Shown here in pieces: positions 1 through 64,000 of a DNA stretch of 64,000 nt. Numbering within the stretch: position 1 is the first letter of the stretch; the number at the start of each line of letters is the position of its first letter. The notes beneath the pieces are model-generated. The model was not told the DNA's origin and did no database searches. It worked only from the letters and a program-made list of their open reading frames with translations. This DNA comes from Phycisphaeraceae bacterium (GTDB lineage: Bacteria; Planctomycetota; Phycisphaerae; Phycisphaerales; SM1A02), in assembly GCA_015709595.1 (NCBI GenBank), contig CP054178.1, forward strand, positions 1,741,205 to 1,805,204, given 5' to 3'. Both the position numbers and the translations under genes were made by a program.

Positions 1-1029
1 CGGCGGCGCGACGGCCACCCGCTGGAACCGCACCAGCATCGGTCCGCCGGGCGGGTAGACCCGCTTGTCGGTGGCGACCGATCGCCCTTCGACGAGCGTG
101 ATGCCCAGCCCGCTCCGAGGCCACTCCGCTTCGGGAATCGCCTCGAAGAAGACGTACCGCTGATTCCGCCACGCGAAGGGGTGGAGCTGGTCGGGATGGG
201 CGTCGAAAAACGCGCGAATCGCCTGAAGCGAGACGCCGTGCGACGGCAGCACGCCCGACTCGATCAACTGGCGTCCGATGCTCGTGTACGGGCGACCATT
301 GGTGCCCGCGTGGGCCAGGTGAATGGTGGCGCCATCCGGGCCGCGCAGCCGCACCGAGCCGTTCACGTGCGCCACGTAGGCGTCGAAGGGATCGCGCAGC
401 CAGCCCACCTCCATCCCGGCGTAGAGACCTTCGCGTTCGATCATCTCGCGCGTGGGCAGCGGCTCGATGCGGTCACCCACGCGGCGGCCGATGACTTCGC
501 CGGTGCGTTCATCGCGCGCCAGATCGGGCGGCGGGGCGTAGAGCGGCCAGTCGTAGCCGGGCGTTCGCGTCGCCACGCCCTCGAAGGCCGCCGCGTAGTA
601 GGCGGTGAAGAGCGCGTCGTCCCCCGACGAGCCGCCCGCCCGCGCCGCGACGGGCGGCAGGAAGTTTTCGCGGACGCGCCGCGCCAGCCACGCCGCGTCC
701 GTCGCCGCCGCGATGAGGTTGCGAAAGCACCGGGTCGCCGCATGCGTGGCAATGCGCTCCGTTTCGCTGTCGAAAAAAGTCGCTGAGCGAGCGTCATCCG
801 CCAGCCAGGCCAGCGAGCGGTCGAGCGCCAGCAGCAGGTCATCGCGGCTGGCGGGATTCCGCAAGAGCTCTTCGCACGCCGCCAGCAGATGGATCTCCCA
901 CGTGGACCAGCCATCATCGGCGTAAGTCGCCTCATGATCGGCGCGCCACGGCTGACATCCGCCCGCCAGGGCGAGCAGCGTGGCCACGATCATGCAACGG
1001 GACGCCGTTGGACGATCCACGCCGATCAT
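1..1029 (-). CDS. mltA: MltA-type membrane-bound lytic murein transglycosylase, lipoprotein (C-terminus cut by window edge)
   Basis: Cleaves the glycan strands of peptidoglycan in the periplasm. The visible 343 residues begin with a lipoprotein signal ending in LAGGC (Cys25). Family-typical stretches follow: GYDWPLYAPPPDL, TREMIE with GLYAGMEVGWL, a beta-rich part around VAHVNGSVRLRGPDG, and IRAFFDAHPDQL. The reading frame is open to base 1, so the end of the C-terminal 3D domain, where the family has its catalytic Asp, lies outside the window. The ATG at 1029 overlaps the stop of the upstream gene (ATGA), which suggests translational coupling; an in-frame ATG at 993 is a second choice but would shorten the signal peptide. 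The family call rests on motif order, not on a search. Confidence 0.82.
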   Translation of the reverse strand, partial: MIGVDRPTASRCMIVATLLALAGGCQPWRADHEATYADDGWSTWEIHLLAACEELLRNPASRDDLLLALDRSLAWLADDARSATFFDSETERIATHAATRCFRNLIAAATDAAWLARRVRENFLPPVAARAGGSSGDDALFTAYYAAAFEGVATRTPGYDWPLYAPPPDLARDERTGEVIGRRVGDRIEPLPTREMIEREGLYAGMEVGWLRDPFDAYVAHVNGSVRLRGPDGATIHLAHAGTNGRPYTSIGRQLIESGVLPSHGVSLQAIRAFFDAHPDQLHPFAWRNQRYVFFEAIPEAEWPRSGLGITLVEGRSVATDKRVYPPGGPMLVRFQRVAVAPP

Positions 1030-1949
1030 CGCCCCAGGTTGCGGCTGGGCCGCTCCACCTGGTACATGGTGGGCAGCAGGAAGTTGCGCCCGCGATACGC
1101 CAGCACTTCGCCAGACATCAGAAGGATGGGCGGCTGGGGACGCTGCCGCAGCAGGTCGCGCAGCTGCTCCAAGAGCAGGCAGGGAAGGATGGTCATGGGG
1201 GGATCGGCCAGCCCGCTGGCGTCGGCGGCGAAGACGAAGCGCCAGCCGCCCTCGGGGGTGCGCGTCACCGTGCCTCGACGGGAGAAGATGAGCGTGCCGT
1301 CGCCACGAGGCGGGGCGGCGGGCTCAGCGCCCGGCTGGCTCGATGAGCCGGCGGGCTCGGTCGTCTCCGCCGCCAGACTGCGCACGATGGGCACATCGGT
1401 CTTCAGGTCGCGGATGAGCGTGGCGGCGTCGGTCGGGGGCGCGGCAGGGGGGGATGTCCCTTCGCCGGGCGGCGGGGCGGTGGGCGACGTCGTCGGTGCG
1501 CCCGGGGCGGTCCGATCCAGCAACGAAGCGGACAAGGGCAGCAGGTAGTTCCGTTGCTCGAAGACGAGCACCCGGCCCGTCACCTCAAAGAGCACCTCCT
1601 GCTGCCTGAGCGCCTCGACGCTTCGCTGCATCTGCTCGAGCTTGGCGCAGGGCAGCAGCACGAACTCCGCCAGCGGACGGGTGGAGTCGGCGGGGCGTTC
1701 AGGCGTGAACACCCACAGTCCATGCGAGTCATCCCTTCGGATGCGTCCGGCGACGCCCGCGAAGAACGCCCCTTCGCGCAGCAGCGCGGGGCGCGAGGGC
1801 GGCGTCACAGCGGGCTCCCCTGCGGCGGGGGGATTGGCGGAGCCGGACGGGGGGGGAGAGCCGGGATTGGACTGCTGGACGCCCATCGCGGCGCTCGCCC
1901 AGAGCACCAGCGAAACGCTCAGACCGACGGTCGTGCGTGCGTGGCTCAT
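1026..1949 (-). CDS. Exported protein of unknown function with a duplicated domain
   Basis: This is a 307-residue protein with a signal peptide (Met-Ser-His-Ala-Arg then a hydrophobic stretch ending near ASAAMG). A proline/glycine-rich linker is followed by two similar blocks, about residues 65-150 and 225-307. Each has a beta-like stretch, a conserved LLPC or ILPC, a helix with many Leu and Gln, then VTGRVLVFEQRNYLLP or MSGEVLAYRGRNFLLP. Start at 1949 was chosen because AAGGAAG lies a few bases upstream; the frame is open further up but that part does not look like protein. It is coupled to the downstream transglycosylase gene, so an envelope role is possible. I do not recognise the family. 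Confidence 0.75.
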   Translation of the reverse strand: MSHARTTVGLSVSLVLWASAAMGVQQSNPGSPPPSGSANPPAAGEPAVTPPSRPALLREGAFFAGVAGRIRRDDSHGLWVFTPERPADSTRPLAEFVLLPCAKLEQMQRSVEALRQQEVLFEVTGRVLVFEQRNYLLPLSASLLDRTAPGAPTTSPTAPPPGEGTSPPAAPPTDAATLIRDLKTDVPIVRSLAAETTEPAGSSSQPGAEPAAPPRGDGTLIFSRRGTVTRTPEGGWRFVFAADASGLADPPMTILPCLLLEQLRDLLRQRPQPPILLMSGEVLAYRGRNFLLPTMYQVERPSRNLGR

Positions 1950-2039
1950 CGGTTCTTCCTTCGGCTGAATGGTAGGTGGAACGGGAGAAGCGGGAGGTGC
2001 CAAGCCAGCGGTCGAATCGTCCAGCGGCCAAGACGGCCG

Positions 2040-2079
2040 GTGGCCCAGGCGTCCCAGTGGCCCAGGCGTCCCGCCTGTG
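2040..2079. repeat. Dispersed hairpin repeat (CAGGCG/CGCCTG type) with a partial direct duplication
   Basis: The 16-mer GTGGCCCAGGCGTCCC occurs twice (2040-2055 and 2058-2073). The second copy continues into a perfect six-base stem, CAGGCG at 2063-2068 and CGCCTG at 2072-2077, followed by TGATCCTCA. Related hairpins lie at 31897 and 62238. It sits between the gene starting at 1949 and the end of galK. Confidence 0.6.
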
Positions 2080-2096
2080 ATCCTCACTCCACCACC

Positions 2097-3284
2097 TCAG
2101 TGCTCCACCCTGCGCAGACCGGCTCCCCCCGAGGCCCGGGCCGCAAAGACGCGCGGTTCGCGCCCGAACTCCATCTGAAACCGCGCGGTCAGGAACTCCG
2201 ACACGGATGACGCCACTCCCGCGCGGCAGTAGACGATGGCGCAGCCCCCGAAGCCGCCGCCAGTCATTCGTGCTCCGAAGAAGCGATCTCCCGCCGAGCG
2301 GGCCAGCTGCCTCGCGCTGTTGACGAGCAGGTCAAGCTCCGGGCAACTGACCTCGTACAGGTCGCGCAGGGAGTCGTGGCTCTCGAACATGCGGGCGCAG
2401 AACTCGTCGATGCGTCCCCGGACGAGGGCCATGATCGCCAGGGCCACGCGGGCGTTCTCGGTCACGACGTGCGTCGCCCGCTTCGCCTCCAGGTCGGTCA
2501 GGCCGCCTGATTCGATCATCTCCAGCGTCGCCTCGCGCAGCGTGGGAACGCCCAGTTTCCGGGCCGCCGCCTCGCAGGCGGCCCGTCGCTCCGCATACGC
2601 GCCGCCGGCCAGGTTGTGCTTCACGCCCGTGTCGGCGATGAGCAGCGTCATCTCGTCCGCGGGCGGCAGGGGGATGGGAGCGCACTCGTTGGTCAGGCAG
2701 TCAATGGCCAGCGCGGCGCCTTCCACGGCCATCACGGAGATGAACATGTCCATGATGCCGCACGGCGTGCCGGGAAAGGCGTGTTCCGCCCGCTGGCAGA
2801 GCAGGGCCTTCTCGACGGGCGTCAGCGTTCGGCCCGTGACCGCCTCCAGCAGCGTCGCCATCGCCACCTCGACCGAGGCGCTGCTCGCCAGTCCCGCGCC
2901 AAGCGGGACGCTGCTGGCCACCACCGCGCGCAGGTTGGGCGGCGCGGCCCCCAGTTCGTGAAACTGCTGCACCACGCCCGTGACGTAGTTGGCGAAGGCG
3001 TGAGGCGACTGGCGCGGTATCGGCCCAAGCGGACGCGACAGATCGAGCGTGATCTCCCTGCCCAGGTCGGCGGCGACCAGCGTGGACGGCTCATCGTCGC
3101 CCGCCACGGGTGACGCCACGATGACTGTCTCCCGGTCGATCGCCACCGGCAGCACGTACCCGCCGTTGTAGTCGGTGTGTTCGCCGATGAGGTTCACCCG
3201 TCCCGGCGCGGCGGACGCGAAGCGAGGCGCCTGGCCGAACCGCGCGGCGAAGCGGTCCACGGCTCTCTGGAGAGGGGATGACAT
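2097..3284 (-). CDS. galK: Galactokinase (GHMP kinase)
   Basis: Phosphorylates galactose at C1 with ATP in the Leloir pathway, in the cytoplasm. The 395-residue protein has the galactokinase signature GRVNLIGEHTDYNGG (residues 28-42), the GHMP ATP-binding loop PLGAGLASSASVEVA, the CGIMDMF stretch holding the catalytic Asp, and the C-terminal TGGGFGGCAI motif. Length is normal for the family. No other gal gene lies next to it, so galactose metabolism must be completed elsewhere. The ATG at 3284 gives an N-terminus of usual length. Confidence 0.96.
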   Translation of the reverse strand: MSSPLQRAVDRFAARFGQAPRFASAAPGRVNLIGEHTDYNGGYVLPVAIDRETVIVASPVAGDDEPSTLVAADLGREITLDLSRPLGPIPRQSPHAFANYVTGVVQQFHELGAAPPNLRAVVASSVPLGAGLASSASVEVAMATLLEAVTGRTLTPVEKALLCQRAEHAFPGTPCGIMDMFISVMAVEGAALAIDCLTNECAPIPLPPADEMTLLIADTGVKHNLAGGAYAERRAACEAAARKLGVPTLREATLEMIESGGLTDLEAKRATHVVTENARVALAIMALVRGRIDEFCARMFESHDSLRDLYEVSCPELDLLVNSARQLARSAGDRFFGARMTGGGFGGCAIVYCRAGVASSVSEFLTARFQMEFGREPRVFAARASGGAGLRRVEH

Positions 3285-3419
3285 GGGTGAGGATAGTCGA
3301 TCGAGCGATTCGATCGTCTTGAGTCCGCTGATGAGCGCGGATGCGCACCGATGCGCGGGCGCCGTTGGAAGGAAGACTGCGGTGACGGCGTCCGGCGTGG
3401 AGTCGCCAGGGCCCGCTCG

Positions 3420-4865
3420 TCAGCGGCCGTCATCGCGCCCGCCGTCCCCGCGATCGTGAGTCGAGGCGTCGATCTCCACCTCGCGTACCGCGGCGATGAG
3501 CCCGTCAATCTGCCCGAGCCGCGCCGCCAGGCCGTCGATGCGGAAGCGGTCGGCGTCGCTCCGGTCGTTGAGCGAGCGTCGGTAGTCCTCGAGCCAGTGG
3601 GGGAGTTCGCGGACGCCGCTGATGCGCGCCGCCAGCCCGGCGACGAGCGCCGCCATGATCTGCCGGCGCTCGCGGCGCAGCGACAGGGCGTGGCGCTCGG
3701 TCTCGGCGGCGTCGCGGGCGTGGAGCAGCAGCTGCTCGCGCGTCAGCGCGTGCGGATGGTCGAAGTCGTGTCCCGGCGCGAGGCGGCGGCCGGTCAGCGC
3801 CTCCTCCGCCAGCCGATCGAGCCGGGGGCGGGCCGCCTCCACCTCCGCCTCCAGCGAGGCGATCTCGTCGGGTCGGTCGCTCAGCAGGGACAGGCCGCGC
3901 GACAGGGCGTCGTGAAACTCCGTCTCTTCCTCGAAGAACTCTGGTTCGACCTGCCGGTAGAACCTCGCCCGAAAGGCCCACGACCGGCTGCGCGGCAGCG
4001 TGTCGGCGATGCGGCGCATGAATGACCAGTTGATCTCCGCCAGCGTCAGTTCGGTGGGTGAACCGACGGCGCGCCACTTCTCGAACGCTCGGTTGACGCG
4101 CAGGCGCGATTCGTCATCCAGCACGTACTCCCAGCCCACGCCCAGTTCAAGCTCCCGCAGCGCGGCGCGCAACTCCCGCCGCATGGCCCATTCGTAGTCG
4201 CGGGCGGTGAGCGCCCGGATGATGGCGACGTGGTACTGGTCGAGAATCGGCTCGATGGCGGGGCGTTCGGGCTCGGTGGGTTCGAACGCGGCGACCAGTT
4301 CCGCCAGGTCCACCCGGTCCTCCGCCCAGTCGGAGAGCGGTTCGAGCAGCGCTCGCAGCCGCGCCGCCTGCATGGCTCGCAGCCGGGGCAGACGTTCGGG
4401 GGGCGCCAGCCCGCCGATCACGCTCACGGCATACTGATCCGCCGCCAGGATGGCCCGCATGAGCGACTCATGCTCCCGGAGCGTCTCGGTCAGCGCCGGG
4501 CTGGGAATGGCCTGCACTTCTCTGCGGTCGCGGCTGTACTCGAAACTGGCGGGCCAGAGCGAGCCCAGCCGCCGCATCGCTCGGGCATGCACCTCGCGCA
4601 CGGTGTTGTCATAGTGGTTCACCATCAGGTCGATGGGCTCCTGGTGTTCGGGTCCGACGCCCAGGTCGGCGGCCCATCGGCGCAGGTCCGCCTCGGAAAG
4701 GGGCGTGGGGATCAGGTGATCCCGGTGGCGGCTCAGACGCATGGCGCGCTCCATGTCTTCGAGCGTGCGAAGCGAGCCATCCTGGCTCGACGCCGCATGC
4801 GCTGACGCGAGAACGATCAGCGCCGCCATCGCCAGTCCGGTCACGAACGCGCGATTCTGGTGCAT
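3420..4865 (-). CDS. Exported helical protein of unknown function
   Basis: A 481-residue protein with a clear signal peptide (MHQNRAFVTGLAMAALIVLASAHAASS). The mature part is strongly charged, rich in Arg, Glu, Leu and Ala, and probably mostly helical, with many long Leu/Arg/Glu runs between about residues 100 and 470. No catalytic motif is visible. The reading frame is open to 4979, but Met at 4865 was chosen because it starts directly at the signal peptide. It is transcribed away from the ankyrin genes, sharing a gap of about 100 bp. I do not recognise a family. Confidence 0.75.
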   Translation of the reverse strand: MHQNRAFVTGLAMAALIVLASAHAASSQDGSLRTLEDMERAMRLSRHRDHLIPTPLSEADLRRWAADLGVGPEHQEPIDLMVNHYDNTVREVHARAMRRLGSLWPASFEYSRDRREVQAIPSPALTETLREHESLMRAILAADQYAVSVIGGLAPPERLPRLRAMQAARLRALLEPLSDWAEDRVDLAELVAAFEPTEPERPAIEPILDQYHVAIIRALTARDYEWAMRRELRAALRELELGVGWEYVLDDESRLRVNRAFEKWRAVGSPTELTLAEINWSFMRRIADTLPRSRSWAFRARFYRQVEPEFFEEETEFHDALSRGLSLLSDRPDEIASLEAEVEAARPRLDRLAEEALTGRRLAPGHDFDHPHALTREQLLLHARDAAETERHALSLRRERRQIMAALVAGLAARISGVRELPHWLEDYRRSLNDRSDADRFRIDGLAARLGQIDGLIAAVREVEIDASTHDRGDGGRDDGR

Positions 4866-4972
4866 GTGCCGTTTCCCGTCGAATGAACCGGGCTCCCGTG
4901 CGTGTCTGTATGATGACGGGTCACCCCACGCAAGGCCACCCCTTTGTACGGGGCGGCGATGGAGCGGCATCC

Positions 4973-6682
4973 ATGCCATTTCACGGGTCGGCGACCATCC
5001 TGGCGGCCCTGGTGACGCTGGCGGGCCTGATCTGCGACCGAATCGCCGTGGTCCGGGTTTCGGACTCGACGCGGGCGCTCCCCGCCTCCGACCGGGAGGC
5101 GGCTGATCCGCTTCAGCCGCCGGTTCAGCGAGACAGCGCGGGGCGCGCCGCCATCCACCGGGCGGCGATCGAAGGCGACCTCGACGCCCTGACGGCCGAA
5201 CTGCGGTCGGGCGTGCCCGTGGACCTGCCCGTCATTTCCACCGATCCGGACGAGCAGGGCAAGACGGCGTTGATCTTCGCCGCCTCGGCCGCCAGGGCGG
5301 ATGATCGAGTGGTCGCCGCGCTGCTGCGGCATGGCGCCGATCCCAACGCCGCCACCGGATCGGGAATCACCGCGCTGATGGGCGCGGTGCTGCGCGGCGA
5401 CGTTGATCGCGTGCGCCCCCTGCTCAGCGCGGGCGCCAAGGTCCGCCACGCCGACCGCGACGGCGTGACCGCCCTGCACCTGGCGGCGGGGGGCGAGTCG
5501 ATCGAGATCGCGCGCCTGCTGCTCGACGCCGGGGCGGACGTGAACGCACGCGACGCCACCGGCGCCGCGCCCGTGGGCGAGGCGGCCGCCGCCGCCCCGT
5601 GGGAGATGGTCCAGTTGCTGCTCGACGCGGGAGCCGACGTTGAATCCCGCGACCAGCGCGGCTTCTCGCCGCTCATGAACGCCGCCTGGCGCAACGATGC
5701 GGTCATGCTGCGACGCCTGCTCGATCGCGGCGCCAGGCCCGGCGCTCCCAACCGCGACGGCTACACGCCCCTGATGGCGGCGGCCCATCGCGGCTCGCCC
5801 GAGTTGATCACGATGCTGCTCGAAGCGGGGGCGAACGTCGAGGCGCGATTCACCGGCTTCGACCCCGCCGACCCCGCCAACGCCGGGCGCGAGCCGGACG
5901 GCTCCACGCCGCTTATCTTCGCCGTCAACTTCGGCGCCGCGGCCAACGTGCGCACGCTGATCCAGGCGGGCGCGAACGTCGAGGTCCGCGACCGCACCGG
6001 CAACACGCCCCTGCTTCACGCCGCGCTGCGCATCAACCGCGAGAAGGTCGCCATGCTGCTCGAGGCCGGTGCGGACGTGAACGCAACCGACCCCGCGGGA
6101 CAGACGGCGCTGATCTTCGCCTCGTGGTACGGCAAGCACGACATCGTGCGGCTGCTGCTGGACAGGGGAGCGGATGTCAACCACGTCGATTCTTCCGGCT
6201 TCACCGCGCTGCTGTGGAGCGCCCTGGACCCGCAGAGCAATGTGGCGACGCTGCGCACACTGCTGGACGCGGGCGCCACGGTGAACCACCGCACCGAGGA
6301 CGGCGTGACGGCGCTCTTCCTCGCCGCGGACCGCGACCAGGTGGAGATGGTCGATCTGCTCCTGGCCCGCGGGGCTCAGGTGAACGCGGTGGCGGCGGAC
6401 GGCACCACCGCGCTCTTCGCCGCCGCCGGATCGGGCGGGCACGACGCCCTGCGCCGCCTGCTTGCCGCGGGCGCGGACACGCAGAAGCGCGACGAGAAGG
6501 GGCGCACCGCCCTGATGTGGGCCGCGGCCACGGGCGTGCCCACCGCGGTGGAGACGCTGCTCAAGGCGGGCATCGACCCGAAGGCCACGGACGCCCAGGG
6601 CAACACCGCGCTGGAATACGCCAGGGTGCGCACCGACCTGGCGGGCAGGACGATCATTGAAATGCTGGAGCGGGTGAAATGA
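4973..6682 (+). CDS. Exported ankyrin-repeat protein, about 15 repeats
   Basis: A 569-residue protein with an N-terminal hydrophobic segment (ATILAALVTLAGLICD) that acts as a signal peptide or anchor. From about residue 55 to the end it consists of roughly 15 ankyrin repeats of about 33 residues, with the usual TALxxAA and LLLDAGADVNARD features. Ankyrin solenoids bind other proteins; no catalytic domain is present, so this looks like an extracytoplasmic binding protein. Its stop overlaps the start of a second ankyrin gene by 4 bp (ATGA), so the two are co-translated. The start at 4973 is the ATG just before the hydrophobic segment; an upstream in-frame ATG exists at 4883. Confidence 0.9.
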   Translation: MPFHGSATILAALVTLAGLICDRIAVVRVSDSTRALPASDREAADPLQPPVQRDSAGRAAIHRAAIEGDLDALTAELRSGVPVDLPVISTDPDEQGKTALIFAASAARADDRVVAALLRHGADPNAATGSGITALMGAVLRGDVDRVRPLLSAGAKVRHADRDGVTALHLAAGGESIEIARLLLDAGADVNARDATGAAPVGEAAAAAPWEMVQLLLDAGADVESRDQRGFSPLMNAAWRNDAVMLRRLLDRGARPGAPNRDGYTPLMAAAHRGSPELITMLLEAGANVEARFTGFDPADPANAGREPDGSTPLIFAVNFGAAANVRTLIQAGANVEVRDRTGNTPLLHAALRINREKVAMLLEAGADVNATDPAGQTALIFASWYGKHDIVRLLLDRGADVNHVDSSGFTALLWSALDPQSNVATLRTLLDAGATVNHRTEDGVTALFLAADRDQVEMVDLLLARGAQVNAVAADGTTALFAAAGSGGHDALRRLLAAGADTQKRDEKGRTALMWAAATGVPTAVETLLKAGIDPKATDAQGNTALEYARVRTDLAGRTIIEMLERVK

Positions 6683-8568
6683 ACCTGGCGAAGTCGGCGC
6701 GACTGTTCTCGGCTGGATTCCTGGCGGTCCTTACGCTCGCCGCGCACGGTCAGGACCAGGCCCGCGCCACGCCCGAGGACGCCACCGGCGGTGCGTCGAT
6801 CCACCACGCCGCCCAGCGGGGCGACATCGAGGCCATCCGCCGCGAACTCGCCAAGGGCGTGGATGTGAATCTCATCATCCAGAGTGATCGCCCGCGCAAG
6901 CACGGACTGACGCCGCTGCACCTGGCCGCCTCGCACGCCGACGCCGCCACGGTGCGGTTCCTGATCGAGCACGGCGCCAACGTCCACGCCCGCAACGGGC
7001 AGGAGTCGCTGGCGCTGATTCTCGCCGGCGCGTACGGCGACGCGGAGCGTCTGCGCGTGCTGCTCGATGCCGGCGCGGAGGTGAACGCACGCAACATCCT
7101 CGGCTCCACCGCGCTCACGGTGGCGGTGGCGTATGGCACGCTGGATCGGGTGCGCGTGCTGCTCGACGCCGGGGCCGATCCGAACATCCCCGACGAGCGC
7201 GCCAACACGCCGCTCATCTACGGCTGCCGCTTCGCCGAGGCGGCCATCATTCGCGCCCTGCTCGATGCAGGCGCGAAGGTCGAGCCCGTCGGCGAAGGCG
7301 GGCTGACCGCCCTGAGCATGGCGGCGGGGTGGAACAGACCCGACGTGGTGACGATGCTCCTCGACGCCGGGGCGGATGTGAACGCCGTCGCCCCCAACGG
7401 ACGCTGCGCCTTCCTGGCGGCGATCGAGTTCGGCCACGATCGCGTGCTCGATGTCCTGCTGGAGCGCGGCCTGAAGCTCGACCAGTTCGCGCAGGATGAG
7501 TTCACGCCTCTTTCCGCCGCCGCGTTCTTCGGACGGGACGAGATGGTTGAGACGCTCCTGCGGCGCGGTGCGAACGTGACGCTGACGTCGCCCACCGGGC
7601 GCACCGCGCTGCTGGCCGCGGTGATGGGCGGGCACATGGACATCGCCAGGCGGCTCATCGAGGCCGGCGCCGTGGTGGACGCCCGATCCGAGCAGGGCGC
7701 CACCCCCCTCATGCAGGCATGCGGCGAGGGATCGATCGAGATGGTCAATCTGCTGCTTGACCACGGCGCGGCCGTCAACGCGCGGGACAGGTTCGGCTCG
7801 ATGCCGTTGCTGGCCGCGGCGGGCAGCCCCACCGACTCCGGCGCGAAGATCGTCCGACTGCTGGAAGCCGGCGCGGACCTGAACGCCGTCAACACATCGA
7901 GACAGGGCGCGGTGCATGCCGCCGCATGGTCGGGCAACGTCGAGGCGCTCAAGGCGCTCGCCCGGGCTGGCGCCGATCTCGCCGCTCGCGACAAGACCGG
8001 CTACGGCGTGCTCCACTGGGCCAGCCACGGCGGGCACGCGACGGCCATCAAGCACCTGCTCGCCGCGATGAAGGATGAACTGGAGCGTGCGACGGACGAA
8101 GGGCTGACGCCGCTGATGATCGCCTCGCGCGAGGGTCGAAATGAGGCCATCGGTGTGCTGCTGGCCGCCGGGGCGAACATCGAGGCCCGCGACCCGCGCG
8201 GCCGCACGCCCCTGATGCATGCCGCGACGCGCGCTGGCGTGACCACGGTGGCGCTGCTGCTCGAAGCGGGGGCGGATCGTCAGGCCGAGGACGCGCAGGG
8301 CTGGACGGCGCTCGACTACGCCGGGGCGCGCAAGGACGAGGCGAGCGATGCGGTGGTGGAGTTGTTAGGCCGCAGTATGGGGATGGCGTGGCAGTGCCGA
8401 TTCCGGATGACTGTCCCGGCACTCAGCCAGTCCGAGAACGCCGATTGGCTTGGGCAGCGCGTGACTACGGGACACCTGAGACAAACGGTAATGCGAAGTC
8501 AGAAGTCGATCCCGCGCAGCCCGTCACGGGTCGAAAAAACCGGGTGCGCATCAAAGCCCGGTCGATGA
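6679..8568 (+). CDS. Exported ankyrin-repeat protein, about 16 repeats, with an aberrant C-terminal tail
   Basis: A 629-residue protein starting with a signal peptide (FSAGFLAVLTLAAHGQ). About 16 ankyrin repeats run from residue 35 to about 563, with several LLDAGADVN units. The layout matches the preceding gene, so the pair probably arose by duplication and may form one surface complex. After AVVELLGRS the repeat pattern stops and about 65 residues of unrelated, basic, low-quality sequence follow. The last 70 bases run antisense into the 3' end of the pseudopilin gene. The preceding paralogue ends right after its last repeat, so this tail is probably read-through created by loss of the original stop codon. 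Confidence 0.85.
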   Translation: MNLAKSARLFSAGFLAVLTLAAHGQDQARATPEDATGGASIHHAAQRGDIEAIRRELAKGVDVNLIIQSDRPRKHGLTPLHLAASHADAATVRFLIEHGANVHARNGQESLALILAGAYGDAERLRVLLDAGAEVNARNILGSTALTVAVAYGTLDRVRVLLDAGADPNIPDERANTPLIYGCRFAEAAIIRALLDAGAKVEPVGEGGLTALSMAAGWNRPDVVTMLLDAGADVNAVAPNGRCAFLAAIEFGHDRVLDVLLERGLKLDQFAQDEFTPLSAAAFFGRDEMVETLLRRGANVTLTSPTGRTALLAAVMGGHMDIARRLIEAGAVVDARSEQGATPLMQACGEGSIEMVNLLLDHGAAVNARDRFGSMPLLAAAGSPTDSGAKIVRLLEAGADLNAVNTSRQGAVHAAAWSGNVEALKALARAGADLAARDKTGYGVLHWASHGGHATAIKHLLAAMKDELERATDEGLTPLMIASREGRNEAIGVLLAAGANIEARDPRGRTPLMHAATRAGVTTVALLLEAGADRQAEDAQGWTALDYAGARKDEASDAVVELLGRSMGMAWQCRFRMTVPALSQSENADWLGQRVTTGHLRQTVMRSQKSIPRSPSRVEKTGCASKPGR

Positions 8569-9269
8569 ATCCAACCGCCGCTGCTGACAAACGGACGAAC
8601 GGCCACGGAACCATCACCGGCGGCCATTCCGAGGTGGGTGAGGTGTAAATCGGGTTGCGACTGCGCCAGATTGCTCCCAATATCGACCAGAATGCCCTTG
8701 CGTGCGGGCCATCGCATCTCCGTCATGCGCGTGCCCCGCAGCATGCCGCTGTCGTACGGCGCATCCGAGAAGAAGGTGGGGCTGGCGAAGACCGTGTACG
8801 TGATCCTGAAGCGGTTGAGAAAGAGTGAAGGATCAATCCGCAGTTCCTTCTCGATGTTCAGTGGGTGCAGGTGGGGGCGGGCGTCGAACGAAAGGGGCTG
8901 GAGATCGGGAAATCCGCTCATGTACGGAACCACCATGTTCGCCCACGTCCACGACTGGCGATCGAAGTGACCACCTGCCGGAAAGTTGAAGACGTTCCTG
9001 CCGTACAGTTCGTAGGGTCCGTCAATGTCCCCCGGAACGCCCCAGTAGGGGAACGCCGATTCGTTGCTGTTGGCGTAGAGAACGAGCGCGGCAAACGTCT
9101 GGCGCAACGCCACCAACGCCGCCGCATCCTGCGCCGCGTTCCGAACGCGTCGTACCGCGGGCAGGGCGAGTGACACCAGCATGGCGACAATCGCCAAAAC
9201 AACCAGCAGTTCGACGAGTGTGAACGCTCTCCGCACGTCAGCAGCTACGACGCCGTGAGAATGGCCCAT
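8499..9269 (-). CDS. Type II secretion/type IV pilus-like pseudopilin (H-X9-DG family)
   Basis: A 256-residue protein with a class III prepilin signal: a short basic leader, then RRAFTLVELLVVLAIVAMLV followed by LALPAV. A prepilin peptidase would cleave before the Phe and methylate it. The C-terminal region contains HLGMAAGDGSVAV, which fits the DG motif of the planctomycete-type processing-associated domain. The start at 9269 is supported by AGGAGCAG just upstream; the frame is open to 9389 but without pilin features. Its role is probably to build a short pseudopilus for secretion or attachment. No other assembly gene is nearby, as is usual for these scattered planctomycete pilins. Confidence 0.88.
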   Translation of the reverse strand: MGHSHGVVAADVRRAFTLVELLVVLAIVAMLVSLALPAVRRVRNAAQDAAALVALRQTFAALVLYANSNESAFPYWGVPGDIDGPYELYGRNVFNFPAGGHFDRQSWTWANMVVPYMSGFPDLQPLSFDARPHLHPLNIEKELRIDPSLFLNRFRITYTVFASPTFFSDAPYDSGMLRGTRMTEMRWPARKGILVDIGSNLAQSQPDLHLTHLGMAAGDGSVAVRPFVSSGGWIHRPGFDAHPVFSTRDGLRGIDF

Positions 9270-9326
9270 GATCTGCTCCTTTTCACTCGTTCGCCAAATT
9301 CTCAAGAAGAATGGGCCGATCCGGAC

Positions 9327-9356
9327 TTGGCATCCTACGGTGGGGGGGGGTAGTCT
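9327..9356 (+). promoter_or_regulatory. Possible promoter of cassette 1 with a run of nine G in the spacer
   Basis: TTGGCA (9327-9332) and TAGTCT (9351-9356) are separated by 18 bases that include nine consecutive G at 9342-9350. It lies about 45 bases before the first gene of the cassette. The match to the consensus is weak, so this is a suggestion only. Confidence 0.25.
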
Positions 9357-9400
9357 GTCAACACGTGTCTCGGTCAACACGCAAACCAAAGGATCCGACC

Positions 9401-9655
9401 ATGAAGCCGCGGCTCACACTCGTTCTGGCGCTCACCTTGGCCGTTTCGTGCCTTCCGGCGCTCGTCGCGTGGGCGCAGGGCGATCCGGGTGATAGCGCAC
9501 CCGTTGACTGCGTCGGTCAATGCACGGGGACGATTCAGTGCTCCGGTCTCAACCGAGTTTGCTGCTGTACCAGCGGGACAACGTTCATCCGCACATGCCT
9601 GGAACCGGATTCGCCGTATTGCAGGAACGGTGCCTTGAATGACCACAGGTGCTGA
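9401..9655 (+). CDS. Small exported cysteine-rich protein (cassette 1)
   Basis: An 84-residue protein. Residues 1-25 are a signal peptide (MKPRLTLVLALTLAVSCLPA then LVAWAQ). The mature part of about 58 residues holds nine cysteines, including a CCC run in the centre, and little hydrophobic core, so it is probably stabilised by disulfides or binds metal. AAAGGA lies at good distance before the ATG. It is the first gene of a three-gene plus-strand set that ends with a MauE/DoxX-like membrane protein; 8 bp separate it from the next gene. I do not recognise a family. A similar small Cys-rich exported gene occurs in the second cassette at 58128. Confidence 0.72.
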   Translation: MKPRLTLVLALTLAVSCLPALVAWAQGDPGDSAPVDCVGQCTGTIQCSGLNRVCCCTSGTTFIRTCLEPDSPYCRNGALNDHRC

Positions 9656-9663
9656 GGTGATCC

Positions 9664-10527
9664 ATGCGTGACCGGGGAAGTCTCGATCAGCGGGTGCTCT
9701 TGCTGATTGCCGCGATACTCGTGGCGGGCGCGGTTCTCTTTGCATGGCTGCGTTGGGATACCCGTGAGACGGCGGCACAGTACGTCAAGCGACTGGCCGA
9801 TGAGGCGCAGGTTCAGTTCGCGACGTTCAGTTTCACGCCCATCAGCGAAATCAGGGATGTCGCGGCACATCTGGCGTCACACGCCGTCAATGGTGTCGGA
9901 ATCGAACTTGCCACCATTGAACAACGCTCGGCTCTTCTCGACGCGGTCAGTGAGCATTTGAGGATGCGATTCGGTCAGGACGACCCCGCGCGATACCTCG
10001 AGTGGCGACGGTCGTTGGGAGCACCGCTCCGCCCCACAGCGACGCTGCGGGACGAACTCGCGCGGTACCTTGCCGCAGCGACTGGCCAGGAGTTCACTCC
10101 AGAGATGACTGGCGAAGAGGCCTTCACTTTGTCGTGGACTGCCTTCAACCAGTCTCGCTCGGGGGGCAATATCCCCAACGCGCTTGCCGAAGCACCAAAG
10201 AGCACGTTCATCAGTTTTCAGACGCTGTCGTCTCGGGCCATGTCACCGCCAGTGCACTCGCGGGATGACGCCCACATCCGCTTGTGGAACGGGGGGATCG
10301 CCTACAGCTCTCCGCACTTCACAGACACGGACCCGCCGCTGCGGACACGTTTGGAGGCGGACCCCACGCTTGGCGGATTCGTGACGAGTGTCGTGAAGTA
10401 TGGAGATGGGGTTCCCCGTCCGACCACATGGTGCTTCTTTTGGGATGAGGGACGCACGCGGTGGGTTCTCTATCACATTGCGATCAACAACGCCGTCGGC
10501 GATGGAGTGCGGCCCCCAGATGTTTGA
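9664..10527 (+). CDS. Membrane-anchored protein of unknown function (cassette 1)
   Basis: A 287-residue protein with one N-terminal membrane helix (about residues 11-29, LLLIAAILVAGAVLFAWL) and a soluble extracytoplasmic part. That part looks mixed alpha/beta: helical about residues 35-165, then Trp- and Phe-containing strands (IRLWNGGIAYSS, TTWCFFWDEGRTRWVLYHI). There is a single Cys, near the end. No enzymatic motif is visible. Spacing to both neighbours is minimal, and its last codons overlap the start of the MauE-like gene, so the three are one operon. Codon use is less GC-biased than in the housekeeping genes around it. Confidence 0.7.
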   Translation: MRDRGSLDQRVLLLIAAILVAGAVLFAWLRWDTRETAAQYVKRLADEAQVQFATFSFTPISEIRDVAAHLASHAVNGVGIELATIEQRSALLDAVSEHLRMRFGQDDPARYLEWRRSLGAPLRPTATLRDELARYLAAATGQEFTPEMTGEEAFTLSWTAFNQSRSGGNIPNALAEAPKSTFISFQTLSSRAMSPPVHSRDDAHIRLWNGGIAYSSPHFTDTDPPLRTRLEADPTLGGFVTSVVKYGDGVPRPTTWCFFWDEGRTRWVLYHIAINNAVGDGVRPPDV

Positions 10528-10999
10528 ACCGCAAGTGTGTTCATCTTGGTCGCTCAGCCATCAACGTGCGGAGCGCATCATCGAGTTGCTTGTCGGTGGC
10601 CTGTTCCTCTTGACTGGCGTGTTCAAGTCGTGGGGTGTAGTGGGATTTGTCACGGTCATCTCCAACCTCATGATCGCTGCGAGACCCGAATGGCTTCCGG
10701 CAGCCGTGCCCGTCGCCCTCGCCGTTCTCGGGTGGGAAGTTCTGCTCGGTGCCTGCCTGGTGCTGGGCGTACGCCCAGCCATCTTCCTGCCGGCGACTCT
10801 GCTGACCTTGGGGGTGTTCTCGGCGGTGCTTGTGCGCATCTGGATGAATCCCACACTTGAGAATTGCGGCTGCATGGGTTCCATCTCGATTCTCGGCGAC
10901 CGATTCGCGCATCCAACGTTCGGATTGGCGCGCAACGTGGTTCTCATGGCGCTCGTCGCTTTCGCATGGCATCGTCGCTCGACATCCATTCCAAAGTGA
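10502..10999 (+). CDS. MauE/DoxX-like four-helix membrane protein (cassette 1)
   Basis: A 165-residue integral membrane protein with four hydrophobic segments, starting near IIELLVGGLFLLTGVFK, WLPAAVPVALAVLGWEV, PAIFLPATLLTLGVF and ARNVVLMALVAFAW. Between helices 3 and 4 is NCGCMGS, matching the CGC(F/M)G motif of the MauE/DoxX redox group; MauE is needed for maturation of methylamine dehydrogenase, a disulfide-rich protein. The helix 2 motif WEVLLGACLVLG matches VELAIGAACLLG in the gene at 58553. It overlaps the preceding gene by 26 bp if the ATG at 10502 is used; the ATG at 10520 is equally possible. The proposed role is thiol redox work on the Cys-rich peptide of the same operon. Confidence 0.78.
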   Translation: MECGPQMFEPQVCSSWSLSHQRAERIIELLVGGLFLLTGVFKSWGVVGFVTVISNLMIAARPEWLPAAVPVALAVLGWEVLLGACLVLGVRPAIFLPATLLTLGVFSAVLVRIWMNPTLENCGCMGSISILGDRFAHPTFGLARNVVLMALVAFAWHRRSTSIPK

Positions 11000-11099
11000 C
11001 GTGACCGGCGGTAATCAAGGCCCGCTCCGCGTTGAACAACGGTATGTGGCGGAAGCGTCCAAGCGATCGCGTCGGGCATCCAGCGGTCCGTCTCACTCG

Positions 11100-11309
11100 A
11101 TCCGGCCCGGAACGCGCCCGTTCCTCTACCGCCGGCTCGACCCCGCAGCCGACCCTCTCGGGCGCGGCTACACGCTGTACGTGCCCGGCGCGGACAGTGT
11201 TGACGACGGCGGCCGCTGGAATCCGGAAAACCCAGACGCCGCGACCGATCCGGTCAAGGGGCGCGGGTTCGATCTGGTCTTCAACCTGCCGCGCGAAGCG
11301 CCTCGATAG
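11100..11309 (+). pseudogene. Remnant of the C-terminal end of a larger protein
   Basis: In the 515-base gap between the MauE-like gene and cysS, one frame ending at 11309 reads PFLYRRL, then GRGYTLYVPGADSVDDGGRW and GRGFDLVFNLP. This resembles the terminal stretch, roughly YxLYSxGxDxxDDGG followed by a final DxVxxLP, seen at the end of many large planctomycete proteins. The sequence before it in the same frame is not protein-like and no start or body is present. I read it as the surviving 3' end of a deleted gene. The rest of the gap shows nothing recognisable. Confidence 0.5.
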
Positions 11310-11514
11310 CGGCGAATCGGTCAGGGTCGATGCCGCCTCTCCGTCGCCCAGCGATGTACCTTCACTGGGGCGGCTTTGCGCGGCGCTCCTGGTTCAATGA
11401 ACGATGACGCGGTGATCGCTCCAGCAACCGCTCCCTGACGGTCGCGGCTCACTCCTTCAACCGTGGGTGCACCGAGAATGCGATTGCTCTGTGTGCCCTC
11501 CTACCGTTCTGCCC

Positions 11515-13095
11515 ATGCCAGTCCTGCACCTCTCCAACACGCTCACGCGGCGGGTCGAGCCGTTCGTGCCCATCGACCCGGCGGGCAAGGTCATCACCTT
11601 CTACTCCTGCGGGCCCACGGTCTACGACTTCGCCCACATCGGGAACTTCCGGGCGTTCCTCAACGCCGACCTGCTGCGCCGCACGCTGGAACTGCTCGGC
11701 TACACCGTGCGCCACGTCATGAACATGACGGACGTGGGGCACATGACCGATGACGAGGTGGCCGACGGGGGCGGCGAGGACAAGATGCAGGAGGCCAGCC
11801 GCCGCCTGCTGGAGGCCAAGAAGTCGGGCAAGCTGCCGCCCGATGCGGGGGATGTGGATGCGAGCAGCCCGTGGGCGATCGCGGACTACTACATCAACGC
11901 GTTCCAGCGCGATGCGCGCCTGCTGGGGCTGAAGGTGGCGCTGGAGGAGGAGGCGGATGCGAAGAACCGCGCGCCGGGCGCGCCATCCCCCTTCATGCCC
12001 CGCCCCACGCAGTACGTCAAGGGCATGATCGAACTGATCCAGCGGCTCATCGAGCGCGGCCACGCCTACGTGGCGCGCGACGGTGTGGTGTACTTCGATG
12101 TGAAATCGTTTCCCGCCTATGGGCAACTCTCCGGCAACACGCTGGAGAACCTGCGCGCGGGCGAGGGCGGGCGCGTCAGCGACGCCAACCAGGCGGTGAA
12201 GCGGCACCCGGCGGACTTCATGCTGTGGAAGCCCGATTCCACGCACATCATGAAGTGGCCCAGCCCCTGGGGCGAGGGGTACCCCGGCTGGCACATCGAG
12301 TGCTCGGTGATGGCCAAGGCGCTCCTGGGCGAGGAAATCGATATTCACTCCGGCGGCGAGGACAACATCTTCCCCCATCACGAGTGCGAAATCGCCCAGA
12401 CCTGCAGCGCCACCGGGCGGCCCGCCTTCGCGCGCCACTGGTTCCACACGCGGCACCTGTTCGTCGAAGGCGAGAAGATGTCCAAGAGCAGGGGCAATTT
12501 CTACACCCTGCGTGACCTGCTGGCCAAGGGGGCGTCCCCCGCGGCGGTGCGGCTGGCGATCACCAGCACCCATTACCGCAGCAACGCCAACTTCACGATG
12601 CAGGGGCTGCGGGATGCGCAGAAGCAGGTGGAGCGGTGGATGCGCGTAAGAGGGGTGAGGGGTGAGCCGCCAGCCGCCAGCAGAGGTGCGGGGGCGGACG
12701 GTGCGGCGACACGGCGCGGCCCGCTACAGAGCGCGCTGGAGCGCTTCACCGCGGCGCTATGCGACGATCTCAACGTCGCGGGCGCGATCGCGGCCCTCAA
12801 CGAAGGCGTCAACGCTACGGAGGCGCTCGGCGGCGCCGGTGCGCCGACCTCGGACGAAGCAGCAGCATTGGGCGCGATGCTCGATACGCTCGGAATCGGC
12901 GGCCTCGCAGTCGAGAGTACGTCGCCGCCCGATGACCTGAGCACGCGCGTGGAACTCCTGCTGAAAGAGCGCACCGCCGCGCGACAGGCGAAGAACTGGG
13001 CCGAAAGCGACCGCATCCGCGATGAGCTCAAGTCGATGGGCGTGGCGATCAAGGACGGTCCGAGCGGCACGACGTGGGAGAGGGTGATCGAATGA
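11515..13095 (+). CDS. cysS: Cysteinyl-tRNA synthetase
   Basis: Class I aminoacyl-tRNA synthetase charging tRNA-Cys. The 526-residue protein has the N-terminal zinc Cys in SCGPTVYDFAHIGNFR, which also holds the HIGN form of the HIGH motif; further zinc ligands in HIECSVM and HHECE; and the KMSKSRGNF loop near residue 321. The C-terminal DALR-like part is interrupted by a low-complexity linker near residues 380-402. The start at 11515 was chosen because MPVLHLSNTLTR is the usual N-terminus. It is followed closely by coaE. Confidence 0.96.
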   Translation: MPVLHLSNTLTRRVEPFVPIDPAGKVITFYSCGPTVYDFAHIGNFRAFLNADLLRRTLELLGYTVRHVMNMTDVGHMTDDEVADGGGEDKMQEASRRLLEAKKSGKLPPDAGDVDASSPWAIADYYINAFQRDARLLGLKVALEEEADAKNRAPGAPSPFMPRPTQYVKGMIELIQRLIERGHAYVARDGVVYFDVKSFPAYGQLSGNTLENLRAGEGGRVSDANQAVKRHPADFMLWKPDSTHIMKWPSPWGEGYPGWHIECSVMAKALLGEEIDIHSGGEDNIFPHHECEIAQTCSATGRPAFARHWFHTRHLFVEGEKMSKSRGNFYTLRDLLAKGASPAAVRLAITSTHYRSNANFTMQGLRDAQKQVERWMRVRGVRGEPPAASRGAGADGAATRRGPLQSALERFTAALCDDLNVAGAIAALNEGVNATEALGGAGAPTSDEAAALGAMLDTLGIGGLAVESTSPPDDLSTRVELLLKERTAARQAKNWAESDRIRDELKSMGVAIKDGPSGTTWERVIE

Positions 13096-13137
13096 TCGAT
13101 CACGATTCATCCGTGTCGATCTGTGGACGGCCCAACC

Positions 13138-13761
13138 ATGAGTGAGGCACACCGCGTTCCGGTGATCGGGTTGTGCGGCGGCGTCGGCGCCGGCAAGACC
13201 GAGGTCGCGCGCCTCCTCGCCGAACTCGGCTGCGTGGTCGTCAACTCCGATGAACTGGCCCGCGAGGCCCTGCGCGACCCCGCCGTCATCGCCACGCTGA
13301 GGCGGTGGTGGGGGGATGGCGTCCTCGATCCGGCGGGGGCGGTGGATCGCTCCAAAGTCGCCGCCATCGTGTTCAACGATCCCGCCGAGCGCCGGCGGCT
13401 GGAGGGTCTGACTCACCCGTGGATCGAGCGTCGTCGTCGGGCGATCTTCGACGCCGCCCCGCGCGGCACGAAGGCGCTGGTCATTGATGCGCCGCTGCTG
13501 CTCGAAGTCGGGCTGGACCGCGAATGCGACGCGGTGATCTTCGTCGAGGCGGACCAGGCCGCGCGGCTGGCGCGCGTGCGACAATCCCGCGGGTGGGATG
13601 AGCGGGAACTCAATCGTCGAGAAGCCGCCCAGCTCCCACTTGACGAGAAGCGGCGGCGGGCCGATGATATCATCGTCAACACGGGCGACCTGAACTCGCT
13701 CTGCGAGCAGGTTCGCCGGGTGTTCGAGCAGATCCTCCTCCGCCATCACTCCCGCGGCTGA
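13138..13761 (+). CDS. coaE: Dephospho-CoA kinase
   Basis: Catalyses the last step of coenzyme A synthesis, phosphorylating the 3'-hydroxyl of dephospho-CoA. The 207-residue P-loop kinase has GLCGGVGAGKTEVARLL near the N-terminus, NSDELAREAL with the substrate-binding Asp, the lid-like region around RRLEGLTHPWIERRRR, and a Q(S)RGWDERELNRR segment followed by ADDIIVNTG, all typical. The ATG at 13138 fits the family N-terminus. It lies 42 bp after cysS and before rho. Confidence 0.95.
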   Translation: MSEAHRVPVIGLCGGVGAGKTEVARLLAELGCVVVNSDELAREALRDPAVIATLRRWWGDGVLDPAGAVDRSKVAAIVFNDPAERRRLEGLTHPWIERRRRAIFDAAPRGTKALVIDAPLLLEVGLDRECDAVIFVEADQAARLARVRQSRGWDERELNRREAAQLPLDEKRRRADDIIVNTGDLNSLCEQVRRVFEQILLRHHSRG

Positions 13762-14033
13762 CGAAGCAGGGCGTCCTCCCTCGAGGCGCCGGGCATTCCG
13801 ATGCGTGGCCTCCTTCGAGTCATTCGCAGGATGCTGACGCGGAAGTGCGTATGGGCCGACGTGGCGGCGGACCGGGCGCATCGCGCCTTGGCCCTGACGC
13901 CTCCCCCGCGTCCGCGGCCCGAGCCGGTCGGTCCCGCGAGCCGTCCGCCAGTCGTTGGCGCGGCCCGCGAGCGGGCGACGCGGCCCCACCTTCCCTTTCC
14001 TCCGTCAACTCATTCCCCCTCGCAGGAATCCGC

Positions 14034-15500
14034 ATGAACAACTTCAAGAAGGGCAACCGCCGTCGGCGGAAGCGCATGGGTCATCATCCGCGCCCGCCGG
14101 TGAACGCCGTGCCCATTCAGCCGGGCGACGTGCCAAGCGACGAGGCGCTCGAACTGGAAGCTGAAGCCCTGGAGGCGGAGACGCAGGGGCGCTTCGACGA
14201 GGCCAAGAAGGACGCCCTCAACCTCGCCGCCCTGCAGCGCATGAGCAACGAGGAGCTGGCCAAGCTCGCCAAGCAGGAGGCGATCGAGGACGCCGCAACC
14301 CTTCCCAAGCAGGAGGTCATCTTCCGCATCCTCAAGTCCCGCGCCGAGAGCCAGGGACTGATGATCGGCGAGGGCACGCTCGACCTGCAGCCGGACGGCT
14401 TCGGGTTCCTGCGTTCGCCCGAGTACTCGTATCTCCCCTGCGCGGATGACGTGTACGTCAGCCCCTCGCAGGTGCGGCGTTTCGGCCTGCGCAAGGGACA
14501 GGAGGTCAAGGGACTCATCCGCCCGCCCAAGGAGCAGGAGAAATACTTCGCCCTGCTGCGCGTGGACGAGGTCAACGATCACAACCCGCAGGATCTGCAC
14601 GATCTGCCTCGCTTCGAGAACCTCACGCCGCTGCACCCCAACCGGCGGATCATCCTGGAGACCGAGCCCTCGCTGGTGGAGACGCGCATCATCGATCTGG
14701 TGGCGCCCCTGGGCTTCGGGCAGCGGGCGCTGATCGTGGCCCCGCCTCGCACGGGCAAGACGGTCATCCTGCAGCAGATCACCAACGCCATCGCCAGAAA
14801 CTACGGCCCGGACCGCGCCAGGAAGGACTGGCCCCGCGCCCGAGTGATCGTGCTGCTGGTGGACGAGCGCCCCGAGGAAGTGACGGACTTCCGCCGCAAC
14901 ACGCCCGACCACGTGGAGGTGGTGGCCAGTACGTTTGACGAGGAGGCGTCGCGCCACATCGCCGTGGCCGAGATCGTCATGGAGAAGGCCCGCCGCTACG
15001 TCGAGTTCGGCGAGCACGTGGTCATCCTGCTTGACTCGATCACCCGCCTGGCCCGCGGGTACAACAACGCCATGCCCACCACGGGCAAGATCGGCACGGG
15101 CGGCGTGGACACCCAGGCCCTCATCAAGCCCAAGAAGTTCTTCGGCTCCGCCCGCAACATCGAGAATGGCGGGTCGCTCACCATCATCGCCAGCGCGCTG
15201 GTGGATACCGGCAGCAAGGCGGACGAGGTGATCTTCGAGGAGTTCAAGGGAACGGGCAACAGCGAACTGCATCTGACGCGCAAGCTGGTGGAGAAGCGCA
15301 TCTACCCCGCCATCGACATCGCCGCCTCGGGCACGCGCCGCGAGGAACTGCTTCTGGACCCCAAGGAGAAGGAACTGGTCGATCGACTCCGCAAGGTCGT
15401 CAGCGACATGAACGTGGTGGAGGCGATGGAGCTGCTCCGCGGCCGGGTGGGCAAGACCAAGAGCAACATCGAGTTCCTGATGACGATGTCGCTGGGGTGA
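14034..15500 (+). CDS. rho: Transcription termination factor Rho
   Basis: Hexameric RNA helicase that ends transcription at rho-dependent sites. The 488-residue protein has a basic N-terminal tail, an acidic helical stretch, a SAP-like part around [18 protein letters not shown], the RNA-binding fold with [15 protein letters not shown], Walker A PPRTGKT (near residue 240), Walker [13 protein letters not shown], and the Q and R loops ([32 protein letters not shown]). The start at 14034 has GCAGGAAT before it; the frame is open to 13845 but that stretch is Arg/Ala/Gly-rich and probably untranslated. The 270-base gap before it holds nothing I can name. Confidence 0.97.
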
Positions 15501-15771
15501 TGGATTTCGACTGTCCTGGCCTCAGGCAACGTCGATCCGGCCCGCTCCACCGGGACGGATGACGCGGAATTCCATGCATCTATCTCCTTGCGGCACTTGA
15601 ACATCCGGCAAAAGAGAGTACGCTGGATGGTGCCCGCCCAGGGTTCCCGGACGTGCCTATCGTCAGGCGTCGGGTGTCGAGGCGGGCCGCAACCGCCGGC
15701 AAACCCCCGGCGGATCATGTGGGGTTGGGCACGCGTTCCGGTCCCGGGCAGGCGCGAACAGGAGCATCGCC

Positions 15772-16590
15772 ATGTCGCATCGTCAACGGCGGGTGGGGTC
15801 GAAGCGGGCGTTCACCATGGTTGAACTGCTCGTGGTCATCGGGCTGGTGGGCGTGCTCGTCGCCATTCTGGTGCCCGCGCTCTTCGTGGCCAAGGGGCAG
15901 GGCGCCCGCGCACAGTCGATGAAGAACATGGCCGACATCGGCAAGTGGATGTCGCAGTACTCGATGGAGTACAAGCAGTACATCCTCCCCAGCCGCTTCA
16001 ACTACAACGGGGCGCTCTTTCCCGGCAAGGTCCGATCCAATCCCAGCAACGAGGGATACGTCGTCGGCCAGGGCACGTGGACTGACATTCTCTGGACCCT
16101 GTACGTCGAGGTCACGCTGCCCGGCGCCGTAACCTCCGGGCTGGGCCACGACTACACCACCGATTCCCCCGATACGCCGTTCTACAACATCGACGCCAGC
16201 TTCCGTGAGAACCCGCTTCGCTCCACGGAGCAGAACCAGAAGGGCAACCTGCGGGCGCACCCCGGCTTCTTCGCCGCCAACCAGTTCTTCAACGCCGACG
16301 CCTCCACCGCGACCTACAACGGCTGGTGGACGGTGGGGCAGATCAAGGATCCGGCGAGGTCGATGTACCTGATCGACTCATTCGTCGGCGAGACCATCGA
16401 GGATGACTTCGGCTACTGGGGACGCAACTCGACCAACCTGCAGGTGGATTACCGCTACGCGGGCGACGCCCTGCTCCTCTTCCTCGACGGGCATGTTCGC
16501 GGCGAGGGCGTCATCGACGGCAACAACGCCAACGACCTGACCATCCTCGAGACGGAGCGCAAGGTGAAGGTGCGAAACCTCGACCGTTGA
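15772..16590 (+). CDS. Pseudopilin with H-X9-DG-type C-terminus
   Basis: A 272-residue protein with the prepilin signal KRAFTMVELLVVIGLVGVLV then AILVPAL near residues 12-36. The body is rich in Tyr, Asn and Trp, and the C-terminus has LLLFLDGHVRGEG, the DGHV core of the processing-associated domain. The expected His nine residues before DG appears replaced by Tyr/Ala-rich sequence. AGGAGCATCGCC precedes the ATG. It is longer and only distantly like the pseudopilin at 8499. A scattered single pseudopilin is common in planctomycetes; the partner secretion genes are not in the window. Confidence 0.88.
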   Translation: MSHRQRRVGSKRAFTMVELLVVIGLVGVLVAILVPALFVAKGQGARAQSMKNMADIGKWMSQYSMEYKQYILPSRFNYNGALFPGKVRSNPSNEGYVVGQGTWTDILWTLYVEVTLPGAVTSGLGHDYTTDSPDTPFYNIDASFRENPLRSTEQNQKGNLRAHPGFFAANQFFNADASTATYNGWWTVGQIKDPARSMYLIDSFVGETIEDDFGYWGRNSTNLQVDYRYAGDALLLFLDGHVRGEGVIDGNNANDLTILETERKVKVRNLDR

Positions 16591-16873
16591 CCGGCGGCGC
16601 GAAGTCAGTAGTCAGCGCGGATGGCGAAACGCGCAGCGTGGCGCGGGGCGTCCGTCCCGAGCCGCGCGGACAACGTACCGATCCCGTTTCCGTGGCTCCG
16701 GCTTGAGCCGCGACCGTCAGGGGTCGGCTTGCAACGCGACGGGCCAGTCCGCTCCCCGCGATCGGGCTTGTTCTGGTTCATGTGATGGTTCTGTTCACCG
16801 CGTTGACCGGTATCAGGATGGCCTTCGCCGCGCTACCATCCTTCCTCAATCCCGTTTCGACCGGAGTTTTTGC

Positions 16874-18766
16874 ATGCGACGCACTCGACTGCCCTTCATC
16901 GCCGCCTCCGTTCTGGCTGCGTTTCTTGCCTGGTCGCCCGCCACGATCGCCCTTGCCCAGGATGACGCCGTCGGCGAGGATGGGCTGCCCGATCTGACCG
17001 AGATCAAGGCCACGTTGGAGAAGATCCGCGGACTGCGTTTTCTGCGCGACGTGCCCGCCGAGCGCCAGAGCGTGGAGGACTTCAAGGCCTACCTCACCAG
17101 GGATCTGGACAAGACCTATCCGCCCGAGAAGTTCGCCGACATCATGGACGGGCTGCTGCGGCTGGGCATGCTCAATGAGAAGATCGACCTGGGCGAGGCC
17201 TTCATCGGCGCCATCATGTCGCAGGCGGCGGCGCACTATGACCCATTCGCGCGCAAGTTCTACTACCTGATGGGCGACATGCCCATGTCGGCGCTGCAGA
17301 CCGTCGCCGCCCACGAACTGGTGCATGCCCTGCAGGACCAGCACTTCGACCTGCAGGCCCTGATGCTGAAGTTCGAGGCGCCGCCCGACGACGCGCCGCG
17401 CAACGATGACGCCATGCAGGCCATCCGCTTCCTCGTCGAGGGCGAGGCCACCTACGTCCACACCGTCTGGCAGATGAAGGCCATGATGAACATGGACATG
17501 ATGGCCAACCCCCAGATGGAGGAAACGCAGCTGGGCATGATGGCCCGCATGGATGTGGGGCAGATGGCGAAGATGGCCGCGGCGCAGGTCGGCAACGACG
17601 GCGCCATGGCCCAGGCCATCAAGGACATGGAGAAGATCCCCAGCTACATCATGGTCCCGCTCTACGCGGCATACATGCAGGGGGCGTACTTCACCATGAA
17701 AGCCCGCCACGCCGGCGGGTGGGAGCGCGTCGCCCAGGTCTGGGCCGACCTGCCCGTCTCCACCGAGCAGGTGATGCACCCCGAGAAGTACCTTGGCGAG
17801 GAGCGCGACGTACCCTCGGTCATCACGCTGCCCGAGTTTCAGACCCTTGAAAAGAACGGGTGGAAGGTGATCGACGCGGCGATTCACGGGGAGCTCATGC
17901 TCAACCTGCTCCTGCGCGAGCAGGGCGTGCCCCGTCGGCAGGCCGATCGCGCCGCCGAGGGGTGGGACGGCGACCTGTACCGCGCCTGGCGCCGTGCCGA
18001 GGACGGCCGCGTCATGATCGCCCTGGCCACCACCTGGGACAGCGAGGAGGACGCGCGGCAGTTCTTCGCCGCCTATCGCGTGGCGCTCGATCGCAAGTAT
18101 CCCGACAAGGTGCTCGCCGAGGATCAGGAAGGGCTCATCACCTACGCCTGCGGCAAGGGGTTGGGCGTCGGCGCTCTGGCCCTGCGCGGGCAGGAGGTCT
18201 TCGCGCTCGAGGGGGTCGATGAGAACATGCTCGCCGACCTGCTCCCGCAACTGCTGGATTCCGCCATCGAGCGCATCGGCCGCGTCAGGCCCCAGGCCGC
18301 CCTCCCCCGCGTGAAGGCGGCGGGGCTGTCCTTCGCCATTCAGCCCGGCTGGGAGCAGGAGACGCCCGCCAACGAGATGCGCGTCGCCCAGTTCCTGCTT
18401 CCCGCGGCGCCGGGCGATGCGGACGAAACCCGCCTGATCGTGTTCTTCTTCGATCACCACACCGGGGACGTACAGGCCAACCTCGATCGCTGGATGGATC
18501 AGTTCGACCTCGACGCCGATCCGACGATCACGGAACGCACGGCGGGCGAGATCGTCATCACCACTGCGGACCTGTCGGGCCGCTACGTGGCGGAGTCGCG
18601 CCCCGGCTCGGGCGACTTTCAGAACAAGCCCAACTGGCGCATGCTGGCCTCGATCGTCCAGACGAAGCAGGGGCCGTACTACTTCCGCATGGTCGGACCG
18701 AAGGCGACCATCGACCGCTGGGCCTCCAGCTACCAGGCCATGCTCGCCAGCATCGCCGGGGAGTGA
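16874..18766 (+). CDS. Exported putative zinc metalloprotease (HExxH) of unknown family
   Basis: A 630-residue protein with a signal peptide (LPFIAASVLAAFLAW...ALAQ). Near residue 143 it carries AAHELVHALQDQHF, an HExxH zinc site, followed about 40 residues later by FLVEGEATYVH, whose Glu could be the third ligand as in gluzincins. A Met-rich helical stretch follows (MMNMDMM...), then a second half without known motifs that resembles secreted globular protein. The downstream gene encodes a membrane serine protease-like NfeD, so both may act in envelope proteolysis. The start at 16874 is placed at the signal peptide. Peptidase activity is an inference from the motif. Confidence 0.78.
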   Translation: MRRTRLPFIAASVLAAFLAWSPATIALAQDDAVGEDGLPDLTEIKATLEKIRGLRFLRDVPAERQSVEDFKAYLTRDLDKTYPPEKFADIMDGLLRLGMLNEKIDLGEAFIGAIMSQAAAHYDPFARKFYYLMGDMPMSALQTVAAHELVHALQDQHFDLQALMLKFEAPPDDAPRNDDAMQAIRFLVEGEATYVHTVWQMKAMMNMDMMANPQMEETQLGMMARMDVGQMAKMAAAQVGNDGAMAQAIKDMEKIPSYIMVPLYAAYMQGAYFTMKARHAGGWERVAQVWADLPVSTEQVMHPEKYLGEERDVPSVITLPEFQTLEKNGWKVIDAAIHGELMLNLLLREQGVPRRQADRAAEGWDGDLYRAWRRAEDGRVMIALATTWDSEEDARQFFAAYRVALDRKYPDKVLAEDQEGLITYACGKGLGVGALALRGQEVFALEGVDENMLADLLPQLLDSAIERIGRVRPQAALPRVKAAGLSFAIQPGWEQETPANEMRVAQFLLPAAPGDADETRLIVFFFDHHTGDVQANLDRWMDQFDLDADPTITERTAGEIVITTADLSGRYVAESRPGSGDFQNKPNWRMLASIVQTKQGPYYFRMVGPKATIDRWASSYQAMLASIAGE

Positions 18767-18859
18767 CCGGGCGGGGGCGATGACCGCTCATATCGCACAT
18801 GTCCCGCGCCACCGGCTTTGAGACAAGTCGGCGGCTGCGAAACGCCCAACCCTATACTG

Positions 18860-20638
18860 ATGTCGATGCTCCCCAGGGGGACATTCCGGTGGTCGCTGGC
18901 CCGTGCGGTTCAGGCCGGTGCGGGGGTGTCGCTGTTGTCGTCGCTCCTGCTCGGCGTGATGGGACCATCGAGGCAGGGAAGCGGCGCAAGCGCCGGCGGC
19001 GGGGGCGTCACGCCCGTCGTGCCCGCCTACCGGAAGGCGGAGAAGGGCGTCGCGGTCATCACCGTCCGAGGCGAGATCGACTTGATCACCAGTCAGTCGC
19101 TGGAGCGCCGAATCCGCGAGGCGCGTGACGCGGGATTCGACGCCATGGTCATCGAGATCGACACGCCCGGGGGTCGCAGCGACGCCGCGCTGGACATCGA
19201 TCGACTGCTCAAGACCGAGGCGCCTCCCAACACCGTGGCGTGGATCAATCCCACCGCCTATTCAGCGGGGGCCATCCTGGCGCTGGCCTGCCGCGAGATC
19301 GTCGTGCATCCCGCCTCGGCGTGGGGAGACTGCGCCCCGATCGCCATCGGGCTGGAGGGGCTGATCGCGCTTCCGCCCGCCGAGCGCGCCAAGGCCGAGG
19401 CGCCGCTGCTCGCGGTGGTTGTGGATTCGGCGCGGCGCAACCACTACGACGAGCGACTGGTGGAGTCGTTCATCTCCGTGGGTATCGAGCTGTGGATGAT
19501 CGAGCACGTCTCGACCGGCGAGCGCGTCATCGTCAATCGAAGCGAGTACGAGACGGTGTTCGGCGAGCCCCCGCCCGATCAGTTCTCCGCCACCACCCCC
19601 AAGGTGGGCGGGCGGGCGGTCACGCCGCTGTTCGGCTCGCCGCTCAATCCCATCGACCCCCGCGATCCGTCAACCGTCTCGCCCGAGCAGCAGCGGCGCG
19701 AGATCGAGCGCGCCCAGACCCTGCCCTCGACGCGCACCGTGCTCACGTCGGCCGACCGCGGCCAGTGGCGACTGGTGCGGCAGGTGATCTCCTCCGACCG
19801 TCTGCTGGTGGTGCGGGCGGAAGAGTCCATCGAATACGGACTGGCCAGCGAGGTGATCCGCAACGATGAGGAGCTCAAGGCCTACTTCGGCACGACCGTG
19901 CTGCGGCGTTATGACGAGTCGTGGTCGGAGGGACTGGTGCGGTTCCTCATCCACCCCGTCGTCCGGGGCGTTTTGATCGTGCTGTTCGTCATCTCGATCA
20001 TCATCGAGATGGCGGCGCCCGGCTTCGGGCTGTTCGGCGCGCTGGCGGGGGTGGCGCTGCTGCTGCTCATCGGCGCGCCCTATCTGGTGGGCATGGCCCA
20101 GTGGTGGGAGATCGTGCTGATCCTGCTGGGGCTGGTGCTGGTGGCGGTGGAGATTTTTGTTCTTCCCGGCCTGGGCGTGGCGGGCATCGCCGGGGCGCTC
20201 TGCCTGCTGGTGGGCGTGGTTGGCACGTTCGTGTCGGGCGACCTGGGCAGCGCGCAGGGGCAGAACGAGGCCCTGACCGGGCTGGGCGCCACGGTGGTGG
20301 CGGTGGCGGCGGGGCTGGTCGGGCTGTGGCTGCTCTCCAAGTCATTCAAGGACTCGCCCCTGTTCCAGCGGTTCATCCTGTCGGCGACGACCGAAGGCCG
20401 CACCAGCACCCACGAGATCGAGGGCGTGCCCCATGCCCTCGGCGAACCGTTGCGGCCGATGGAGTCGCTCCAACCCGGCGACCTGGGCGTGGCGGAAACC
20501 GACCTGCGACCCGGCGGACGCGCCCGATTCGAGGGTCGGCTGGTCGAAGTCGTGACGCAAACCGGTTACATTGATGCCGGCACCCCGGTGCGCATCGTCT
20601 CCGCCGGTCCGTTCAGCGTTGAGGTGGAACGGGCGTGA
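18860..20638 (+). CDS. NfeD1b-type membrane protein with ClpP-class serine protease domain
   Basis: A 592-residue protein. After an N-terminal hydrophobic segment it has a ClpP/SppA-like crotonase fold: GVAVITVRGEIDLITSQSLE, VIEIDTPGGRSDAALDI, then PTAYSAGAILALACREIVVHP, where the Ser in YSAGA fits the catalytic serine. The second half has four or five membrane helices (from about residue 375) and a C-terminal OB-like NfeD domain (LGVAETDLRPGGRARFEGRLVEVVT). Such proteins process or partner stomatin/flotillin-like proteins, and a second NfeD gene and floA follow directly. The start was placed at the ATG at 18860; 18866 is also possible. Confidence 0.9.
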   Translation: MSMLPRGTFRWSLARAVQAGAGVSLLSSLLLGVMGPSRQGSGASAGGGGVTPVVPAYRKAEKGVAVITVRGEIDLITSQSLERRIREARDAGFDAMVIEIDTPGGRSDAALDIDRLLKTEAPPNTVAWINPTAYSAGAILALACREIVVHPASAWGDCAPIAIGLEGLIALPPAERAKAEAPLLAVVVDSARRNHYDERLVESFISVGIELWMIEHVSTGERVIVNRSEYETVFGEPPPDQFSATTPKVGGRAVTPLFGSPLNPIDPRDPSTVSPEQQRREIERAQTLPSTRTVLTSADRGQWRLVRQVISSDRLLVVRAEESIEYGLASEVIRNDEELKAYFGTTVLRRYDESWSEGLVRFLIHPVVRGVLIVLFVISIIIEMAAPGFGLFGALAGVALLLLIGAPYLVGMAQWWEIVLILLGLVLVAVEIFVLPGLGVAGIAGALCLLVGVVGTFVSGDLGSAQGQNEALTGLGATVVAVAAGLVGLWLLSKSFKDSPLFQRFILSATTEGRTSTHEIEGVPHALGEPLRPMESLQPGDLGVAETDLRPGGRARFEGRLVEVVTQTGYIDAGTPVRIVSAGPFSVEVERA

Positions 20639-20759
20639 GGAGAAGGGGTGAGCCACCAGCGACCGGAGGGAAGGTCTCTGGCGTCAAGCATCAGGCGCCA
20701 GGTGGAAATCCGGAACGACCTCTGCACACTCAGCACTTCGCACCGAGTATCCCCGTCCC

Positions 20760-21344
20760 ATGCACGACATCCTTGTCGCCACCTTGATGCTCGCCCAGGA
20801 TGCGCCTGATTCGGCGTACCTCGTCTGGGGCGTGGTGCTCTTCGGAGCGGCGGTGTTCTTCGTCGCGCTCGAACTCATTCTGCCATCCGCGGGCATGCTG
20901 GCGCTGCTTTCGGCGGGCAGCGTGATCGCCTCCATCGTCGCGTTCTTTCTGCACAGCCCCACGGCGGGGCTGGTGGCGGTGCTGTCGTATCTGGTGCTGG
21001 TGCCCGCCGCGCTCACCTTCGGATTGAAGTGGTGGATGAACTCGCCGCTGGGGCGGCGACTGGTGCTGAGCAGCTCCGTGGAAGGCACGCGCGACGCGGA
21101 TGAGGCGTCCGACGGCGATCGACCGCTGGCCGACGGCGTCGCCGGTCGTCGTCCGGGCGCATCCCTGCGCGAACTGATCGGCGCGGAAGGTGTGACGGTG
21201 ACGCCCCTGCGTCCCGTGGGCACGGTGCGCATCGAGGGCCGACGCGTGGACGCCCTCTCCGAGAGCGGCACCATCGACGCCGACACGCCGATCGTGGTGA
21301 CCGACGTGTACGACAACCAGGTGAAGGTCAAGGCGAGGGTGTGA
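20760..21344 (+). CDS. Short NfeD-like membrane protein
   Basis: A 194-residue protein with three or four membrane helices (residues about 15-95) and a soluble C-terminal beta domain with the NfeD pattern GAEGVTVTPLRPVGTVRIEGRRVDALSE. It lacks the protease domain of the gene before it. It lies 121 bp after the long NfeD gene and 189 bp before floA, and together they form the usual NfeD-flotillin set for organised membrane zones. The gap contains heptamer-like GTGCTGA repeats near 21360. Confidence 0.88.
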   Translation: MHDILVATLMLAQDAPDSAYLVWGVVLFGAAVFFVALELILPSAGMLALLSAGSVIASIVAFFLHSPTAGLVAVLSYLVLVPAALTFGLKWWMNSPLGRRLVLSSSVEGTRDADEASDGDRPLADGVAGRRPGASLRELIGAEGVTVTPLRPVGTVRIEGRRVDALSESGTIDADTPIVVTDVYDNQVKVKARV

Positions 21345-21533
21345 GGGGGAGGAAGGGAGTGCTGGGGGTCGGGTGCTGAGTGCTGAGTTGCTCGTGTCCA
21401 GTGCCGGATGCCTGGCGCCTGACGCCCAGTGCCTTCTCCCCACGGTGGCTCAATCCTCACCCCTTCCCCTGCACAACTGCTCCCCATCCGCTAAGATCGT
21501 CGCCCAAGAGAAACTCTGTGTGAGGACTACGCC

Positions 21534-22565
21534 ATGCTGAACAACGGTTCGACGCTCGTCCTGGCCCTGGAGCCGTGGGTCATTGGCATCATCGTCGTGG
21601 CGGTGCTGGTGGCGCTGATCATCGGCGGCCTGGTGCTGCAGTACGTCGGGCTGTGGGTGCAGGCGTGGGTGTCGGGCGCCAAGGTCGGGTTCGTCAACCT
21701 GATCATGATGCGCTTCCGCAAGGTGCGTCCGCACACCATTGTCTTCAACCGCATCAGCGCCAAGAAGGCCGGGCTGGACATCCCCACTGACCTGCTGGAG
21801 GCCCACTACCTGGCGGGCGGCAACGTGGATCGGGTCATCCGGGCGCTGATCGCCGCCGACAAGGCCAAGATCGACCTGCCCTGGGACCGGGCGACCGCCA
21901 TCGACCTGGCCGGGCGCGACATCCTCGACGCCGTGCGCACCAGCGTCGATCCCAAGGTCATCGACTGTCCGGCGCCCTCGTCCGGGCGATTGACCATCGA
22001 CGCCGTGGCGCAGGACGGCATTCAGCTCAAGGCCCGCGCCCGCGTGACGGTGCGTGCCAACCTGGCGCGGCTGATCGGCGGCGCCACGGAGGAAACCATC
22101 ATCGCCCGCGTGGGCGAGGGCATCGTCACCACCATCGGCTCCGCTCCCTCGCACAAGGCGGTGCTGGAGAACCCGGACCGCATCTCCAAGACCGTGCTGA
22201 GCAAGGGGTTGGACGCGGGCACGGCGTTCGAGATTCTCTCCATCGACATCGCCGACATCGACGTGGGCGAGAACATCGGCGCCAAACTGCAGGCCGATCA
22301 GGCCGAGGCCGACAAGCGCCGCTTCCAGGCCGAGGCCGAAAAGCGACGCGCCATGGCCGTCGCCCAGGAGCAGGAGAACAAGGCCCGCATCGAGGAGAAC
22401 CGCGCCATCGTGGTGCTCGCCGAGGCGGAGATTCCCAAGGCCATGGCCGAGGCCTTCCGCAATGGCAACCTGGGCATCATGGACTACATGCGGCTGAAGA
22501 ACATCCAGGCCGACACGTCGATGCGGCAGACCATCGCCGGCCAGCCCGACTCGCGCAAGGGCTGA
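21534..22565 (+). CDS. floA: Flotillin-like protein FloA
   Basis: Scaffold of functional membrane microdomains. The 343-residue protein has one N-terminal membrane helix ([19 protein letters not shown]), a reentrant-like hydrophobic part, the FloA-specific core ([31 protein letters not shown] as separate conserved pieces), the prohibitin-like region, and a long charged helix rich in Ala, Glu and Arg ([17 protein letters not shown]). The C-terminus has [13 protein letters not shown], a typical FloA ending. Length and order fit the family closely. It follows two NfeD genes. Confidence 0.95.
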
Positions 22566-22596
22566 TGACGCCAGTCGCAGGTATTGTTGGGTGTGC

Positions 22597-22615
22597 CACG
22601 GCTCTGTGAGCCGTG
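22597..22615. repeat. Hairpin CACGGCTC-TGT-GAGCCGTG
   Basis: Perfect eight-base inverted repeat with a three-base loop, just after floA. It starts with the same TGCCACGGC sequence as the tandem array about 100 bp further on, so it is probably a relative of that element. It may also end transcription of floA, though no T run follows. Confidence 0.6.
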
Positions 22616-22700
22616 CGAGCGTCACCGGGCGACCGATGATGCGGGAGTCCCATCGAGTCCCCTCGCGGCCTATCCACCTCACGACTTGATCACGCCTTGT

Positions 22701-22869
22701 GTGGCACACGAGACCTCGCGCCCGCACGGCCGAGACGGCCGTGGCACACGAGACCGCGCGTCCGCACGGCCGAGACGGCCGTGGCACACGAGACCTCGCG
22801 TCCGCACGGCCGAGACGGCCGTGGCACACGAGACCTCGCGCCCGCACAGCCGAGACGGCCGTGGCACAC
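22701..22869. repeat. Tandem array of four 40-bp hairpin units
   Basis: Four complete 40-bp copies (22701-22740, 22741-22780, 22781-22820, 22821-22860) and the first nine bases of a fifth. Copies differ at only one to three positions. Each begins GTGGCACACGAGACC and ends GCACGGCCGAGACGGCC; across unit borders CACGGCC-GAGAC-GGCCGTG forms a seven-base stem. The array fills most of the 332-base gap between the convergent 3' ends of floA and the large lipoprotein gene. No unique spacers are present, so it is not a CRISPR. Reading frames through it are low-complexity artefacts. Confidence 0.9.
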
Positions 22870-22897
22870 TGTGCGAGACCGTCGCCACGCGGCGTCG

Positions 22898-25800
22898 CTA
22901 CTCCACCTCGATCCTGATCTCATCGAAGAACGAATCGAAGCGGAAGGCGAACACCGGCACGACCACGTTGTGGCGGACCTGGAGGGTGATGACGCCGTTG
23001 TTCACGTAGCGCGAGGCGTCGAGATTGTCGATCTCATGCACCAGGTCGGTCTGGCCGATGGCGTAGGCGCCGACATTCTCGAAGTTGCCGGTGTTGCGGT
23101 TGCGCAGGAACACGCGGGCGGTTCCGGAGGCGTGGCTGATGCGCGACTCGATGGTCACCTTGAGGCGCGTGGGGTTGGTGACGGCGGTGGAGGCGGTGAC
23201 GTTCAGACGCAGCTGATGCAGGTCGGTGAACGTGGTGCCGAAGCCGGACTTGGTTCGCAGATAGTCGTCGTCGGATTCGGTCAACTGGGCCAGCCCGCCG
23301 CCCAGGTGATCGCCCAACACCACGTTGAAGCCGGTGAGGGTGGCGGCGACGAGCGTGGAGGTCTTCACCTTGGCGATCCACGTGCGCCAGCCGTTGGGCA
23401 CATCCGTCCATTCGTGGGTGCCCCAGAACTCGCCCATCACGCCGGGCGTCGGTTCGACGTGGCTGTAATCGCCCCAGCGGTTGGCGGCGGTGTAGGGTGA
23501 GGTGGATTCCTTCACGAACTCCATGGGGCGGAAGGTGTTGAGCGGGTCATCATGCCGCCGGAAGGCGCGCCCGATCGAGATGAACTCGCTGGTCGAGGAG
23601 CGCGAGAAGAAGATGACCGCGTTGCCCTGGGCGTCGGCGGCGATGGATGGGAAGAACGTGTGAATGCCTCCGCCGTAATCCAGCTCGCCCCACTGACGCA
23701 GGGTCGGGTTCTGGCCTGACTGGGGCCAGCCGTTCATGCGGAACTCGTACCACCGCGCCCGGGCGCGGGTGCTGTTGACGTGATGCACCGCCCACAGCGA
23801 ACCGTTGACGTACATGCACGACCAGAAGCGCGGCTCGAAGAGGAACGGTCGATTGGACGTGCCCTGCTGGGGCGGCTGGTTGGGATAGGAGTAGGTCGGC
23901 ACCGCCACGTCGAAGGTGACTCGGGTCGGGTTGGTCAGCTGGTTGCGGATGGCGTGCATCCGCACCTCGCTGAACGTGATGCCGTTGGGCGTGTTGGTCT
24001 CCGCCGACTGGATCATGTACTGAGCCGGCGCGGTGGCGTCGTACGTGATGGGGATGCCGATCGATTGCTCACTGGCGCCGATGAGCGTGAACTCGCGCGA
24101 GTTGATGGCCCCGCCCGAGAGCAGCGGCGCCTTCTCGATCATCAGCACCTGGTACTTGTCGGGCCCGAAGAAGTCCGCCGTCAGGTACACCACGTCGGCG
24201 TCCACCGCCATGTTGGGCGAGTCGATATCGTTGTCCACGTGGGTCACGTCGATGCGGTACTTGTGCCACGTGCCCATGGGGTTGGAGTCGTCCGACACCG
24301 CCAGCAGGTAGTAGCTGCGGCTTCCCGTGCCTCGCTCGCAGGCCATGGCGAAGAAGCGCCCCGAGTGGGGGTCGTAGAGGCACTCGGGGTCGAAGACGAA
24401 GCCCGTGGCCCCCTGTGCGCCCCAGAAGCCGAATGAATCCTCGATCTCATCCTGGAAGAGCAGATTGCCGGCGAGGTCGAAGAACGCGATGGCTCCGTTG
24501 GTCATCTGCACAATGTGATTCGGACCCACCGCGATCTCCGGATCGGGGGGCGTCCAGCCCGTGAAGTTGACGCCCAGGAAGCCGAAGTCCGGCCCGGGAT
24601 GCGGGTCGGGCAGCGGGGGAGGCAGCGGCTTGAAGTTGGGGTCCCAGATGGGCGGGATCGGCGCGACCACGCCCTCGGACGCGCCCGCGGCGCGCGCCAT
24701 GAGATTGCGCGACGGCGTCTCAGCCATCAGCCCGGCGGGAGCGACCAGCGTGACGTGGACGCCGGAGGAATCATCCAGCCCGCCCTCCCCCGACCAGGCC
24801 AGACCGACGAGATCGACGACAGACCAGACCGACCGCCTCGCAGGCGAGGCGATGGTCAGGTACTGCAGGCCGTTCGGCGCTTCGTGGGCCGCGACGGCGG
24901 GTCCGCTCGGCGTGCCCATCGCGTCGTAGGTTCGCTTCACCACGCTCAGGTCGTGCGTCTCACCCGCGCGCTGGCGGTTCCAGGAGACGACGAAGCGGCC
25001 GTCCGGTGCGGAGGCGACCGAGACGCCGCTCAGCCAGTCACCTGCCGCGCGGGCGACGAGGAACTCCCCACCGAGCGGCATGCCCGAGGCGTCGAAGCGC
25101 CGTGCGACCACGTCGTGCCCCTCGCCGTCGCCGCGCATCCACGCGATGGTGATCCTCCCCTGGTTGTCCACGTCCACGCTCGGCTCGATGTGCATGCCCG
25201 GCGCGGCATTGACCGCCACGACCGGCCCCTGTGCGACGCCGTCGGTGCGGATGCGGCGCATCAGGATGTCCGACGTCGCGCCTCCCGCGCCGCGGTCTGC
25301 CCAGGCGGCGACGAATCCGCCCTCCGTTCCGCGAAGACCGGCCAAGGCGACCAGCGTCTCGACCCGCCCTGCCGCGTCGTCCGACAGCGGGAACTCATCG
25401 CCGAGCGGGGCTCCGTGGTCATCGAACAGCCGCGCGCGAACAACCGAATGACCCGGCGCGTCCGTGGGGGTCGTCCACGTCACCAGCACGCGGCCGCGAC
25501 CATCCACCGCCGCCGCGGCATCATGCTGATGTCCGCTCGTCACGGTATTGACGACCTGCTCCGGCGTGAGCGGCATGAGATCGCGGTCGAAACGCTGCAG
25601 CATGATCGACCCGGCGTCGCCATCGGCGCCGAGCAGGGTCCAGGCGATCCACGCGCCGCCATCCCGTGTCGCCGCCACGGCGGGGCGCATCGCCCCGGAC
25701 CGCGACGAATCCCCCACGGGAACCTCGGGGGTCAGCGGCTGTCCGGCCGCGTTGAGTTTGCGGGCGAACACGCCGTACTGTCCGCCCCGCTGGCGACGGC

Positions 25801-26014
25801 TGTCCCATGCGACGATCACGTTGCCCCGGTCATCGGCGTCAAGGGAGGCGTTCTCCTGGTTGCTGGCGGTGAAGACGTTGGCGCGGGCGACGTGCGTCAC
25901 GAGGGATGAACCGTGGTGCGGTTGTTCCAGGTCGCTCGTGGTGGAGACCGAGGCGCACCCCTGAAAGACGAGGGCGACGGTGGTGAGCAGAACCAGCGGT
26001 GGGAACGTGGACAT
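22898..26014 (-). CDS. Very large exported lipoprotein with a C-terminal module shared with the subtilase at 36745
   Basis: A 1038-residue protein with a lipoprotein signal (LLTTVALVFQGC). Residues about 50-400 hold repeated beta-like units of the form DxxGxxxVAWxxxxxxG (for example DRGNVIVAWDS, GRGRVLVTWTT, GRITIAWMRGD), suggesting a propeller or sandwich array. After a Pro-rich linker, a large domain begins with FLGVNFTGWTPPDPEIAVGPNHIVQ and contains many aromatic strands. The last 150 residues match the end of the subtilase at 36745 (TSGFGTTFTDLH-like, TNPTRLKVTIES, RNRNTGNFE, LDASRYV, VVPVFAFRFDS). GAGGAG precedes the start; a GTG three bases earlier is possible. Function unknown; a surface protein is likely. 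Confidence 0.85.
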   Translation of the reverse strand: MSTFPPLVLLTTVALVFQGCASVSTTSDLEQPHHGSSLVTHVARANVFTASNQENASLDADDRGNVIVAWDSRRQRGGQYGVFARKLNAAGQPLTPEVPVGDSSRSGAMRPAVAATRDGGAWIAWTLLGADGDAGSIMLQRFDRDLMPLTPEQVVNTVTSGHQHDAAAAVDGRGRVLVTWTTPTDAPGHSVVRARLFDDHGAPLGDEFPLSDDAAGRVETLVALAGLRGTEGGFVAAWADRGAGGATSDILMRRIRTDGVAQGPVVAVNAAPGMHIEPSVDVDNQGRITIAWMRGDGEGHDVVARRFDASGMPLGGEFLVARAAGDWLSGVSVASAPDGRFVVSWNRQRAGETHDLSVVKRTYDAMGTPSGPAVAAHEAPNGLQYLTIASPARRSVWSVVDLVGLAWSGEGGLDDSSGVHVTLVAPAGLMAETPSRNLMARAAGASEGVVAPIPPIWDPNFKPLPPPLPDPHPGPDFGFLGVNFTGWTPPDPEIAVGPNHIVQMTNGAIAFFDLAGNLLFQDEIEDSFGFWGAQGATGFVFDPECLYDPHSGRFFAMACERGTGSRSYYLLAVSDDSNPMGTWHKYRIDVTHVDNDIDSPNMAVDADVVYLTADFFGPDKYQVLMIEKAPLLSGGAINSREFTLIGASEQSIGIPITYDATAPAQYMIQSAETNTPNGITFSEVRMHAIRNQLTNPTRVTFDVAVPTYSYPNQPPQQGTSNRPFLFEPRFWSCMYVNGSLWAVHHVNSTRARARWYEFRMNGWPQSGQNPTLRQWGELDYGGGIHTFFPSIAADAQGNAVIFFSRSSTSEFISIGRAFRRHDDPLNTFRPMEFVKESTSPYTAANRWGDYSHVEPTPGVMGEFWGTHEWTDVPNGWRTWIAKVKTSTLVAATLTGFNVVLGDHLGGGLAQLTESDDDYLRTKSGFGTTFTDLHQLRLNVTASTAVTNPTRLKVTIESRISHASGTARVFLRNRNTGNFENVGAYAIGQTDLVHEIDNLDASRYVNNGVITLQVRHNVVVPVFAFRFDSFFDEIRIEVE

Positions 26015-26302
26015 CACAGCATCTCCTCGTCGGCTGTCAGGTCAGCGGCTCTCTGCATGGAAGCCCGGAAGTACAGTGGCGGCAGCAGCTTCCTTGTTCG
26101 CCCATGAGGCGACCGGCGCTACCCCAATCATGCGTGGTTCAATGTACCGGCGCACGAACTCGATACAAGCGCAAACCCGGGAACAGCCCCAGACGCCGCG
26201 CGGAGACGGGCGAACTGGGAGGGTCGGGCAGCTCCTGGAGCGGCTGAAGCCGGTCCAATGACCATCGGGCAGGCTCGAGAAGGGTGCGGTAGAATCCCTG
26301 CC

Positions 26303-29158
26303 ATGAAGACCGCCGCCCAGATTCGACGCGAGTTCATCGACTTCTTTGTCCAGCGGCATGGACACACCTTCGCCCCGTCGTCGCCGGTGGTGCCGCTGGA
26401 TGACCCCACCCTGCTCTTCACCAACGCGGGGATGAACCAGTTCAAGGATGTCTTTCTCGGACGCGGCAAGCGTGCCTATGTGCGGGCCGTCAACAGCCAG
26501 AAGTGCATCCGGGCGGGCGGTAAGCACAACGACCTCGAGGATGTGGGCAAGGACACCTATCACCACACCTTCTTCGAAATGCTCGGGAACTGGTCGTTCG
26601 GAGACTACTTCAAGCGCGAGGCCATCGCCTGGGCGTGGGAACTGCTGACCAAGGTGTGGGGACTCGACCCGGCGCGTCTGCACGCCACCTACTTCCAGGG
26701 CGACCCGGCGGAGAAACTCGCGCCCGACCACGAGGCCCGCGACCTGTGGCTGCGCCTGCTGCCCAAGGACCACGTCCACCCCGGCAACAAGAAGGACAAC
26801 TTCTGGGAAATGGGCGACACCGGCCCGTGCGGGCCGTGCTCCGAGATTCACTACGATCAGACGGACGACGGCCAGGGCGGCGCGCTGGTGAACCGGGGCG
26901 ACCCGCGCGTCATCGAAATCTGGAACCTGGTCTTCATCCAGTTCGATCGCGGGCAGGACGGCAAGCTCACGCCCCTGCCCGCGCAGCACGTGGACACGGG
27001 CATGGGCTTCGAGCGCATCGTCCGCGTGCTGCAGCGCAAGACCAGCAACTACGACACCGACCTGTGGATGCCGGTGTTCATGGCCATCGAGAATCACACC
27101 GGGGCGCATCCCTACACGGGCCATCTCGATGACCCGGTGGACATCGCCTACCGCGTCATCGCCGACCACATCCGCTGCCTGACCGTGGCCATCGCCGACG
27201 GGGCGGAGCCGAGCAACGAGGGGCGCGGCTACGTGCTGCGGCGCATCCTCCGCCGGGCGGTGCGGCATGCGCACCAGACGCTGGGCGTGCGCGGGCCAGT
27301 GCTGCATCACCTGGTGCCGTCGGTGGTGGAGTCGATCGGCGACGCCTTCCCCGAGCTGGCCGGCAAGGCGAGGCATGCGTCGGACGTCGTCCACCGCGAG
27401 GAGGAGTTGTTCCTCAAGACGATCGACCGGGGGATCGAGTTGTTCAATGATGCCGCGGCACGGGCCGCCGGGACGGGCGTCATCGCCGCCAAGGACGCCT
27501 TCAAACTCCACGACACCTACGGCTTCGACATCGACCTGACGCGCGTCATGGCGGAGGAGAAGGGTCTGAAAGTCGATGAGGAGGGCTTCCACCGGCTGAT
27601 GGAGGAGGCGCGATCGCGCAGCCGCCCGCAGCGGTTCGCCAAGGAGAAGCAGGAGGTGGATTTCACGCTGCCGCCCCATGCGCTGGCGCGGCTGCGTCAC
27701 CTGCAGATTCCCCCCACGGACGACATCGACAAGTACCACGGGCGACCCATCACCAGTGAGATCCGCGCCATCTGGAACGGGCGCGACTTCGACAACATCG
27801 CCCGGCAGGGGCGGCGGGTGGCGCTGATCCTCGACCGAACCAACTGCTACGCCGAGCAGGGAGGGCAGGTGGGAGACAAGGCCGAGATCCGACTGGAGGG
27901 CGGACGCAATACGCCCAAGGCGGGCGATCTGCACGGCTCGCCCACCGCGGCGGGAGCGTGGTTCGAGGTGCAGGACACCATCCGCTCCGGCGACTACGTG
28001 CTGCACGTCGGCGAGATGCACTCCGGGGCCATGCGCATCGCGGAGCGCGTAACCGTGGCCGTGAAGCCCGAGCATCGCGAGCCGGTCAAGGCCCACCACA
28101 CCGGCACGCATCTGCTCAACCTGGCCTTGCGTCAGGTGCTGGGCGATTCGGTGCAGCAGCGCGGGTCGCTGGTGGCGCCGGATCGGCTGCGCTTCGATTT
28201 CTCCTTCAGCCGGGCGCTGACGCCGAAGGAGATCAACGCGGTCGAGCGCCTGGTCAACGCCGCGATTCATCAGGATCTGCCGGTCCACGTGCAGGAAGTG
28301 CCGCTGGCCACGGCCTACAAGATCAATGGCGTGCGCGCTGTGTTCGGCGAGAAGTATCCGGACCCGGTGCGCGTGGTGTCGATCGGCCCGTCCATCGACC
28401 GGCTCATCGCCCAGCCGGACCTGGAGCGCTGGCAGGAGTGCTCCATTGAGTTCTGCGGCGGTACGCACCTGAGCACCTCCGGCGAGGCCAAGCGCTTCGT
28501 GCTGCTCAGCGAGGGCGCGGTGGCGGCGGGGGTGCGGCGGATCATCGCCCTCACCGGACCGGCCGCTCTGGCCGCCGAGGTCGCCGGGCGCGAACTCGAG
28601 GCGCGGGCCTTCCGCGCGATGTCGATGGAGGGTCAGCAGCTGGCCGAGGAAGTCGCCGAGATCGGCCGCCAAATGGAGGAGCTTTCCATCGGGCTGGTGG
28701 CCCGGAACCGCCTCTCCGAGCGCCTGGAGGAGTTGCGCGAGAAGGTCAAGCAGCAGCGAAAGCAGGCGACGGCCAGCACCCGCGACCTGGTGGTGAGCCA
28801 GGCCCGCGTGCTTGCCGAGAGCATTCAGGGGCGCATCATCGTCGATCGCCTGCTGGGGGCGGACGCCGAGTCGCTGCTCGCCGCGGGCGATGTGTTCAAG
28901 GCCAGGCGTCCCGACGCCGCCTGCATGCTGTTCTCCGGCGACGAGATCGAGTCCAAGGTGAGCATTCTGGCCGTCGTCCCGAAGGATCTGATCGCCAAGG
29001 GGCTCAAGGCGGGGGATTGGGTGAAGGAAGTCGCCGCCATCTGCGGCGGAGGCGGTGGCGGGCGACCCGATCAGGCCCAGGCGGGCGGCAGGTATCCCGA
29101 GCGCATTGACGAGGCCATGCAGCAGGCCAAGACGTACGCCGAGTCGGTGCTGAAGTAG
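26303..29158 (+). CDS. alaS: Alanyl-tRNA synthetase
   Basis: Class II synthetase that charges and proofreads tRNA-Ala. The 951-residue protein shows motif 1 and 2 regions (FTNAGMNQFKDVFLG, HHTFFEMLGNWSFGDYFK), motif 3 (GRGYVLRRILRRAVRH), the editing site HHTGTHLLNLALR with CGGTHLSTSGE further on, and a C-terminal DHHA1-like domain ending in CGGGGGGRPDQAQAGG. Two inserted segments of low conservation lie near residues 460-500. MKTAAQIRREFIDFF is the normal N-terminus, which sets the start. Confidence 0.97.
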   Translation: MKTAAQIRREFIDFFVQRHGHTFAPSSPVVPLDDPTLLFTNAGMNQFKDVFLGRGKRAYVRAVNSQKCIRAGGKHNDLEDVGKDTYHHTFFEMLGNWSFGDYFKREAIAWAWELLTKVWGLDPARLHATYFQGDPAEKLAPDHEARDLWLRLLPKDHVHPGNKKDNFWEMGDTGPCGPCSEIHYDQTDDGQGGALVNRGDPRVIEIWNLVFIQFDRGQDGKLTPLPAQHVDTGMGFERIVRVLQRKTSNYDTDLWMPVFMAIENHTGAHPYTGHLDDPVDIAYRVIADHIRCLTVAIADGAEPSNEGRGYVLRRILRRAVRHAHQTLGVRGPVLHHLVPSVVESIGDAFPELAGKARHASDVVHREEELFLKTIDRGIELFNDAAARAAGTGVIAAKDAFKLHDTYGFDIDLTRVMAEEKGLKVDEEGFHRLMEEARSRSRPQRFAKEKQEVDFTLPPHALARLRHLQIPPTDDIDKYHGRPITSEIRAIWNGRDFDNIARQGRRVALILDRTNCYAEQGGQVGDKAEIRLEGGRNTPKAGDLHGSPTAAGAWFEVQDTIRSGDYVLHVGEMHSGAMRIAERVTVAVKPEHREPVKAHHTGTHLLNLALRQVLGDSVQQRGSLVAPDRLRFDFSFSRALTPKEINAVERLVNAAIHQDLPVHVQEVPLATAYKINGVRAVFGEKYPDPVRVVSIGPSIDRLIAQPDLERWQECSIEFCGGTHLSTSGEAKRFVLLSEGAVAAGVRRIIALTGPAALAAEVAGRELEARAFRAMSMEGQQLAEEVAEIGRQMEELSIGLVARNRLSERLEELREKVKQQRKQATASTRDLVVSQARVLAESIQGRIIVDRLLGADAESLLAAGDVFKARRPDAACMLFSGDEIESKVSILAVVPKDLIAKGLKAGDWVKEVAAICGGGGGGRPDQAQAGGRYPERIDEAMQQAKTYAESVLK

Positions 29159-29264
29159 ATCATCTCCCGTCAGGAGAGGGGTGGGGTGAGGGGGCTTTCT
29201 TCGAGGAATCAACCGACCTGCGTGTTGGATCGACTGCACGCGAAAGGTCGAGGGACAGGTTCTC

Positions 29265-29723
29265 ATGCCCGGCAGGAAGCACTCGAATCCGAAGTCCGCC
29301 CCATCCGCGTCACCGGGGGGGAGCAGGCCGCCGACGCCGCCAGCCGAGAAGGAACCGCAGCCATCGGCGCCGGGGGCGAAGCCCGAAGCACCCGCGCCCG
29401 AGGACGACTCTCCCGGCGGCTTGCCGACCTATGTCACCACCATCGCCTCGCTGGAGGAGCAGGTGGGCGGCAACGTGGTTCGCGCCCTGCAGCACGAAGG
29501 GGCGATGGGTGCGCTGACCGTGGTGCAATCCACGCCCGCTGGGCAGCGCATCGTCTCCGTGCCGCTGAGTGAAGAACTGCTCTCTCGCGTCAGCGACGCG
29601 ATCGGCTCCGCGGAGGAGTCGGAGGAAGTCGATTCGGTGCCCTGCATCGGGTTTCACTGTGCGCTGCCGCACCGCTCGCCGCCCAACCAGGAGAAGGAGT
29701 CTCGCCGTGATTCGAAGCCATGA
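29265..29723 (+). CDS. Small protein of unknown function with a disordered N-terminus
   Basis: A 152-residue protein. Residues 1-50 are rich in Pro, Ser, Lys and Glu and probably unfolded. Residues about 50-110 look folded ([40 protein letters not shown]). The end is acidic, then [22 protein letters not shown] lies upstream of the ATG. It overlaps the start of the next gene by 17 bp, which supports it being real and co-expressed with it. I do not recognise a family. Confidence 0.55.
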
Positions 29724-30708
29724 CCATGCCGATGATCGATCTGGTCTGTCGCGCCGCGCATTCGTCGGCGCCGCGTTCGTTTCAACCGCATCGCTCGCGG
29801 CGGCGCGACCTGCTCGCGCGCTGGCCGGGCTGCTGCAGGAGGACAACCCCTTGTTCCGCATTTCGCTCGCCCAGTGGTCGCTGCATCGCGCCTTCCGCGG
29901 CGGAAGCGCCGATCCGATGGACTTCGCCCGCATCGCGCGCGAGGACTACGGGCTGGACGCCATCGAATACGTCAACTCGTTCTACAAGGACAAGGCCCGC
30001 GACCGGGCGACGCTCGACGGGTTGAAGAAGGCCGCCGCGGATCACGGCGTGAAGTCACTGCTCATCATGTGCGACGGCGAGGGCGCCCTGGGCGACGCCG
30101 ACCCCGTCCGGCGCACGAAGGCCATCGAGAACCACCACAAGTGGGTGGAGGCGGCCAGGCACCTCGGCTGTCACTCCATCCGCGTCAACGCCCAGTCGTC
30201 GGGAACCTACGAGGAGCAGCAGAAACTCGCCGCCGACGGGCTGCGCCGGCTCACCGAGTTCGCCGACGGCTTCGGCATCAACGTCATCGTCGAGAACCAC
30301 GGGGGCAACTCGTCCAATGGCCAGTGGCTGGCGGGCGTGATGAAGATGGTCGATCATCCGCGCTGCGGAACGCTGCCGGACTTCGGCAACTTCTGCTTCG
30401 ACTGGAGCCGCCAGCACGAGCCCGACGCCTGGTACGACCGCTACAAGGGCGTCGCGGAGCTCATGCCCTTCGCCAAGGCCGTCAGCGCCAAGAGCCACGA
30501 GTTCGATGACCAGGGCAACGAGACGAAGACCGACTTCGAGAAGATGATGCGCATCGTGCTCGACGCGGGGTACCGCGGCTACGTGGGCATCGAGTACGAG
30601 GGATCGAAGCACACTGAGCCGGAGGGCATCCGTCTCACCAGAACGCTGCTGGAGCGCGTGCGCGATGTGCTGCGGCGAGAACCGAAGTACCGCACGGTGG
30701 ACGAGTGA
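29707..30708 (+). CDS. Tat-exported sugar phosphate isomerase/epimerase-like TIM-barrel protein
   Basis: A 333-residue protein of the xylose-isomerase-like barrel superfamily. The N-terminus has a twin-arginine signal ([20 protein letters not shown]). Barrel features are [31 protein letters not shown] with a likely metal-binding Glu, TLPDFGNFC, and YVGIEYEG near the end. Such proteins isomerise or epimerise sugars or inositol derivatives, but the substrate cannot be told. The GTG at 29707 was chosen because GGAGAAGGAG lies 7 bp before it and it gives the full Tat signal. It overlaps the small gene before it. Confidence 0.85.
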
Positions 30709-30727
30709 GCCCTCGTGGTTGACGGGA

Positions 30728-31840
30728 CTACCCCCCGATCGCGCTCATGGTGCGCGCCGGCTGGGCGAAAGTGCGCGACCCGATGCCGTGACCGGCCTGC
30801 TTGGTCCATGTGGCGTCGATGAGGAAGCGGGTGAGGCGCTCGTCCATGCCAGGATCATCGAGCGGCACGGATCGCAGCACAGCCCGCAGATCCCACTCAT
30901 CATGGCTGAACAGGCAGGGCCGCACCTTGCCGTCGGCGGTGATGCGCAGGCGGCTGCACGCCCCGCAGAAAGGCCGCGTCACCGGGGCGATCAGCCCGAT
31001 GCGGGCATCCGCCCGGCCCGCGATGCGGAAGTTCATCGAGGTGCTCGACGGATCATCCTGCTCGGGCGTGAGCGGGTGGCGACGCTCGATGCGCTCCCGC
31101 ATCTCCCGCGCGCTGACCACGCGGTCCATCGACCACTGGTGCTGCGAATCGAGCGGCATGAACTCGATCAGCCGGTAATCGACGCCGTGCTTCAGCGCGA
31201 AGTCGGCGAAGTCGGGCAGTTCATCGTCGTTGACACCGCGCAGGATGACTGCGTTGACCTTGACCGGCCCCAGCCCCGCGTCCTGCGCCGCGCGGATGGC
31301 CTGGATCACGGCGCTCACGCCGGTCTTGGAGCGGGTGATGGTCCGCACGCGATCATCGCGCAGCGAGTCGAGCGAGAGCGTCACGCGCCCAAGCCCCAGC
31401 CGCTTCCAGCGGGCCGCCCGCTCGGGGGTGAGCAGCGAGCCGTTGGTGGTCATGGTCAGGTCGGGCACGCCCATCGCCGCCAACCCCGCGATGACCGCGT
31501 CCAGATCGGGGTAGAGCGTGGGCTCACCGCCCGTCAGCCGGATCTTGGTGACGCCCAGGGAGCGCAGCACGCGGCCGAGGGTCAGGTACTCCTGAAGCGT
31601 GAGCAGTTCGCGCTTGGGCATGTACCGGAAATCCGGGTCCATGCAGTAGACGCAGCGGAAGTTGCAGCGATCGGTGAGCGAGAGCCGCACCTCGCGGATG
31701 GTGCGGCCATGGGAGTCGATCAACCGCCGCCTGGCCGGGTCGAGGGCGTCATCATGCAGGGGCTGGGGGGCGCGAGGCGGGCCGTTGAATGGCTCGTGCG
31801 GGGGTGCGGCCGAGTTGGGGACGATCGGCAGGCGGATCAC
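30728..31840 (-). CDS. moaA: GTP 3',8-cyclase (molybdenum cofactor synthesis protein A)
   Basis: Radical SAM enzyme that starts molybdenum cofactor synthesis from GTP. The 370-residue protein has the radical SAM motif CNFRCVYC, a TGGEPTLYPDL box, TMTTNGSLL, VTLSLDSL, the second iron-sulfur motif CGACSRLRITADGKVRPC, and the C-terminal GG needed for activity. The frame starts with GTG at 31840; no ATG is available before the radical SAM motif, so the N-terminal 40 residues are uncertain. No other moa gene is nearby. Confidence 0.95.
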   Translation of the reverse strand: MIRLPIVPNSAAPPHEPFNGPPRAPQPLHDDALDPARRRLIDSHGRTIREVRLSLTDRCNFRCVYCMDPDFRYMPKRELLTLQEYLTLGRVLRSLGVTKIRLTGGEPTLYPDLDAVIAGLAAMGVPDLTMTTNGSLLTPERAARWKRLGLGRVTLSLDSLRDDRVRTITRSKTGVSAVIQAIRAAQDAGLGPVKVNAVILRGVNDDELPDFADFALKHGVDYRLIEFMPLDSQHQWSMDRVVSAREMRERIERRHPLTPEQDDPSSTSMNFRIAGRADARIGLIAPVTRPFCGACSRLRITADGKVRPCLFSHDEWDLRAVLRSVPLDDPGMDERLTRFLIDATWTKQAGHGIGSRTFAQPARTMSAIGG

Positions 31841-31896
31841 GGGGGATGATAGATGAGCGGCGCCCTCGACGATGCACGATCCCTCGGCGGCGGAAT

Positions 31897-31915
31897 CACA
31901 GGCGGGACGCCTGTG
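31897..31915. repeat. Dispersed hairpin CACAGGCG-GGA-CGCCTGTG
   Basis: Perfect eight-base stem with a GGA loop followed by CCAC, in the 96-bp gap between the SDR gene and moaA. The same hairpin with a GGG loop occurs at 62238, and a shorter form at 2063. Confidence 0.8.
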
Positions 31916-31936
31916 CCACTGGCATTGACGTTCTGC

Positions 31937-33004
31937 TCACGCGTACCGGGCCCGGATCGCCGGCACCAGGTATTCGCTGAACGCCTTCTCGAAGTCGTGC
32001 TTCGGCCTGTAGCCCCAGTCCCGCCGGGCGGCGGCGTCATCGCAGTCAGCGGGCCAGCTGTCCACGATCTGCTGGCGCTGCAGGTCGGGCTGGAAGGTGA
32101 TCGACGCGCCCGGGAATGACTTGCGCACCCGTTCGGCGAACTCACCCGCGCTGGGGCTGAACGCCGACACGTTGTAGACCACCTGGGTCAGCCGGGATGC
32201 GTCGGCGCTGGCCAGCGTGAGCAAGGCCTCGATGGCGTCGGGCATGGTCATGAAGGGAATGCGCGAATCCTCACGCACGAAGCAGGCATAGGGCACGCCC
32301 TTGGCGGCGGCGTGGAGCATCTCCGGGCCGAAGTCGCTGGTGCCTCCGCTGGGCAGGGTGTGGGCACTGATGATGCCGGGGAAGCGAATGGATCGGAAGT
32401 CGAGAATGTTCGGAATGCGGTCCTTGGCCAGCAGGCGGTAGTGACGGGCGTAGTAGCGGCCCAGGTGTTCACACGCCAGCTTGTTGCAGCCGTACATGGT
32501 GGCGGGCATGCACCATTCGTGCTCCTTCACCGCGCCGGCCCTGGCCTTGGTGACGAGGTCCGGCATGCCATAGGCGGCGATGGAGGAGGGGAAGATGAAC
32601 TTCACCCGGCGACCGTGGGAGCGTGCCTGCTCCGCCGCGAGTTTCAGCAGGTTGAGCGTGCCCTTGACGTTGACCTCGTGGGCGGCCTCGGGGTTGAACT
32701 CGCTGCGCGTGGAGAGAAGCGCGGCAAGATGGTAAACCTCGGTAATCTCATAGGTCGCAAGAAGCCGCTCCATGAGTGATGGATCGCAGATGTCCCCGAC
32801 CAGCGCCTCGTGGCACTTGGACTTGAGCTCCGCATCCAAGTCGCGAACGTCCATCGCCACCACGCTGCCCCGGTGGTCGGTGTGGAAACGCTCGATCAGC
32901 CCGTGGCCGATTTCTCCGCCGGCTCCGGTGATGAGAATGGCTCCAGGTCGTCGGGCGCCGGAATGGGATGGGGCGGGTGCTTCGGCGGTGTGCGTGGTTG
33001 GCAT
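31937..33004 (-). CDS. NAD-dependent epimerase/dehydratase, L-threonine 3-dehydrogenase-like (extended SDR)
   Basis: A 355-residue extended short-chain dehydrogenase. The Rossmann motif is ILITGAGGEIGHGL, followed by VYHLAALLSTRSE, PSSIAAYG, and the catalytic YGCNK (Tyr-x-x-x-Lys). The later stretch RSIRFPGIISA with PSGGTSDFGPEML and YACFVREDSRIPFMTMPDAIEAL is characteristic of the bacterial SDR-type threonine dehydrogenase, which oxidises threonine to 2-amino-3-ketobutyrate. UDP-sugar epimerases are the main alternative. An N-terminal extension of about 20 residues is Pro/Ala-rich. Confidence 0.85.
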   Translation of the reverse strand: MPTTHTAEAPAPSHSGARRPGAILITGAGGEIGHGLIERFHTDHRGSVVAMDVRDLDAELKSKCHEALVGDICDPSLMERLLATYEITEVYHLAALLSTRSEFNPEAAHEVNVKGTLNLLKLAAEQARSHGRRVKFIFPSSIAAYGMPDLVTKARAGAVKEHEWCMPATMYGCNKLACEHLGRYYARHYRLLAKDRIPNILDFRSIRFPGIISAHTLPSGGTSDFGPEMLHAAAKGVPYACFVREDSRIPFMTMPDAIEALLTLASADASRLTQVVYNVSAFSPSAGEFAERVRKSFPGASITFQPDLQRQQIVDSWPADCDDAAARRDWGYRPKHDFEKAFSEYLVPAIRARYA

Positions 33005-33158
33005 GGGGAAGACAAGTGTGTGGGATGGCCCGGATGGCGTTGGGACAGCCGCACATGGGCCGTCATCGGACCGATTCTAGCGAGCCGCCATTCCATGACT
33101 CGACCCCACGACTCGATGCCGGTGTTTTCTGTTCTTCACGATGCGGCCGATGCGGGTC

Positions 33159-33220
33159 AAAAAAGACGGACCCGACGTGGATGCTGCATTCCATGGGAGC
33201 ATCCGATCGTCAGGTCCGTC
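33159..33220 (-). terminator. Probable intrinsic terminator with a two-part stem, minus strand
   Basis: Outer arms GACGGACC (33165-33172) and GGTCCGTC (33213-33220) enclose inner arms GGATGCT (33179-33185) and AGCATCC (33198-33204). On the minus strand the stem is followed directly by six T (33164-33159). It would stop minus-strand transcription coming from the small gene at 33396-33716 before the SDR gene. The rest of the 391-base gap (33005-33395) shows only a possible gene fragment at 33259-33351. Confidence 0.6.
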
Positions 33221-33258
33221 CAAGTGGCGAGGTCCGACCCCCGGTTCGGCTTCCTCGC

Positions 33259-33351
33259 CTAGGCCTCGACCCCTGCTGATCCCACATAAAGGAGTCGAGG
33301 TGTTCCCCCAAAGGTGAGCGCGTAAAGGCCCGCGCCCGCGCGGGTTGGCAT
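33259..33351 (-). pseudogene. Possible fragment of a GIY-YIG-like domain
   Basis: A 30-residue open frame contains GAGLYALT, then RLLYVGSAG before a stop. The spacing of GLY and LYVG resembles the start of GIY-YIG nuclease domains. Nothing recognisable follows in any frame, so if real it is a truncated remnant. The match is short and could be chance. Confidence 0.2.
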
Positions 33352-33395
33352 CGCGCAGGCGTGGGCGGGAGAGGCGGGATGATGCGGATGACGGG

Positions 33396-33716
33396 TCAGG
33401 CGACGCCTCCTCCACCACCCGGCGGCGGGGGCGGCGGCGGAGGCGGTCCGATCCAGCCGTCGCCGTCGATGTCCGCCTTCAGGATGATCTCCCAGTCCCA
33501 CAGCGGATCGCTGGCCAACGTCGTCGCTGCTGACTGGTTGGTGACGGAAAGTCCCTCGCCAGCGATGTTTGGAGCACTGGATGCCACGGTTGTCGTGCTG
33601 CAATATGCAGCGATAACGGCGGCACAAAGCCATGGCATGGCGTGGCGACAGGTTCCTGCGGAATCTTCTCCAACGAAATGCGACCGCGTGGTACGATGAT
33701 GATGCATTGGCCCCAT
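33396..33716 (-). CDS. Small exported protein with a Ca-loop-like motif and a poly-Pro/poly-Gly end
   Basis: A 106-residue protein. A long N-region is followed by a hydrophobic signal (PWLCAAVIAAYCSTTTVASS). The mature part of about 55 residues ends with LKADIDGDGWIG, like an EF-hand or dockerin calcium loop, then nine prolines, five glycines and VA. In planctomycetes DxDGDG loops often belong to dockerin-like endings, so this may be a shortened relative. GAGGAGG lies before the ATG at 33716, which supports translation. The proline/glycine tract consists of simple-sequence DNA prone to slippage. Function unknown. Confidence 0.55.
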   Translation of the reverse strand: MGPMHHHRTTRSHFVGEDSAGTCRHAMPWLCAAVIAAYCSTTTVASSAPNIAGEGLSVTNQSAATTLASDPLWDWEIILKADIDGDGWIGPPPPPPPPPGGGGGVA

Positions 33717-33871
33717 GACGATGCCTCCTCGAAGGTCGGTTCGGGCCGTGCGAGGGGTCACGATTCCCCTCGGACCACGGCTCAAATCCGCTTCGCCACA
33801 GATAGGGGCGTTCGCCGAAGGCCGAGTGTGACAAACTCATGAAGTTTTTTTTTTCGGAGGGCTGGTGAACG

Positions 33872-34573
33872 ATGGGGTTGGTGGTGCTTCAGGCAGGTTC
33901 ATGGGCCCGTTCCGGGGTGACCGGACGGGTCGCCGCGCCTGTCGAAATGCCCCCACCAGCGGGTCCGACGTCCGAAGGTGGTGATCTGACCAGCGTTTCC
34001 GGGGTCGTGGCGGACCTGCTGCAGCGCATGCGATCGGGGGATCGATCCGCCGCCGCCGAGTTCATGGCCCGGTATGGCGCCCGCATCCGGCGGCGGGTGC
34101 GCTGGAAACTCAGCCGCCCCATGCGTCGCCTGTTTGATTCAATGGATGTGCTCTCCACCGTCACGCGGCGGCTGGATCTGTACGTGGGCCAGGGCAAGAT
34201 GGAGGCCACCGTACCGAAGGAGCTCTGGTCGCTGGTGTTCCGGATGGCGGACCACGCCGTGGTTGATCGGTCGCGCGTCACCCGGCGGCTCCGGCACGTG
34301 GAGGGAAGCGACAGCGCCTTCGCCGCCGCCATGCTGCGTCGTCTGGGGGAAGCGGGGAGCGAGAAGCATTCCAATGTCGAGGTTGAACTGGAGCAGGTCT
34401 TCCGCGCCCTGCAGGATCCGCTGGATCGCCAGTTTCTCGCGCTCTGGCTGGAGGGGGAGACGCACGACTCGATCGGCGAGCATCTGGGCATGTCGGGGTC
34501 AGCCGCCAGGCAGCGGTGGCATCGCATCCGGGAAACGCTGCGCCGTCTGATCGACGATGGAGCGCTGGGATGA
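33872..34573 (+). CDS. ECF-type RNA polymerase sigma factor
   Basis: A 233-residue sigma factor. Region 2 lies at about residues 47-130 (LLQRMRSGDRSAAAEFMARYGARIRRRV as separate helices, ending LYVGQG) and region 4 near the end (LEGETHDSIGEHLGMSGSAARQRW), a helix-turn-helix for the -35 element. It is of the planctomycete kind that sits beside Ser/Thr kinases. The kinase gene starts in its stop codon (ATGA), so the two are co-translated and the kinase, not a classical anti-sigma factor, probably controls it. A run of ten T and a GGAGGG site precede the ATG. Confidence 0.92.
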   Translation: MGLVVLQAGSWARSGVTGRVAAPVEMPPPAGPTSEGGDLTSVSGVVADLLQRMRSGDRSAAAEFMARYGARIRRRVRWKLSRPMRRLFDSMDVLSTVTRRLDLYVGQGKMEATVPKELWSLVFRMADHAVVDRSRVTRRLRHVEGSDSAFAAAMLRRLGEAGSEKHSNVEVELEQVFRALQDPLDRQFLALWLEGETHDSIGEHLGMSGSAARQRWHRIRETLRRLIDDGALG

Positions 34574-36717
34574 ACCGGGCCGCGCCTACGCCGCGCGATC
34601 GCACCCTGGCGCTCTATCGAAAGACCGGCCGCGACCTGCCTTTCGCCGACGTGGTTCATGACGTGTCGCCCGGCGCGTCCGACGACGCGCTGGCGGAAAT
34701 CATCGAGGCGGACGGTCGGTATCGCATCGAGCGCGGGTTGGAGGTGACGCTCGAACGGTATCTGGACGCCATTCCTGATCTGCGCGATCGTCTCGTGTCG
34801 CTGGATGCGGCGCTGGATGTCACGCTTCGCGCCCTGTCGGGCTCGCGTCGCGCCCACGGGCAGGCGGTCGAGTCGCTGGTGGAGCGGTACCCCGACCTGG
34901 AGACGGAGATTCGCGAGGCCGCCGCGCTCAACGGCGCCATCTGGTCCACCACGGGGCTGCGCGACGCATTCGTGCGTCAACCGACGAAGTCGCTTCCGGG
35001 CGAGTTCGGTCCATCGACGGGCGGTGGACGGCGCCGCTACGAGCTGCGGGAGTTGCTGGGGGTGGGGGCCTCGGGTCAGGTCTACCTGGCGGTGGATCGA
35101 CTGTTGTCGGAGCGCGACCATGAGGCCCTGGTGGCGATCAAGGTGCTCGCCGTGCGTTCCACGGAAGAAATGACCCGATTCCGCCTGACTGACGAGGCGA
35201 CCAAGGCGCGGCGGGTGACGCATCCGAACGTCGTGCGGATTCTCGATCGAGGCGTCTCGACCGACAACGAGGATTACATCGTCGCGGAGTACGTCGAGGA
35301 GGGCGATCTGGGAGAGTGGCTGGAGCGGCAGGATCGACCCATTGCGGCGCGCGAGGCCGTCCGCCTGGTCCGCGACGTGGCCCGGGGGATGCATGCCGCC
35401 CACACCGCCGGACTGGTGCACTGCGACCTGAAGCCGGGCAACATTCTGCTCACGTCGGACGGGGTGCCCAAGATCACCGACTTCGGCATCGCCATGCGGC
35501 TCGGCGAGTCGGAGGAGTTTCCGCGTCGCTACCAGACGGACGCGCCGATCGGCAACCTGGCTTTCATCTCGCCCGAGCAGTACCGGCTCGATGCGGGCGC
35601 CTTCACCACCGCTTCGGACGTGTACGCTCTGGGCGGCATCCTCTACCTGCTGCTGACCGACCGCCTGCCCAACGGCGATACGGCGGCGGACATCGCACGG
35701 ACCCACGACGCCGTCACGGGGCGGCGCACGCCTCCCTCGCTGGACGTCGGCCAACGACGGATTGATCCCGATCTGGCGGCCATCTGCCGCCGGGCGCTGG
35801 AACCCGATCCATCGCGTCGGCACGATTCCGCCGCCGCCCTGGCGGATGATCTGGATGCCTGGCTGCGCCACGAACCGATTCGCTGGGCGAAGCCGTCGCT
35901 TTACCGCCTGTTGCGACTCTGGACCAAGCGCCATCCATCAGTGGCTGCTGGGAGCGTGATCATCGCAGTCACGATTGCTGCGGGTGGGATGGTGGCGAGG
36001 CACTTCGCCAGGCAGGCAGGCGTTGCGATTGAGGAGTATTCAGCACTCAGGGGGAGCGCCATCGATAATGCCCAAGTTCTGTTCGCCCGTGCCGCCACCC
36101 AATCCGCCACATCCCGGCTGCTTTCCCAGGTGTGGGTCAGCCATTTCATGCTCAGCGGGATCGGCTTGGATGATCCTCTGGCCGCCGAGACCCTGTTCAA
36201 CGCCCAGGTGCTGGTTCTGGAGCGACTGGTCGAGCGCGAGAACGCCGCCGGACGCGGGCATCACCTCGATCCGCTGAACCACAAGTTTCTGCTCGCGTTC
36301 TGGCGTCTGGGCCAGGGGCGCATCGACGAGGCCATGACGCTGCTCGATGAGATCACGCCGAGGTTCAAAGCGATCCTACCGCCCGACGACACGCGGCTGG
36401 ACGATCTGGAGGCCCTCGCCGCGTGCGTCGCCGTGCAGCGGGCGGTCCGTACGCCCGGCTTTGACCCGGCTGTTGATCCATCGCTGGGCGAGGCCATTCG
36501 AGCGCTGATCGACCTGGAGGATCGCTATCGCCGGTTCGACCACCGTTCGCCGCTTCACCTGGCCGTGCTGGAGGCGCTGGCGTCGGGGTACGGACCGGGG
36601 GGCCTGAACGACCCGGAACGGGAACGCGTGGTGAACCTGCACCGCGACCTGCTGCGTCAGGAGCATCAGGTGGAGCACCTCGACCTGCGCACCGCGCTGC
36701 AATCGGCGGCACGGTGA
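34570..36717 (+). CDS. Transmembrane Ser/Thr protein kinase coupled to the ECF sigma factor
   Basis: A 715-residue protein. Residues 1-155 are a helical N-terminal region often seen in planctomycete kinases. The kinase domain (about 158-430) has the Gly loop LGVGASGQVYLA, VAIKVLAV with the ATP-binding Lys, HCDLKPGN as catalytic loop and TDFGIA; the RD residue is replaced by CD, since HRD reads HCD. One membrane helix follows near residues 457-477 (AAGSVIIAVTIAAGGMVA). The extracytoplasmic part is helical and TPR-like. It overlaps the sigma gene by 4 bp. Its likely job is to pass an envelope signal to the sigma factor. Confidence 0.93.
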   Translation: MNRAAPTPRDRTLALYRKTGRDLPFADVVHDVSPGASDDALAEIIEADGRYRIERGLEVTLERYLDAIPDLRDRLVSLDAALDVTLRALSGSRRAHGQAVESLVERYPDLETEIREAAALNGAIWSTTGLRDAFVRQPTKSLPGEFGPSTGGGRRRYELRELLGVGASGQVYLAVDRLLSERDHEALVAIKVLAVRSTEEMTRFRLTDEATKARRVTHPNVVRILDRGVSTDNEDYIVAEYVEEGDLGEWLERQDRPIAAREAVRLVRDVARGMHAAHTAGLVHCDLKPGNILLTSDGVPKITDFGIAMRLGESEEFPRRYQTDAPIGNLAFISPEQYRLDAGAFTTASDVYALGGILYLLLTDRLPNGDTAADIARTHDAVTGRRTPPSLDVGQRRIDPDLAAICRRALEPDPSRRHDSAAALADDLDAWLRHEPIRWAKPSLYRLLRLWTKRHPSVAAGSVIIAVTIAAGGMVARHFARQAGVAIEEYSALRGSAIDNAQVLFARAATQSATSRLLSQVWVSHFMLSGIGLDDPLAAETLFNAQVLVLERLVERENAAGRGHHLDPLNHKFLLAFWRLGQGRIDEAMTLLDEITPRFKAILPPDDTRLDDLEALAACVAVQRAVRTPGFDPAVDPSLGEAIRALIDLEDRYRRFDHRSPLHLAVLEALASGYGPGGLNDPERERVVNLHRDLLRQEHQVEHLDLRTALQSAAR

Positions 36718-36744
36718 GGATTCCGCCTCATCATGGGGCTTCTG

Positions 36745-38640
36745 CTAACGCGCCCGGATCGTCACCACGTCGAACCGTGACTCGAACGTGAACGCGAAGA
36801 CAGGCACCGCCACCACGTGCCGGATCATCAGGTCGATCACCCCCTGCGCCTGCACGTAGCGCGAGGCGTCCAGACCTTCCACGTCGATCGTCTCCTCGAC
36901 CGGACCGATGGCGTATTGGGCCACCTGTTCGAACTGGCCGGTGTTTCGATGGCGCAGCCGCAGCCGGGCGACGCCGCTGGGATGGCCGATCGAGGACTCC
37001 ACGGTGACATCCAGTGTTGTCGGATTGGTCACGCTCGTCCTGGCGCGGATGATCATGTCCAGCAGGTGAAGGTCGGTGAAGGTGGTTCCATAGCCGGATC
37101 GCGTTCGCAGGCGCACATCGTCGGAGGCGTTGAGTCGCTCGATGCCGCCTTCGAGCGCCTCGCCCGTCACCAGCGTGAGGGATTCCAGGGTGGCCCGATC
37201 CCCCGTCAGCCGCAGGCCCGCCGCCAGCACGTTGGGGAAGGGGCCGATGTGCCCGCCCGCGCCCTGTGGAATGCCGGTCTCGACGAGCAGCTGGCGCATC
37301 TCGGCGGGTGTGAGCCGCCGCCCCAGGTGCTCCACGGCCAGCGACTGCAGCGCCAGGCACGCCGAGGCAACCAGAGGCGTGGCGGAGCTGGTGCCGCTGA
37401 ACCCCGCGGTGTAGCGCTGGTTCTTGTCGCCCCCATGCTGCGCGTATGAGCCGTACCCGAGCGTGAAGACGTTCTGCCCCCATCCCTGCACGTTGACGCG
37501 CGAGCCGTAGGTGCTGAACGACAGCTTGTCGTGACTGGTGTTGCTCGACCCCGCGCCCACGATGATCGCGCCGCTGTCCCCCCGGGCCATGTACGGGGCG
37601 TAGGCGGAGGAGTCGAGATTCTGGTTCCCGTTGCCTGCCGCGGCGACGACGATGATGCCGGCGTCCGTGGCGTTCTTCACCAGCGTCCACACGCTGCTGT
37701 TCAGTTCCGCCGGGCCGTAGCCGCCTCCCGCGCCGGTGGTCTGCATCTCCAGCACGACGATGTCGCCCGCATCCATCGTCGCGATGGCGTTGGCGATGCA
37801 CGTGGCCCGGCGGCTTCCCTGCTCGACCGACCACTCGGTGAAGAAGTACGCCTCGGCGTCCGGGGCCAGGCCCAGGCATCCGTAGGCGTTGTCGCCGGAG
37901 ATCATCTCGCCGAACACCGCCGTGCCGTGCTCATCCCACCCGTTGGCGATGACCTGCGGGTGGATGGTCTGTCCCTGCTCCATGGTGATCCAGCAGAGAT
38001 CCTCGTGGTTGGCGTTGTAGCCGTACTCGCAGTCCGCGACGCGGATGCCCCCGCCTCGCGCCGAGCCCAGCGTCCACGCGGCGTCCATGTTCAGGCCGGG
38101 GTTCGGGCCGCGATACGTCTGATTGGTTCGGTAGCTGGGCGTGACGGGCGCGATGTCCTCGCAGCCCCCGCCGATGATGAAGGGCGGCGGCGGCAGCACT
38201 TCCTCGAACTCCACCCACTCCACGAATCGAAGCGCCGCCAGATCGTTGGCCAGCGCCTCGATCGAGTCGTCGACGACTTCCACCCGCATCATCGACCGCA
38301 GATCGGGCTGTGGCTGACCGCTGTTCAGCAGCGCCCGCGACTCAAGCCGCTCGATCGCATCGTCGGGCAGCTGGATCAGTTGATGCAGCGCCGCGCCGTG
38401 GCGCGCCAGCGCTGCGCCGGCGGCCGACAGATCCACCCCCGCCTGGGAGACGAGTCGCCCGTCCCGGACGCGAGCCAGCACGTGGTCCGAGAACTTGATG
38501 ACGAGACGACATTCAAATGCCGGACGCACGAATGGTGGGCCAGCAACCGGATCATCCAGAACGGGCGCCTGGGATGAGACGGGATTCGCCAGCCCGCCCA
38601 TTCCCGCCAACAACGCCATGACAGTCATTGTCAGACGCAT
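36745..38640 (-). CDS. Exported subtilase (S8 family serine protease) with a shared C-terminal module
   Basis: A 631-residue protein with a signal peptide (MTVMALLAGMGGLANPVSS). After a pro-region comes an S8 domain (about 180-480): VADCEYGYN with the catalytic Asp, DEHGTAVFGEM with His, VVAAAGNGNQN with the oxyanion Asn, and FSGTSSATPLVAS with the catalytic Ser. The last 150 residues match the end of the large lipoprotein at 22898 (SGYGTTFTDLH, TNPTTLDVTVES, HRNTGQFEQV, LDASRYVQ, AVPVFAFTFES). All catalytic residues are present, so it should be active outside the cytoplasm. Confidence 0.93.
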   Translation of the reverse strand: MRLTMTVMALLAGMGGLANPVSSQAPVLDDPVAGPPFVRPAFECRLVIKFSDHVLARVRDGRLVSQAGVDLSAAGAALARHGAALHQLIQLPDDAIERLESRALLNSGQPQPDLRSMMRVEVVDDSIEALANDLAALRFVEWVEFEEVLPPPPFIIGGGCEDIAPVTPSYRTNQTYRGPNPGLNMDAAWTLGSARGGGIRVADCEYGYNANHEDLCWITMEQGQTIHPQVIANGWDEHGTAVFGEMISGDNAYGCLGLAPDAEAYFFTEWSVEQGSRRATCIANAIATMDAGDIVVLEMQTTGAGGGYGPAELNSSVWTLVKNATDAGIIVVAAAGNGNQNLDSSAYAPYMARGDSGAIIVGAGSSNTSHDKLSFSTYGSRVNVQGWGQNVFTLGYGSYAQHGGDKNQRYTAGFSGTSSATPLVASACLALQSLAVEHLGRRLTPAEMRQLLVETGIPQGAGGHIGPFPNVLAAGLRLTGDRATLESLTLVTGEALEGGIERLNASDDVRLRTRSGYGTTFTDLHLLDMIIRARTSVTNPTTLDVTVESSIGHPSGVARLRLRHRNTGQFEQVAQYAIGPVEETIDVEGLDASRYVQAQGVIDLMIRHVVAVPVFAFTFESRFDVVTIRAR

Positions 38641-38810
38641 GACTCTCCACTCCCGTGAACCGACCGCCGATCAGGCGCGTGCATCGCGCTTCCGGCGGCT
38701 GTAGCCCGTCAAGGTACACTGAAACCCGCGAAAACGGATGGCAAAAGTGAATGAAGAACCGGCGGTTCGCCGCCTGGTGAAACGGCTTGAGGGGTATCCT
38801 GCCTCATCGA

Positions 38811-40007
38811 ATGGCCGGTCGAGCGGAATACGACATCATCGTTCTGGGCGTCGGCGCGATGGGCACCGCATGCTGCCTGGAGTTGGCGCGCCGGGGCGAG
38901 CGCGTGCTGGGCGTCGAGCGGTTCACCATCGGGCACGCGCTCGGGTCATCGCACGGCGAATCACGCATTTTTCGCGTCGCGTACTACGAGCACCCGGACT
39001 ACGTGCCCCTGCTTCAGCGCGCGCGAAAGCAGTGGCTCACGCTGCAGGAGCAGGCGGGCGAGACGCTGTTTCACCCCAGCGGCGGATTGTGGATCGGCCC
39101 GCCGGACCACCACCTGATCGCGGGCACGCTGGACACGGCCGGTCGTCACGGCCTGCCGCACGAGGTGCTCGACGCCGGTTCGCTTGTCTCACGCTATCCG
39201 TTCATCCGTCCCATGCCGGATGACGTGGGCTTCTTTGAGCAGGATGCGGGCACGCTCTTGCCTGAGCGGGCTGTGACCGCGATGGCGCGGCTGGCCCGTG
39301 AAGCGGGGGCGGCGATTCTTGACAACACGCGGGCGCTCCACTGGCGTGAGCAGGACGATGAGGTGATCGTCATCACGGATCGGGGCGAGTTCCGCGCCGG
39401 TCATCTCATCCTGAGCGCGGGCGCGTGGTCGTCGGATGTGATCGAGCCCCGGGGGTCCGTCGATGAACTGCGCGACGCGGAGCGTCGCGGCTCCAGCGCT
39501 CCCGGCGGTCTGGCCCTGCGCGTGTCGCGGCAGCCCGCCGTGTGGTTCGCCATGCGCGACCCGATTCGATTCCGCCCGCGGGTGACGCCCTGCTGGGGTG
39601 TGGCGCGGGCCGTTGATTCGTTCTACTACGGTTTCCCCTGCGTCAACGATCACGGTACGGGCAAGGTGTCGCTGCACTTCGCCGGGGAGACCTGCGACCC
39701 GGAGACGCTCCCCCGCCGCGTGCGGCCCGACGAGATCGCCGCGCTCAAGCGATTCCTCGATCTCACGTTTCCGGGCGTGTACGGCGAAGCCGTCGCCTCG
39801 AGCGTCTGCCTGTACACCAACAGCCCGGACGGTCACTTCATCATCGACCGGCATCCGATCCACCGGCGCGTCACCATCGCCTGCGGCTTCAGCGGGCACG
39901 GCTTCAAGTTCGCCCCGGTGGTGGGGGAGGCGCTGGCCGACCTGGCGACGCGCGGCAGGACCGACCTGCCCATCGGCTTCCTCGCCGCGGCGCGATTCCG
40001 CGCGTGA
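38811..40007 (+). CDS. FAD-dependent oxidase, sarcosine oxidase/N-methyltryptophan oxidase-like
   Basis: A 398-residue flavoprotein of the monomeric sarcosine oxidase family, which demethylates N-methyl amino acids and yields peroxide and formaldehyde. Motifs are DIIVLGVGAMGTACCLELARRG for FAD binding, GSSHGESRIFR, HLILSAGAWSS, and SVCLYTNSPDGHFIIDRHP, where the Cys is the usual covalent flavin attachment site. FSGHGFKFAPVVGEALADLA closes the domain. A short extra loop lies near DELRDAERRGSS. The ATG at 38811 directly precedes the Rossmann motif. Substrate not determined. Confidence 0.9.
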   Translation: MAGRAEYDIIVLGVGAMGTACCLELARRGERVLGVERFTIGHALGSSHGESRIFRVAYYEHPDYVPLLQRARKQWLTLQEQAGETLFHPSGGLWIGPPDHHLIAGTLDTAGRHGLPHEVLDAGSLVSRYPFIRPMPDDVGFFEQDAGTLLPERAVTAMARLAREAGAAILDNTRALHWREQDDEVIVITDRGEFRAGHLILSAGAWSSDVIEPRGSVDELRDAERRGSSAPGGLALRVSRQPAVWFAMRDPIRFRPRVTPCWGVARAVDSFYYGFPCVNDHGTGKVSLHFAGETCDPETLPRRVRPDEIAALKRFLDLTFPGVYGEAVASSVCLYTNSPDGHFIIDRHPIHRRVTIACGFSGHGFKFAPVVGEALADLATRGRTDLPIGFLAAARFRA

Positions 40008-40038
40008 TCGACGCGGGGCAATCTGGTACGCTGCCGAC

Positions 40039-41061
40039 ATGTCGCGCTGTCCCATATTGATCCACACCGCCGCGGTGCTTCTGCTTGTCGGGGCGAGCGC
40101 CTCCTGCGCAAGCCACCGGACAGATCGGCATGACGGGACATCCGCTCGTCTCGCCGATGCGTTGGACAGCGAATCGCCGATCGAAGCCATTTCCCTCCTG
40201 GGATCACCCCTGCGGCGGCCGATGTTCGATGACGAGCGTCTGGCGGCGCTGGAGCGAGATCTGGCCAGAGCCCGCTCGAACTACGAGCGTGATTCGTCCG
40301 AGGAGGCGAACATCATCTGGTACGGCCGGCGGCTCGCGTACCTGGGCCGGTATCACGAGTCGTATGCGGTGTTCGAATCGGGGCTGCGGACGCATCCCGA
40401 TTCCTTCCGTCTGCTGCGACATGCGGGACACCGGCTGATCACACTGCGCCGGTTCGAGGCGGCGGTTGATCGGCTTTCGCGCGCGGCCGATCTGATTCAG
40501 GGCCTGCCGGATGAAGTGGAGCCGGACGGCGCGCCCAACGCGCTCAACCTGCCGCGCTCGACCACCCATTCCAACATCTGGTATCACCTGGGGCTGGCCC
40601 ATTTCCTGCTGGGCGAGTTCGACCGCGCCCTGCCCGCGTTTCGCGCGTGTCTCGGCGTTTCCACGAACGACGACATGCTTGTCGCCACCACGCACTGGCT
40701 GTGGATGACGCTCCAGCGGCTGGGGCGGCATGACGAAGCCGCCGACGTCCTGCGGCCGATTCGCCCGGAGATGGAGATCATCGAGAACCAGGCGTATCAC
40801 CGCCTGTGCCTGCTGTACCAGTCGCGCGGATTGGGAGCGAACGCCGACGAGCCGGGGCTCACCGCGCCATCGGCTCATGCGGATGACTGGGCTGCCTCGG
40901 CCATGGGAGACGCGGCCCTGGCCTTCGGGCTGGCCCATCTCGATCTCGTGGAAGGTCGGCGCGAGCAGGCGATGAATGAATTCCGGCGCATCGTTGAGAC
41001 GCACCCGTGGGCGTCATTCGGGGCCATCGCCGCCGAGGCGGAACTGCTTCGCGCCCGCTGA
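40039..41061 (+). CDS. TPR-containing lipoprotein of unknown function
   Basis: A 340-residue protein with a signal and probable lipobox (VLLLVGASASC). From residue 70 on it has paired helices resembling tetratricopeptide repeats: RRLAYLGRYHESYAVFESGL, HRLITLRRFEAAVDRLSRAA, HLGLAHFLLGEFDRALPAFR, LQRLGRHDEAADVLR. It lies 31 bp after the oxidase gene and is probably co-transcribed. TPR proteins bind partners; nothing indicates enzyme activity. Confidence 0.82.
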   Translation: MSRCPILIHTAAVLLLVGASASCASHRTDRHDGTSARLADALDSESPIEAISLLGSPLRRPMFDDERLAALERDLARARSNYERDSSEEANIIWYGRRLAYLGRYHESYAVFESGLRTHPDSFRLLRHAGHRLITLRRFEAAVDRLSRAADLIQGLPDEVEPDGAPNALNLPRSTTHSNIWYHLGLAHFLLGEFDRALPAFRACLGVSTNDDMLVATTHWLWMTLQRLGRHDEAADVLRPIRPEMEIIENQAYHRLCLLYQSRGLGANADEPGLTAPSAHADDWAASAMGDAALAFGLAHLDLVEGRREQAMNEFRRIVETHPWASFGAIAAEAELLRAR

Positions 41062-41100
41062 GGAAGCGGATCAAGGTGCTGATCACGGCATGATTCGCCG

Positions 41101-41292
41101 TCACTTCGCGCAGAGCTTGCACCAGCAGCCGAAGACGATGATCCCCACGCCGCCGACGAACAGGTGAAAGGGGTTCATGGTCATGAACGCGGGATCGCCC
41201 TTGCCTACCTGTCGCAGGATGACGGCGAGCACGCACACCGCCGCGCCCAGCACGCCGCACACGTTGCCGATCATGTCGAGTTTGGGTTTCAC
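41101..41292 (-). CDS. Small two-helix membrane protein
   Basis: A 63-residue protein with two hydrophobic helices (VCGVLGAAVCVLAVILRQV and FHLFVGGVGIIVFGCWC) joined by a short loop, ending CKLCAK. The GTG at 41292 is chosen because it starts just before the first helix with GGAG upstream; a longer frame to 41370 exists but its first 26 residues look untranslated. It contains five cysteines, two in a CxxC-like WCKLC ending. Function unknown. Confidence 0.6.
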   Translation of the reverse strand: MKPKLDMIGNVCGVLGAAVCVLAVILRQVGKGDPAFMTMNPFHLFVGGVGIIVFGCWCKLCAK

Positions 41293-41366
41293 GGCGCGTG
41301 GCTCCGCACGCCCCCCATGCGTTGTGTGAGTAACGGGTAGTGTAGCGGGTGACGGGCCGTCTGCGT

Positions 41367-42017
41367 TCACACGGCAATGCCCCGCGTCCGCGCGGCGGCG
41401 AGGATCTGCTCATCCGTGCGCCCCGCGTGATTCACGTGAACCGCGTCCCACCCCACCTCGCGGGCCGCCGCCACGTTGGGTTCGAGGTCGTCGAAGAACA
41501 GCACCGACGATCCCTTGGCGCCGAATCGCGCCTCCGCGGCGCGGTAGATGGCGTGGTCCGGCTTGTGCAGCCCCAGCAGGTGCGAGGCGAGCGGCACATC
41601 CAGCCGATTCATCACCGGGTAGTCCCACAGTCCCCGCCAGTGAGCATCGTTGGTGTTGGACAGGCAGGCCGTGCGCAGGCCCGCCTGCTTGAGGCGATCC
41701 AGCGCCTCGGCGACGCCTTGATACTCCTCGATCACCCACGCGCGGTGGACATTCATCACTTCTTCGGGCGTGTAGGCCCCGCGCAGAATCTCGCTCAGCC
41801 GCTGGGCGAACGTGGGGCCGTCAATGCGTCCGGTCTGGTAGTCGTAGACCACCTGCTGACGTTCCTGAACCGTCTCCTCGCGCCGCTGCGGGTCGCGCAC
41901 GGGCAGCCCCACGCGGGCGCAGCCCTCGGCCCAGGTGCGGCAGATGCGGATGAGCACGCCCCCCAGGTCGAAGCACGCCACGCGGATGGGCCCTGTGTTG
42001 CCGACGACGTTCACCAT
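41367..42017 (-). CDS. HAD-superfamily hydrolase, subfamily IA
   Basis: A 216-residue phosphatase-like protein. Motif I is CFDLGGVLIR (first Asp nucleophile, with Leu-Gly at the usual second-Asp position), motif II LSNTND, motif III Lys in LGLHKPDHAIY, motif IV FFDDLEPNV. The helical cap lies at residues 20-90. The loss of the second motif I Asp (DxGGV instead of DxDGT) is common in this group of YihX-type proteins. Substrate unknown. Confidence 0.88.
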   Translation of the reverse strand: MVNVVGNTGPIRVACFDLGGVLIRICRTWAEGCARVGLPVRDPQRREETVQERQQVVYDYQTGRIDGPTFAQRLSEILRGAYTPEEVMNVHRAWVIEEYQGVAEALDRLKQAGLRTACLSNTNDAHWRGLWDYPVMNRLDVPLASHLLGLHKPDHAIYRAAEARFGAKGSSVLFFDDLEPNVAAAREVGWDAVHVNHAGRTDEQILAAARTRGIAV

Positions 42018-42068
42018 GTCCGATCGTAGGAGGTCAGCAGAACGGGCTGATGACGGCGTCTGCAGCCA

Positions 42069-42746
42069 TCAGGCGTTCGCGGGGGCGAGGCGATCACGGA
42101 TACCTTCGCACAGCGAGGTGAACACCGCGTCGGCATCGCGCGAGGCGTCGATGACGAGGTGTCGATCCGGGTCACGGGCCGCCTGGTCGAGGTACCCCCG
42201 GCGCACGAGCCGGTGGAACGCGGTCCCTTTCTGCTCCATTCGGTCGAGCAGGGGGTTGAGACGACGGGCCGCGGTCTCTTCATCCACGTCGAACACCACG
42301 ACCAGGTCGGGCCAGTCGTCGCCGATGGCCACGCGGGCGACGGCGTGAATGTCCTCGAGCGGCAGCCCTCCGGCGGCCCCCTGGTAGGCGAGCGTGGAAG
42401 AAACGAACCGATCCGCGAGCACGAAGCGCCCCTGGCGCAGCGCCGGGCGGATGCGCTCCTCGATCAACTGCGCCCGCGACGCCATGTACAGCATCATCTC
42501 GCAGCGCAGCGACATCTCGGCGTTCGCCGGGTCGAGCAGCACGCGTCGGATCTGCTCGCCGATCGAGGTGCCGCCCGGTTCGCGCACTTCGACGGGATCG
42601 ACGCCGTGGGAGCGGCAGTAACCCGTGAACCGCTCGATCTGGGTGCTCTTGCCCGAGCCGTCCGGTCCGTCGAAGACGATGAATCGTCCGCCGAGTCGTC
42701 GGACCCAGGCGCCGTCTGAGATCGGTGGAGAACCGGTTGCAGGCAT
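42069..42746 (-). CDS. tmk: Thymidylate kinase
   Basis: Phosphorylates dTMP to dTDP for DNA synthesis. The 225-residue protein has the P-loop FIVFDGPDGSGKSTQ, the EPGGTSIGEQIR motif binding dTMP, DRFVSSTLAYQG with the DR(F/Y) signature, and VVFDVDEETAARRL. A 20-residue N-terminal extension precedes the P-loop, and the frame stays open to 42782; the ATG at 42746 is the more likely start. It is followed by the HAD hydrolase gene 51 bp away. Confidence 0.95.
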   Translation of the reverse strand: MPATGSPPISDGAWVRRLGGRFIVFDGPDGSGKSTQIERFTGYCRSHGVDPVEVREPGGTSIGEQIRRVLLDPANAEMSLRCEMMLYMASRAQLIEERIRPALRQGRFVLADRFVSSTLAYQGAAGGLPLEDIHAVARVAIGDDWPDLVVVFDVDEETAARRLNPLLDRMEQKGTAFHRLVRRGYLDQAARDPDRHLVIDASRDADAVFTSLCEGIRDRLAPANA

Positions 42747-42819
42747 GGGGCGGACTATCGCCTCTTCAGGTCGATCAGGCAAGCGCGGATGCGAGCGGCG
42801 GCGGTGAGCGCGGGCTGGT

Positions 42820-43341
42820 TCACCGCCGCTTGCGTCCGAGGGCGCGCATCCAGCGATCGATGGCGTTGATCAGCGCCTGCTCACGGGATGCGCGGGTGTT
42901 GAGGAATCGTCCGATCGAGGCGCGGGCTTCGTAGACGCGCGGGCCGTCCACCCGCTCGATGATCAGGACGCCGGGCCAGCCCTCGATGGTCTTCAGGTCG
43001 TAGATGAAGCCCCACTCGAAGTCCCGTCGGCGCACCGTGGCCAGTTCGACTCCCGGCTCCGCGACGGCCCAGTAGACCGCCAGGTCGATGTCCTCCCAGC
43101 GTCCCCGCTCATGGCTCGCCGGGGTGGGCGGAGCGGCGGCCGGATGGTCGGAGGCGGCCAGCCGCAGGGCCTGGAGCACTTGGGCATCCCGCGAGGGTTC
43201 CTCCATCACGTTGCCGGGACGGGGGGCACATCCGACACCCACCCAACCAAGGACACTCAGGGACAGGCACAGCCAGCACGTCGAAACGTGCTCCGTTTTT
43301 TGTCGATCTGCGCCGAAATGTCTTGTTTTTGCTCCGATCAT
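42820..43341 (-). CDS. Lipoprotein of unknown function
   Basis: A 173-residue protein with a long basic N-region, a hydrophobic segment and lipobox (LSVLGWVGVGC). The mature part starts with a Pro/Ala-rich stretch and continues with alternating strands and helices (DIDLAVYWAV, WGFIYDLKTIEGWPGVLII, RVYEARASIGRFLNTRASREQAL). No known motif. It is the gene directly upstream of tmk on the same strand. The start at 43341 gives a plausible signal peptide. Confidence 0.72.
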   Translation of the reverse strand: MIGAKTRHFGADRQKTEHVSTCWLCLSLSVLGWVGVGCAPRPGNVMEEPSRDAQVLQALRLAASDHPAAAPPTPASHERGRWEDIDLAVYWAVAEPGVELATVRRRDFEWGFIYDLKTIEGWPGVLIIERVDGPRVYEARASIGRFLNTRASREQALINAIDRWMRALGRKRR

Positions 43342-43571
43342 GCACGAAACTGGCAAAGACGCAGAGCCCGAGGAATAGTTATTCGGACGTTCCTGAACGA
43401 GAAGGAGAACCATCCGAAACCCCCAATCGGCTGGTTGCCTGGCGTCGCGTCGTCGATAACGATGATACCCGATGGGGGATGCCTAGGGTGAGGCGGCGTG
43501 GAGGGGGAGCGGGGGATGGTGGGGGATGGAGGGACGACGGGCCCCGGCCTCGACGCCGACCCGACTGACGC

Positions 43572-45956
43572 ATGCCCAACGACGCGACCAAGTCCAAGCC
43601 CGCGACGATTCGCTCGGAACGGCGCCGCCAGGAACTGCGCCGGATCATTCCGCGCACGGGCATCGACCTGCGCGGGCTGCTGATGCGGCGTGATCTGGTC
43701 AACACCGTGCTGGTGTACGCGGCGTTCTTCTTTGTCGCCGCCACCATCGTCGCCGTGTCGCACGATCAGCTTCGACTGCAGGTCGGCGCGGTGATGACCG
43801 AGGCGCGGCTGAAGCGGGTGGATTTCACCATCATCAACGCCGCCGCCACCGAGGAAAAGCGCCGCGAGGAGCGGGCCAGGGCGCCGCACGTCTTCCGGCT
43901 CAACGAGCAGTTGGTGACGGACGTGCAGCAGGAGCTGCTCAACCTGCCGCGCGTGGTCGAGAAGATCACCGACTTCTCCCAGGTCGCTCCGGAGATCCGC
44001 GCCGCCTTCGACCTGACCGAGCGCCGTCTGGCGACGCTTCAGTCGTTCATCAACGAGGAAGGCGAGCCCAACGACGCCTGGCGCACGTGGATCACGGTCG
44101 ATCTGCTGGAGAAGGTCATTCTGCGCTCGCCTTCGATCTCGAGTCAGGACGCCCAGATCGAGAAGCTGCGCCTGACCACCGAGTTCCGGGCCGGCGAGCG
44201 GTCCTTCCAGTCGCGCACCTTCATCGAGGTCCGCCCCGAGGCGGTGGAGGAGTTGCGTCTGCGCTGGCGCGAGGCCCTGCGCGACCTGCGCCTGCCGGAC
44301 GACGCCGCGGCGGTGATCGCCGCCCGTCTGGCCCACCGGGGTGAGCCGTTCTTCGTGTTCGACCGGGCGGCGACGGACAAGCGGGCCGAGGAAGAGGCCG
44401 CCCGCGTGACCGAGGTGAAGGTGACGCACCGCGCCGGCGACCCCATCTTCAAGCCGGGCGACATTCTGACGCCCGAACAGTTCACCACCGCTCAGCGCGA
44501 GGCGGAGGAGTACCGCGCCCAGGCCAGCACGGTCTCCATCGTGGTGCGGCGACTGGGTTCGTGCGGCGTGGTGGCGCTGCTCAGCGCCATCATGGCGGCG
44601 TACCTGGTGCGCTTCTACCCCCGCATCACGCGCAATCCGCTGCGCGTCATCGCCCTGGCGCTGCTGAGCGCGGGTTCGCTGGGCGTCGCGGCGGGGGTGG
44701 CCTCGGAGGCGCCCGCCTTCTCACTGCCGGCCAGCGTGGCGGTGACGCTCTTCGCGTCGATGCTGCTGGTCATCGCCTACGACCAGCGGCTGGCGGCCAC
44801 CATCGCCGGGCTCCAGACCGCGCTGCTGGTGTTTGCTCTCGAGCTCTCCATCGCCCACTTCGTCCTGCTGGTCGCGGTGGGCGGAGCGGCGATCGCCTGC
44901 CTGGGCGAGGTGCGTCACCGCAATATCCTGGTGCGGGCGGCCATGCTGGCGGCCCTGATCGGCGGGCTGGGATCGCTGCTGCTGGGGCTCTTCGAGGTTC
45001 CGCTCTACGACGCGGCGCAGCGGCTGATCCCCGGCGCCTGGTCGCAGATCTGGATGGAGGCGGGTCTTTCCGCCGCCGCCGCCCTCATGGTCGGCTTCTT
45101 CGTGCTGGGCATCCTGCCGAGCATCGAGCGACTGTTTGACATTCCCACCGGCATGACGCTGGTGGAGCTGCGCGACCCGCGCAACCCGCTGCTCAAGCAG
45201 CTGCAGGAGCGCGCCCCGGGCACCTACACCCACTCCCTGGCGGTGGCGTCGATCGCCGAATCCGCCGCCGACGCCATCGGCGCCAACGGACTGCTCACCT
45301 ACGTGGGCGCGCTGTATCACGACATCGGCAAGATGAACAAGCCCGACTACTTCGTCGAGAACCAGTCGGGCGGCCCCAGCAAGCACGACAAACTCAGCCC
45401 GGCCATGTCGCTGCTGGTGATCGTGGGCCACGTGAAGGACGGCGTGGAGCTGGCACGCGAGGCCGGCCTGCCGCGCGTGCTGATCCATTTCATCGAGTCG
45501 CACCACGGCACCACGCTGGTGGAGTACTTCTACCACGCGGCCCGGTCGAGGGCCGAGGGCGAAGGCGAACGGGATCGGGTCAGCGAGCTGGAGTTCCGCT
45601 ACCCCGGTCCGCGCCCGCGCACCAAGGAGGCCGCGATTCTCATGATCGCCGACGCCTGTGAGTCGGCCACTCGCGCCATGAGCGACCCCGCGCCCGCCGC
45701 CATCGAGAACCTGGTGCGCAAACTGGCCCGCAAGCGGCTCAACGACGGTCAGTTCGACGAGTGCGAACTCACTCTGCGCGAGCTGGCGGTCATCGAGGAG
45801 TCGGTGATCCGGTCCATCTGGTCGCTGCACCACGGACGCATCGCCTACCCGACGCAACCGGCGCAGCCCTTCGACACCATGACCTCCGAGGGCCCGCGCA
45901 CCGGCGAAGTGAAGCCGGAAGCCGCCGAGGCGGAGCCGGCGCGTCAGACGGCCTGA
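43572..45956 (+). CDS. pgpH: PgpH-type cyclic-di-AMP phosphodiesterase (7TM-HD protein)
   Basis: A 794-residue membrane protein. One helix near residues 45-62 is followed by a large extracytoplasmic domain (about 65-310, 7TMR-HDED type, with TVVSH-like VAVSHDQLRL and LTPEQF), then six helices (about 315-515), and an intracellular HD domain. The HD site is TYTHSLAVASIAE, YHDIGKMNKPDYFVENQ and HVKDGVELARE with HHGTTLVEYFY further on. The family hydrolyses c-di-AMP to pApA, so this organism probably uses c-di-AMP. An acidic, Pro-rich tail of about 30 residues closes the protein. Confidence 0.93.
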   Translation: MPNDATKSKPATIRSERRRQELRRIIPRTGIDLRGLLMRRDLVNTVLVYAAFFFVAATIVAVSHDQLRLQVGAVMTEARLKRVDFTIINAAATEEKRREERARAPHVFRLNEQLVTDVQQELLNLPRVVEKITDFSQVAPEIRAAFDLTERRLATLQSFINEEGEPNDAWRTWITVDLLEKVILRSPSISSQDAQIEKLRLTTEFRAGERSFQSRTFIEVRPEAVEELRLRWREALRDLRLPDDAAAVIAARLAHRGEPFFVFDRAATDKRAEEEAARVTEVKVTHRAGDPIFKPGDILTPEQFTTAQREAEEYRAQASTVSIVVRRLGSCGVVALLSAIMAAYLVRFYPRITRNPLRVIALALLSAGSLGVAAGVASEAPAFSLPASVAVTLFASMLLVIAYDQRLAATIAGLQTALLVFALELSIAHFVLLVAVGGAAIACLGEVRHRNILVRAAMLAALIGGLGSLLLGLFEVPLYDAAQRLIPGAWSQIWMEAGLSAAAALMVGFFVLGILPSIERLFDIPTGMTLVELRDPRNPLLKQLQERAPGTYTHSLAVASIAESAADAIGANGLLTYVGALYHDIGKMNKPDYFVENQSGGPSKHDKLSPAMSLLVIVGHVKDGVELAREAGLPRVLIHFIESHHGTTLVEYFYHAARSRAEGEGERDRVSELEFRYPGPRPRTKEAAILMIADACESATRAMSDPAPAAIENLVRKLARKRLNDGQFDECELTLRELAVIEESVIRSIWSLHHGRIAYPTQPAQPFDTMTSEGPRTGEVKPEAAEAEPARQTA

Positions 45957-46023
45957 GCGTGGGACTCCAGCCGCGGCGCGATGGCGTGGCGCGGGCGTCC
46001 CGCCTGCCGCATGTCCGGGTTTT

Positions 46024-46602
46024 CTACCGGCGCTTGGTGGTCGTCTTCTTCTTGGTGTTGCGCTTCGCGGCCTTCTTCTTCGCGGGCCTGGCGGCGGGCT
46101 TCGATGCCGCCTTGCGGGCCGCCAACCGCGCCGCGGCCTGTTTGCTCGTGCGCAGCAGGGTGCGCTCGTAGAACTCGATCCACCGCCTGGTGGGGACGCG
46201 CCGGATCGCCTCGCCGATCACGTCCAGCGCCAGGTCCTCCACCCGTTTGAAGCGGATGCAGCACTTGCCCATGTCCAGTTTCTTGCCGGTCTTCGCCCAC
46301 TCCCTGCGAAACCACGACTCATCGTCGGTGCCCTCGCCGTACACCGGCATCAGGTACAGCGACATGTAGTTCTTCTGCGAGGCAAGGGCGGCGAATGGGA
46401 GCGGCTGCTTCGGGTTGCAGTGATACCCTGCCGGATAGACGCTGTGCGGCACGCAGTAGCCGATCATGCCGTAGCTCATGCCCTCCGCGTAATCCTTGTC
46501 CAGGTTCTTCAGGATGACCTGCCGCACCGCCTCGATGGCCTGACGGCGATCGGGAGGGAGTTCGGCCAGATACTGCTCGACGGTGGCGGCTTTGGACTGC
46601 AT
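46024..46602 (-). CDS. DUF1801 protein with a basic Lys/Ala-rich tail
   Basis: A 192-residue protein. Residues 5-145 have the DUF1801 (YdhG-like) fold: VEQYLAELPPDRRQAIEAVR, AEGMSYGMIGYCVPHS, YMSLYLMPVYG, and GKCCIRFKRVEDLALDVI. From about residue 155 to the end it is Lys, Ala, Arg and Thr-rich (AKKKAAKRNTKKKTTTKRR), like histone-H1-type tails, so it may bind nucleic acid. The start at 46602 is chosen since MQSKAATVEQYL begins the domain. Confidence 0.88.
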   Translation of the reverse strand: MQSKAATVEQYLAELPPDRRQAIEAVRQVILKNLDKDYAEGMSYGMIGYCVPHSVYPAGYHCNPKQPLPFAALASQKNYMSLYLMPVYGEGTDDESWFRREWAKTGKKLDMGKCCIRFKRVEDLALDVIGEAIRRVPTRRWIEFYERTLLRTSKQAAARLAARKAASKPAARPAKKKAAKRNTKKKTTTKRR

Positions 46603-46742
46603 GATGGGCAGTGTACCGCGCCGCGATGCCGCGTTGACCGGGTGATCGCGGCCCCGGCGCCTCAATCTCACCATCTGGCCCGCCGCGACCGGTCGGCTAT
46701 ACTCTCAACCCCGTCGGCATGGGCCAGCCGCCGACGGGCGAA

Positions 46743-46816
46743 GGGCTTGTAGCTCAGCTGGCTAGAGCGCACCCCTGATAAGGGTGAGGTCGACGGTTCG
46801 AGTCCGTCCAGGCCCA
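46743..46816 (+). tRNA. tRNA-Ile (GAT)
   Basis: A 74-nt cloverleaf with acceptor stem GGGCTTG/CAGGCCC, D stem GCTC/GAGC, anticodon stem CACCC/GGGTG with loop CTGATAA (anticodon GAT), and T loop TTCGAGT. The CCA end is not encoded. Confidence 0.97.
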
Positions 46817-46872
46817 CTTGTTCAACCCCTGTGACGCCGGAACGAATCGCCGGAACGATCGTTACGGCGGCG

Positions 46873-47703
46873 TCACGACCCCCGCTGAATCTCGAACGTG
46901 ATGCCGCCGTTGCTGGTGTCGATCACCGACTCGGTGGACTCGTCGCCCACCACGATCACGCCGCCCGACCGCTTGAGGTTCGACTTCACCACGCGCCCCG
47001 GTCCGTCTGTCACCCGCACACGGCCGTTGGAGGTGTCGAAGACCACGCGCCCCGTGAAGGACTCGTCCACCACCACCTGCACGCTGCCGTTGCTGGTGTC
47101 CATGTTCATCGGACCGGCCACGTGCTCCGCGGTGACGGACCCGTTGGATGTGTCCACCGTGAGCGGCCCGTTCAGCCGCGTCACCGTCACCGAGCCGTTG
47201 GAGGTGTCCACCTCGGCGGGGCCATCGTGATCAGTCACGCGCACGCGCCCGTTGGAGGTGTTGATCCGAAGGTGGCCGCCGAGTTTGGCCACCTCGACCG
47301 CGCCGTTGGAGGTCACCGCCGTCACACCGTCGGCGTCGGGCAGCCGAATGTCGAACGCCGCGCTGTCGTTGGAATGCTTCGGCTCGGGCCAGTGGACGCG
47401 CACGGTCAGCACGCCCTCGGCGTTGCGGCGGACGTCAAGCACGGTGGCGAGCAATCGCTGATCGGCCTCGTCCTGGGTCAACCCACCCGCGCTGATGGTC
47501 GCCGTGACCTGCACGTCCGACGCGGCGGGATCGCCGGTGATGGTGATGGCCCCGTTGCGCGTGGCGACATCCAGCGCCGCCCCGGGCACATGCGGCACGT
47601 TGTTCACCTGTGTGGTGGTGGCCTTGAAGCCGGTCAACCCGCAGCCCCCGGGAACCAGCAGCATGGGAAGCAGGAACAACACACGCAGCATGTTTCGACG
47701 CAT
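46873..47703 (-). CDS. DUF4097-like lipoprotein with DTSNG beta repeats
   Basis: A 276-residue protein with a lipoprotein signal (VLFLLPMLLVPGGC). The mature part consists of short beta strands separated by repeats of TSNG or DTSNGxV spaced about 18-22 residues apart, at least eight times (for example NTSNGRVRV, DTSNGSVTV, DTSNGSVTA, DTSNGRVRV). This is the right-handed beta-helix pattern of DUF4097-type adhesin-like proteins. It is likely anchored to a membrane and faces the periplasm or surface. The start at 47703 sits at the signal peptide. Confidence 0.88.
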   Translation of the reverse strand: MRRNMLRVLFLLPMLLVPGGCGLTGFKATTTQVNNVPHVPGAALDVATRNGAITITGDPAASDVQVTATISAGGLTQDEADQRLLATVLDVRRNAEGVLTVRVHWPEPKHSNDSAAFDIRLPDADGVTAVTSNGAVEVAKLGGHLRINTSNGRVRVTDHDGPAEVDTSNGSVTVTRLNGPLTVDTSNGSVTAEHVAGPMNMDTSNGSVQVVVDESFTGRVVFDTSNGRVRVTDGPGRVVKSNLKRSGGVIVVGDESTESVIDTSNGGITFEIQRGS

Positions 47704-47852
47704 GGGGGTGACTCGGAGGGTGGAAGGAAGAGACGACCATCGCGCCCGGTTGGTCAGTGATTGGGGGAGGCGGGCGGGTGGTTTCAGCGCGGTCGTCAAC
47801 CGTCAGAGGGGGATCGGGCACGAGGCACTGGAACCCGGAACCCCCACACCTC

Positions 47853-47880
47853 TCAGTCCTCAGTCCTCAGTCCTCAGTCC
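47853..47880. repeat. Tandem heptamer TCAGTCC, four copies
   Basis: Four exact copies of TCAGTCC in the gap between the DUF4097-like and ROK genes. A similar heptamer array (TCAGCCG/A) lies at 61563. Confidence 0.85.
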
Positions 47881-47914
47881 TCTCCCCTCCGTGGCCCTGC
47901 GTGTCCTCCGCGTT

Positions 47915-48913
47915 TCAACGCTTTCCCGCTCGCTCACCTCTTCTCTCCTCGCGCGCCAGCAGCGCCGCGCCCAGTAGCCCCGCGTTGTCCACCAGTTCGG
48001 TGGGGATGATGCGGCAGCCGCGGCAGACGTCGGGGAAGACATGGCGATCGAACGAGGCGCGAATGCGCTTGAGGTAGGGTTCGCCAAGGGCTTCGGTCAC
48101 GCCGCCGCCCACGATGACCGTGTCCAGCGCCAGCAGCGTGACGAAACTCGCGATGGCCACGCCCAGCAGGTCGGCCGCGGTGTTCACCACGTCCACCGTC
48201 AACGGGTCGCGGCGCTTGTATGCCTGGGCCAGCACCTTGGAGCCAGCCACGCCCGTGGCCGGGTCGATCAGTTTGTGCAGCACGGACTTCGGGTAGGCAT
48301 GCAGCCGGGACACGATCATGCGCGACATGCCGGTGCGGCTGCAGATTTCCTCCAGTTTCGACTGCCCCCACGGCTCGCGCACGTCGAGGATGGTGTGCCC
48401 CACCTCGCCTGCGGTGAAAAATGCGCCGTGGTAGATGCGTCCGTTGAGCACCAGCCCGCCCCCCACGCCGGTGCCCACCCAGATTCCCAGCACGTCGCCC
48501 TGCCCGGCGGTCTTGCCGAGCACGTACTCGCCCCACACCGCCCCGTTCACATCGTTCTCCAGCACCACGGGCACGCCCAGCCGCTTGCGCAGGATGTCGC
48601 GGAAGGGCAGGTCGATCCAGCCGAGATTCGGCGCGTTGAGCACCACGCCCTTGGGAATGTCGATCGCCCCCGCCGCCGCCACGCCCACGGCCTTCAGGTC
48701 CGTCACCTTGATGCCTGCCTGCTCGCAGGACTCCTCTACGCCGCGTGCCAGCCGCTCGATGACCGACTTGGCCCCCTCGGCGGCCTTGGTCTTGAGTTTC
48801 AGCCGCCCGTGAATGTGGTTGTGGCGATCCACAACCCCCAGCTGCATGTTGGTGCCGCCGAGATCGACGCCGACGACGGGGTTGGAAAGACGAGTTCTGG
48901 CGCGCTTGGGCAT
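47915..48913 (-). CDS. ROK-family sugar kinase without the usual zinc motif
   Basis: A 332-residue ROK protein, probably a glucokinase. Motifs are VGVDLGGTNMQLGVV for phosphate binding, NAPNLGWIDLPF, ENDVNGAVWGEY with the catalytic Asp, and GIWVGTGVGGGLVLNG. After GEVGHTIL the usual CxCGxxGCxE zinc site is missing, replaced by DVREPWGQSKLEEICSRTG. Zinc-free ROK kinases exist, so activity is still possible. No helix-turn-helix precedes the kinase, so it is not a repressor. Confidence 0.9.
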   Translation of the reverse strand: MPKRARTRLSNPVVGVDLGGTNMQLGVVDRHNHIHGRLKLKTKAAEGAKSVIERLARGVEESCEQAGIKVTDLKAVGVAAAGAIDIPKGVVLNAPNLGWIDLPFRDILRKRLGVPVVLENDVNGAVWGEYVLGKTAGQGDVLGIWVGTGVGGGLVLNGRIYHGAFFTAGEVGHTILDVREPWGQSKLEEICSRTGMSRMIVSRLHAYPKSVLHKLIDPATGVAGSKVLAQAYKRRDPLTVDVVNTAADLLGVAIASFVTLLALDTVIVGGGVTEALGEPYLKRIRASFDRHVFPDVCRGCRIIPTELVDNAGLLGAALLAREERRGERAGKR

Positions 48914-49113
48914 GAGGGACTATATCGGCGTTCCAAGGGGCTGAAACGCGGAGGGACGTGGGGAGCGGGTGGGGTGATTCTGTGAACTCCGCCGCGTTTC
49001 ATCCGCTGCTGGCTCTCCCGCGACGCCCGTCGGCGGGGTTCCTGGAGCATCATCCCGCCCTGCGTGCCGCTCATCACCAATGCGTGACGCCCCGCGCCCG
49101 GAACCTGCGCCCC

Positions 49114-49764
49114 TCACCCCTGCCCCATCCCCTCGATGAACGCATCCGCCTCGGCGATGGCGGCGTTCATTTCCGCGATCAGGGCGGCGATGTCGTTCTC
49201 CATCTCCGCCACGTCTCCTTCCAGCGAGGCCACCGCCTGCGCGTTGAGGTTGTGCTTGAGGAACAGCACCTGATCGTTGAAGGCCGTCAGGATGGGCGGC
49301 ATGCGCGACTCAGCCCGCTTCATCGCCGCGATCAACTGGCCGTACCGCTGCTGCGTATCGCGCAGGGCGCGCTCGCTGCGCTGTTTCAGGTCCGGGTTGC
49401 TGTACTGGTTGAGTTCTGTTTCCCACTCCTCGAAGAGCGCGGCGGCGACGCTTTCGATGGACTGGATTCGGTTGGTGACGGCCTTGGCTCGGTCGCGGCA
49501 CTTGCTCAGTTCGCCGTTGAGCCGGTCGTAGAGCGCCCGCAGATCGCCGCCCTTGAAGCCCACTAGGGCGCTGAACTGGTCCAGCGCGCTCTGGAACTGC
49601 TGCTTGGCGGCCTGCTGGTCATCGCGGCCTTCCTCGACCCGCTCGACAAGGATGTCGCGCTTGTGATAGCCGAACTTCTCCATCGCCCCGTAGTAGGTGG
49701 ACTGGCAGCCGAGCACGAGGAGCAGGACCAGGCCGAGTGGAAGCCATTGAAGGTGACGGACCAT
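49114..49764 (-). CDS. DUF2959 lipoprotein
   Basis: A 216-residue protein with a lipobox in LVLLLVLGC. The mature part begins STYYGAMEKFGYHKRDILVERVEEGRDDQ (shown as conserved pieces YYGAMEK, GYHKRDILV, RDDQ) and is a long coiled coil up to the end. This is the typical DUF2959 protein, a periplasmic helical protein of unknown role. The start at 49764 leaves a normal signal peptide. Confidence 0.9.
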   Translation of the reverse strand: MVRHLQWLPLGLVLLLVLGCQSTYYGAMEKFGYHKRDILVERVEEGRDDQQAAKQQFQSALDQFSALVGFKGGDLRALYDRLNGELSKCRDRAKAVTNRIQSIESVAAALFEEWETELNQYSNPDLKQRSERALRDTQQRYGQLIAAMKRAESRMPPILTAFNDQVLFLKHNLNAQAVASLEGDVAEMENDIAALIAEMNAAIAEADAFIEGMGQG

Positions 49765-49916
49765 GAGTCTGATCTCCAGCAAGGCGCCGCCTGCATCGGG
49801 CTGACCACCCAGGCCCGGATCGACGCGGCGGGGGCGCACACGCCATCGTTGACTGGCCGCGTGCGCCGCCGATAGTCTACCGTTGAGGGATGAGCGCCGT
49901 TCAGGAGGTGATCACC

Positions 49917-50942
49917 ATGGGGCCGCGAATGTCCGGGGGGCCGCTGGTGGCCGATGCTCTTCGATTCGGCGGGACGGCCCTGCTGACCGCGCTGCTGCTC
50001 ATCGCGTGCGCCAAGGCCGATCGAGCCGCCGATCCGCGGGATGAGCGAGCGATCATGGCCGCGCTGTCGCCGCCCGCGGCGGACGCCTTGGCGCCGATCG
50101 ACCTGCCGGGATTGCGCAACGTGGTCGCGTTTTCCGAGGGGTTGTACAGCGGTTCGGCGCCCGATCCGGATGAAGGCGCGTTCGAGACGCTGCGATCCCT
50201 GGGCATCCGCACCATCATCTCGGTGGATGGCGCGCAGCCGGAGGTCGAACTGGCCGCGCGGCACGGGCTGCGTTACGTCCACCTGCCCATCAGCTACAAC
50301 GGCATGACGGAGGAGCGCAAACTCGAGATCGCGCGGGCCGTCCGCGATCTGCCGGGGCCGATCTACATTCACTGCCATCACGGCAAGCACCGAAGCGCGG
50401 GAGCAGCCGGGGCGGCGGCGGTCACGCTCGGGCGGCTGACCAGCGAGGAGGCGGTGTCGCGCATGAAGGTTTCCGGCGCCGCGCCGGACTACGTGGGGCT
50501 GTACCAGTGCGTCAGCATGTCCACGCTGGCGGCGCCGGACGTGATTGACTCGGCCAGCAGCGCCTTCCCCGAACGCTGGGTCACCACCGGCATGGTGCAG
50601 TCCATGGTCGAGATCGACCACGCCTTCGAGCACCTGAAAGTCATCGAGAAGTCGGGCTGGAAGGCGCCGCCGAACCACCCCGACCTGGTGCCCGCCGCCG
50701 AAGCGGGTCGCCTGGCCGACCTGCTGCGCAACCTGCGGGACGACCCGGAGTCGTTGGTCCACCCGCCGGAGTTCGTCGAGTGGCTGCTGGAGGGAGCGCG
50801 CCTCGCCTCTTCGATCGAGAGCGGGCTGATCGCCGGTCTGCCCGCCGAGACGTTGAGCCGGCACCTGACCGACCTGAACCGGTCGTGCAAGTCATGCCAT
50901 GTGAAGTACCGCGACGCGATCGTCACGGCACGACTTCGGTGA
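49917..50942 (+). CDS. Lipoprotein with a dual-specificity phosphatase domain and a C-terminal CxxCH heme motif
   Basis: A 341-residue protein with lipobox LLLIAC. Residues about 60-185 form a DSP-type phosphatase with the active site loop IHCHHGKHRSAG (Cys153, Arg159) and LGIRTIISVDG before it. The rest is helical and ends with CKSCHVKYRD (Cys324, Cys327, His328), a c-type heme motif in the same position as in single-heme helical-bundle cytochromes. AGGAGGTGATCACC, a near-perfect ribosome site, precedes the ATG at 49917 and decides the start. The fusion suggests redox- or heme-linked phosphatase activity outside the cytoplasm. Confidence 0.85.
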   Translation: MGPRMSGGPLVADALRFGGTALLTALLLIACAKADRAADPRDERAIMAALSPPAADALAPIDLPGLRNVVAFSEGLYSGSAPDPDEGAFETLRSLGIRTIISVDGAQPEVELAARHGLRYVHLPISYNGMTEERKLEIARAVRDLPGPIYIHCHHGKHRSAGAAGAAAVTLGRLTSEEAVSRMKVSGAAPDYVGLYQCVSMSTLAAPDVIDSASSAFPERWVTTGMVQSMVEIDHAFEHLKVIEKSGWKAPPNHPDLVPAAEAGRLADLLRNLRDDPESLVHPPEFVEWLLEGARLASSIESGLIAGLPAETLSRHLTDLNRSCKSCHVKYRDAIVTARLR

Positions 50943-50964
50943 GAAGTCGTCGCCTCGCTTCCGG

Positions 50965-51231
50965 CTACTCCACCAGCTCGTAGAACCCCTGTCCGGTGTC
51001 GCGCAACTTGCCCTGGGCGACCAGGGCGGCCCACACCGAGGGCGGATACTCGCGCGGCGGCTGAATGGCCACAATGTTCGAGGATCGGCCCCCGGTCACG
51101 TATCGGTTGCCAAGCCGCGACTCGTCGTCCAGTTTCGTAAGCTTCAGCCGCTTGCGAAAGGCCTTCAGGGCGCGCTTGAGGGTTTCGGCGTCGGGCTGCG
51201 CCGGGTCGGAGGCGGACGTGGGGTCGGACAT
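50965..51231 (-). CDS. Small conserved-looking protein of unknown function
   Basis: An 88-residue cytoplasmic protein. A 20-residue polar start is followed by LKAFRKRLKLTKLDDESRLG, then YVTGGRSSNIVAIQPP, and a helix-strand end (VWAALVAQGKLRDTGQGFYELVE) that looks like a winged-helix. It ends 22 bp after the neighbouring phosphatase gene, convergent to it. I do not know the family name; planctomycetes carry similar small proteins. Confidence 0.7.
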   Translation of the reverse strand: MSDPTSASDPAQPDAETLKRALKAFRKRLKLTKLDDESRLGNRYVTGGRSSNIVAIQPPREYPPSVWAALVAQGKLRDTGQGFYELVE

Positions 51232-51394
51232 GGTGGCGCCTCGATTCGGGAGATGGCGTAACGATGGTGACGACGGCCGCCGGGGTGCGTCGATCAAGAT
51301 GGGTTGATCCTATCACGCGGCGGACGCGATCCTCAATGTCCCTTCACACCGCTTCCCGCGCGGTATGATGCTGCTCCCTTCACGGAGCTTCACC

Positions 51395-51793
51395 ATGCGT
51401 TCATCGCGTTTCGCTGCGTCGGGTCTGGCGTCGATCCTTCTGCTCGTCGGCGCGCTGTCGCCAACCGGCTGTTCCACCACCGCCACCGCGGGCGGAACGA
51501 CGGTCACCGAATCCGCGGGCACCTACGAGACGATCTACAACGCGGGGACGATCGAGGTGGTGGACGCCGCCAAGGCCGTGCTCGAGGACATGAACATTCC
51601 GATCACGTCTTCCGCCGCCACGGCGGTGGATGGCGAGGTGGTGGCGCGAACCGCGTCGGACGACCGCATTTCGATCTCCGTGAAATCCGTCACCGAGAAG
51701 TCGAGCCGGCTGAAGATCCGCGTGGGCACGTTCGGCGACAAGGCGGTGAGCTTCAACATCCTCGACCGCATCAAGGCCAAGCTGGACGACTGA
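51395..51793 (+). CDS. DUF3568-like lipoprotein
   Basis: A 132-residue protein with lipobox LSPTGC. The mature part of about 95 residues has the pattern of the DUF3568 family: YETIYNAGTIEVVDAAKAVLEDMNI, then VVARTASDDRISISVKSV and a basic strand pair (SRLKIRVGTFGDKAVS). Length fits. The ATG at 51395 follows GGAGCTTCACC. Role unknown. Confidence 0.8.
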   Translation: MRSSRFAASGLASILLLVGALSPTGCSTTATAGGTTVTESAGTYETIYNAGTIEVVDAAKAVLEDMNIPITSSAATAVDGEVVARTASDDRISISVKSVTEKSSRLKIRVGTFGDKAVSFNILDRIKAKLDD

Positions 51794-51878
51794 GCGCCCC
51801 AGCCAGCGCCGGGCATGCGGTTCAGCGCTCGTGACAAACCTGTGACGGGGGCGGCGGCCGCCATGCGGTACCATCCGC

Positions 51879-52865
51879 ATGATGTCGCATCGACTCTGGT
51901 TCTCGTCAGCGGGTGCGGCGGCGATCGGCGCGGCGGGGGCATGTGCCGCGCTCTCGGCATGCCTGTCCGTCGCCCCGGAGCACGCCCGGGCGCCGTCCGA
52001 TGCGGGTCGCGCCGCCTCGCATGAACGCGATGAACGTGCGGGAGATGCCCGCCGTGCGGACGAACCCGCCCCGCGATTCACCGACGCCGACTTCGAGCGG
52101 CACGTCGAGCAGTTGAAAAGGCGACTGCCCCACGACGGCTTCACCATCATCATCGAGAAGCCATTCGTGGTGATCGGAGACGAGTCGCCCGCGATGGTGA
52201 AACGTCGCGCCGAAGGCACGGTCCGCTGGGCCGTTGATCATCTCACCAGGCGCTACTTCAGGAACGACCCGCTTCACATTCTCGACGTATGGCTGTTCAA
52301 GGACAGGCAGAGTTATGAGAAGCACCACCGCGAGTTGTTCGGCGGCGACCCCGGCACCCCCTTCGGGTTCTACTCCGCCAGGCACCGGGCGCTGGTGATG
52401 AACATCGCCACGGGCGGGGGCACGCTGGTCCACGAGATCGTCCACCCCTTCATCGAGGCCAACTTTCCCGACTGCCCGCCGTGGTTCAACGAGGGGCTCG
52501 GTTCCCTCTACGAGCAGTGCGACGAGCAGAACGGCGTCATCCGCGGTCTGACCAACTGGCGTCTCGCGGGCCTGAAACGCTCCATCGAGCGAGGCGACCT
52601 GCCCACGTTCGAGGCGCTCTGCGCCATGAAAGCCCACTCGTTCTACTCGTCGGGCGGCGACAACTACGCCCAGGCGCGGTACCTGCTGTACTACCTGCAG
52701 GAGCGGGGCCTGCTGCTGGACTTCTACCAGCGATTCACCGCGGGTGTGAAGAATGACCCGACGGGGTACGCCTCGCTGCGGGCCGTGCTGGGCGAGGACG
52801 GCGACGACATGGCCGCCTTTCAGAAGCGATGGGCGGAGTGGGTCATGAAACTGACGTTTCCGTGA
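51879..52865 (+). CDS. Lipoprotein with an HExxH peptidase-like domain
   Basis: A 328-residue lipoprotein (ACAALSAC lipobox). Residues 70-328 contain LVHEIVHPFIEANFPDCPPWFNEGLGSLYE: an HExxH zinc site with a Glu about 18 residues later, the pattern of gluzincin families such as DUF1570. DVWLFKDRQSYEKH and FYSARHRALVMNIATGGGT precede it, and YAQARYLLYYLQERGLLLDF follows. It is probably a metallopeptidase working outside the cytoplasm; substrate unknown. An ATG at 51882 is equally possible. Confidence 0.82.
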   Translation: MMSHRLWFSSAGAAAIGAAGACAALSACLSVAPEHARAPSDAGRAASHERDERAGDARRADEPAPRFTDADFERHVEQLKRRLPHDGFTIIIEKPFVVIGDESPAMVKRRAEGTVRWAVDHLTRRYFRNDPLHILDVWLFKDRQSYEKHHRELFGGDPGTPFGFYSARHRALVMNIATGGGTLVHEIVHPFIEANFPDCPPWFNEGLGSLYEQCDEQNGVIRGLTNWRLAGLKRSIERGDLPTFEALCAMKAHSFYSSGGDNYAQARYLLYYLQERGLLLDFYQRFTAGVKNDPTGYASLRAVLGEDGDDMAAFQKRWAEWVMKLTFP

Positions 52866-52921
52866 CGATCACGCCCGCGGCGGATTGCCGCGCCTGGCAT
52901 CGTGCGCCTCTCGTGACAAAG

Positions 52922-52994
52922 CACCCCCTAGGGGAGTCGAACCCCTGTTACCAGGATGAGAACCTGGTGTCCTGGGCCACTAGACGAAGGGGGC
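52922..52994 (-). tRNA. tRNA-Glu (CTC)
   Basis: A 73-nt cloverleaf with acceptor stem GCCCCCT/AGGGGGT, D arm TCGTCTAGTGG, anticodon stem CCAGG/CCTGG with loop TTCTCAT (anticodon CTC), and T arm with loop TTCGACT. The CCA end is not encoded. Confidence 0.95.
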
Positions 52995-53095
52995 GAAGGC
53001 CGTCGCGGGACGGTCATAACCCTATCACCCCCGCGGGTCGGGTCAATCGCTGGCCGAATGGGACGTTGTTCGCAAGGTGCGACGAGGCCGTCCGC

Positions 53096-54379
53096 TCATC
53101 GCGTCAGCGTCGGCACGCCGCCCGCTCGGCGCATCGCGGCGCCGCCGGTGGGCGGTGCGGCCAGATCGCCCGCGTGCAGGCAGATGAGCGTCAGGTCATC
53201 CACCTGGTGCAGCGAGCCCGGCTGCGCGTTCACCCGCTCGGCCATGGCGCTCACCATGCCTGTCGGTGTGTCGTGTTCGATCAGCCGGGCGAACTCGTCG
53301 AGAAACCGCTTGGTGGGAAGCCGACGTTCGCTGCTCTCCGCCTGCTCGTCCGGGAAGGCCACTTCGAAGCCGTCGGAATAGATCAGCAATCGGTCATCCC
53401 GATGGAGCTCGAGTTCGATTTCGGGAAACGCCTCGTCCTCGAAGACGCCCAGAAGGCCGCCGGGCGTGGCGAGTTCGCGCATCGGCTGGCCCGCTCGAAG
53501 CAGCAGGGGGGCGGGGTGACCGGCTCCGGCCAGGCGCACCGTGCGCGAGCGGCAGTCGATGAGCGCGTACACCGCGGTGGCGAAGCGCGTGTTGTCGCCC
53601 TTGCGCCGGATCATGTCCTGGTTCAACCGCGCCAGCGCCTCGCCGGGAGGCACCAGCCGGTAGCGATTGCCCGTGACTTCCTTCGTGGTCAGGGCGCGGG
53701 CGATGACCATGGTGAGCAGCGCGGCGGGTACGCCGTGACCCACCGCGTCGGCCAGGAACACGCCGATGTGATCCTCGTCCAGCCGGATTACGTCGTAGAT
53801 GTCGCCCGACACGTAGTTGGCCGGCCGCCACATCACCCCCAGCGACACGCCATGCACCGTAGGCAGCGAACGCGGCAGCAGCTCCTGCTGCACCATCGCG
53901 GCCAGCTGCATCTCATCGTGCATGCGGTTGATCTCGCCCTTCAACCCCCCCTGAAAGCGCTGGGCGATCGCCAGTTCGCTTCGAAGCCGATGGACGACGC
54001 CCTGTCGCTCGAGCACTGCTTCGAGCCGTCGCGCGGCCTCTTCCGGCGTTACGCTGGAGAGGTCGCGCCAGGCGGCGCCCGCGGGTGAGACGTTGACCGC
54101 GTCGCCCGTGTTCTCCGCCCAGGTGAACCAGGGCGTTTCGGCTTCGTCGAGCACGTCGATCACGTCTCGCCAGGAAGAGGCGTCCGAGGCGGCGCATCGG
54201 TACAGCACGATCAGCGTGTGGCGCGCCGCGTCATCCGGTCCGAAGCCGTCCACCGGGGCCACGGCGATCCTGTCCTTCCAGCGCGGACCCAGCGAGGCGC
54301 CCAGCGTCGCCGCCGCCTCGCCGGCGCGATCGGCGTCCGAGCGTGAACACAACAGCAGCATGGACGATCCGGCGATCAT
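53096..54379 (-). CDS. SpoIIE/RsbU-type PP2C serine phosphatase
   Basis: A 427-residue protein. The N-terminal 140 residues are a receiver- or sensor-like domain of unknown kind (LLLCSRSDADRAGEAA start). A coiled-coil linker follows (MHDEMQLAAMVQQELLPRSLP), then the phosphatase domain: RPANYVSGDIYDVIRLDEDHIGVFLADAVGHGVPAALL with the metal-binding Asp residues, and LLIYSDGFEVAF. Such enzymes remove phosphate from anti-anti-sigma factors in partner-switching pathways. No partner genes are next to it. Confidence 0.93.
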   Translation of the reverse strand: MIAGSSMLLLCSRSDADRAGEAAATLGASLGPRWKDRIAVAPVDGFGPDDAARHTLIVLYRCAASDASSWRDVIDVLDEAETPWFTWAENTGDAVNVSPAGAAWRDLSSVTPEEAARRLEAVLERQGVVHRLRSELAIAQRFQGGLKGEINRMHDEMQLAAMVQQELLPRSLPTVHGVSLGVMWRPANYVSGDIYDVIRLDEDHIGVFLADAVGHGVPAALLTMVIARALTTKEVTGNRYRLVPPGEALARLNQDMIRRKGDNTRFATAVYALIDCRSRTVRLAGAGHPAPLLLRAGQPMRELATPGGLLGVFEDEAFPEIELELHRDDRLLIYSDGFEVAFPDEQAESSERRLPTKRFLDEFARLIEHDTPTGMVSAMAERVNAQPGSLHQVDDLTLICLHAGDLAAPPTGGAAMRRAGGVPTLTR

Positions 54380-54466
54380 GGGCGGTTCGGCACGAAGCGC
54401 GGGGACAAACGGAACGCGCGGGGGTTATCGGTCGCCCAGGCGGCGACTCTCTCCACCGGCATCGGT

Positions 54467-54982
54467 TCAATGCGCCAGACGCTTGAGCCGGGCCACGTCC
54501 ATCGACAGACGATCGTTCATCTTCAGCCCCAGCCGCCTGATCGATCCGGCCTGCAGCTCGATGGCGAAGAGCGCGCGGCGCTGGGCCGGATAGCGGGCCA
54601 GCCGGTTCTCGTAGGCCATTTCCGTCTCGTTGGGACCGCGGGGCGGCTCGGCCTTCATCTCGTGAAGCCCCACGATCACGCCCACCTCGTCCACGAAGAT
54701 CACGTCGATGTCCACCAGGCAGTTCTTCATCCAGAACGACGGAATCCGCGGCGCCTTGAAGACGAACAGCATGCCCCCCTTCGGGTCGATCGACTCCCGC
54801 CCCATCAACCCGCGCTCGATGGCCGCGTCGGTGGCCGCCACCTCCAGCGTGAAGGTTTCACCCGCCAGCGTCACCTGCACGGTCGAGGGCTTCTCATCCG
54901 GCCTGGAGAGAAACTGGTCCATCACGAGCCATGTGAGGGCGGCGACGACCAGGATGATCGCGACATACCGGAGAGCAGCCAT
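54467..54982 (-). CDS. DUF192 membrane-anchored protein
   Basis: A 171-residue protein with an N-terminal hydrophobic anchor (VAIILVVAALTWLVMDQFL) and the DUF192 domain: TDAAIERGLMGRESIDPKGGMLFVF (conserved RGLM), PSFWMKNCLVDIDVIFV with the WMKNTL-like motif, and ALFAIELQAGSIRRLGLKMND. The domain's function is unknown. It overlaps the end of gluQ by 61 bp in another frame, so it is translationally coupled. Confidence 0.92.
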   Translation of the reverse strand: MAALRYVAIILVVAALTWLVMDQFLSRPDEKPSTVQVTLAGETFTLEVAATDAAIERGLMGRESIDPKGGMLFVFKAPRIPSFWMKNCLVDIDVIFVDEVGVIVGLHEMKAEPPRGPNETEMAYENRLARYPAQRRALFAIELQAGSIRRLGLKMNDRLSMDVARLKRLAH

Positions 54983-56040
54983 GCGTGATCGGCTCCCGTA
55001 AAAGTGACGGGCGAACGGGACAGTCGGGCGGGATCGAACGCCCGTGCGAAGTCCAACGCGGACATGGTATCGACCACGCCGTCGCGACAGGTGGGCGCCT
55101 CGCGGCGTACGGATGCGCCGCCCACGCCCGACCAGCGGGCCAGCAGCGCGATGATCCGCTCAGGCGGCACGCCCTGCTCGCGATAGAAGGCCACCCGCGT
55201 ATCCCCGTGCCGCTTGGCCAGGCGGCGGCCGTCCCGGCCCACTACCAGCGGCAGGTGCCACCAGCGAGGCGCGGGCAGCCCCAGTGCTTCGTACAGCAAC
55301 TGCTGGCGGGCCGCGCTGGGCAGCAGATCGTCGCCGCGGATGACATCGGTCACGCCCTGCCGCGCGTCATCCACGACCACCGCCAACTGGTACGCGGGGG
55401 TCGCCCGCTTGGTCCAGATGACGAAGTCGCCCACTTGCCGCGACGGGTGATGAACGGAGTCACCCGCGAACTCGTCATGCACCGTCACGGGCCCGTCGGG
55501 TACGGCGAAGCGGTAGTTGGTGTCGAGCCGATCGACGCGCCAGCGGGCCGAGTCCTCGTGCGGCGGGCGCAGGTTCCGGGGGTAGGGCTGTTCGTGATCC
55601 CCCGCGTGCGGGGCGGAGCCGGCCTGCTCGATGTCGGTGCGCGAGAGGTCGCAGGAGAACGTATGGCCGCCAGTGGCCAGCCGTTCGAGTGCGGCGCGGT
55701 AGGGCGACAGGTCCGCCGACTGCACCAGCACCTCGCCGTCCCAGTCCAGCCCGAGCCATGCCAGGTCGCGGATCGCGCCCGCGGCGGCATCGGGCTTGAT
55801 GCGGGGACCGTCGAGGTCTTCGATGCGCAGGATGACCCGCCAGCCGTTCCGCCTCGCCATCGCCCACGTGATGAGAAACGTCCGTGCGTTGCCCAGGTGG
55901 AGTGCGCCGGTGGGAGAGGGGGCCAGCCGGGTGATGCGCAACTCCGGCGCGCCGGGAACCGGCGTCTCCGTGTGCGGGCCGGGCAGCTTTTCGACTGCTT
56001 CGCCGATGGAGTCGGGATTGGGTGTGACAGGGGGGCGCAT
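54922..56040 (-). CDS. gluQ: Glutamyl-Q tRNA(Asp) synthetase
   Basis: Adds glutamate to the queuosine of tRNA-Asp; a shortened glutamyl-tRNA synthetase without the anticodon-binding part. The 372-residue protein has RLAPSPTGALHLGNARTFL with the HLGN form of HIGH, IRIEDLDGPRIKP-like RIEDLDGPR, a zinc-site region, RGDDLLPSAARQQLLYEAL, and RLAKRHGDTRV with the KRHGD form of KMSKS. MRPPVTPNPDSI is a non-conserved start. It overlaps the DUF192 gene by 61 bp; its last 15 residues are poorly conserved. Confidence 0.92.
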   Translation of the reverse strand: MRPPVTPNPDSIGEAVEKLPGPHTETPVPGAPELRITRLAPSPTGALHLGNARTFLITWAMARRNGWRVILRIEDLDGPRIKPDAAAGAIRDLAWLGLDWDGEVLVQSADLSPYRAALERLATGGHTFSCDLSRTDIEQAGSAPHAGDHEQPYPRNLRPPHEDSARWRVDRLDTNYRFAVPDGPVTVHDEFAGDSVHHPSRQVGDFVIWTKRATPAYQLAVVVDDARQGVTDVIRGDDLLPSAARQQLLYEALGLPAPRWWHLPLVVGRDGRRLAKRHGDTRVAFYREQGVPPERIIALLARWSGVGGASVRREAPTCRDGVVDTMSALDFARAFDPARLSRSPVTFTGADHAWLLSGMSRSSWSSPPSHGS

Positions 56041-56265
56041 CTCGGGTACAGTGTCATCGGTCAAACGGTCGGCGGCCGCGCAGGCGTGGTGTTGGGGGAC
56101 GCGGGTGGTGTGAGGGTTGGGGCGGCGTGCCGGAGATGGCCCGGGATGGGGGATGACGGGGGCGGCGTGGGGGATGCATGGCGCGGCGCTGCGGGAAACG
56201 GTCCGCCGCCCGCCGGTTCGCTTGCTGATTCTTCCGTTCGTGGGTGCCCAATGGAGTCGGACGCC

Positions 56266-56613
56266 ATGGACAAACTCGCCGAGGCCGACATCGAAGCCCG
56301 TCTGGCCGCGCTCCCCGAATGGACGCAGCAGGGGGAGAACATCCAGCGGACGTACAAGTTCGCGGACTTCGCGGAGGCGATGGCCTTCGTCAACCGCATC
56401 GCCGAGCACGCCGAGCGTGTCAAGCACCACCCGGACATCCTGATCCGCTGGAACAAGGTGATGCTGACGCTCTCGACCCACGACGCGGGCGGACTGACGG
56501 CGATGGACTTCGACTTCGCCGACGCGGCGGACGGCCTGGCTTCGCCGGTGGAGGCGGGGAGCGGGGCAAGTGGAGGGAGTGGGGGGGGTGGAGGGCGGAA
56601 GGGGAAGAAGTAG
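56266..56613 (+). CDS. phhB: Pterin-4a-carbinolamine dehydratase
   Basis: Recycles the pterin cofactor of aromatic amino acid hydroxylases. The 115-residue protein has the family core: LPEWTQQGENIQRTYKF, the EHAERVKHHPDI motif with catalytic His residues, and LSTHDAGGLTAMDFDFA. A Gly/Ser-rich tail of about 20 residues ends in GGRKGKK. The start at 56266 has GGAG upstream; 56251 is an alternative. No hydroxylase gene is nearby. Its 3' end is partly duplicated at 56906. Confidence 0.92.
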   Translation: MDKLAEADIEARLAALPEWTQQGENIQRTYKFADFAEAMAFVNRIAEHAERVKHHPDILIRWNKVMLTLSTHDAGGLTAMDFDFADAADGLASPVEAGSGASGGSGGGGGRKGKK

Positions 56614-56774
56614 GGCGGGCGGCATCGCGCGAATCATCGAAAGCGATACCCGCGAGAGCGGTTTCCGACGTGTCGGGTCACTACCTCGCGTCGGGGGCGG
56701 TTCGCCGTTGGTTACCATGACGCCCGAGTTTCGATGCGTTCGGATTTCGATGTAATCGAGTTTCGATGTGTTGC

Positions 56775-56872
56775 TCGGCCCCAACGGGGCCCGACCACGG
56801 GTTGCGCTTCGCCCGGCTGTGACCGGGCGGCGCTCCACCCGTTGCGACAGTCCTTGGCCCCGCTGGGGCCGA
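56775..56872. repeat. Small element with 17-bp terminal inverted repeats (MITE/REP-like)
   Basis: TCGGCCCCAACGGGGCC (56775-56791) and GGCCCCGCTGGGGCCGA (56856-56872) are inverted copies with one mismatch; each also folds on itself. Inside is GCCCGGCTGTGACCGGGC and an ACGGGTTGCG / CACCCGTTGCG pair. TTTCGATG is repeated several times just before it. It lies in the 492-base gap between phhB and cassette 2. Confidence 0.7.
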
Positions 56873-56905
56873 GGACTGAGTCGTCGAAATGTGCTCAGGA
56901 CCGCG

Positions 56906-57019
56906 ATAGATTTCGACTTCGCCGACGCGTCGGACGGCCTGGCGTCGCCGGTGGAGGCGGGAGGCGAGAAGGCCGTGGCGGGAAACGTCGATCCGAGTCG
57001 CCCTGAGCGAGCGCTGTAG
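56906..57019 (+). pseudogene. Duplicated 3' fragment of the pterin dehydratase gene
   Basis: Bases 56906-56962 repeat 56503-56559 of phhB with five mismatches in 57 positions and encode IDFDFADASDGLASPVEAG. The frame continues to a stop at 57019. The upstream part of the gene is missing, so it is a fragment. It lies between the inverted-repeat element and the terminator before cassette 2. Confidence 0.8.
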
Positions 57020-57047
57020 GCCCCTTCGTAGAGGGGCCGCATTTTTT
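57019..57047 (+). terminator. Intrinsic terminator before cassette 2
   Basis: GGCCCCT (57019-57025) and AGGGGCC (57032-57038) form a seven-base stem with a six-base loop, followed by GCATTTTTT. Long T runs continue to 57068. It would insulate cassette 2 from upstream transcription. Confidence 0.7.
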
Positions 57048-57071
57048 CACTTTTTGGTGTTTTTTTTTGGC

Positions 57072-57099
57072 TTGACAGCGCCCCCACACGCGGTATCGT
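57072..57099 (+). promoter_or_regulatory. Sigma-70-like promoter of cassette 2
   Basis: A perfect TTGACA (57072-57077), 16-base spacer and TATCGT (57094-57099). The ATG of the first gene is at 57106, six bases after the -10, so the transcript should have almost no leader. Confidence 0.55.
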
Positions 57100-57105
57100 C
57101 AAGTT

Positions 57106-58131
57106 ATGGGGCTGTGGCGGCGTCCAATTCGATTGCTGGAATGCCTTTCAGTGACTTTGTACACGATCGCGTGTGCTGGGACTCATCTCGCCGACTCGCC
57201 ATCGGCGCAGCCGTCCCTGACAACTCAAGCAACTCAGGTACTCGAGTTCCGTGGGTACCGAGTACTCGTGTCTACGACGAATCTCAAGGAACTGGACCAA
57301 CTCCAGTACGAAACACTCGCCCGACAGGACGCCACAGACCGGCCGAAAGGGTATTTTTTCGACGGTTTGCTCTGGGGCACCGGCACAGCGGACACGAGTA
57401 CGTACGCTGGGCAGTTTGTCGATGCGGTAAACGTGCAGCAGGTCTCCTCGTTCAGGTTCTTTGATCGAATCGAGAGAGATCGAGCGATGGAGTTCCCTCA
57501 TCGGGCCGCCGTGTTTGGGAAGTCAGTGGGTTTCGCGTGGCGGGGCGACCCGCTGCGCGGCGTGATCGTGCAGTCAACGAACGGGGACGTTGATGTGGGT
57601 TTCAGGGCCGGCATTGACCTGTTCGATCAACTGTACGGCTACTCCACCGATCCACTGGAGTTCTTCGCCCGGCGGTTCGCATTGCCCGATGTGCGTGTCG
57701 AGCAGGCGACGAAGGGGGAGCATGAGCAGAAAGAGAATAGACAGTTGCTGGCGCTGCGTGCTGACGGCGCTTGGCGCGCGTCTCTCACCGTGAAGATCGG
57801 GGAGAGCGGTGAGGTTCAATCGTGGATGCTGCACGAGAGAATGAGTGATTCACTTGTTCTCACGTGGAGTATCGATCTCCGACGTGTCTCGGAGCATACG
57901 CGAGCTCTGCCAATCGCCCCGTCCATGATCCGCAATATCCACTCCGATGTGGCTGGAATGGATAGGACCGTCCTTCAGGATGTCACCGGGAAGCACTTGG
58001 GGCAGGACGGCGTGGTGAGCAATCCTGAGAGACAGTCTCTGGAATCGAGGCGGCGGTTCTACACGATCGCGGGGGCGATTGCCCTCTTCGCAGTGTTCAG
58101 CGTGGTAGCAGCAAAGGAGAAATCACGATGA
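57106..58131 (+). CDS. Exported protein with a C-terminal membrane anchor (cassette 2)
   Basis: A 341-residue protein. The N-terminus is a signal peptide with a possible lipid site (LYTIAC). The body mixes strands and helices (QVLEFRGYRVLVSTTNLKELDQL in pieces, GIDLFDQLYGYSTDPLEFF, WRASLTVKIGESGEVQSWML, LVLTWSIDLRRVSEHTRAL). A single membrane helix (IAGAIALFAVFSVVAA) followed by KEKSR closes it, like a C-terminal sorting or tail anchor. Its stop overlaps the next start (ATGA). Codon use is visibly less GC-rich than in the neighbours. No family recognised. Confidence 0.7.
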   Translation: MGLWRRPIRLLECLSVTLYTIACAGTHLADSPSAQPSLTTQATQVLEFRGYRVLVSTTNLKELDQLQYETLARQDATDRPKGYFFDGLLWGTGTADTSTYAGQFVDAVNVQQVSSFRFFDRIERDRAMEFPHRAAVFGKSVGFAWRGDPLRGVIVQSTNGDVDVGFRAGIDLFDQLYGYSTDPLEFFARRFALPDVRVEQATKGEHEQKENRQLLALRADGAWRASLTVKIGESGEVQSWMLHERMSDSLVLTWSIDLRRVSEHTRALPIAPSMIRNIHSDVAGMDRTVLQDVTGKHLGQDGVVSNPERQSLESRRRFYTIAGAIALFAVFSVVAAKEKSR

Positions 58132-58538
58132 ACTCCGGTCGATTCGTCAACGGTCTTGCGTGTCTGACCGTCCTCTTTCTTGTCATGGGCGGTCTGCAGG
58201 GACCACCTGGTGGTGGTGCGGATTTCTGCTATGTTCTCGAGTGGCAACAGGGAGCGTGCTTCGATACGCAACTGAACGGTCCAACCCTGAACTGCCAGTA
58301 CGGCTCCTACTACCAGTGGGTCGTCTTGCCGATGTCGCGACAGGCCTGCACCTCGGACTTTGCAGGACAGGGCTACAAGAACTGCATTCCACAGAGCGGG
58401 GAGCTGTTCTACCCCGTCAAGCGGCACTACATCTGCAGCAACGGATACGTTGTCGAGGCGGGTCAATCGGAATACACAGAGAATCCCTGCCGTCACGATG
58501 CGTACCCTGACCCCTTGCCTGATACTTGCAATCAATAG
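58128..58538 (+). CDS. Small exported cysteine-rich protein (cassette 2)
   Basis: A 136-residue protein with a signal peptide (LACLTVLFLVMGGLQ). The mature part of about 105 residues has eight cysteines, spaced 9 to 19 residues apart, with many Tyr, Gln and Asn. An even count suggests four disulfides. It sits between the anchored protein and the MauE-like gene, in the same operon. There is no clear sequence identity with the Cys-rich peptide at 9401, but size class, signal and gene context match. Confidence 0.72.
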   Translation: MNSGRFVNGLACLTVLFLVMGGLQGPPGGGADFCYVLEWQQGACFDTQLNGPTLNCQYGSYYQWVVLPMSRQACTSDFAGQGYKNCIPQSGELFYPVKRHYICSNGYVVEAGQSEYTENPCRHDAYPDPLPDTCNQ

Positions 58539-58552
58539 GCAGCGTGGATCCA

Positions 58553-60316
58553 ATGTTCATGCGGGTGGATCAAGTGCGAGTGGTGACCTCCTGGGTCAGC
58601 CACGTCGTAATCGGCGTGGTCATGATGGTCGCTGGGATCAGCAAGGTCGCGGATGCGAGTGGGCTCTCGCAGATCCTGCTATCGATGGGACTAGGCGGTC
58701 ATTGGGGCGGCTTGGTCGTGATCCTGCTTGTGGCTGTGGAACTCGCAATTGGTGCCGCGTGTCTCCTGGGGCGCTGGTCGCGATTTCTTACGTGGGCCAT
58801 CCTGTCCACGCTCGGAGCCCTGACGCTCGGAATGATCGTCGCCTATGTCTGGATTGACTCGAGTGCATGCGGTTGTTTCGGGGCGGCTAGGGGATGGTTC
58901 GGGGAGGCCACGTTCGAGGTCGCGTTGGCGCGGAATCTGGCGCTCATGGTCGTCGCACTGCTGCCAACGGTGGTGCATGGGCTAGTGCGCCAATCGGGCA
59001 CGCAAGGTAGCGTTCGAGGTTCGCCAACCGCATTGCTTACCTTGGCGTTCACGGGTGCCTGCTTTCAGGACCTTGCGGTTCAAGGCCAAACCACTTGGCA
59101 TGTGGCTCCTTGGCATATGCACTTGGAATCGCGGCTCGAGACCACCCTTCGCCCACTCCATGTCGATGAGATAGTGCGGCGGGTGGCACTGAGCGACGAT
59201 CAGGCGACTCTCCTCAAGGCACTGTACCAGGAGCATCGAACCAGAATGGCGGTTTTTCGGGCCGAACATGAGAAGTCGGTCGCCAAGGCGTTCGAAGGCG
59301 TGGATGTCGACCGTCTCGTTCGGACCAGCAATCGCGACCGAGAGGCGGCTCTTGCACCGCTCGCGGAATCCGAGCCGCTCTTGGCGCGGATTGCCGACGA
59401 TCAAGCGCAACTGGACGCTGACTTTCTGGAGTCGGCTCGGTCAGTTCTCAGGGAGGATCAAGCCGGGCACTGGAAGTCGTACCTGCGCTGGTTGAACCGA
59501 CAGCGATGGCTCCGCGCCGGGAGCGGCTACCCGGGGGATCATCTCGATCCCTTCGCCATCCTCGAAGGCATGGCGATCGATGAAGGCGACCTGATCGTGC
59601 CTTTCGACCAGTTTCAACAGCTTCTAACGCAATCGGAGGATGATCTTGACCGCGCTCTCGAACGTCGCGCAGTGTTCGCCATCAGACAGGCGCGTATGAC
59701 ATTTAGAACCGCACTGCGTCAGTCCAGAGCGGGGCGGCCCATCCACATCCTCAACGACGACGGAGATGTGATTGACGTCGCGTTCACTGATCCCGAGTTT
59801 GCGGCCATCATGCTCCGCGATGGCGCCGAATGGAATCGGTTGATTCGTGACGTGCATCAGATGCAGGAGTCCATTCGACAGCGGATCGCTCAGAGTCTAA
59901 GCGTGGAGCGTGCGACGGAGTTTCGGTCACGGGTCCGGGAGCTCGCGTCGGCCCATCAGCCCTTCCGCGCGGAGGGCTATATCGAGGAGCTTCTTCGACC
60001 CGAAGAATTGAGCGATGATCGCCGCGCTTTTCTTGAAGAACTCCTGACTGAGTGTCGTCGGCGTCACCGGGCATTCAACGATGAGCGGTACGAACTGCTG
60101 ATTCGGCAGGCCGAGATTCGCTTTGAGGCCGACGCCCCGAGATCCGCAGACCACCCGCGCTTGCTCGAGTCATACGAGATCGGCGATCGACTTCATCGGA
60201 TGACCCAGGAATGGGCGCAGGTGGATGACCAGTTCATGCTTCGCGCCTGGGGAATTTTTGATGCTGTCGAGCAATCGAGCATGACGCCTCCGCCCCTGTG
60301 GCGGAAGCGGAACTGA
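58553..60316 (+). CDS. MauE/DoxX-like membrane protein fused to a long helical domain (cassette 2)
   Basis: A 587-residue protein. Residues 1-150 have four membrane helices with VELAIGAACLLG in helix 2 and SACGCFGAARG between helices 3 and 4, the MauE/DoxX CGCFG motif. After another hydrophobic stretch (about 155-180), some 400 charged helical residues follow. Two parts of it look alike: ALSDDQATLLKALYQEHR near residue 208 and ELSDDRRAFLEELLTECR near 485, each followed by Arg/Phe/Glu-rich helix. The pattern recalls LTxxQ/Spy-like helices, without proof. The cassette 1 relative lacks this part. The ATG at 58559 is also possible. Confidence 0.75.
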   Translation: MFMRVDQVRVVTSWVSHVVIGVVMMVAGISKVADASGLSQILLSMGLGGHWGGLVVILLVAVELAIGAACLLGRWSRFLTWAILSTLGALTLGMIVAYVWIDSSACGCFGAARGWFGEATFEVALARNLALMVVALLPTVVHGLVRQSGTQGSVRGSPTALLTLAFTGACFQDLAVQGQTTWHVAPWHMHLESRLETTLRPLHVDEIVRRVALSDDQATLLKALYQEHRTRMAVFRAEHEKSVAKAFEGVDVDRLVRTSNRDREAALAPLAESEPLLARIADDQAQLDADFLESARSVLREDQAGHWKSYLRWLNRQRWLRAGSGYPGDHLDPFAILEGMAIDEGDLIVPFDQFQQLLTQSEDDLDRALERRAVFAIRQARMTFRTALRQSRAGRPIHILNDDGDVIDVAFTDPEFAAIMLRDGAEWNRLIRDVHQMQESIRQRIAQSLSVERATEFRSRVRELASAHQPFRAEGYIEELLRPEELSDDRRAFLEELLTECRRRHRAFNDERYELLIRQAEIRFEADAPRSADHPRLLESYEIGDRLHRMTQEWAQVDDQFMLRAWGIFDAVEQSSMTPPPLWRKRN

Positions 60317-60385
60317 TTTGAGTGTGCGCCCAGCGACAATCGGTCATCACGACCGTTGGGTGATCCGTGATTGGGTTCCGCCTTT

Positions 60386-61519
60386 TCAGATCGCGTTTCC
60401 CACCGCCCGCCGCACCAGGTCCGCCCGCGCGGCGAGCAGGTCCCCATTCGTGATCGCCTCGCCCGCGCTCTGCTGCAAGTGGGCGGTCTGAATCTGCGGG
60501 AAGAGCCGGTCGATCGCCGCCGCGGTCAGTTCGGGGACGCGGCCCAGGCACGCGCCCAGCCGCACGCGGCTGAGGAGTTTCATCGCCTCGTTCTCACCCA
60601 GCAGCCGCGCGCGGCTGAGGACGCCCAGCGCCCGCTGCACGCGGTCATCCAGTTGGCGGGGGTCCTTCTCCAGCAGCGAACGCCGCGCGGCCCGCTCGTA
60701 CTCGATGAGCCGGGGCACGATCACCTGGTCGAACTCGGCCAGCAGCTGCGATTCCGGCTCGCCAAGGGTGACCTGGTTGGAGATCTGGTAGAAGTCGCCG
60801 GTGGTCTCGCTGCCCTCGCCGTAGAACCCGCGCACGGCGAGGTTCAGGTCGCGGCTGGCGCGCTGCAGCCGCTCCAGTTCGTTGGTGAGTTTCAGGGCGG
60901 GCAGGTGGACCATCACGCCCAGCCGCAGCCCTGTGCCGACGTTGGTGGGACAGGCGGTGAGATAGCCGAAGCGGTCGGAGAAGGCGTAGGTGAGCCCTCG
61001 TTCGAGGGCGTCGTCCACCTGGTTGGCCCGCTCGAAGCAGGAGCCGACCTGCCGCCCCGGCAGGAGCACCTGCATGCGCAGGTGATCCTCCTCGTTGATC
61101 ATGATGGCGAGGGTTTCGTCGCCGCTCACCGCCACACCGCAAGGGGCGGCGGAGGCGGCGAGGTGGCGCGAGATCAGGTGCCGCTCGACGAGGAGTTGTC
61201 GATCGCGCGGCGTGGCGTGGTTGAGTTCCACCCACAGCATGGTGTCATCGAGTTTTGCGCCCAGGATGGCCTTCTTGGCCAGCAGCAGCACTTCCAGCCG
61301 CTGCTGATTGCTGGAGCGGCCCACGAAGGGGTAGCCCTGAATGTTGCGGGCCAGCCGGGCGCGCGAGCAGAGGATGACATCCGAGTCCGGCGCGGCATCA
61401 GGTCGGGCTGATCGTTCGAGAGATTCCACGGGAAGTCCGGGGGCAGGAGAACAGGAGAACAGGGGTGTTCGCTCCGGGCTCGACCCGGGGGTTGATTCGA
61501 CACCGGCGAGAATGCACAA
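60386..61519 (-). CDS. mcsB: McsB-type protein-arginine kinase
   Basis: Phosphorylates arginines of proteins and marks them for ClpCP. The 377-residue protein has DVILCSRARLARNIQGYPF, INEEDHLRMQ (the NEEDH motif of phosphagen kinases), SDRFGYLTACPTNVGTGLRLGVMVHLP, and VRGFYGEGSE. The first 40 residues are not conserved, so the true start may lie further in, for example the GTG at 61429. mcsA lies upstream on the same strand. The classical partners ctsR and clpC are not in the window. Confidence 0.93.
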   Translation of the reverse strand: MCILAGVESTPGSSPERTPLFSCSPAPGLPVESLERSARPDAAPDSDVILCSRARLARNIQGYPFVGRSSNQQRLEVLLLAKKAILGAKLDDTMLWVELNHATPRDRQLLVERHLISRHLAASAAPCGVAVSGDETLAIMINEEDHLRMQVLLPGRQVGSCFERANQVDDALERGLTYAFSDRFGYLTACPTNVGTGLRLGVMVHLPALKLTNELERLQRASRDLNLAVRGFYGEGSETTGDFYQISNQVTLGEPESQLLAEFDQVIVPRLIEYERAARRSLLEKDPRQLDDRVQRALGVLSRARLLGENEAMKLLSRVRLGACLGRVPELTAAAIDRLFPQIQTAHLQQSAGEAITNGDLLAARADLVRRAVGNAI

Positions 61520-61562
61520 ACCGCCGCATCACGCCATCACGCCGCACGAGTACCGACGATCA

Positions 61563-61597
61563 TCAGCCGTCAGCCGTCAGCCGTCAGCCATCAGCCA
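61563..61597. repeat. Tandem heptamer TCAGCCG/TCAGCCA, five copies
   Basis: Three TCAGCCG and two TCAGCCA units in the 131-bp gap between mcsB and mcsA. Compare the TCAGTCC array at 47853. Confidence 0.85.
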
Positions 61598-61650
61598 AGA
61601 GCCAACTCTCCGTAGACCCCGACATCCCGACATTCCCACACGCCGCCCCC

Positions 61651-62166
61651 TCATCCCTGCGACTCCTCCGCCGGCTCCAGGGCGTTGAGACGGTCGCGGA
61701 TCTCGGCCGCGCGCTCGTACTGTTCGGCGGCGATGGCCCGGTCGAGTTCCTTGAGCAGCCGCTGCAGTTCGCGCTGGCGGTCGAGCCCAGCGCCGGTGCG
61801 GCGTGGCGTCTTGCCGACGTGGTGCGTCGCGCCGCGCTGGGCCCGCTCGATGAGCGGGCCCAGTTCATCCACGAACGCCTCGTAGCACTTCGGGCAGCCG
61901 AGGATGGCGTTCTTGCGGAACTGGGCGAAGGTCAGCCCGCACTCGCCGCACTTCTTCGAACCGGTGCTGGTCGTGGTGACTGCGGCAGAGGAGGAATGGG
62001 CCACCACGAACTGCTTGAGCAGGTGCTCGATGGGCGCGTCGGCCTGGTGGACGACGAAGCCCGCCTCGGCCGCATGCTCGGCGCAGAGGTGGATTTCCTT
62101 GCGCTTGCCGTGCTTGATGGTCACTTCGTGGACCATCGCGGGTTTGTCGCACTTGTCGCAGTTCAT
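61651..62166 (-). CDS. mcsA: McsA-like zinc-finger/UVR protein, activator of McsB
   Basis: A 171-residue protein with two CxxC zinc motifs: CDKCDKPAMVHEVTI with HLCAEHA, and KCGECGLTFAQFRKNAILGCPKCY. It continues with FVDELGPLIERAQRGATHHVGK and a C-terminal UVR helix pair (LKELDRAIAAEQYERAAEIRDRL). This is the standard McsA order and length. McsA stimulates McsB kinase activity. mcsB follows 131 bp downstream. Confidence 0.94.
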   Translation of the reverse strand: MNCDKCDKPAMVHEVTIKHGKRKEIHLCAEHAAEAGFVVHQADAPIEHLLKQFVVAHSSSAAVTTTSTGSKKCGECGLTFAQFRKNAILGCPKCYEAFVDELGPLIERAQRGATHHVGKTPRRTGAGLDRQRELQRLLKELDRAIAAEQYERAAEIRDRLNALEPAEESQG

Positions 62167-62237
62167 GCGCTATCTCGCCCGTGTGGATTGTAGATCGGCG
62201 CGGCGTGGGTGGAAGCAGGAATCCTGCTGATGAGGAT

Positions 62238-62256
62238 CACAGGCGGGGCGCCTGTG
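62238..62256. repeat. Dispersed hairpin CACAGGCG-GGG-CGCCTGTG
   Basis: Perfect eight-base stem, followed by CCAC, in the gap between kdsA and mcsA. The same stem occurs at 31897, and a shorter version at 2063. Confidence 0.8.
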
Positions 62257-62291
62257 CCACGCAGCACCCAGCACGCCATACCGCCCAGCGC

Positions 62292-63134
62292 TCACATCGC
62301 CCGCCGCAGCCGCACAATACTCTCGATCAGCGGTCCCATGCTGTCGAGAGGCAGCATGGTCGCCTTGTCCGACAGTCCCTTGGCGGGGTCGGGGTGGCAC
62401 TCGAAGAACAGGGCGTGAACCCCGGCAACGGTGGCGGCACGGGCCAGCAGGGGGGCGCGGTCGGGGCGGCCTTCGGTGTGGGTGCTCCCCCCGCCGGGCA
62501 GCTGGGTGGAGTGCGTCACGTCGAAACACACCGGCGCGCCCAGTTCCATCAGGTCGCCCAGCCCGATGAAGTCGTTGACCAGTCGGTGATAGCCGAAGAA
62601 GGTGCCGCGCTCCGTAAGAATGGCGCCGGCCGCGCCCGCCTCACGCAGTTTCGTCAGGACGTTGGTCATCTCCGCCGGGGCCATGAACTGCCCCTTCTTC
62701 ACGTTGACCGGCTTTCCCGTTCGGGCGCAGGCGATGAGCAGGTCGGTCTGGCGGCACAGGAACGCGGGCACCTGGAGCAGATCGACCACTCCGCCCGCCG
62801 GGGCGGCCTGGTGCTCGTCGTGAACATCAGTGGTGACGGGGACGCCGAGGGCGTCGCGCAGGCGGGCGAGTTCCTTCAGTCCGGCCTCCAGCCCCGGCCC
62901 GCGCCCGGAGTGAATGCTGGATCGGTTGGCCTTGTCGAAGCTGGCCTTGAAGACGTAGGGCAGCCCCAGCCGCGCGCACAGGTCGCGCATGGTTCGGCCG
63001 ATGAGCAGGTTGGTCTCCGGGCTCTCCAGCACGCAGGGGCCGGCGATGATGAGCAGGGGCTGACCCGCGCCAACCGTGTGAGGCCCGACTCGGCAGAGAT
63101 TCATCATGGGAAACGGTAGGGTATCGCCTGCCAT
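62292..63134 (-). CDS. kdsA: 3-deoxy-8-phosphooctulonate synthase
   Basis: Makes Kdo-8-phosphate from arabinose-5-phosphate and phosphoenolpyruvate for lipopolysaccharide. The 280-residue protein has IAGPCVLESPE, KASFDKANRSS, TTDVHDEHQ, LQVPAFLCRQTDLL, VNVKKGQFMAP, LTERGTFFGY and FDVTHSTQLPGG, all typical. The Cys in IAGPCV is shared with metal-dependent forms. Its presence argues for a Gram-negative-like outer membrane. The ATG at 63134 or 63107 may be the start. Confidence 0.96.
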   Translation of the reverse strand: MAGDTLPFPMMNLCRVGPHTVGAGQPLLIIAGPCVLESPETNLLIGRTMRDLCARLGLPYVFKASFDKANRSSIHSGRGPGLEAGLKELARLRDALGVPVTTDVHDEHQAAPAGGVVDLLQVPAFLCRQTDLLIACARTGKPVNVKKGQFMAPAEMTNVLTKLREAGAAGAILTERGTFFGYHRLVNDFIGLGDLMELGAPVCFDVTHSTQLPGGGSTHTEGRPDRAPLLARAATVAGVHALFFECHPDPAKGLSDKATMLPLDSMGPLIESIVRLRRAM

Positions 63135-63240
63135 CGGGGATCGGTGGGGCGAGTCGCTCGCAACTGCACACATCTTTCCCACATTCTCACTTTTTCCTGT
63201 CAATTCCGCGCGGCGGGGTTTATCCTCTGATACCTCTCTG

Positions 63241-63305
63241 GCACGGAAGCCCGGGCGCGGGGGTCGGACCCCGCGTAGACCCACGGATGATCGGGCTTTT
63301 CGTGC
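63241..63305 (+). ncRNA. Structured leader element, candidate cis-regulatory RNA
   Basis: GCACG (63241-63245) pairs with CGTGC (63301-63305), GCCCG (63249-63253) with CGGGC (63292-63296), and an inner hairpin pairs CGCGGGG (63256-63262) with CCCCGCG (63269-63275). About 16 unpaired bases follow the inner hairpin. The element lies 33 bases before the next gene, in its leader. It matches no riboswitch I can name. Confidence 0.4.
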
Positions 63306-63338
63306 AGGGACGGCGTCCACGACACGAAAGGCCTGTCG

Positions 63339-64000
63339 ATGTCCGGATACATCTTCTCCGCCGAGCTGGTCGAGCAGTTCCGCCGCAACCCCCTGCACGA
63401 AACCCTGCGTGATCTGGGCAAGGCCGCGCGTGACGCCAACGTGCTCGCCTCGGCTGATTTCCGCAAGCTGCTGGGCTACCTGACCGAACTGGCCGACGGG
63501 CGCGACCGGCGCGAGCCGATGACCCCGGTGGCGGGCACGCACCGCCCCCAGCCGCGCTTGCGGGTGCTGATCGACGCCGCGTTCACGAACCTGGGCGACT
63601 TGACGTGGTTCCGTCTCAACAAGATCGTCAACCAGTCCAAGCAGCCGCTCAAGGGCATGTTTCAGCGCATGGCCGCCAGCGTGGGGCGGCTGAGCGATGA
63701 AGACCTGGAGTCGGTCGTCACCGCGCTGGTGTCTGATTCACCCGACCGAAAGCTGCTGAAACTGCTCAATGAAAAGGGCGGCCGCGTGCCCAACTGCGGA
63801 CTGGAGCTGTTCGCGCGACTGGCCTACCTCTTCCGCCCGGACCTGTACTTCGTGCTTCCGCGCCGCTGGGGCGAGGAGTCGGGCGTCTACAAGTTCATCG
63901 ACAACGATCTGCGCAAGTATTGCGCGGTCTGCCGCACGCTGCGGTCGATCTGCGACGAGGTGGGCTTCCCCGCCGACATCCGCGCCACGCTCTTCGACCG
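63339..64000 (+). CDS. Protein of unknown function, cut by the window edge
   Basis: The first 220 residues of a longer protein. It begins MSGYIFSAELVEQFRRNPLHETL and continues as a mostly helical protein (LASADFRKLLGYLTELAD, LRVLIDAAFTNLGDLTWFRLNK, VGRLSDEDLESVVTALVSD). Further on is ELFARLAYLFRPDLYFVLPRRWGEESG and a Cys-containing helix (YCAVCRTLRSICDEVG). There is no signal peptide. The last stretch resembles N-terminal parts of nuclease or restriction-associated proteins only vaguely, so I give no function. Its 200-base leader carries a structured element. Confidence 0.75.
   Translation, partial: MSGYIFSAELVEQFRRNPLHETLRDLGKAARDANVLASADFRKLLGYLTELADGRDRREPMTPVAGTHRPQPRLRVLIDAAFTNLGDLTWFRLNKIVNQSKQPLKGMFQRMAASVGRLSDEDLESVVTALVSDSPDRKLLKLLNEKGGRVPNCGLELFARLAYLFRPDLYFVLPRRWGEESGVYKFIDNDLRKYCAVCRTLRSICDEVGFPADIRATLFD

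Follow-up and report, generated by a model that had tools for sequence, protein, structure and literature searches.

Three closely packed genes on the forward strand of the 64,000-nucleotide stretch of DNA analyzed here (the window), all of them described in an earlier sequence-only reading and all of them found, encode a probably secreted Cys-rich peptide (9401..9655, +, an ORF of 84 amino acids), an N-terminally membrane-anchored protein that is not assigned to a family (9664..10527, +, 287 amino acids) and a MauE-family membrane protein (PF07291) with CGC and RN motifs (10520..10999, +, 159 amino acids). The MauE gene overlaps the anchored-protein gene by 8 nucleotides. The mature form of the peptide, about 59 amino acids long and starting with QGDPG, follows a cleavage site after AWA that was read from the sequence without SignalP; it carries nine cysteines, including a CCC run, and has no match in Pfam or NCBIfam. 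Divergent from the peptide gene lies the gene of a pseudopilin with a prepilin N-terminal motif (8499..9269, −), which matches PF07963 (28.7 bits against a cut-off of 21.2, E 8.5e-7) and TIGR02532 (27.6 against 16.3) and belongs to a cassette-specific subfamily. The sequence-only reading overlooked this gene, as well as six further cassettes in the same genome. We refer to the four genes as cassette 1.

A second set of genes is located at 57106-60316. It comprises a secreted protein with a C-terminal transmembrane segment (57106..58131, +, 341 amino acids, 34% identical to its counterpart at the host locus L013), a probably secreted Cys-rich protein (58128..58538, +, 136 amino acids) with a mature form of about 113 amino acids that starts with QGPPGGG and has eight cysteines, and a MauE domain fused to a helical-looking region of about 430 amino acids that weakly resembles LTXXQ (58526..60316, +). 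The Cys-rich protein is clearly homologous to the peptide at L013 (score 233, reached by none of 400 shuffles). Upstream of the set, one copy of a 68-nucleotide direct repeat (56496..56563, +) is found near the 3′ end of the preceding gene, which ends at 56613, and a second copy, 90% identical (56899..56966, +), lies between that gene and the set. The MauE proteins of both sets pass the PF07291 cut-off of 27 bits (58.7 bits, E 9.7e-16, in cassette 1 and 55.7 bits in the second set), so the proposed family and its CGC motif hold, and neither protein falls into an unrelated family that lacks the motif. The second set had been said to contain the same three kinds of part as cassette 1. The set is real, but the likeness is loose, since its anchored protein has a C-terminal transmembrane segment and no family link to that of cassette 1, and its MauE is a fusion. 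The A+T richness ascribed to these genes was confirmed: the GC content is 0.609 in cassette 1 and 0.595 in the second set versus 0.672 in the window, the host genome background being 0.670 ± 0.022 (120 windows of 3 kb).

The host genome contains nine MauE loci over the curated PF07291 cut-off and eight scattered cassettes, all of them AT-richer than the genome, of which seven have a Cys-rich peptide; all eight cassettes have MauE, via which they were located. Five cassettes are of type A, with an anchored protein, MauE and a pseudopilin, and three, including 57106-60316, are of type B, with another protein, anchored at its C-terminus, and a fusion of MauE with a long helical region. The type-A anchored proteins, none of which has a Pfam family over its cut-off, are only 15-23% identical to that of cassette 1 (alignment A1, five paralogues), and a profile made from A1 finds the five paralogue loci and no other in the host genome. 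None of the seven members of alignment A4, the type-B proteins with the C-terminal transmembrane segment, matches Pfam up to E 0.05. Profile A5, the rows of which are the type-B MauE fusions of the three host cassettes and of G031, matches these four nearly at full length and G353 weakly; LTXXQ is weakly matched by two of five helical-region members. A comparison of profiles A1, A3, A5 and A6 with the PDB yielded no convincing relative, the best being NuoK with A3 (E 0.004).

The cassette peptides are made as precursors of 76-156 amino acids with 6-17 cysteines, and CC, CCC or CCCC runs occur in several. Most have a hydrophobic N-terminus and an AxA-type site, judged in the same way as that of cassette 1, and the mature host peptides would start at Gln (QG-x-PG or QDPG). 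A fixed screen recovers the peptide in six of the eight host cassettes, and the seventh, at L014, was recognized by eye. The same screen applied to 400 kb of other host DNA gave four matches, two of which resemble genuine Cys-rich secreted peptides; L087, one of these, sits in a cassette without MauE. The best host-genome match of the cassette-1 peptide, at L018, has a score of 60, matched by one of 400 shuffles and by 17 of 400 when the Cys positions were kept, and profile A6 did not list the cassette-1 peptide in the host genome.

MauE-peptide cassettes are also present in some related genomes. We sampled 77 MauE loci of relatives, namely 20 of the 35 non-host rows of one MauE list and 57 from the upper part of a second list, in which eight rows were passed over; the sampling was selective, and the frequencies are thus not population frequencies. 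A peptide was found in 16 loci (10 genomes), and none was seen in the other 61. The expected enrichment of small exported Cys-rich genes beside MauE was observed: with an overlap filter, the screen gave 15 matches within 2.5 kb of MauE versus two farther away (p = 6e-4), and all 15 near matches are on MauE’s strand (p 3e-5). Inspection by eye upheld 12 of the 15 (L071 and two matches in L106 look spurious) and one of the two far matches (L116). The contrast on MauE’s strand is weak when the overlap filter is omitted (15 near versus five far, p = 0.012), and it drops to 12 versus five (p 0.048) if the by-eye removal is applied to the near side only. A laxer six-Cys screen returned 28 near and eight far matches and missed the peptide of L041, recognized by eye; the p-value of this screen is not used because several of its near matches are frames of MauE itself.

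The type-A cassettes have a pseudopilin subfamily of their own. Profile A2, built from four members, finds five full-length members in the host genome, all beside type-A cassettes, and the held-out fifth scores E 1e-55. Among the sampled loci of relatives, a same-strand pseudopilin was identified by motif in six of the 12 loci with a peptide versus one of the 65 others (p = 2.5e-5); after reclassification of the loci, the count is 8/16 versus 1/61, with two pilins added by eye in a re-reading that did not extend to the 61. The host genome also encodes type II secretion or pilus ATPases (13 T2SSE matches).

In alignment A3 of MauE (13 rows, including five proteins from the first 20 sampled loci), a glutamate, both cysteines and an asparagine are invariant, and a glycine and an arginine are nearly so. 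A single-sequence model of the cassette-1 protein, of low confidence (pLDDT 57), shows four long helices and places CGC (residues 116-118) between helices 3 and 4. The cassette MauE proteins cluster on a tree from which four of the 77 loci of relatives were dropped because the excised stretch contained a stop codon: the tree requires seven label changes versus a mean of 18 for shuffled labels, and none of 500 shuffles was as low. In two forks dominated by cassette MauE, four of the six uncounted loci (L041, L042, L054 and L064) proved to be cassettes, with six or seven cysteines in the mature peptide, although L041 and L042 were partly known before the tree test and the tree-led inspection covered MauE’s strand only. 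None of the eight uncounted others in a third, mixed fork with three cassette rows is a cassette, and the tree position is therefore predictive only in part.

In two peptide cassettes no MauE was seen. At L102 of the relative G308, a pseudopilin, a peptide and a type-A anchored protein occur together with no MauE in the 8.1 kb examined; the contig ends 0.2 kb past the pseudopilin, and G308 has no A3 match at E 1e-8. At the host locus L087, the peptide is accompanied by a long exported protein (helical by eye, with no match to profile A5), a second protein that looks exported and a DUF1573-like protein, and no MauE was seen. MauE thus looks like an accessory that is not indispensable to the peptide cassettes.

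Direct repeats of the ends of neighboring genes, with copies 84-96% identical, are present at L013, L014, L016 and L031 and absent at L015, L017, L018 and cassette 1; a search for the parent gene of a 97-amino-acid fragment to the right of cassette 1 found none. Under one common criterion, repeats were detected at two of the eight host cassettes versus one of 60 windows (p 0.035), or at three of eight (p 0.004) if L014 is counted, where the repeat measures 68 nucleotides in one comparison and 50 in another. The duplicated gene ends beside several cassettes suggest that the cassettes are mobile. Insertion with a long target duplication has been described for restriction-modification modules (PMC3031569).

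Several known systems resemble the cassettes in part. MauA is the disulfide-rich small subunit of methylamine dehydrogenase, which needs many disulfides, and the mau operon that encodes it contains both MauE and MauD; like the cassettes, it places a MauE-family protein beside a small exported Cys-rich protein. MauE has been speculated to aid disulfide formation in the β subunit of the enzyme (PMC7794033). Here, however, pseudopilins and anchored proteins take the place of the dehydrogenase heavy chain, which was not recognized in the seven window proteins, and no MauD, MauA or MauB domain was found in these seven or in the members of A1, A4, A5 and A6; a methylamine dehydrogenase system was rejected in the absence of such partner domains from the proteins scanned. 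Three candidate RiPP families proposed by decRiPPter in Streptomyces combine mauE with a predicted precursor of at least eight cysteines and passed a filter for biosynthetic genes, a transporter, a peptidase and a regulator (PMC7794033). The cassettes differ from the families as outlined there in the signal-peptide-like start of the precursor and in the linked pseudopilin or helical proteins, and no modifying enzyme was recognized: the scanned cassette proteins scored above the cut-off of no enzyme family. Bufferins and oxazolins, which are modified by MNIO enzymes, have a Cys-rich product, a Sec signal peptide, which the cassette peptides probably also have, and, in many clusters, a small DoxX/MauE-like protein (PMC12452194). 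Membership in this class was rejected, as the MNIO family PF05114 is absent from the host genome up to E 0.001; in addition, no MNIO partner protein was recognized, and the MauE of the cassettes has the CGC motif. The BT_3928 family shares the MauE domain and CGC, but its model NF045576 (NCBIfam) matches the MauE part of the window proteins with scores of 51 and 28, far under the cut-off of 250. The same MauE family also occurs in DUF1573-MauE gene groups: a DUF1573 gene (DUF1573 profile) lies within 3 kb in 23 of the 77 loci of relatives, many with a rhodanese-like gene by eye, and no Cys-rich peptide was seen in 22 of the 23, the exception, L119, being a cassette as well. Planctomycetes are described as having Cys-rich exported YTV proteins and greatly expanded N_methyl pilin-type proteins (PMC8567305). 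As presented there, YTV proteins belong to the cell wall, in contrast to the short precursors of the cassettes, and the window pseudopilin has no SBP_bac_10 match. Among the titles and abstract openings considered, no account of the cassette architecture was found, and the Streptomyces paper (PMC7794033) was the only related one.

Combining these findings, we tentatively favor, as a reading that falls somewhat short of probable, a cassette dedicated to the export and oxidative folding of a disulfide-rich peptide, with possible deployment by way of pseudopilin machinery. The peptide would exit through Sec and be cleaved, presumably at the motif seen, to start at Gln. The probably four-helix MauE, the CGC pair of which we take to face the envelope, would supply or relay oxidizing equivalents for the pairing of the 6-17 cysteines, a role suggested by its linkage and its family; where MauE is missing, general oxidases would pair them. 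The anchored protein may hold or chaperone the peptide, and the pseudopilin, or the type-B helical protein, may move or display it via the type II secretion or type IV pilus machine of the cell. As portable modules, the cassettes would have diversified and reached new sites, with some insertions leaving a duplicated end of the neighboring gene. The earlier interpretation, a system that exports a disulfide-stabilized product and sets its redox state, anticipated the enrichment near MauE, but the unit is larger than it assumed, owing to the pseudopilin, and MauE does not seem essential; disulfides, redox control and the product itself we infer. Several observations speak against the favored reading: (i) the mature Cys count, even in the other host peptides, is nine in cassette 1, (ii) peptides of different cassettes are mostly without demonstrable homology, (iii) screening and inspection found no peptide at L015, and the L014 peptide has no ATG, GTG or TTG ahead of its signal-like stretch, (iv) at L016 and in cassette 1 the pseudopilin is encoded on the other strand, (v) no thioredoxin-like protein, beside which MauE often acts (MauD in the mau operon), was recognized in the cassette proteins scanned, and (vi) the AlphaFold2 single-sequence model of the anchored protein gave no useful structure (pLDDT 42).

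The Cys runs of several peptides would also suit thiol-based metal binding as in bufferins, with the MauE/DoxX-type protein protecting or reducing thiols rather than oxidizing them, and bufferin clusters do pair Sec-exported Cys-rich precursors with DoxX (PMC12452194). The weak LTXXQ matches of the type-B helical partner point the same way. The LTXXQ motif family holds metal-stress proteins. We nevertheless regard such a role as unlikely, as bufferins need the MNIO enzyme that the host lacks, no metal regulator, transporter or DUF2063 domain was recognized in the cassette proteins scanned, and the linked pseudopilin has no place in it. The variability of the cassettes, with eight strongly diverged copies in one genome, a patchy distribution, low GC and duplicated gene ends recalling the restriction-modification insertions (PMC3031569), brings to mind antagonism: the peptide would be a short-range toxin or bacteriocin, the anchored protein an immunity or delivery partner, and strain competition the driver of portability and diversification. 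Low GC and patchiness also fit any fast-evolving surface protein, and the Pfam and NCBIfam scans contain no toxin, bacteriocin or immunity family, which leaves this explanation with a rather small share of our confidence.

MauE itself could be a passenger, one of several interchangeable accessories to a core of peptide, anchored protein and pseudopilin that forms part of the surface or of an appendage, for example an adhesin or fiber tip. L102 and L087 fit this proposal, and the cassettes are linked to the pseudopilin no less strongly than to MauE; the clustering of cassette MauE on the tree argues against it, as does MauE in all eight surveyed host cassettes, found though they were through MauE, and we consider it improbable. 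That Cys-rich open frames and unrelated genes neighbor MauE by chance can be rejected almost entirely: the short peptide ORFs match no family, weak codon scores are common among them and three of the 15 near matches look spurious, but the strand agreement, the recurrence in 10 other genomes, the score of the held-out pseudopilin and the cassettes found from the tree are not accounted for by chance.

A bolder extension of the favored reading, which we consider doubtful, is that of a portable cassette class in which a diversifying peptide travels with its own MauE oxidase, an anchored partner and a dedicated pseudopilin, inserts with duplication of gene ends, and serves as a weapon in competition or as a factor of surface identity. 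If true, it would represent a pseudopilin-coupled secretion system for disulfide-folded peptides. Several of the component families are unnamed in Pfam. The cassettes offer a concrete candidate substrate for MauE, a poorly understood family of redox membrane proteins; with several natural replicates in one genome, most with MauE and one without, they make its role in disulfide formation directly testable. Furthermore, a functional pseudopilin link would suggest dedicated cargo for some of the numerous pilin-type proteins of planctomycetes.

The sequence-only reading had proposed an operon of three genes at window positions 9401-10999, and all three were recovered running in one direction: a Cys-rich peptide of 84 aa (predicted mature form 59 aa from QGDPG, with 9 Cys), an anchored protein of 287 aa whose one hydrophobic helix is at the N-terminus, and a MauE-family protein of 159 aa. 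The MauE assignment also held (Pfam PF07291, 58.7 bits against a cut-off of 27; the NCBIfam match, to BT_3928, is far under cut-off), and the peptide and anchored protein match no Pfam family above its cut-off. A pseudopilin gene absent from that reading (8499-9269, PF07963) precedes the peptide by 131 nt, on the opposite strand. To the left of this set, cassette 1, are two adjacent genes for ankyrin-repeat-like proteins (4883-8568), which share about 37% identity. To its right, a short frame (11040-11309) looks like the C-terminal remnant of some longer protein; a search of the genome found no parent gene.

A search of the 3.84-Mb genome placed PF07291 above cut-off at nine loci, eight of which are cassettes; at the ninth (L019), a MauE protein carrying a thioredoxin-like motif, recognized by eye, occupies a different setting. 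Five cassettes (cassette 1 and L015-L018) are of type A, with an anchored protein of the cassette 1 family, a short MauE and a pseudopilin. The other three (57106-60316, L013 and L014) are of type B and encode a secreted protein whose transmembrane helix is C-terminal, a Cys-rich protein 120-142 aa long, and a MauE joined to about 400 helical-looking residues; in this fusion family (profile A5), LTXXQ is weakly matched in two of five members. Elsewhere in the genome (L060:2077-6763), a standalone exported protein (5327-6763) matches A5 in two parts, adjoined by a second, similar-looking exported protein (3843-5060), with a T2SSE-type ATPase gene alongside.

The Cys-rich peptide is present in seven of the eight cassettes, six by a fixed screen and L014 by eye, where its start is uncertain because no ATG, GTG or TTG precedes the signal-like stretch; neither screen nor inspection found one at L015. 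With the assumed cleavage site, all seven predicted mature peptides have an N-terminal Gln and then GxPG or DPG. The A+T richness noted from the sequence extends to all eight cassettes, whose GC of 0.59-0.63 lies below the genome's 0.670 by 1.9 to 3.6 sd (sd 0.022; 120 genome windows of 3 kb).

When the five type-A anchored proteins were made into a profile, it matched only their own five loci in this genome. A second profile, made from four cassette pseudopilins, found five full-length members, the fifth of which, outside the profile, scores E 1e-55 and lies next to the L016 cassette, in the divergent orientation also seen at cassette 1; the remaining 27 matches have partial coverage, mostly of the N-terminal pilin region. 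Both families are confined to type-A cassettes here, and the cassette parts belong together.

We then considered 77 MauE loci of related genomes, with about 6 kb per side where the contig allowed, which were ranked rather than random (20 of the 35 non-own rows of one match list and 57 upper rows of another, eight rows within the sampled range being left out). The screen for peptides, which asked for a length of 50-180 aa, a hydrophobic N-terminus and 8 or more Cys past residue 22, gave 15 same-strand matches and 1 opposite within 2.5 kb of MauE, versus 5 and 0 farther away (same-strand contrast, p 0.012); with ORFs overlapping better-supported genes removed, the counts were 15+0 near versus 2+0 far (p 6e-4). 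By eye, 12 of the 15 near matches are real (L028, L029, L030, L031, L034, L044, L046, L049, L052, L059, L065, L119), and L071 and both at L106 look spurious. One of the two far matches, a secreted-looking, many-Cys peptide at L116:11175-11693 (G189), also looks real and lies 4.8 kb from MauE, beyond the near range. A same-strand pseudopilin, identified by motif, accompanies 6 of the 12 peptide loci versus 1 of the 65 others (p 2.5e-5). At L031:8076-9238, the cassette pseudopilin is interrupted by an insertion sequence carrying two transposase-like frames, and the pseudopilin's C-terminal half is at 9465-9851.

In a tree of 81 MauE sequences (four of the 77 loci were left out because the excised stretch contained a stop codon), cassette MauE proteins cluster, with 7 changes versus a shuffled mean of 18 and none of 500 shuffles as low, and support is weak at many forks. 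Two cassette-ruled forks held six loci labelled as other; four of these are cassettes whose peptides fall under the 8-Cys limit (L041 and L042, partly noticed before the tree test, and L054 and L064, which were not), and L035 and L057 are not. At a third, mixed fork with three cassette rows, none of the eight others is a cassette. Tree position thus partly predicts cassettes. Cassettes total 16 of the 77 sampled loci, in 10 genomes (G003, G026, G031, G035, G038, G136, G275, G300, G347, G412), and with L041 and L042 added by eye, pseudopilins stand at 8/16 versus 1/61, the 61 not having been re-read by eye.

MauE looks optional for peptide cassettes. L102 (G308) has a pseudopilin, an 8-Cys peptide ORF and a type-A anchored protein, with no MauE in the 8.1 kb covered (the contig ends 0.2 kb past the pseudopilin) and no match to the MauE profile A3 in that genome at E 1e-8. 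In the window's own genome, L087:7640-11220 (G000:C1:1160001-1180000) is a cassette without MauE, comprising a long exported protein of helical look with no A5 match, a 12-Cys peptide starting QLPGSGG (QLPG being the mature start at the assumed cleavage site), a second exported-looking protein and a DUF1573-like protein spanning two overlapping frames. DUF1573 lies within 3 kb, by profile search, at 23 of the 77 relatives' MauE loci, only one of which (L119) has a peptide. In the own genome, a solitary secreted-looking peptide with 14 Cys and a GTG start (L095:172-468, the same as L121:8172-8468) lies downstream of cytochrome-oxidase-assembly-like genes, where no cassette partners were seen.

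Three own cassettes lie between direct repeats that copy the end of a neighbouring gene. At L013 the repeat is 127 nt long (96%) and takes in codons 23-64 of the gene as called; at L014 it is 68 nt (84%) and covers the last codons through the stop; at L016 it is 77 nt (91%) and corresponds to codons 414-439 of a ketosynthase-like gene with 442 codons. In the relative's L031, the last 16 codons of an EF-Ts-like gene are copied on the cassette's far side (41 nt, 88%). The type-B window cassette has a gene-end repeat (68 nt, 90%) at 56496 and 56899, 403 nt apart, on its left side only, and no flanking direct repeats were found at cassette 1, L015, L017 or L018. Under a single common criterion, repeats occur at 2/8 own cassettes versus 1/60 windows (p 0.035). 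Of 63 other MauE loci (L054 and L064 included), one had a repeat of this kind, inside a DUF1573 gene pair. At a contig edge in G031 (L101:1083-1241), a short frame beside a type-A anchored gene resembles the C-terminal end of IMP dehydrogenase, possibly another gene-end duplication. Long target duplication upon insertion is described for restriction-modification systems (PMC3031569), and the cassettes may insert in this manner.

The sequences show signal-peptide-like N-termini, the CGC motif, and peptide and MauE genes that are neighbouring and co-directional, and the genome has 13 matches to T2SSE ATPases. We infer that (i) MauE would oxidise its cassette's peptide, (ii) the anchored protein would hold it, and (iii) the pseudopilin would deploy it. 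Alternatively, the peptides could bind metal, MauE could be a passenger, or the cassettes could be antagonism modules, the last being compatible with disulfide folding and a matter of purpose rather than chemistry.

Tuwongella immobilis, also a planctomycete, has an expanded set of pilin-type proteins, often with signal-peptide genes on their flanks (PMC8567305). Bufferins pair exported Cys-rich precursors with DoxX and require MNIO (PMC12452194), whereas the present genome has no MNIO match. MauE has been speculated to aid disulfide formation in methylamine dehydrogenase, and in Streptomyces three candidate families contain both mauE and a predicted precursor that has 8 Cys or more (PMC7794033). 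The open-licence literature searched yielded no description of such cassettes, and we therefore file them as a variant of MauE-linked Cys-rich product clusters.
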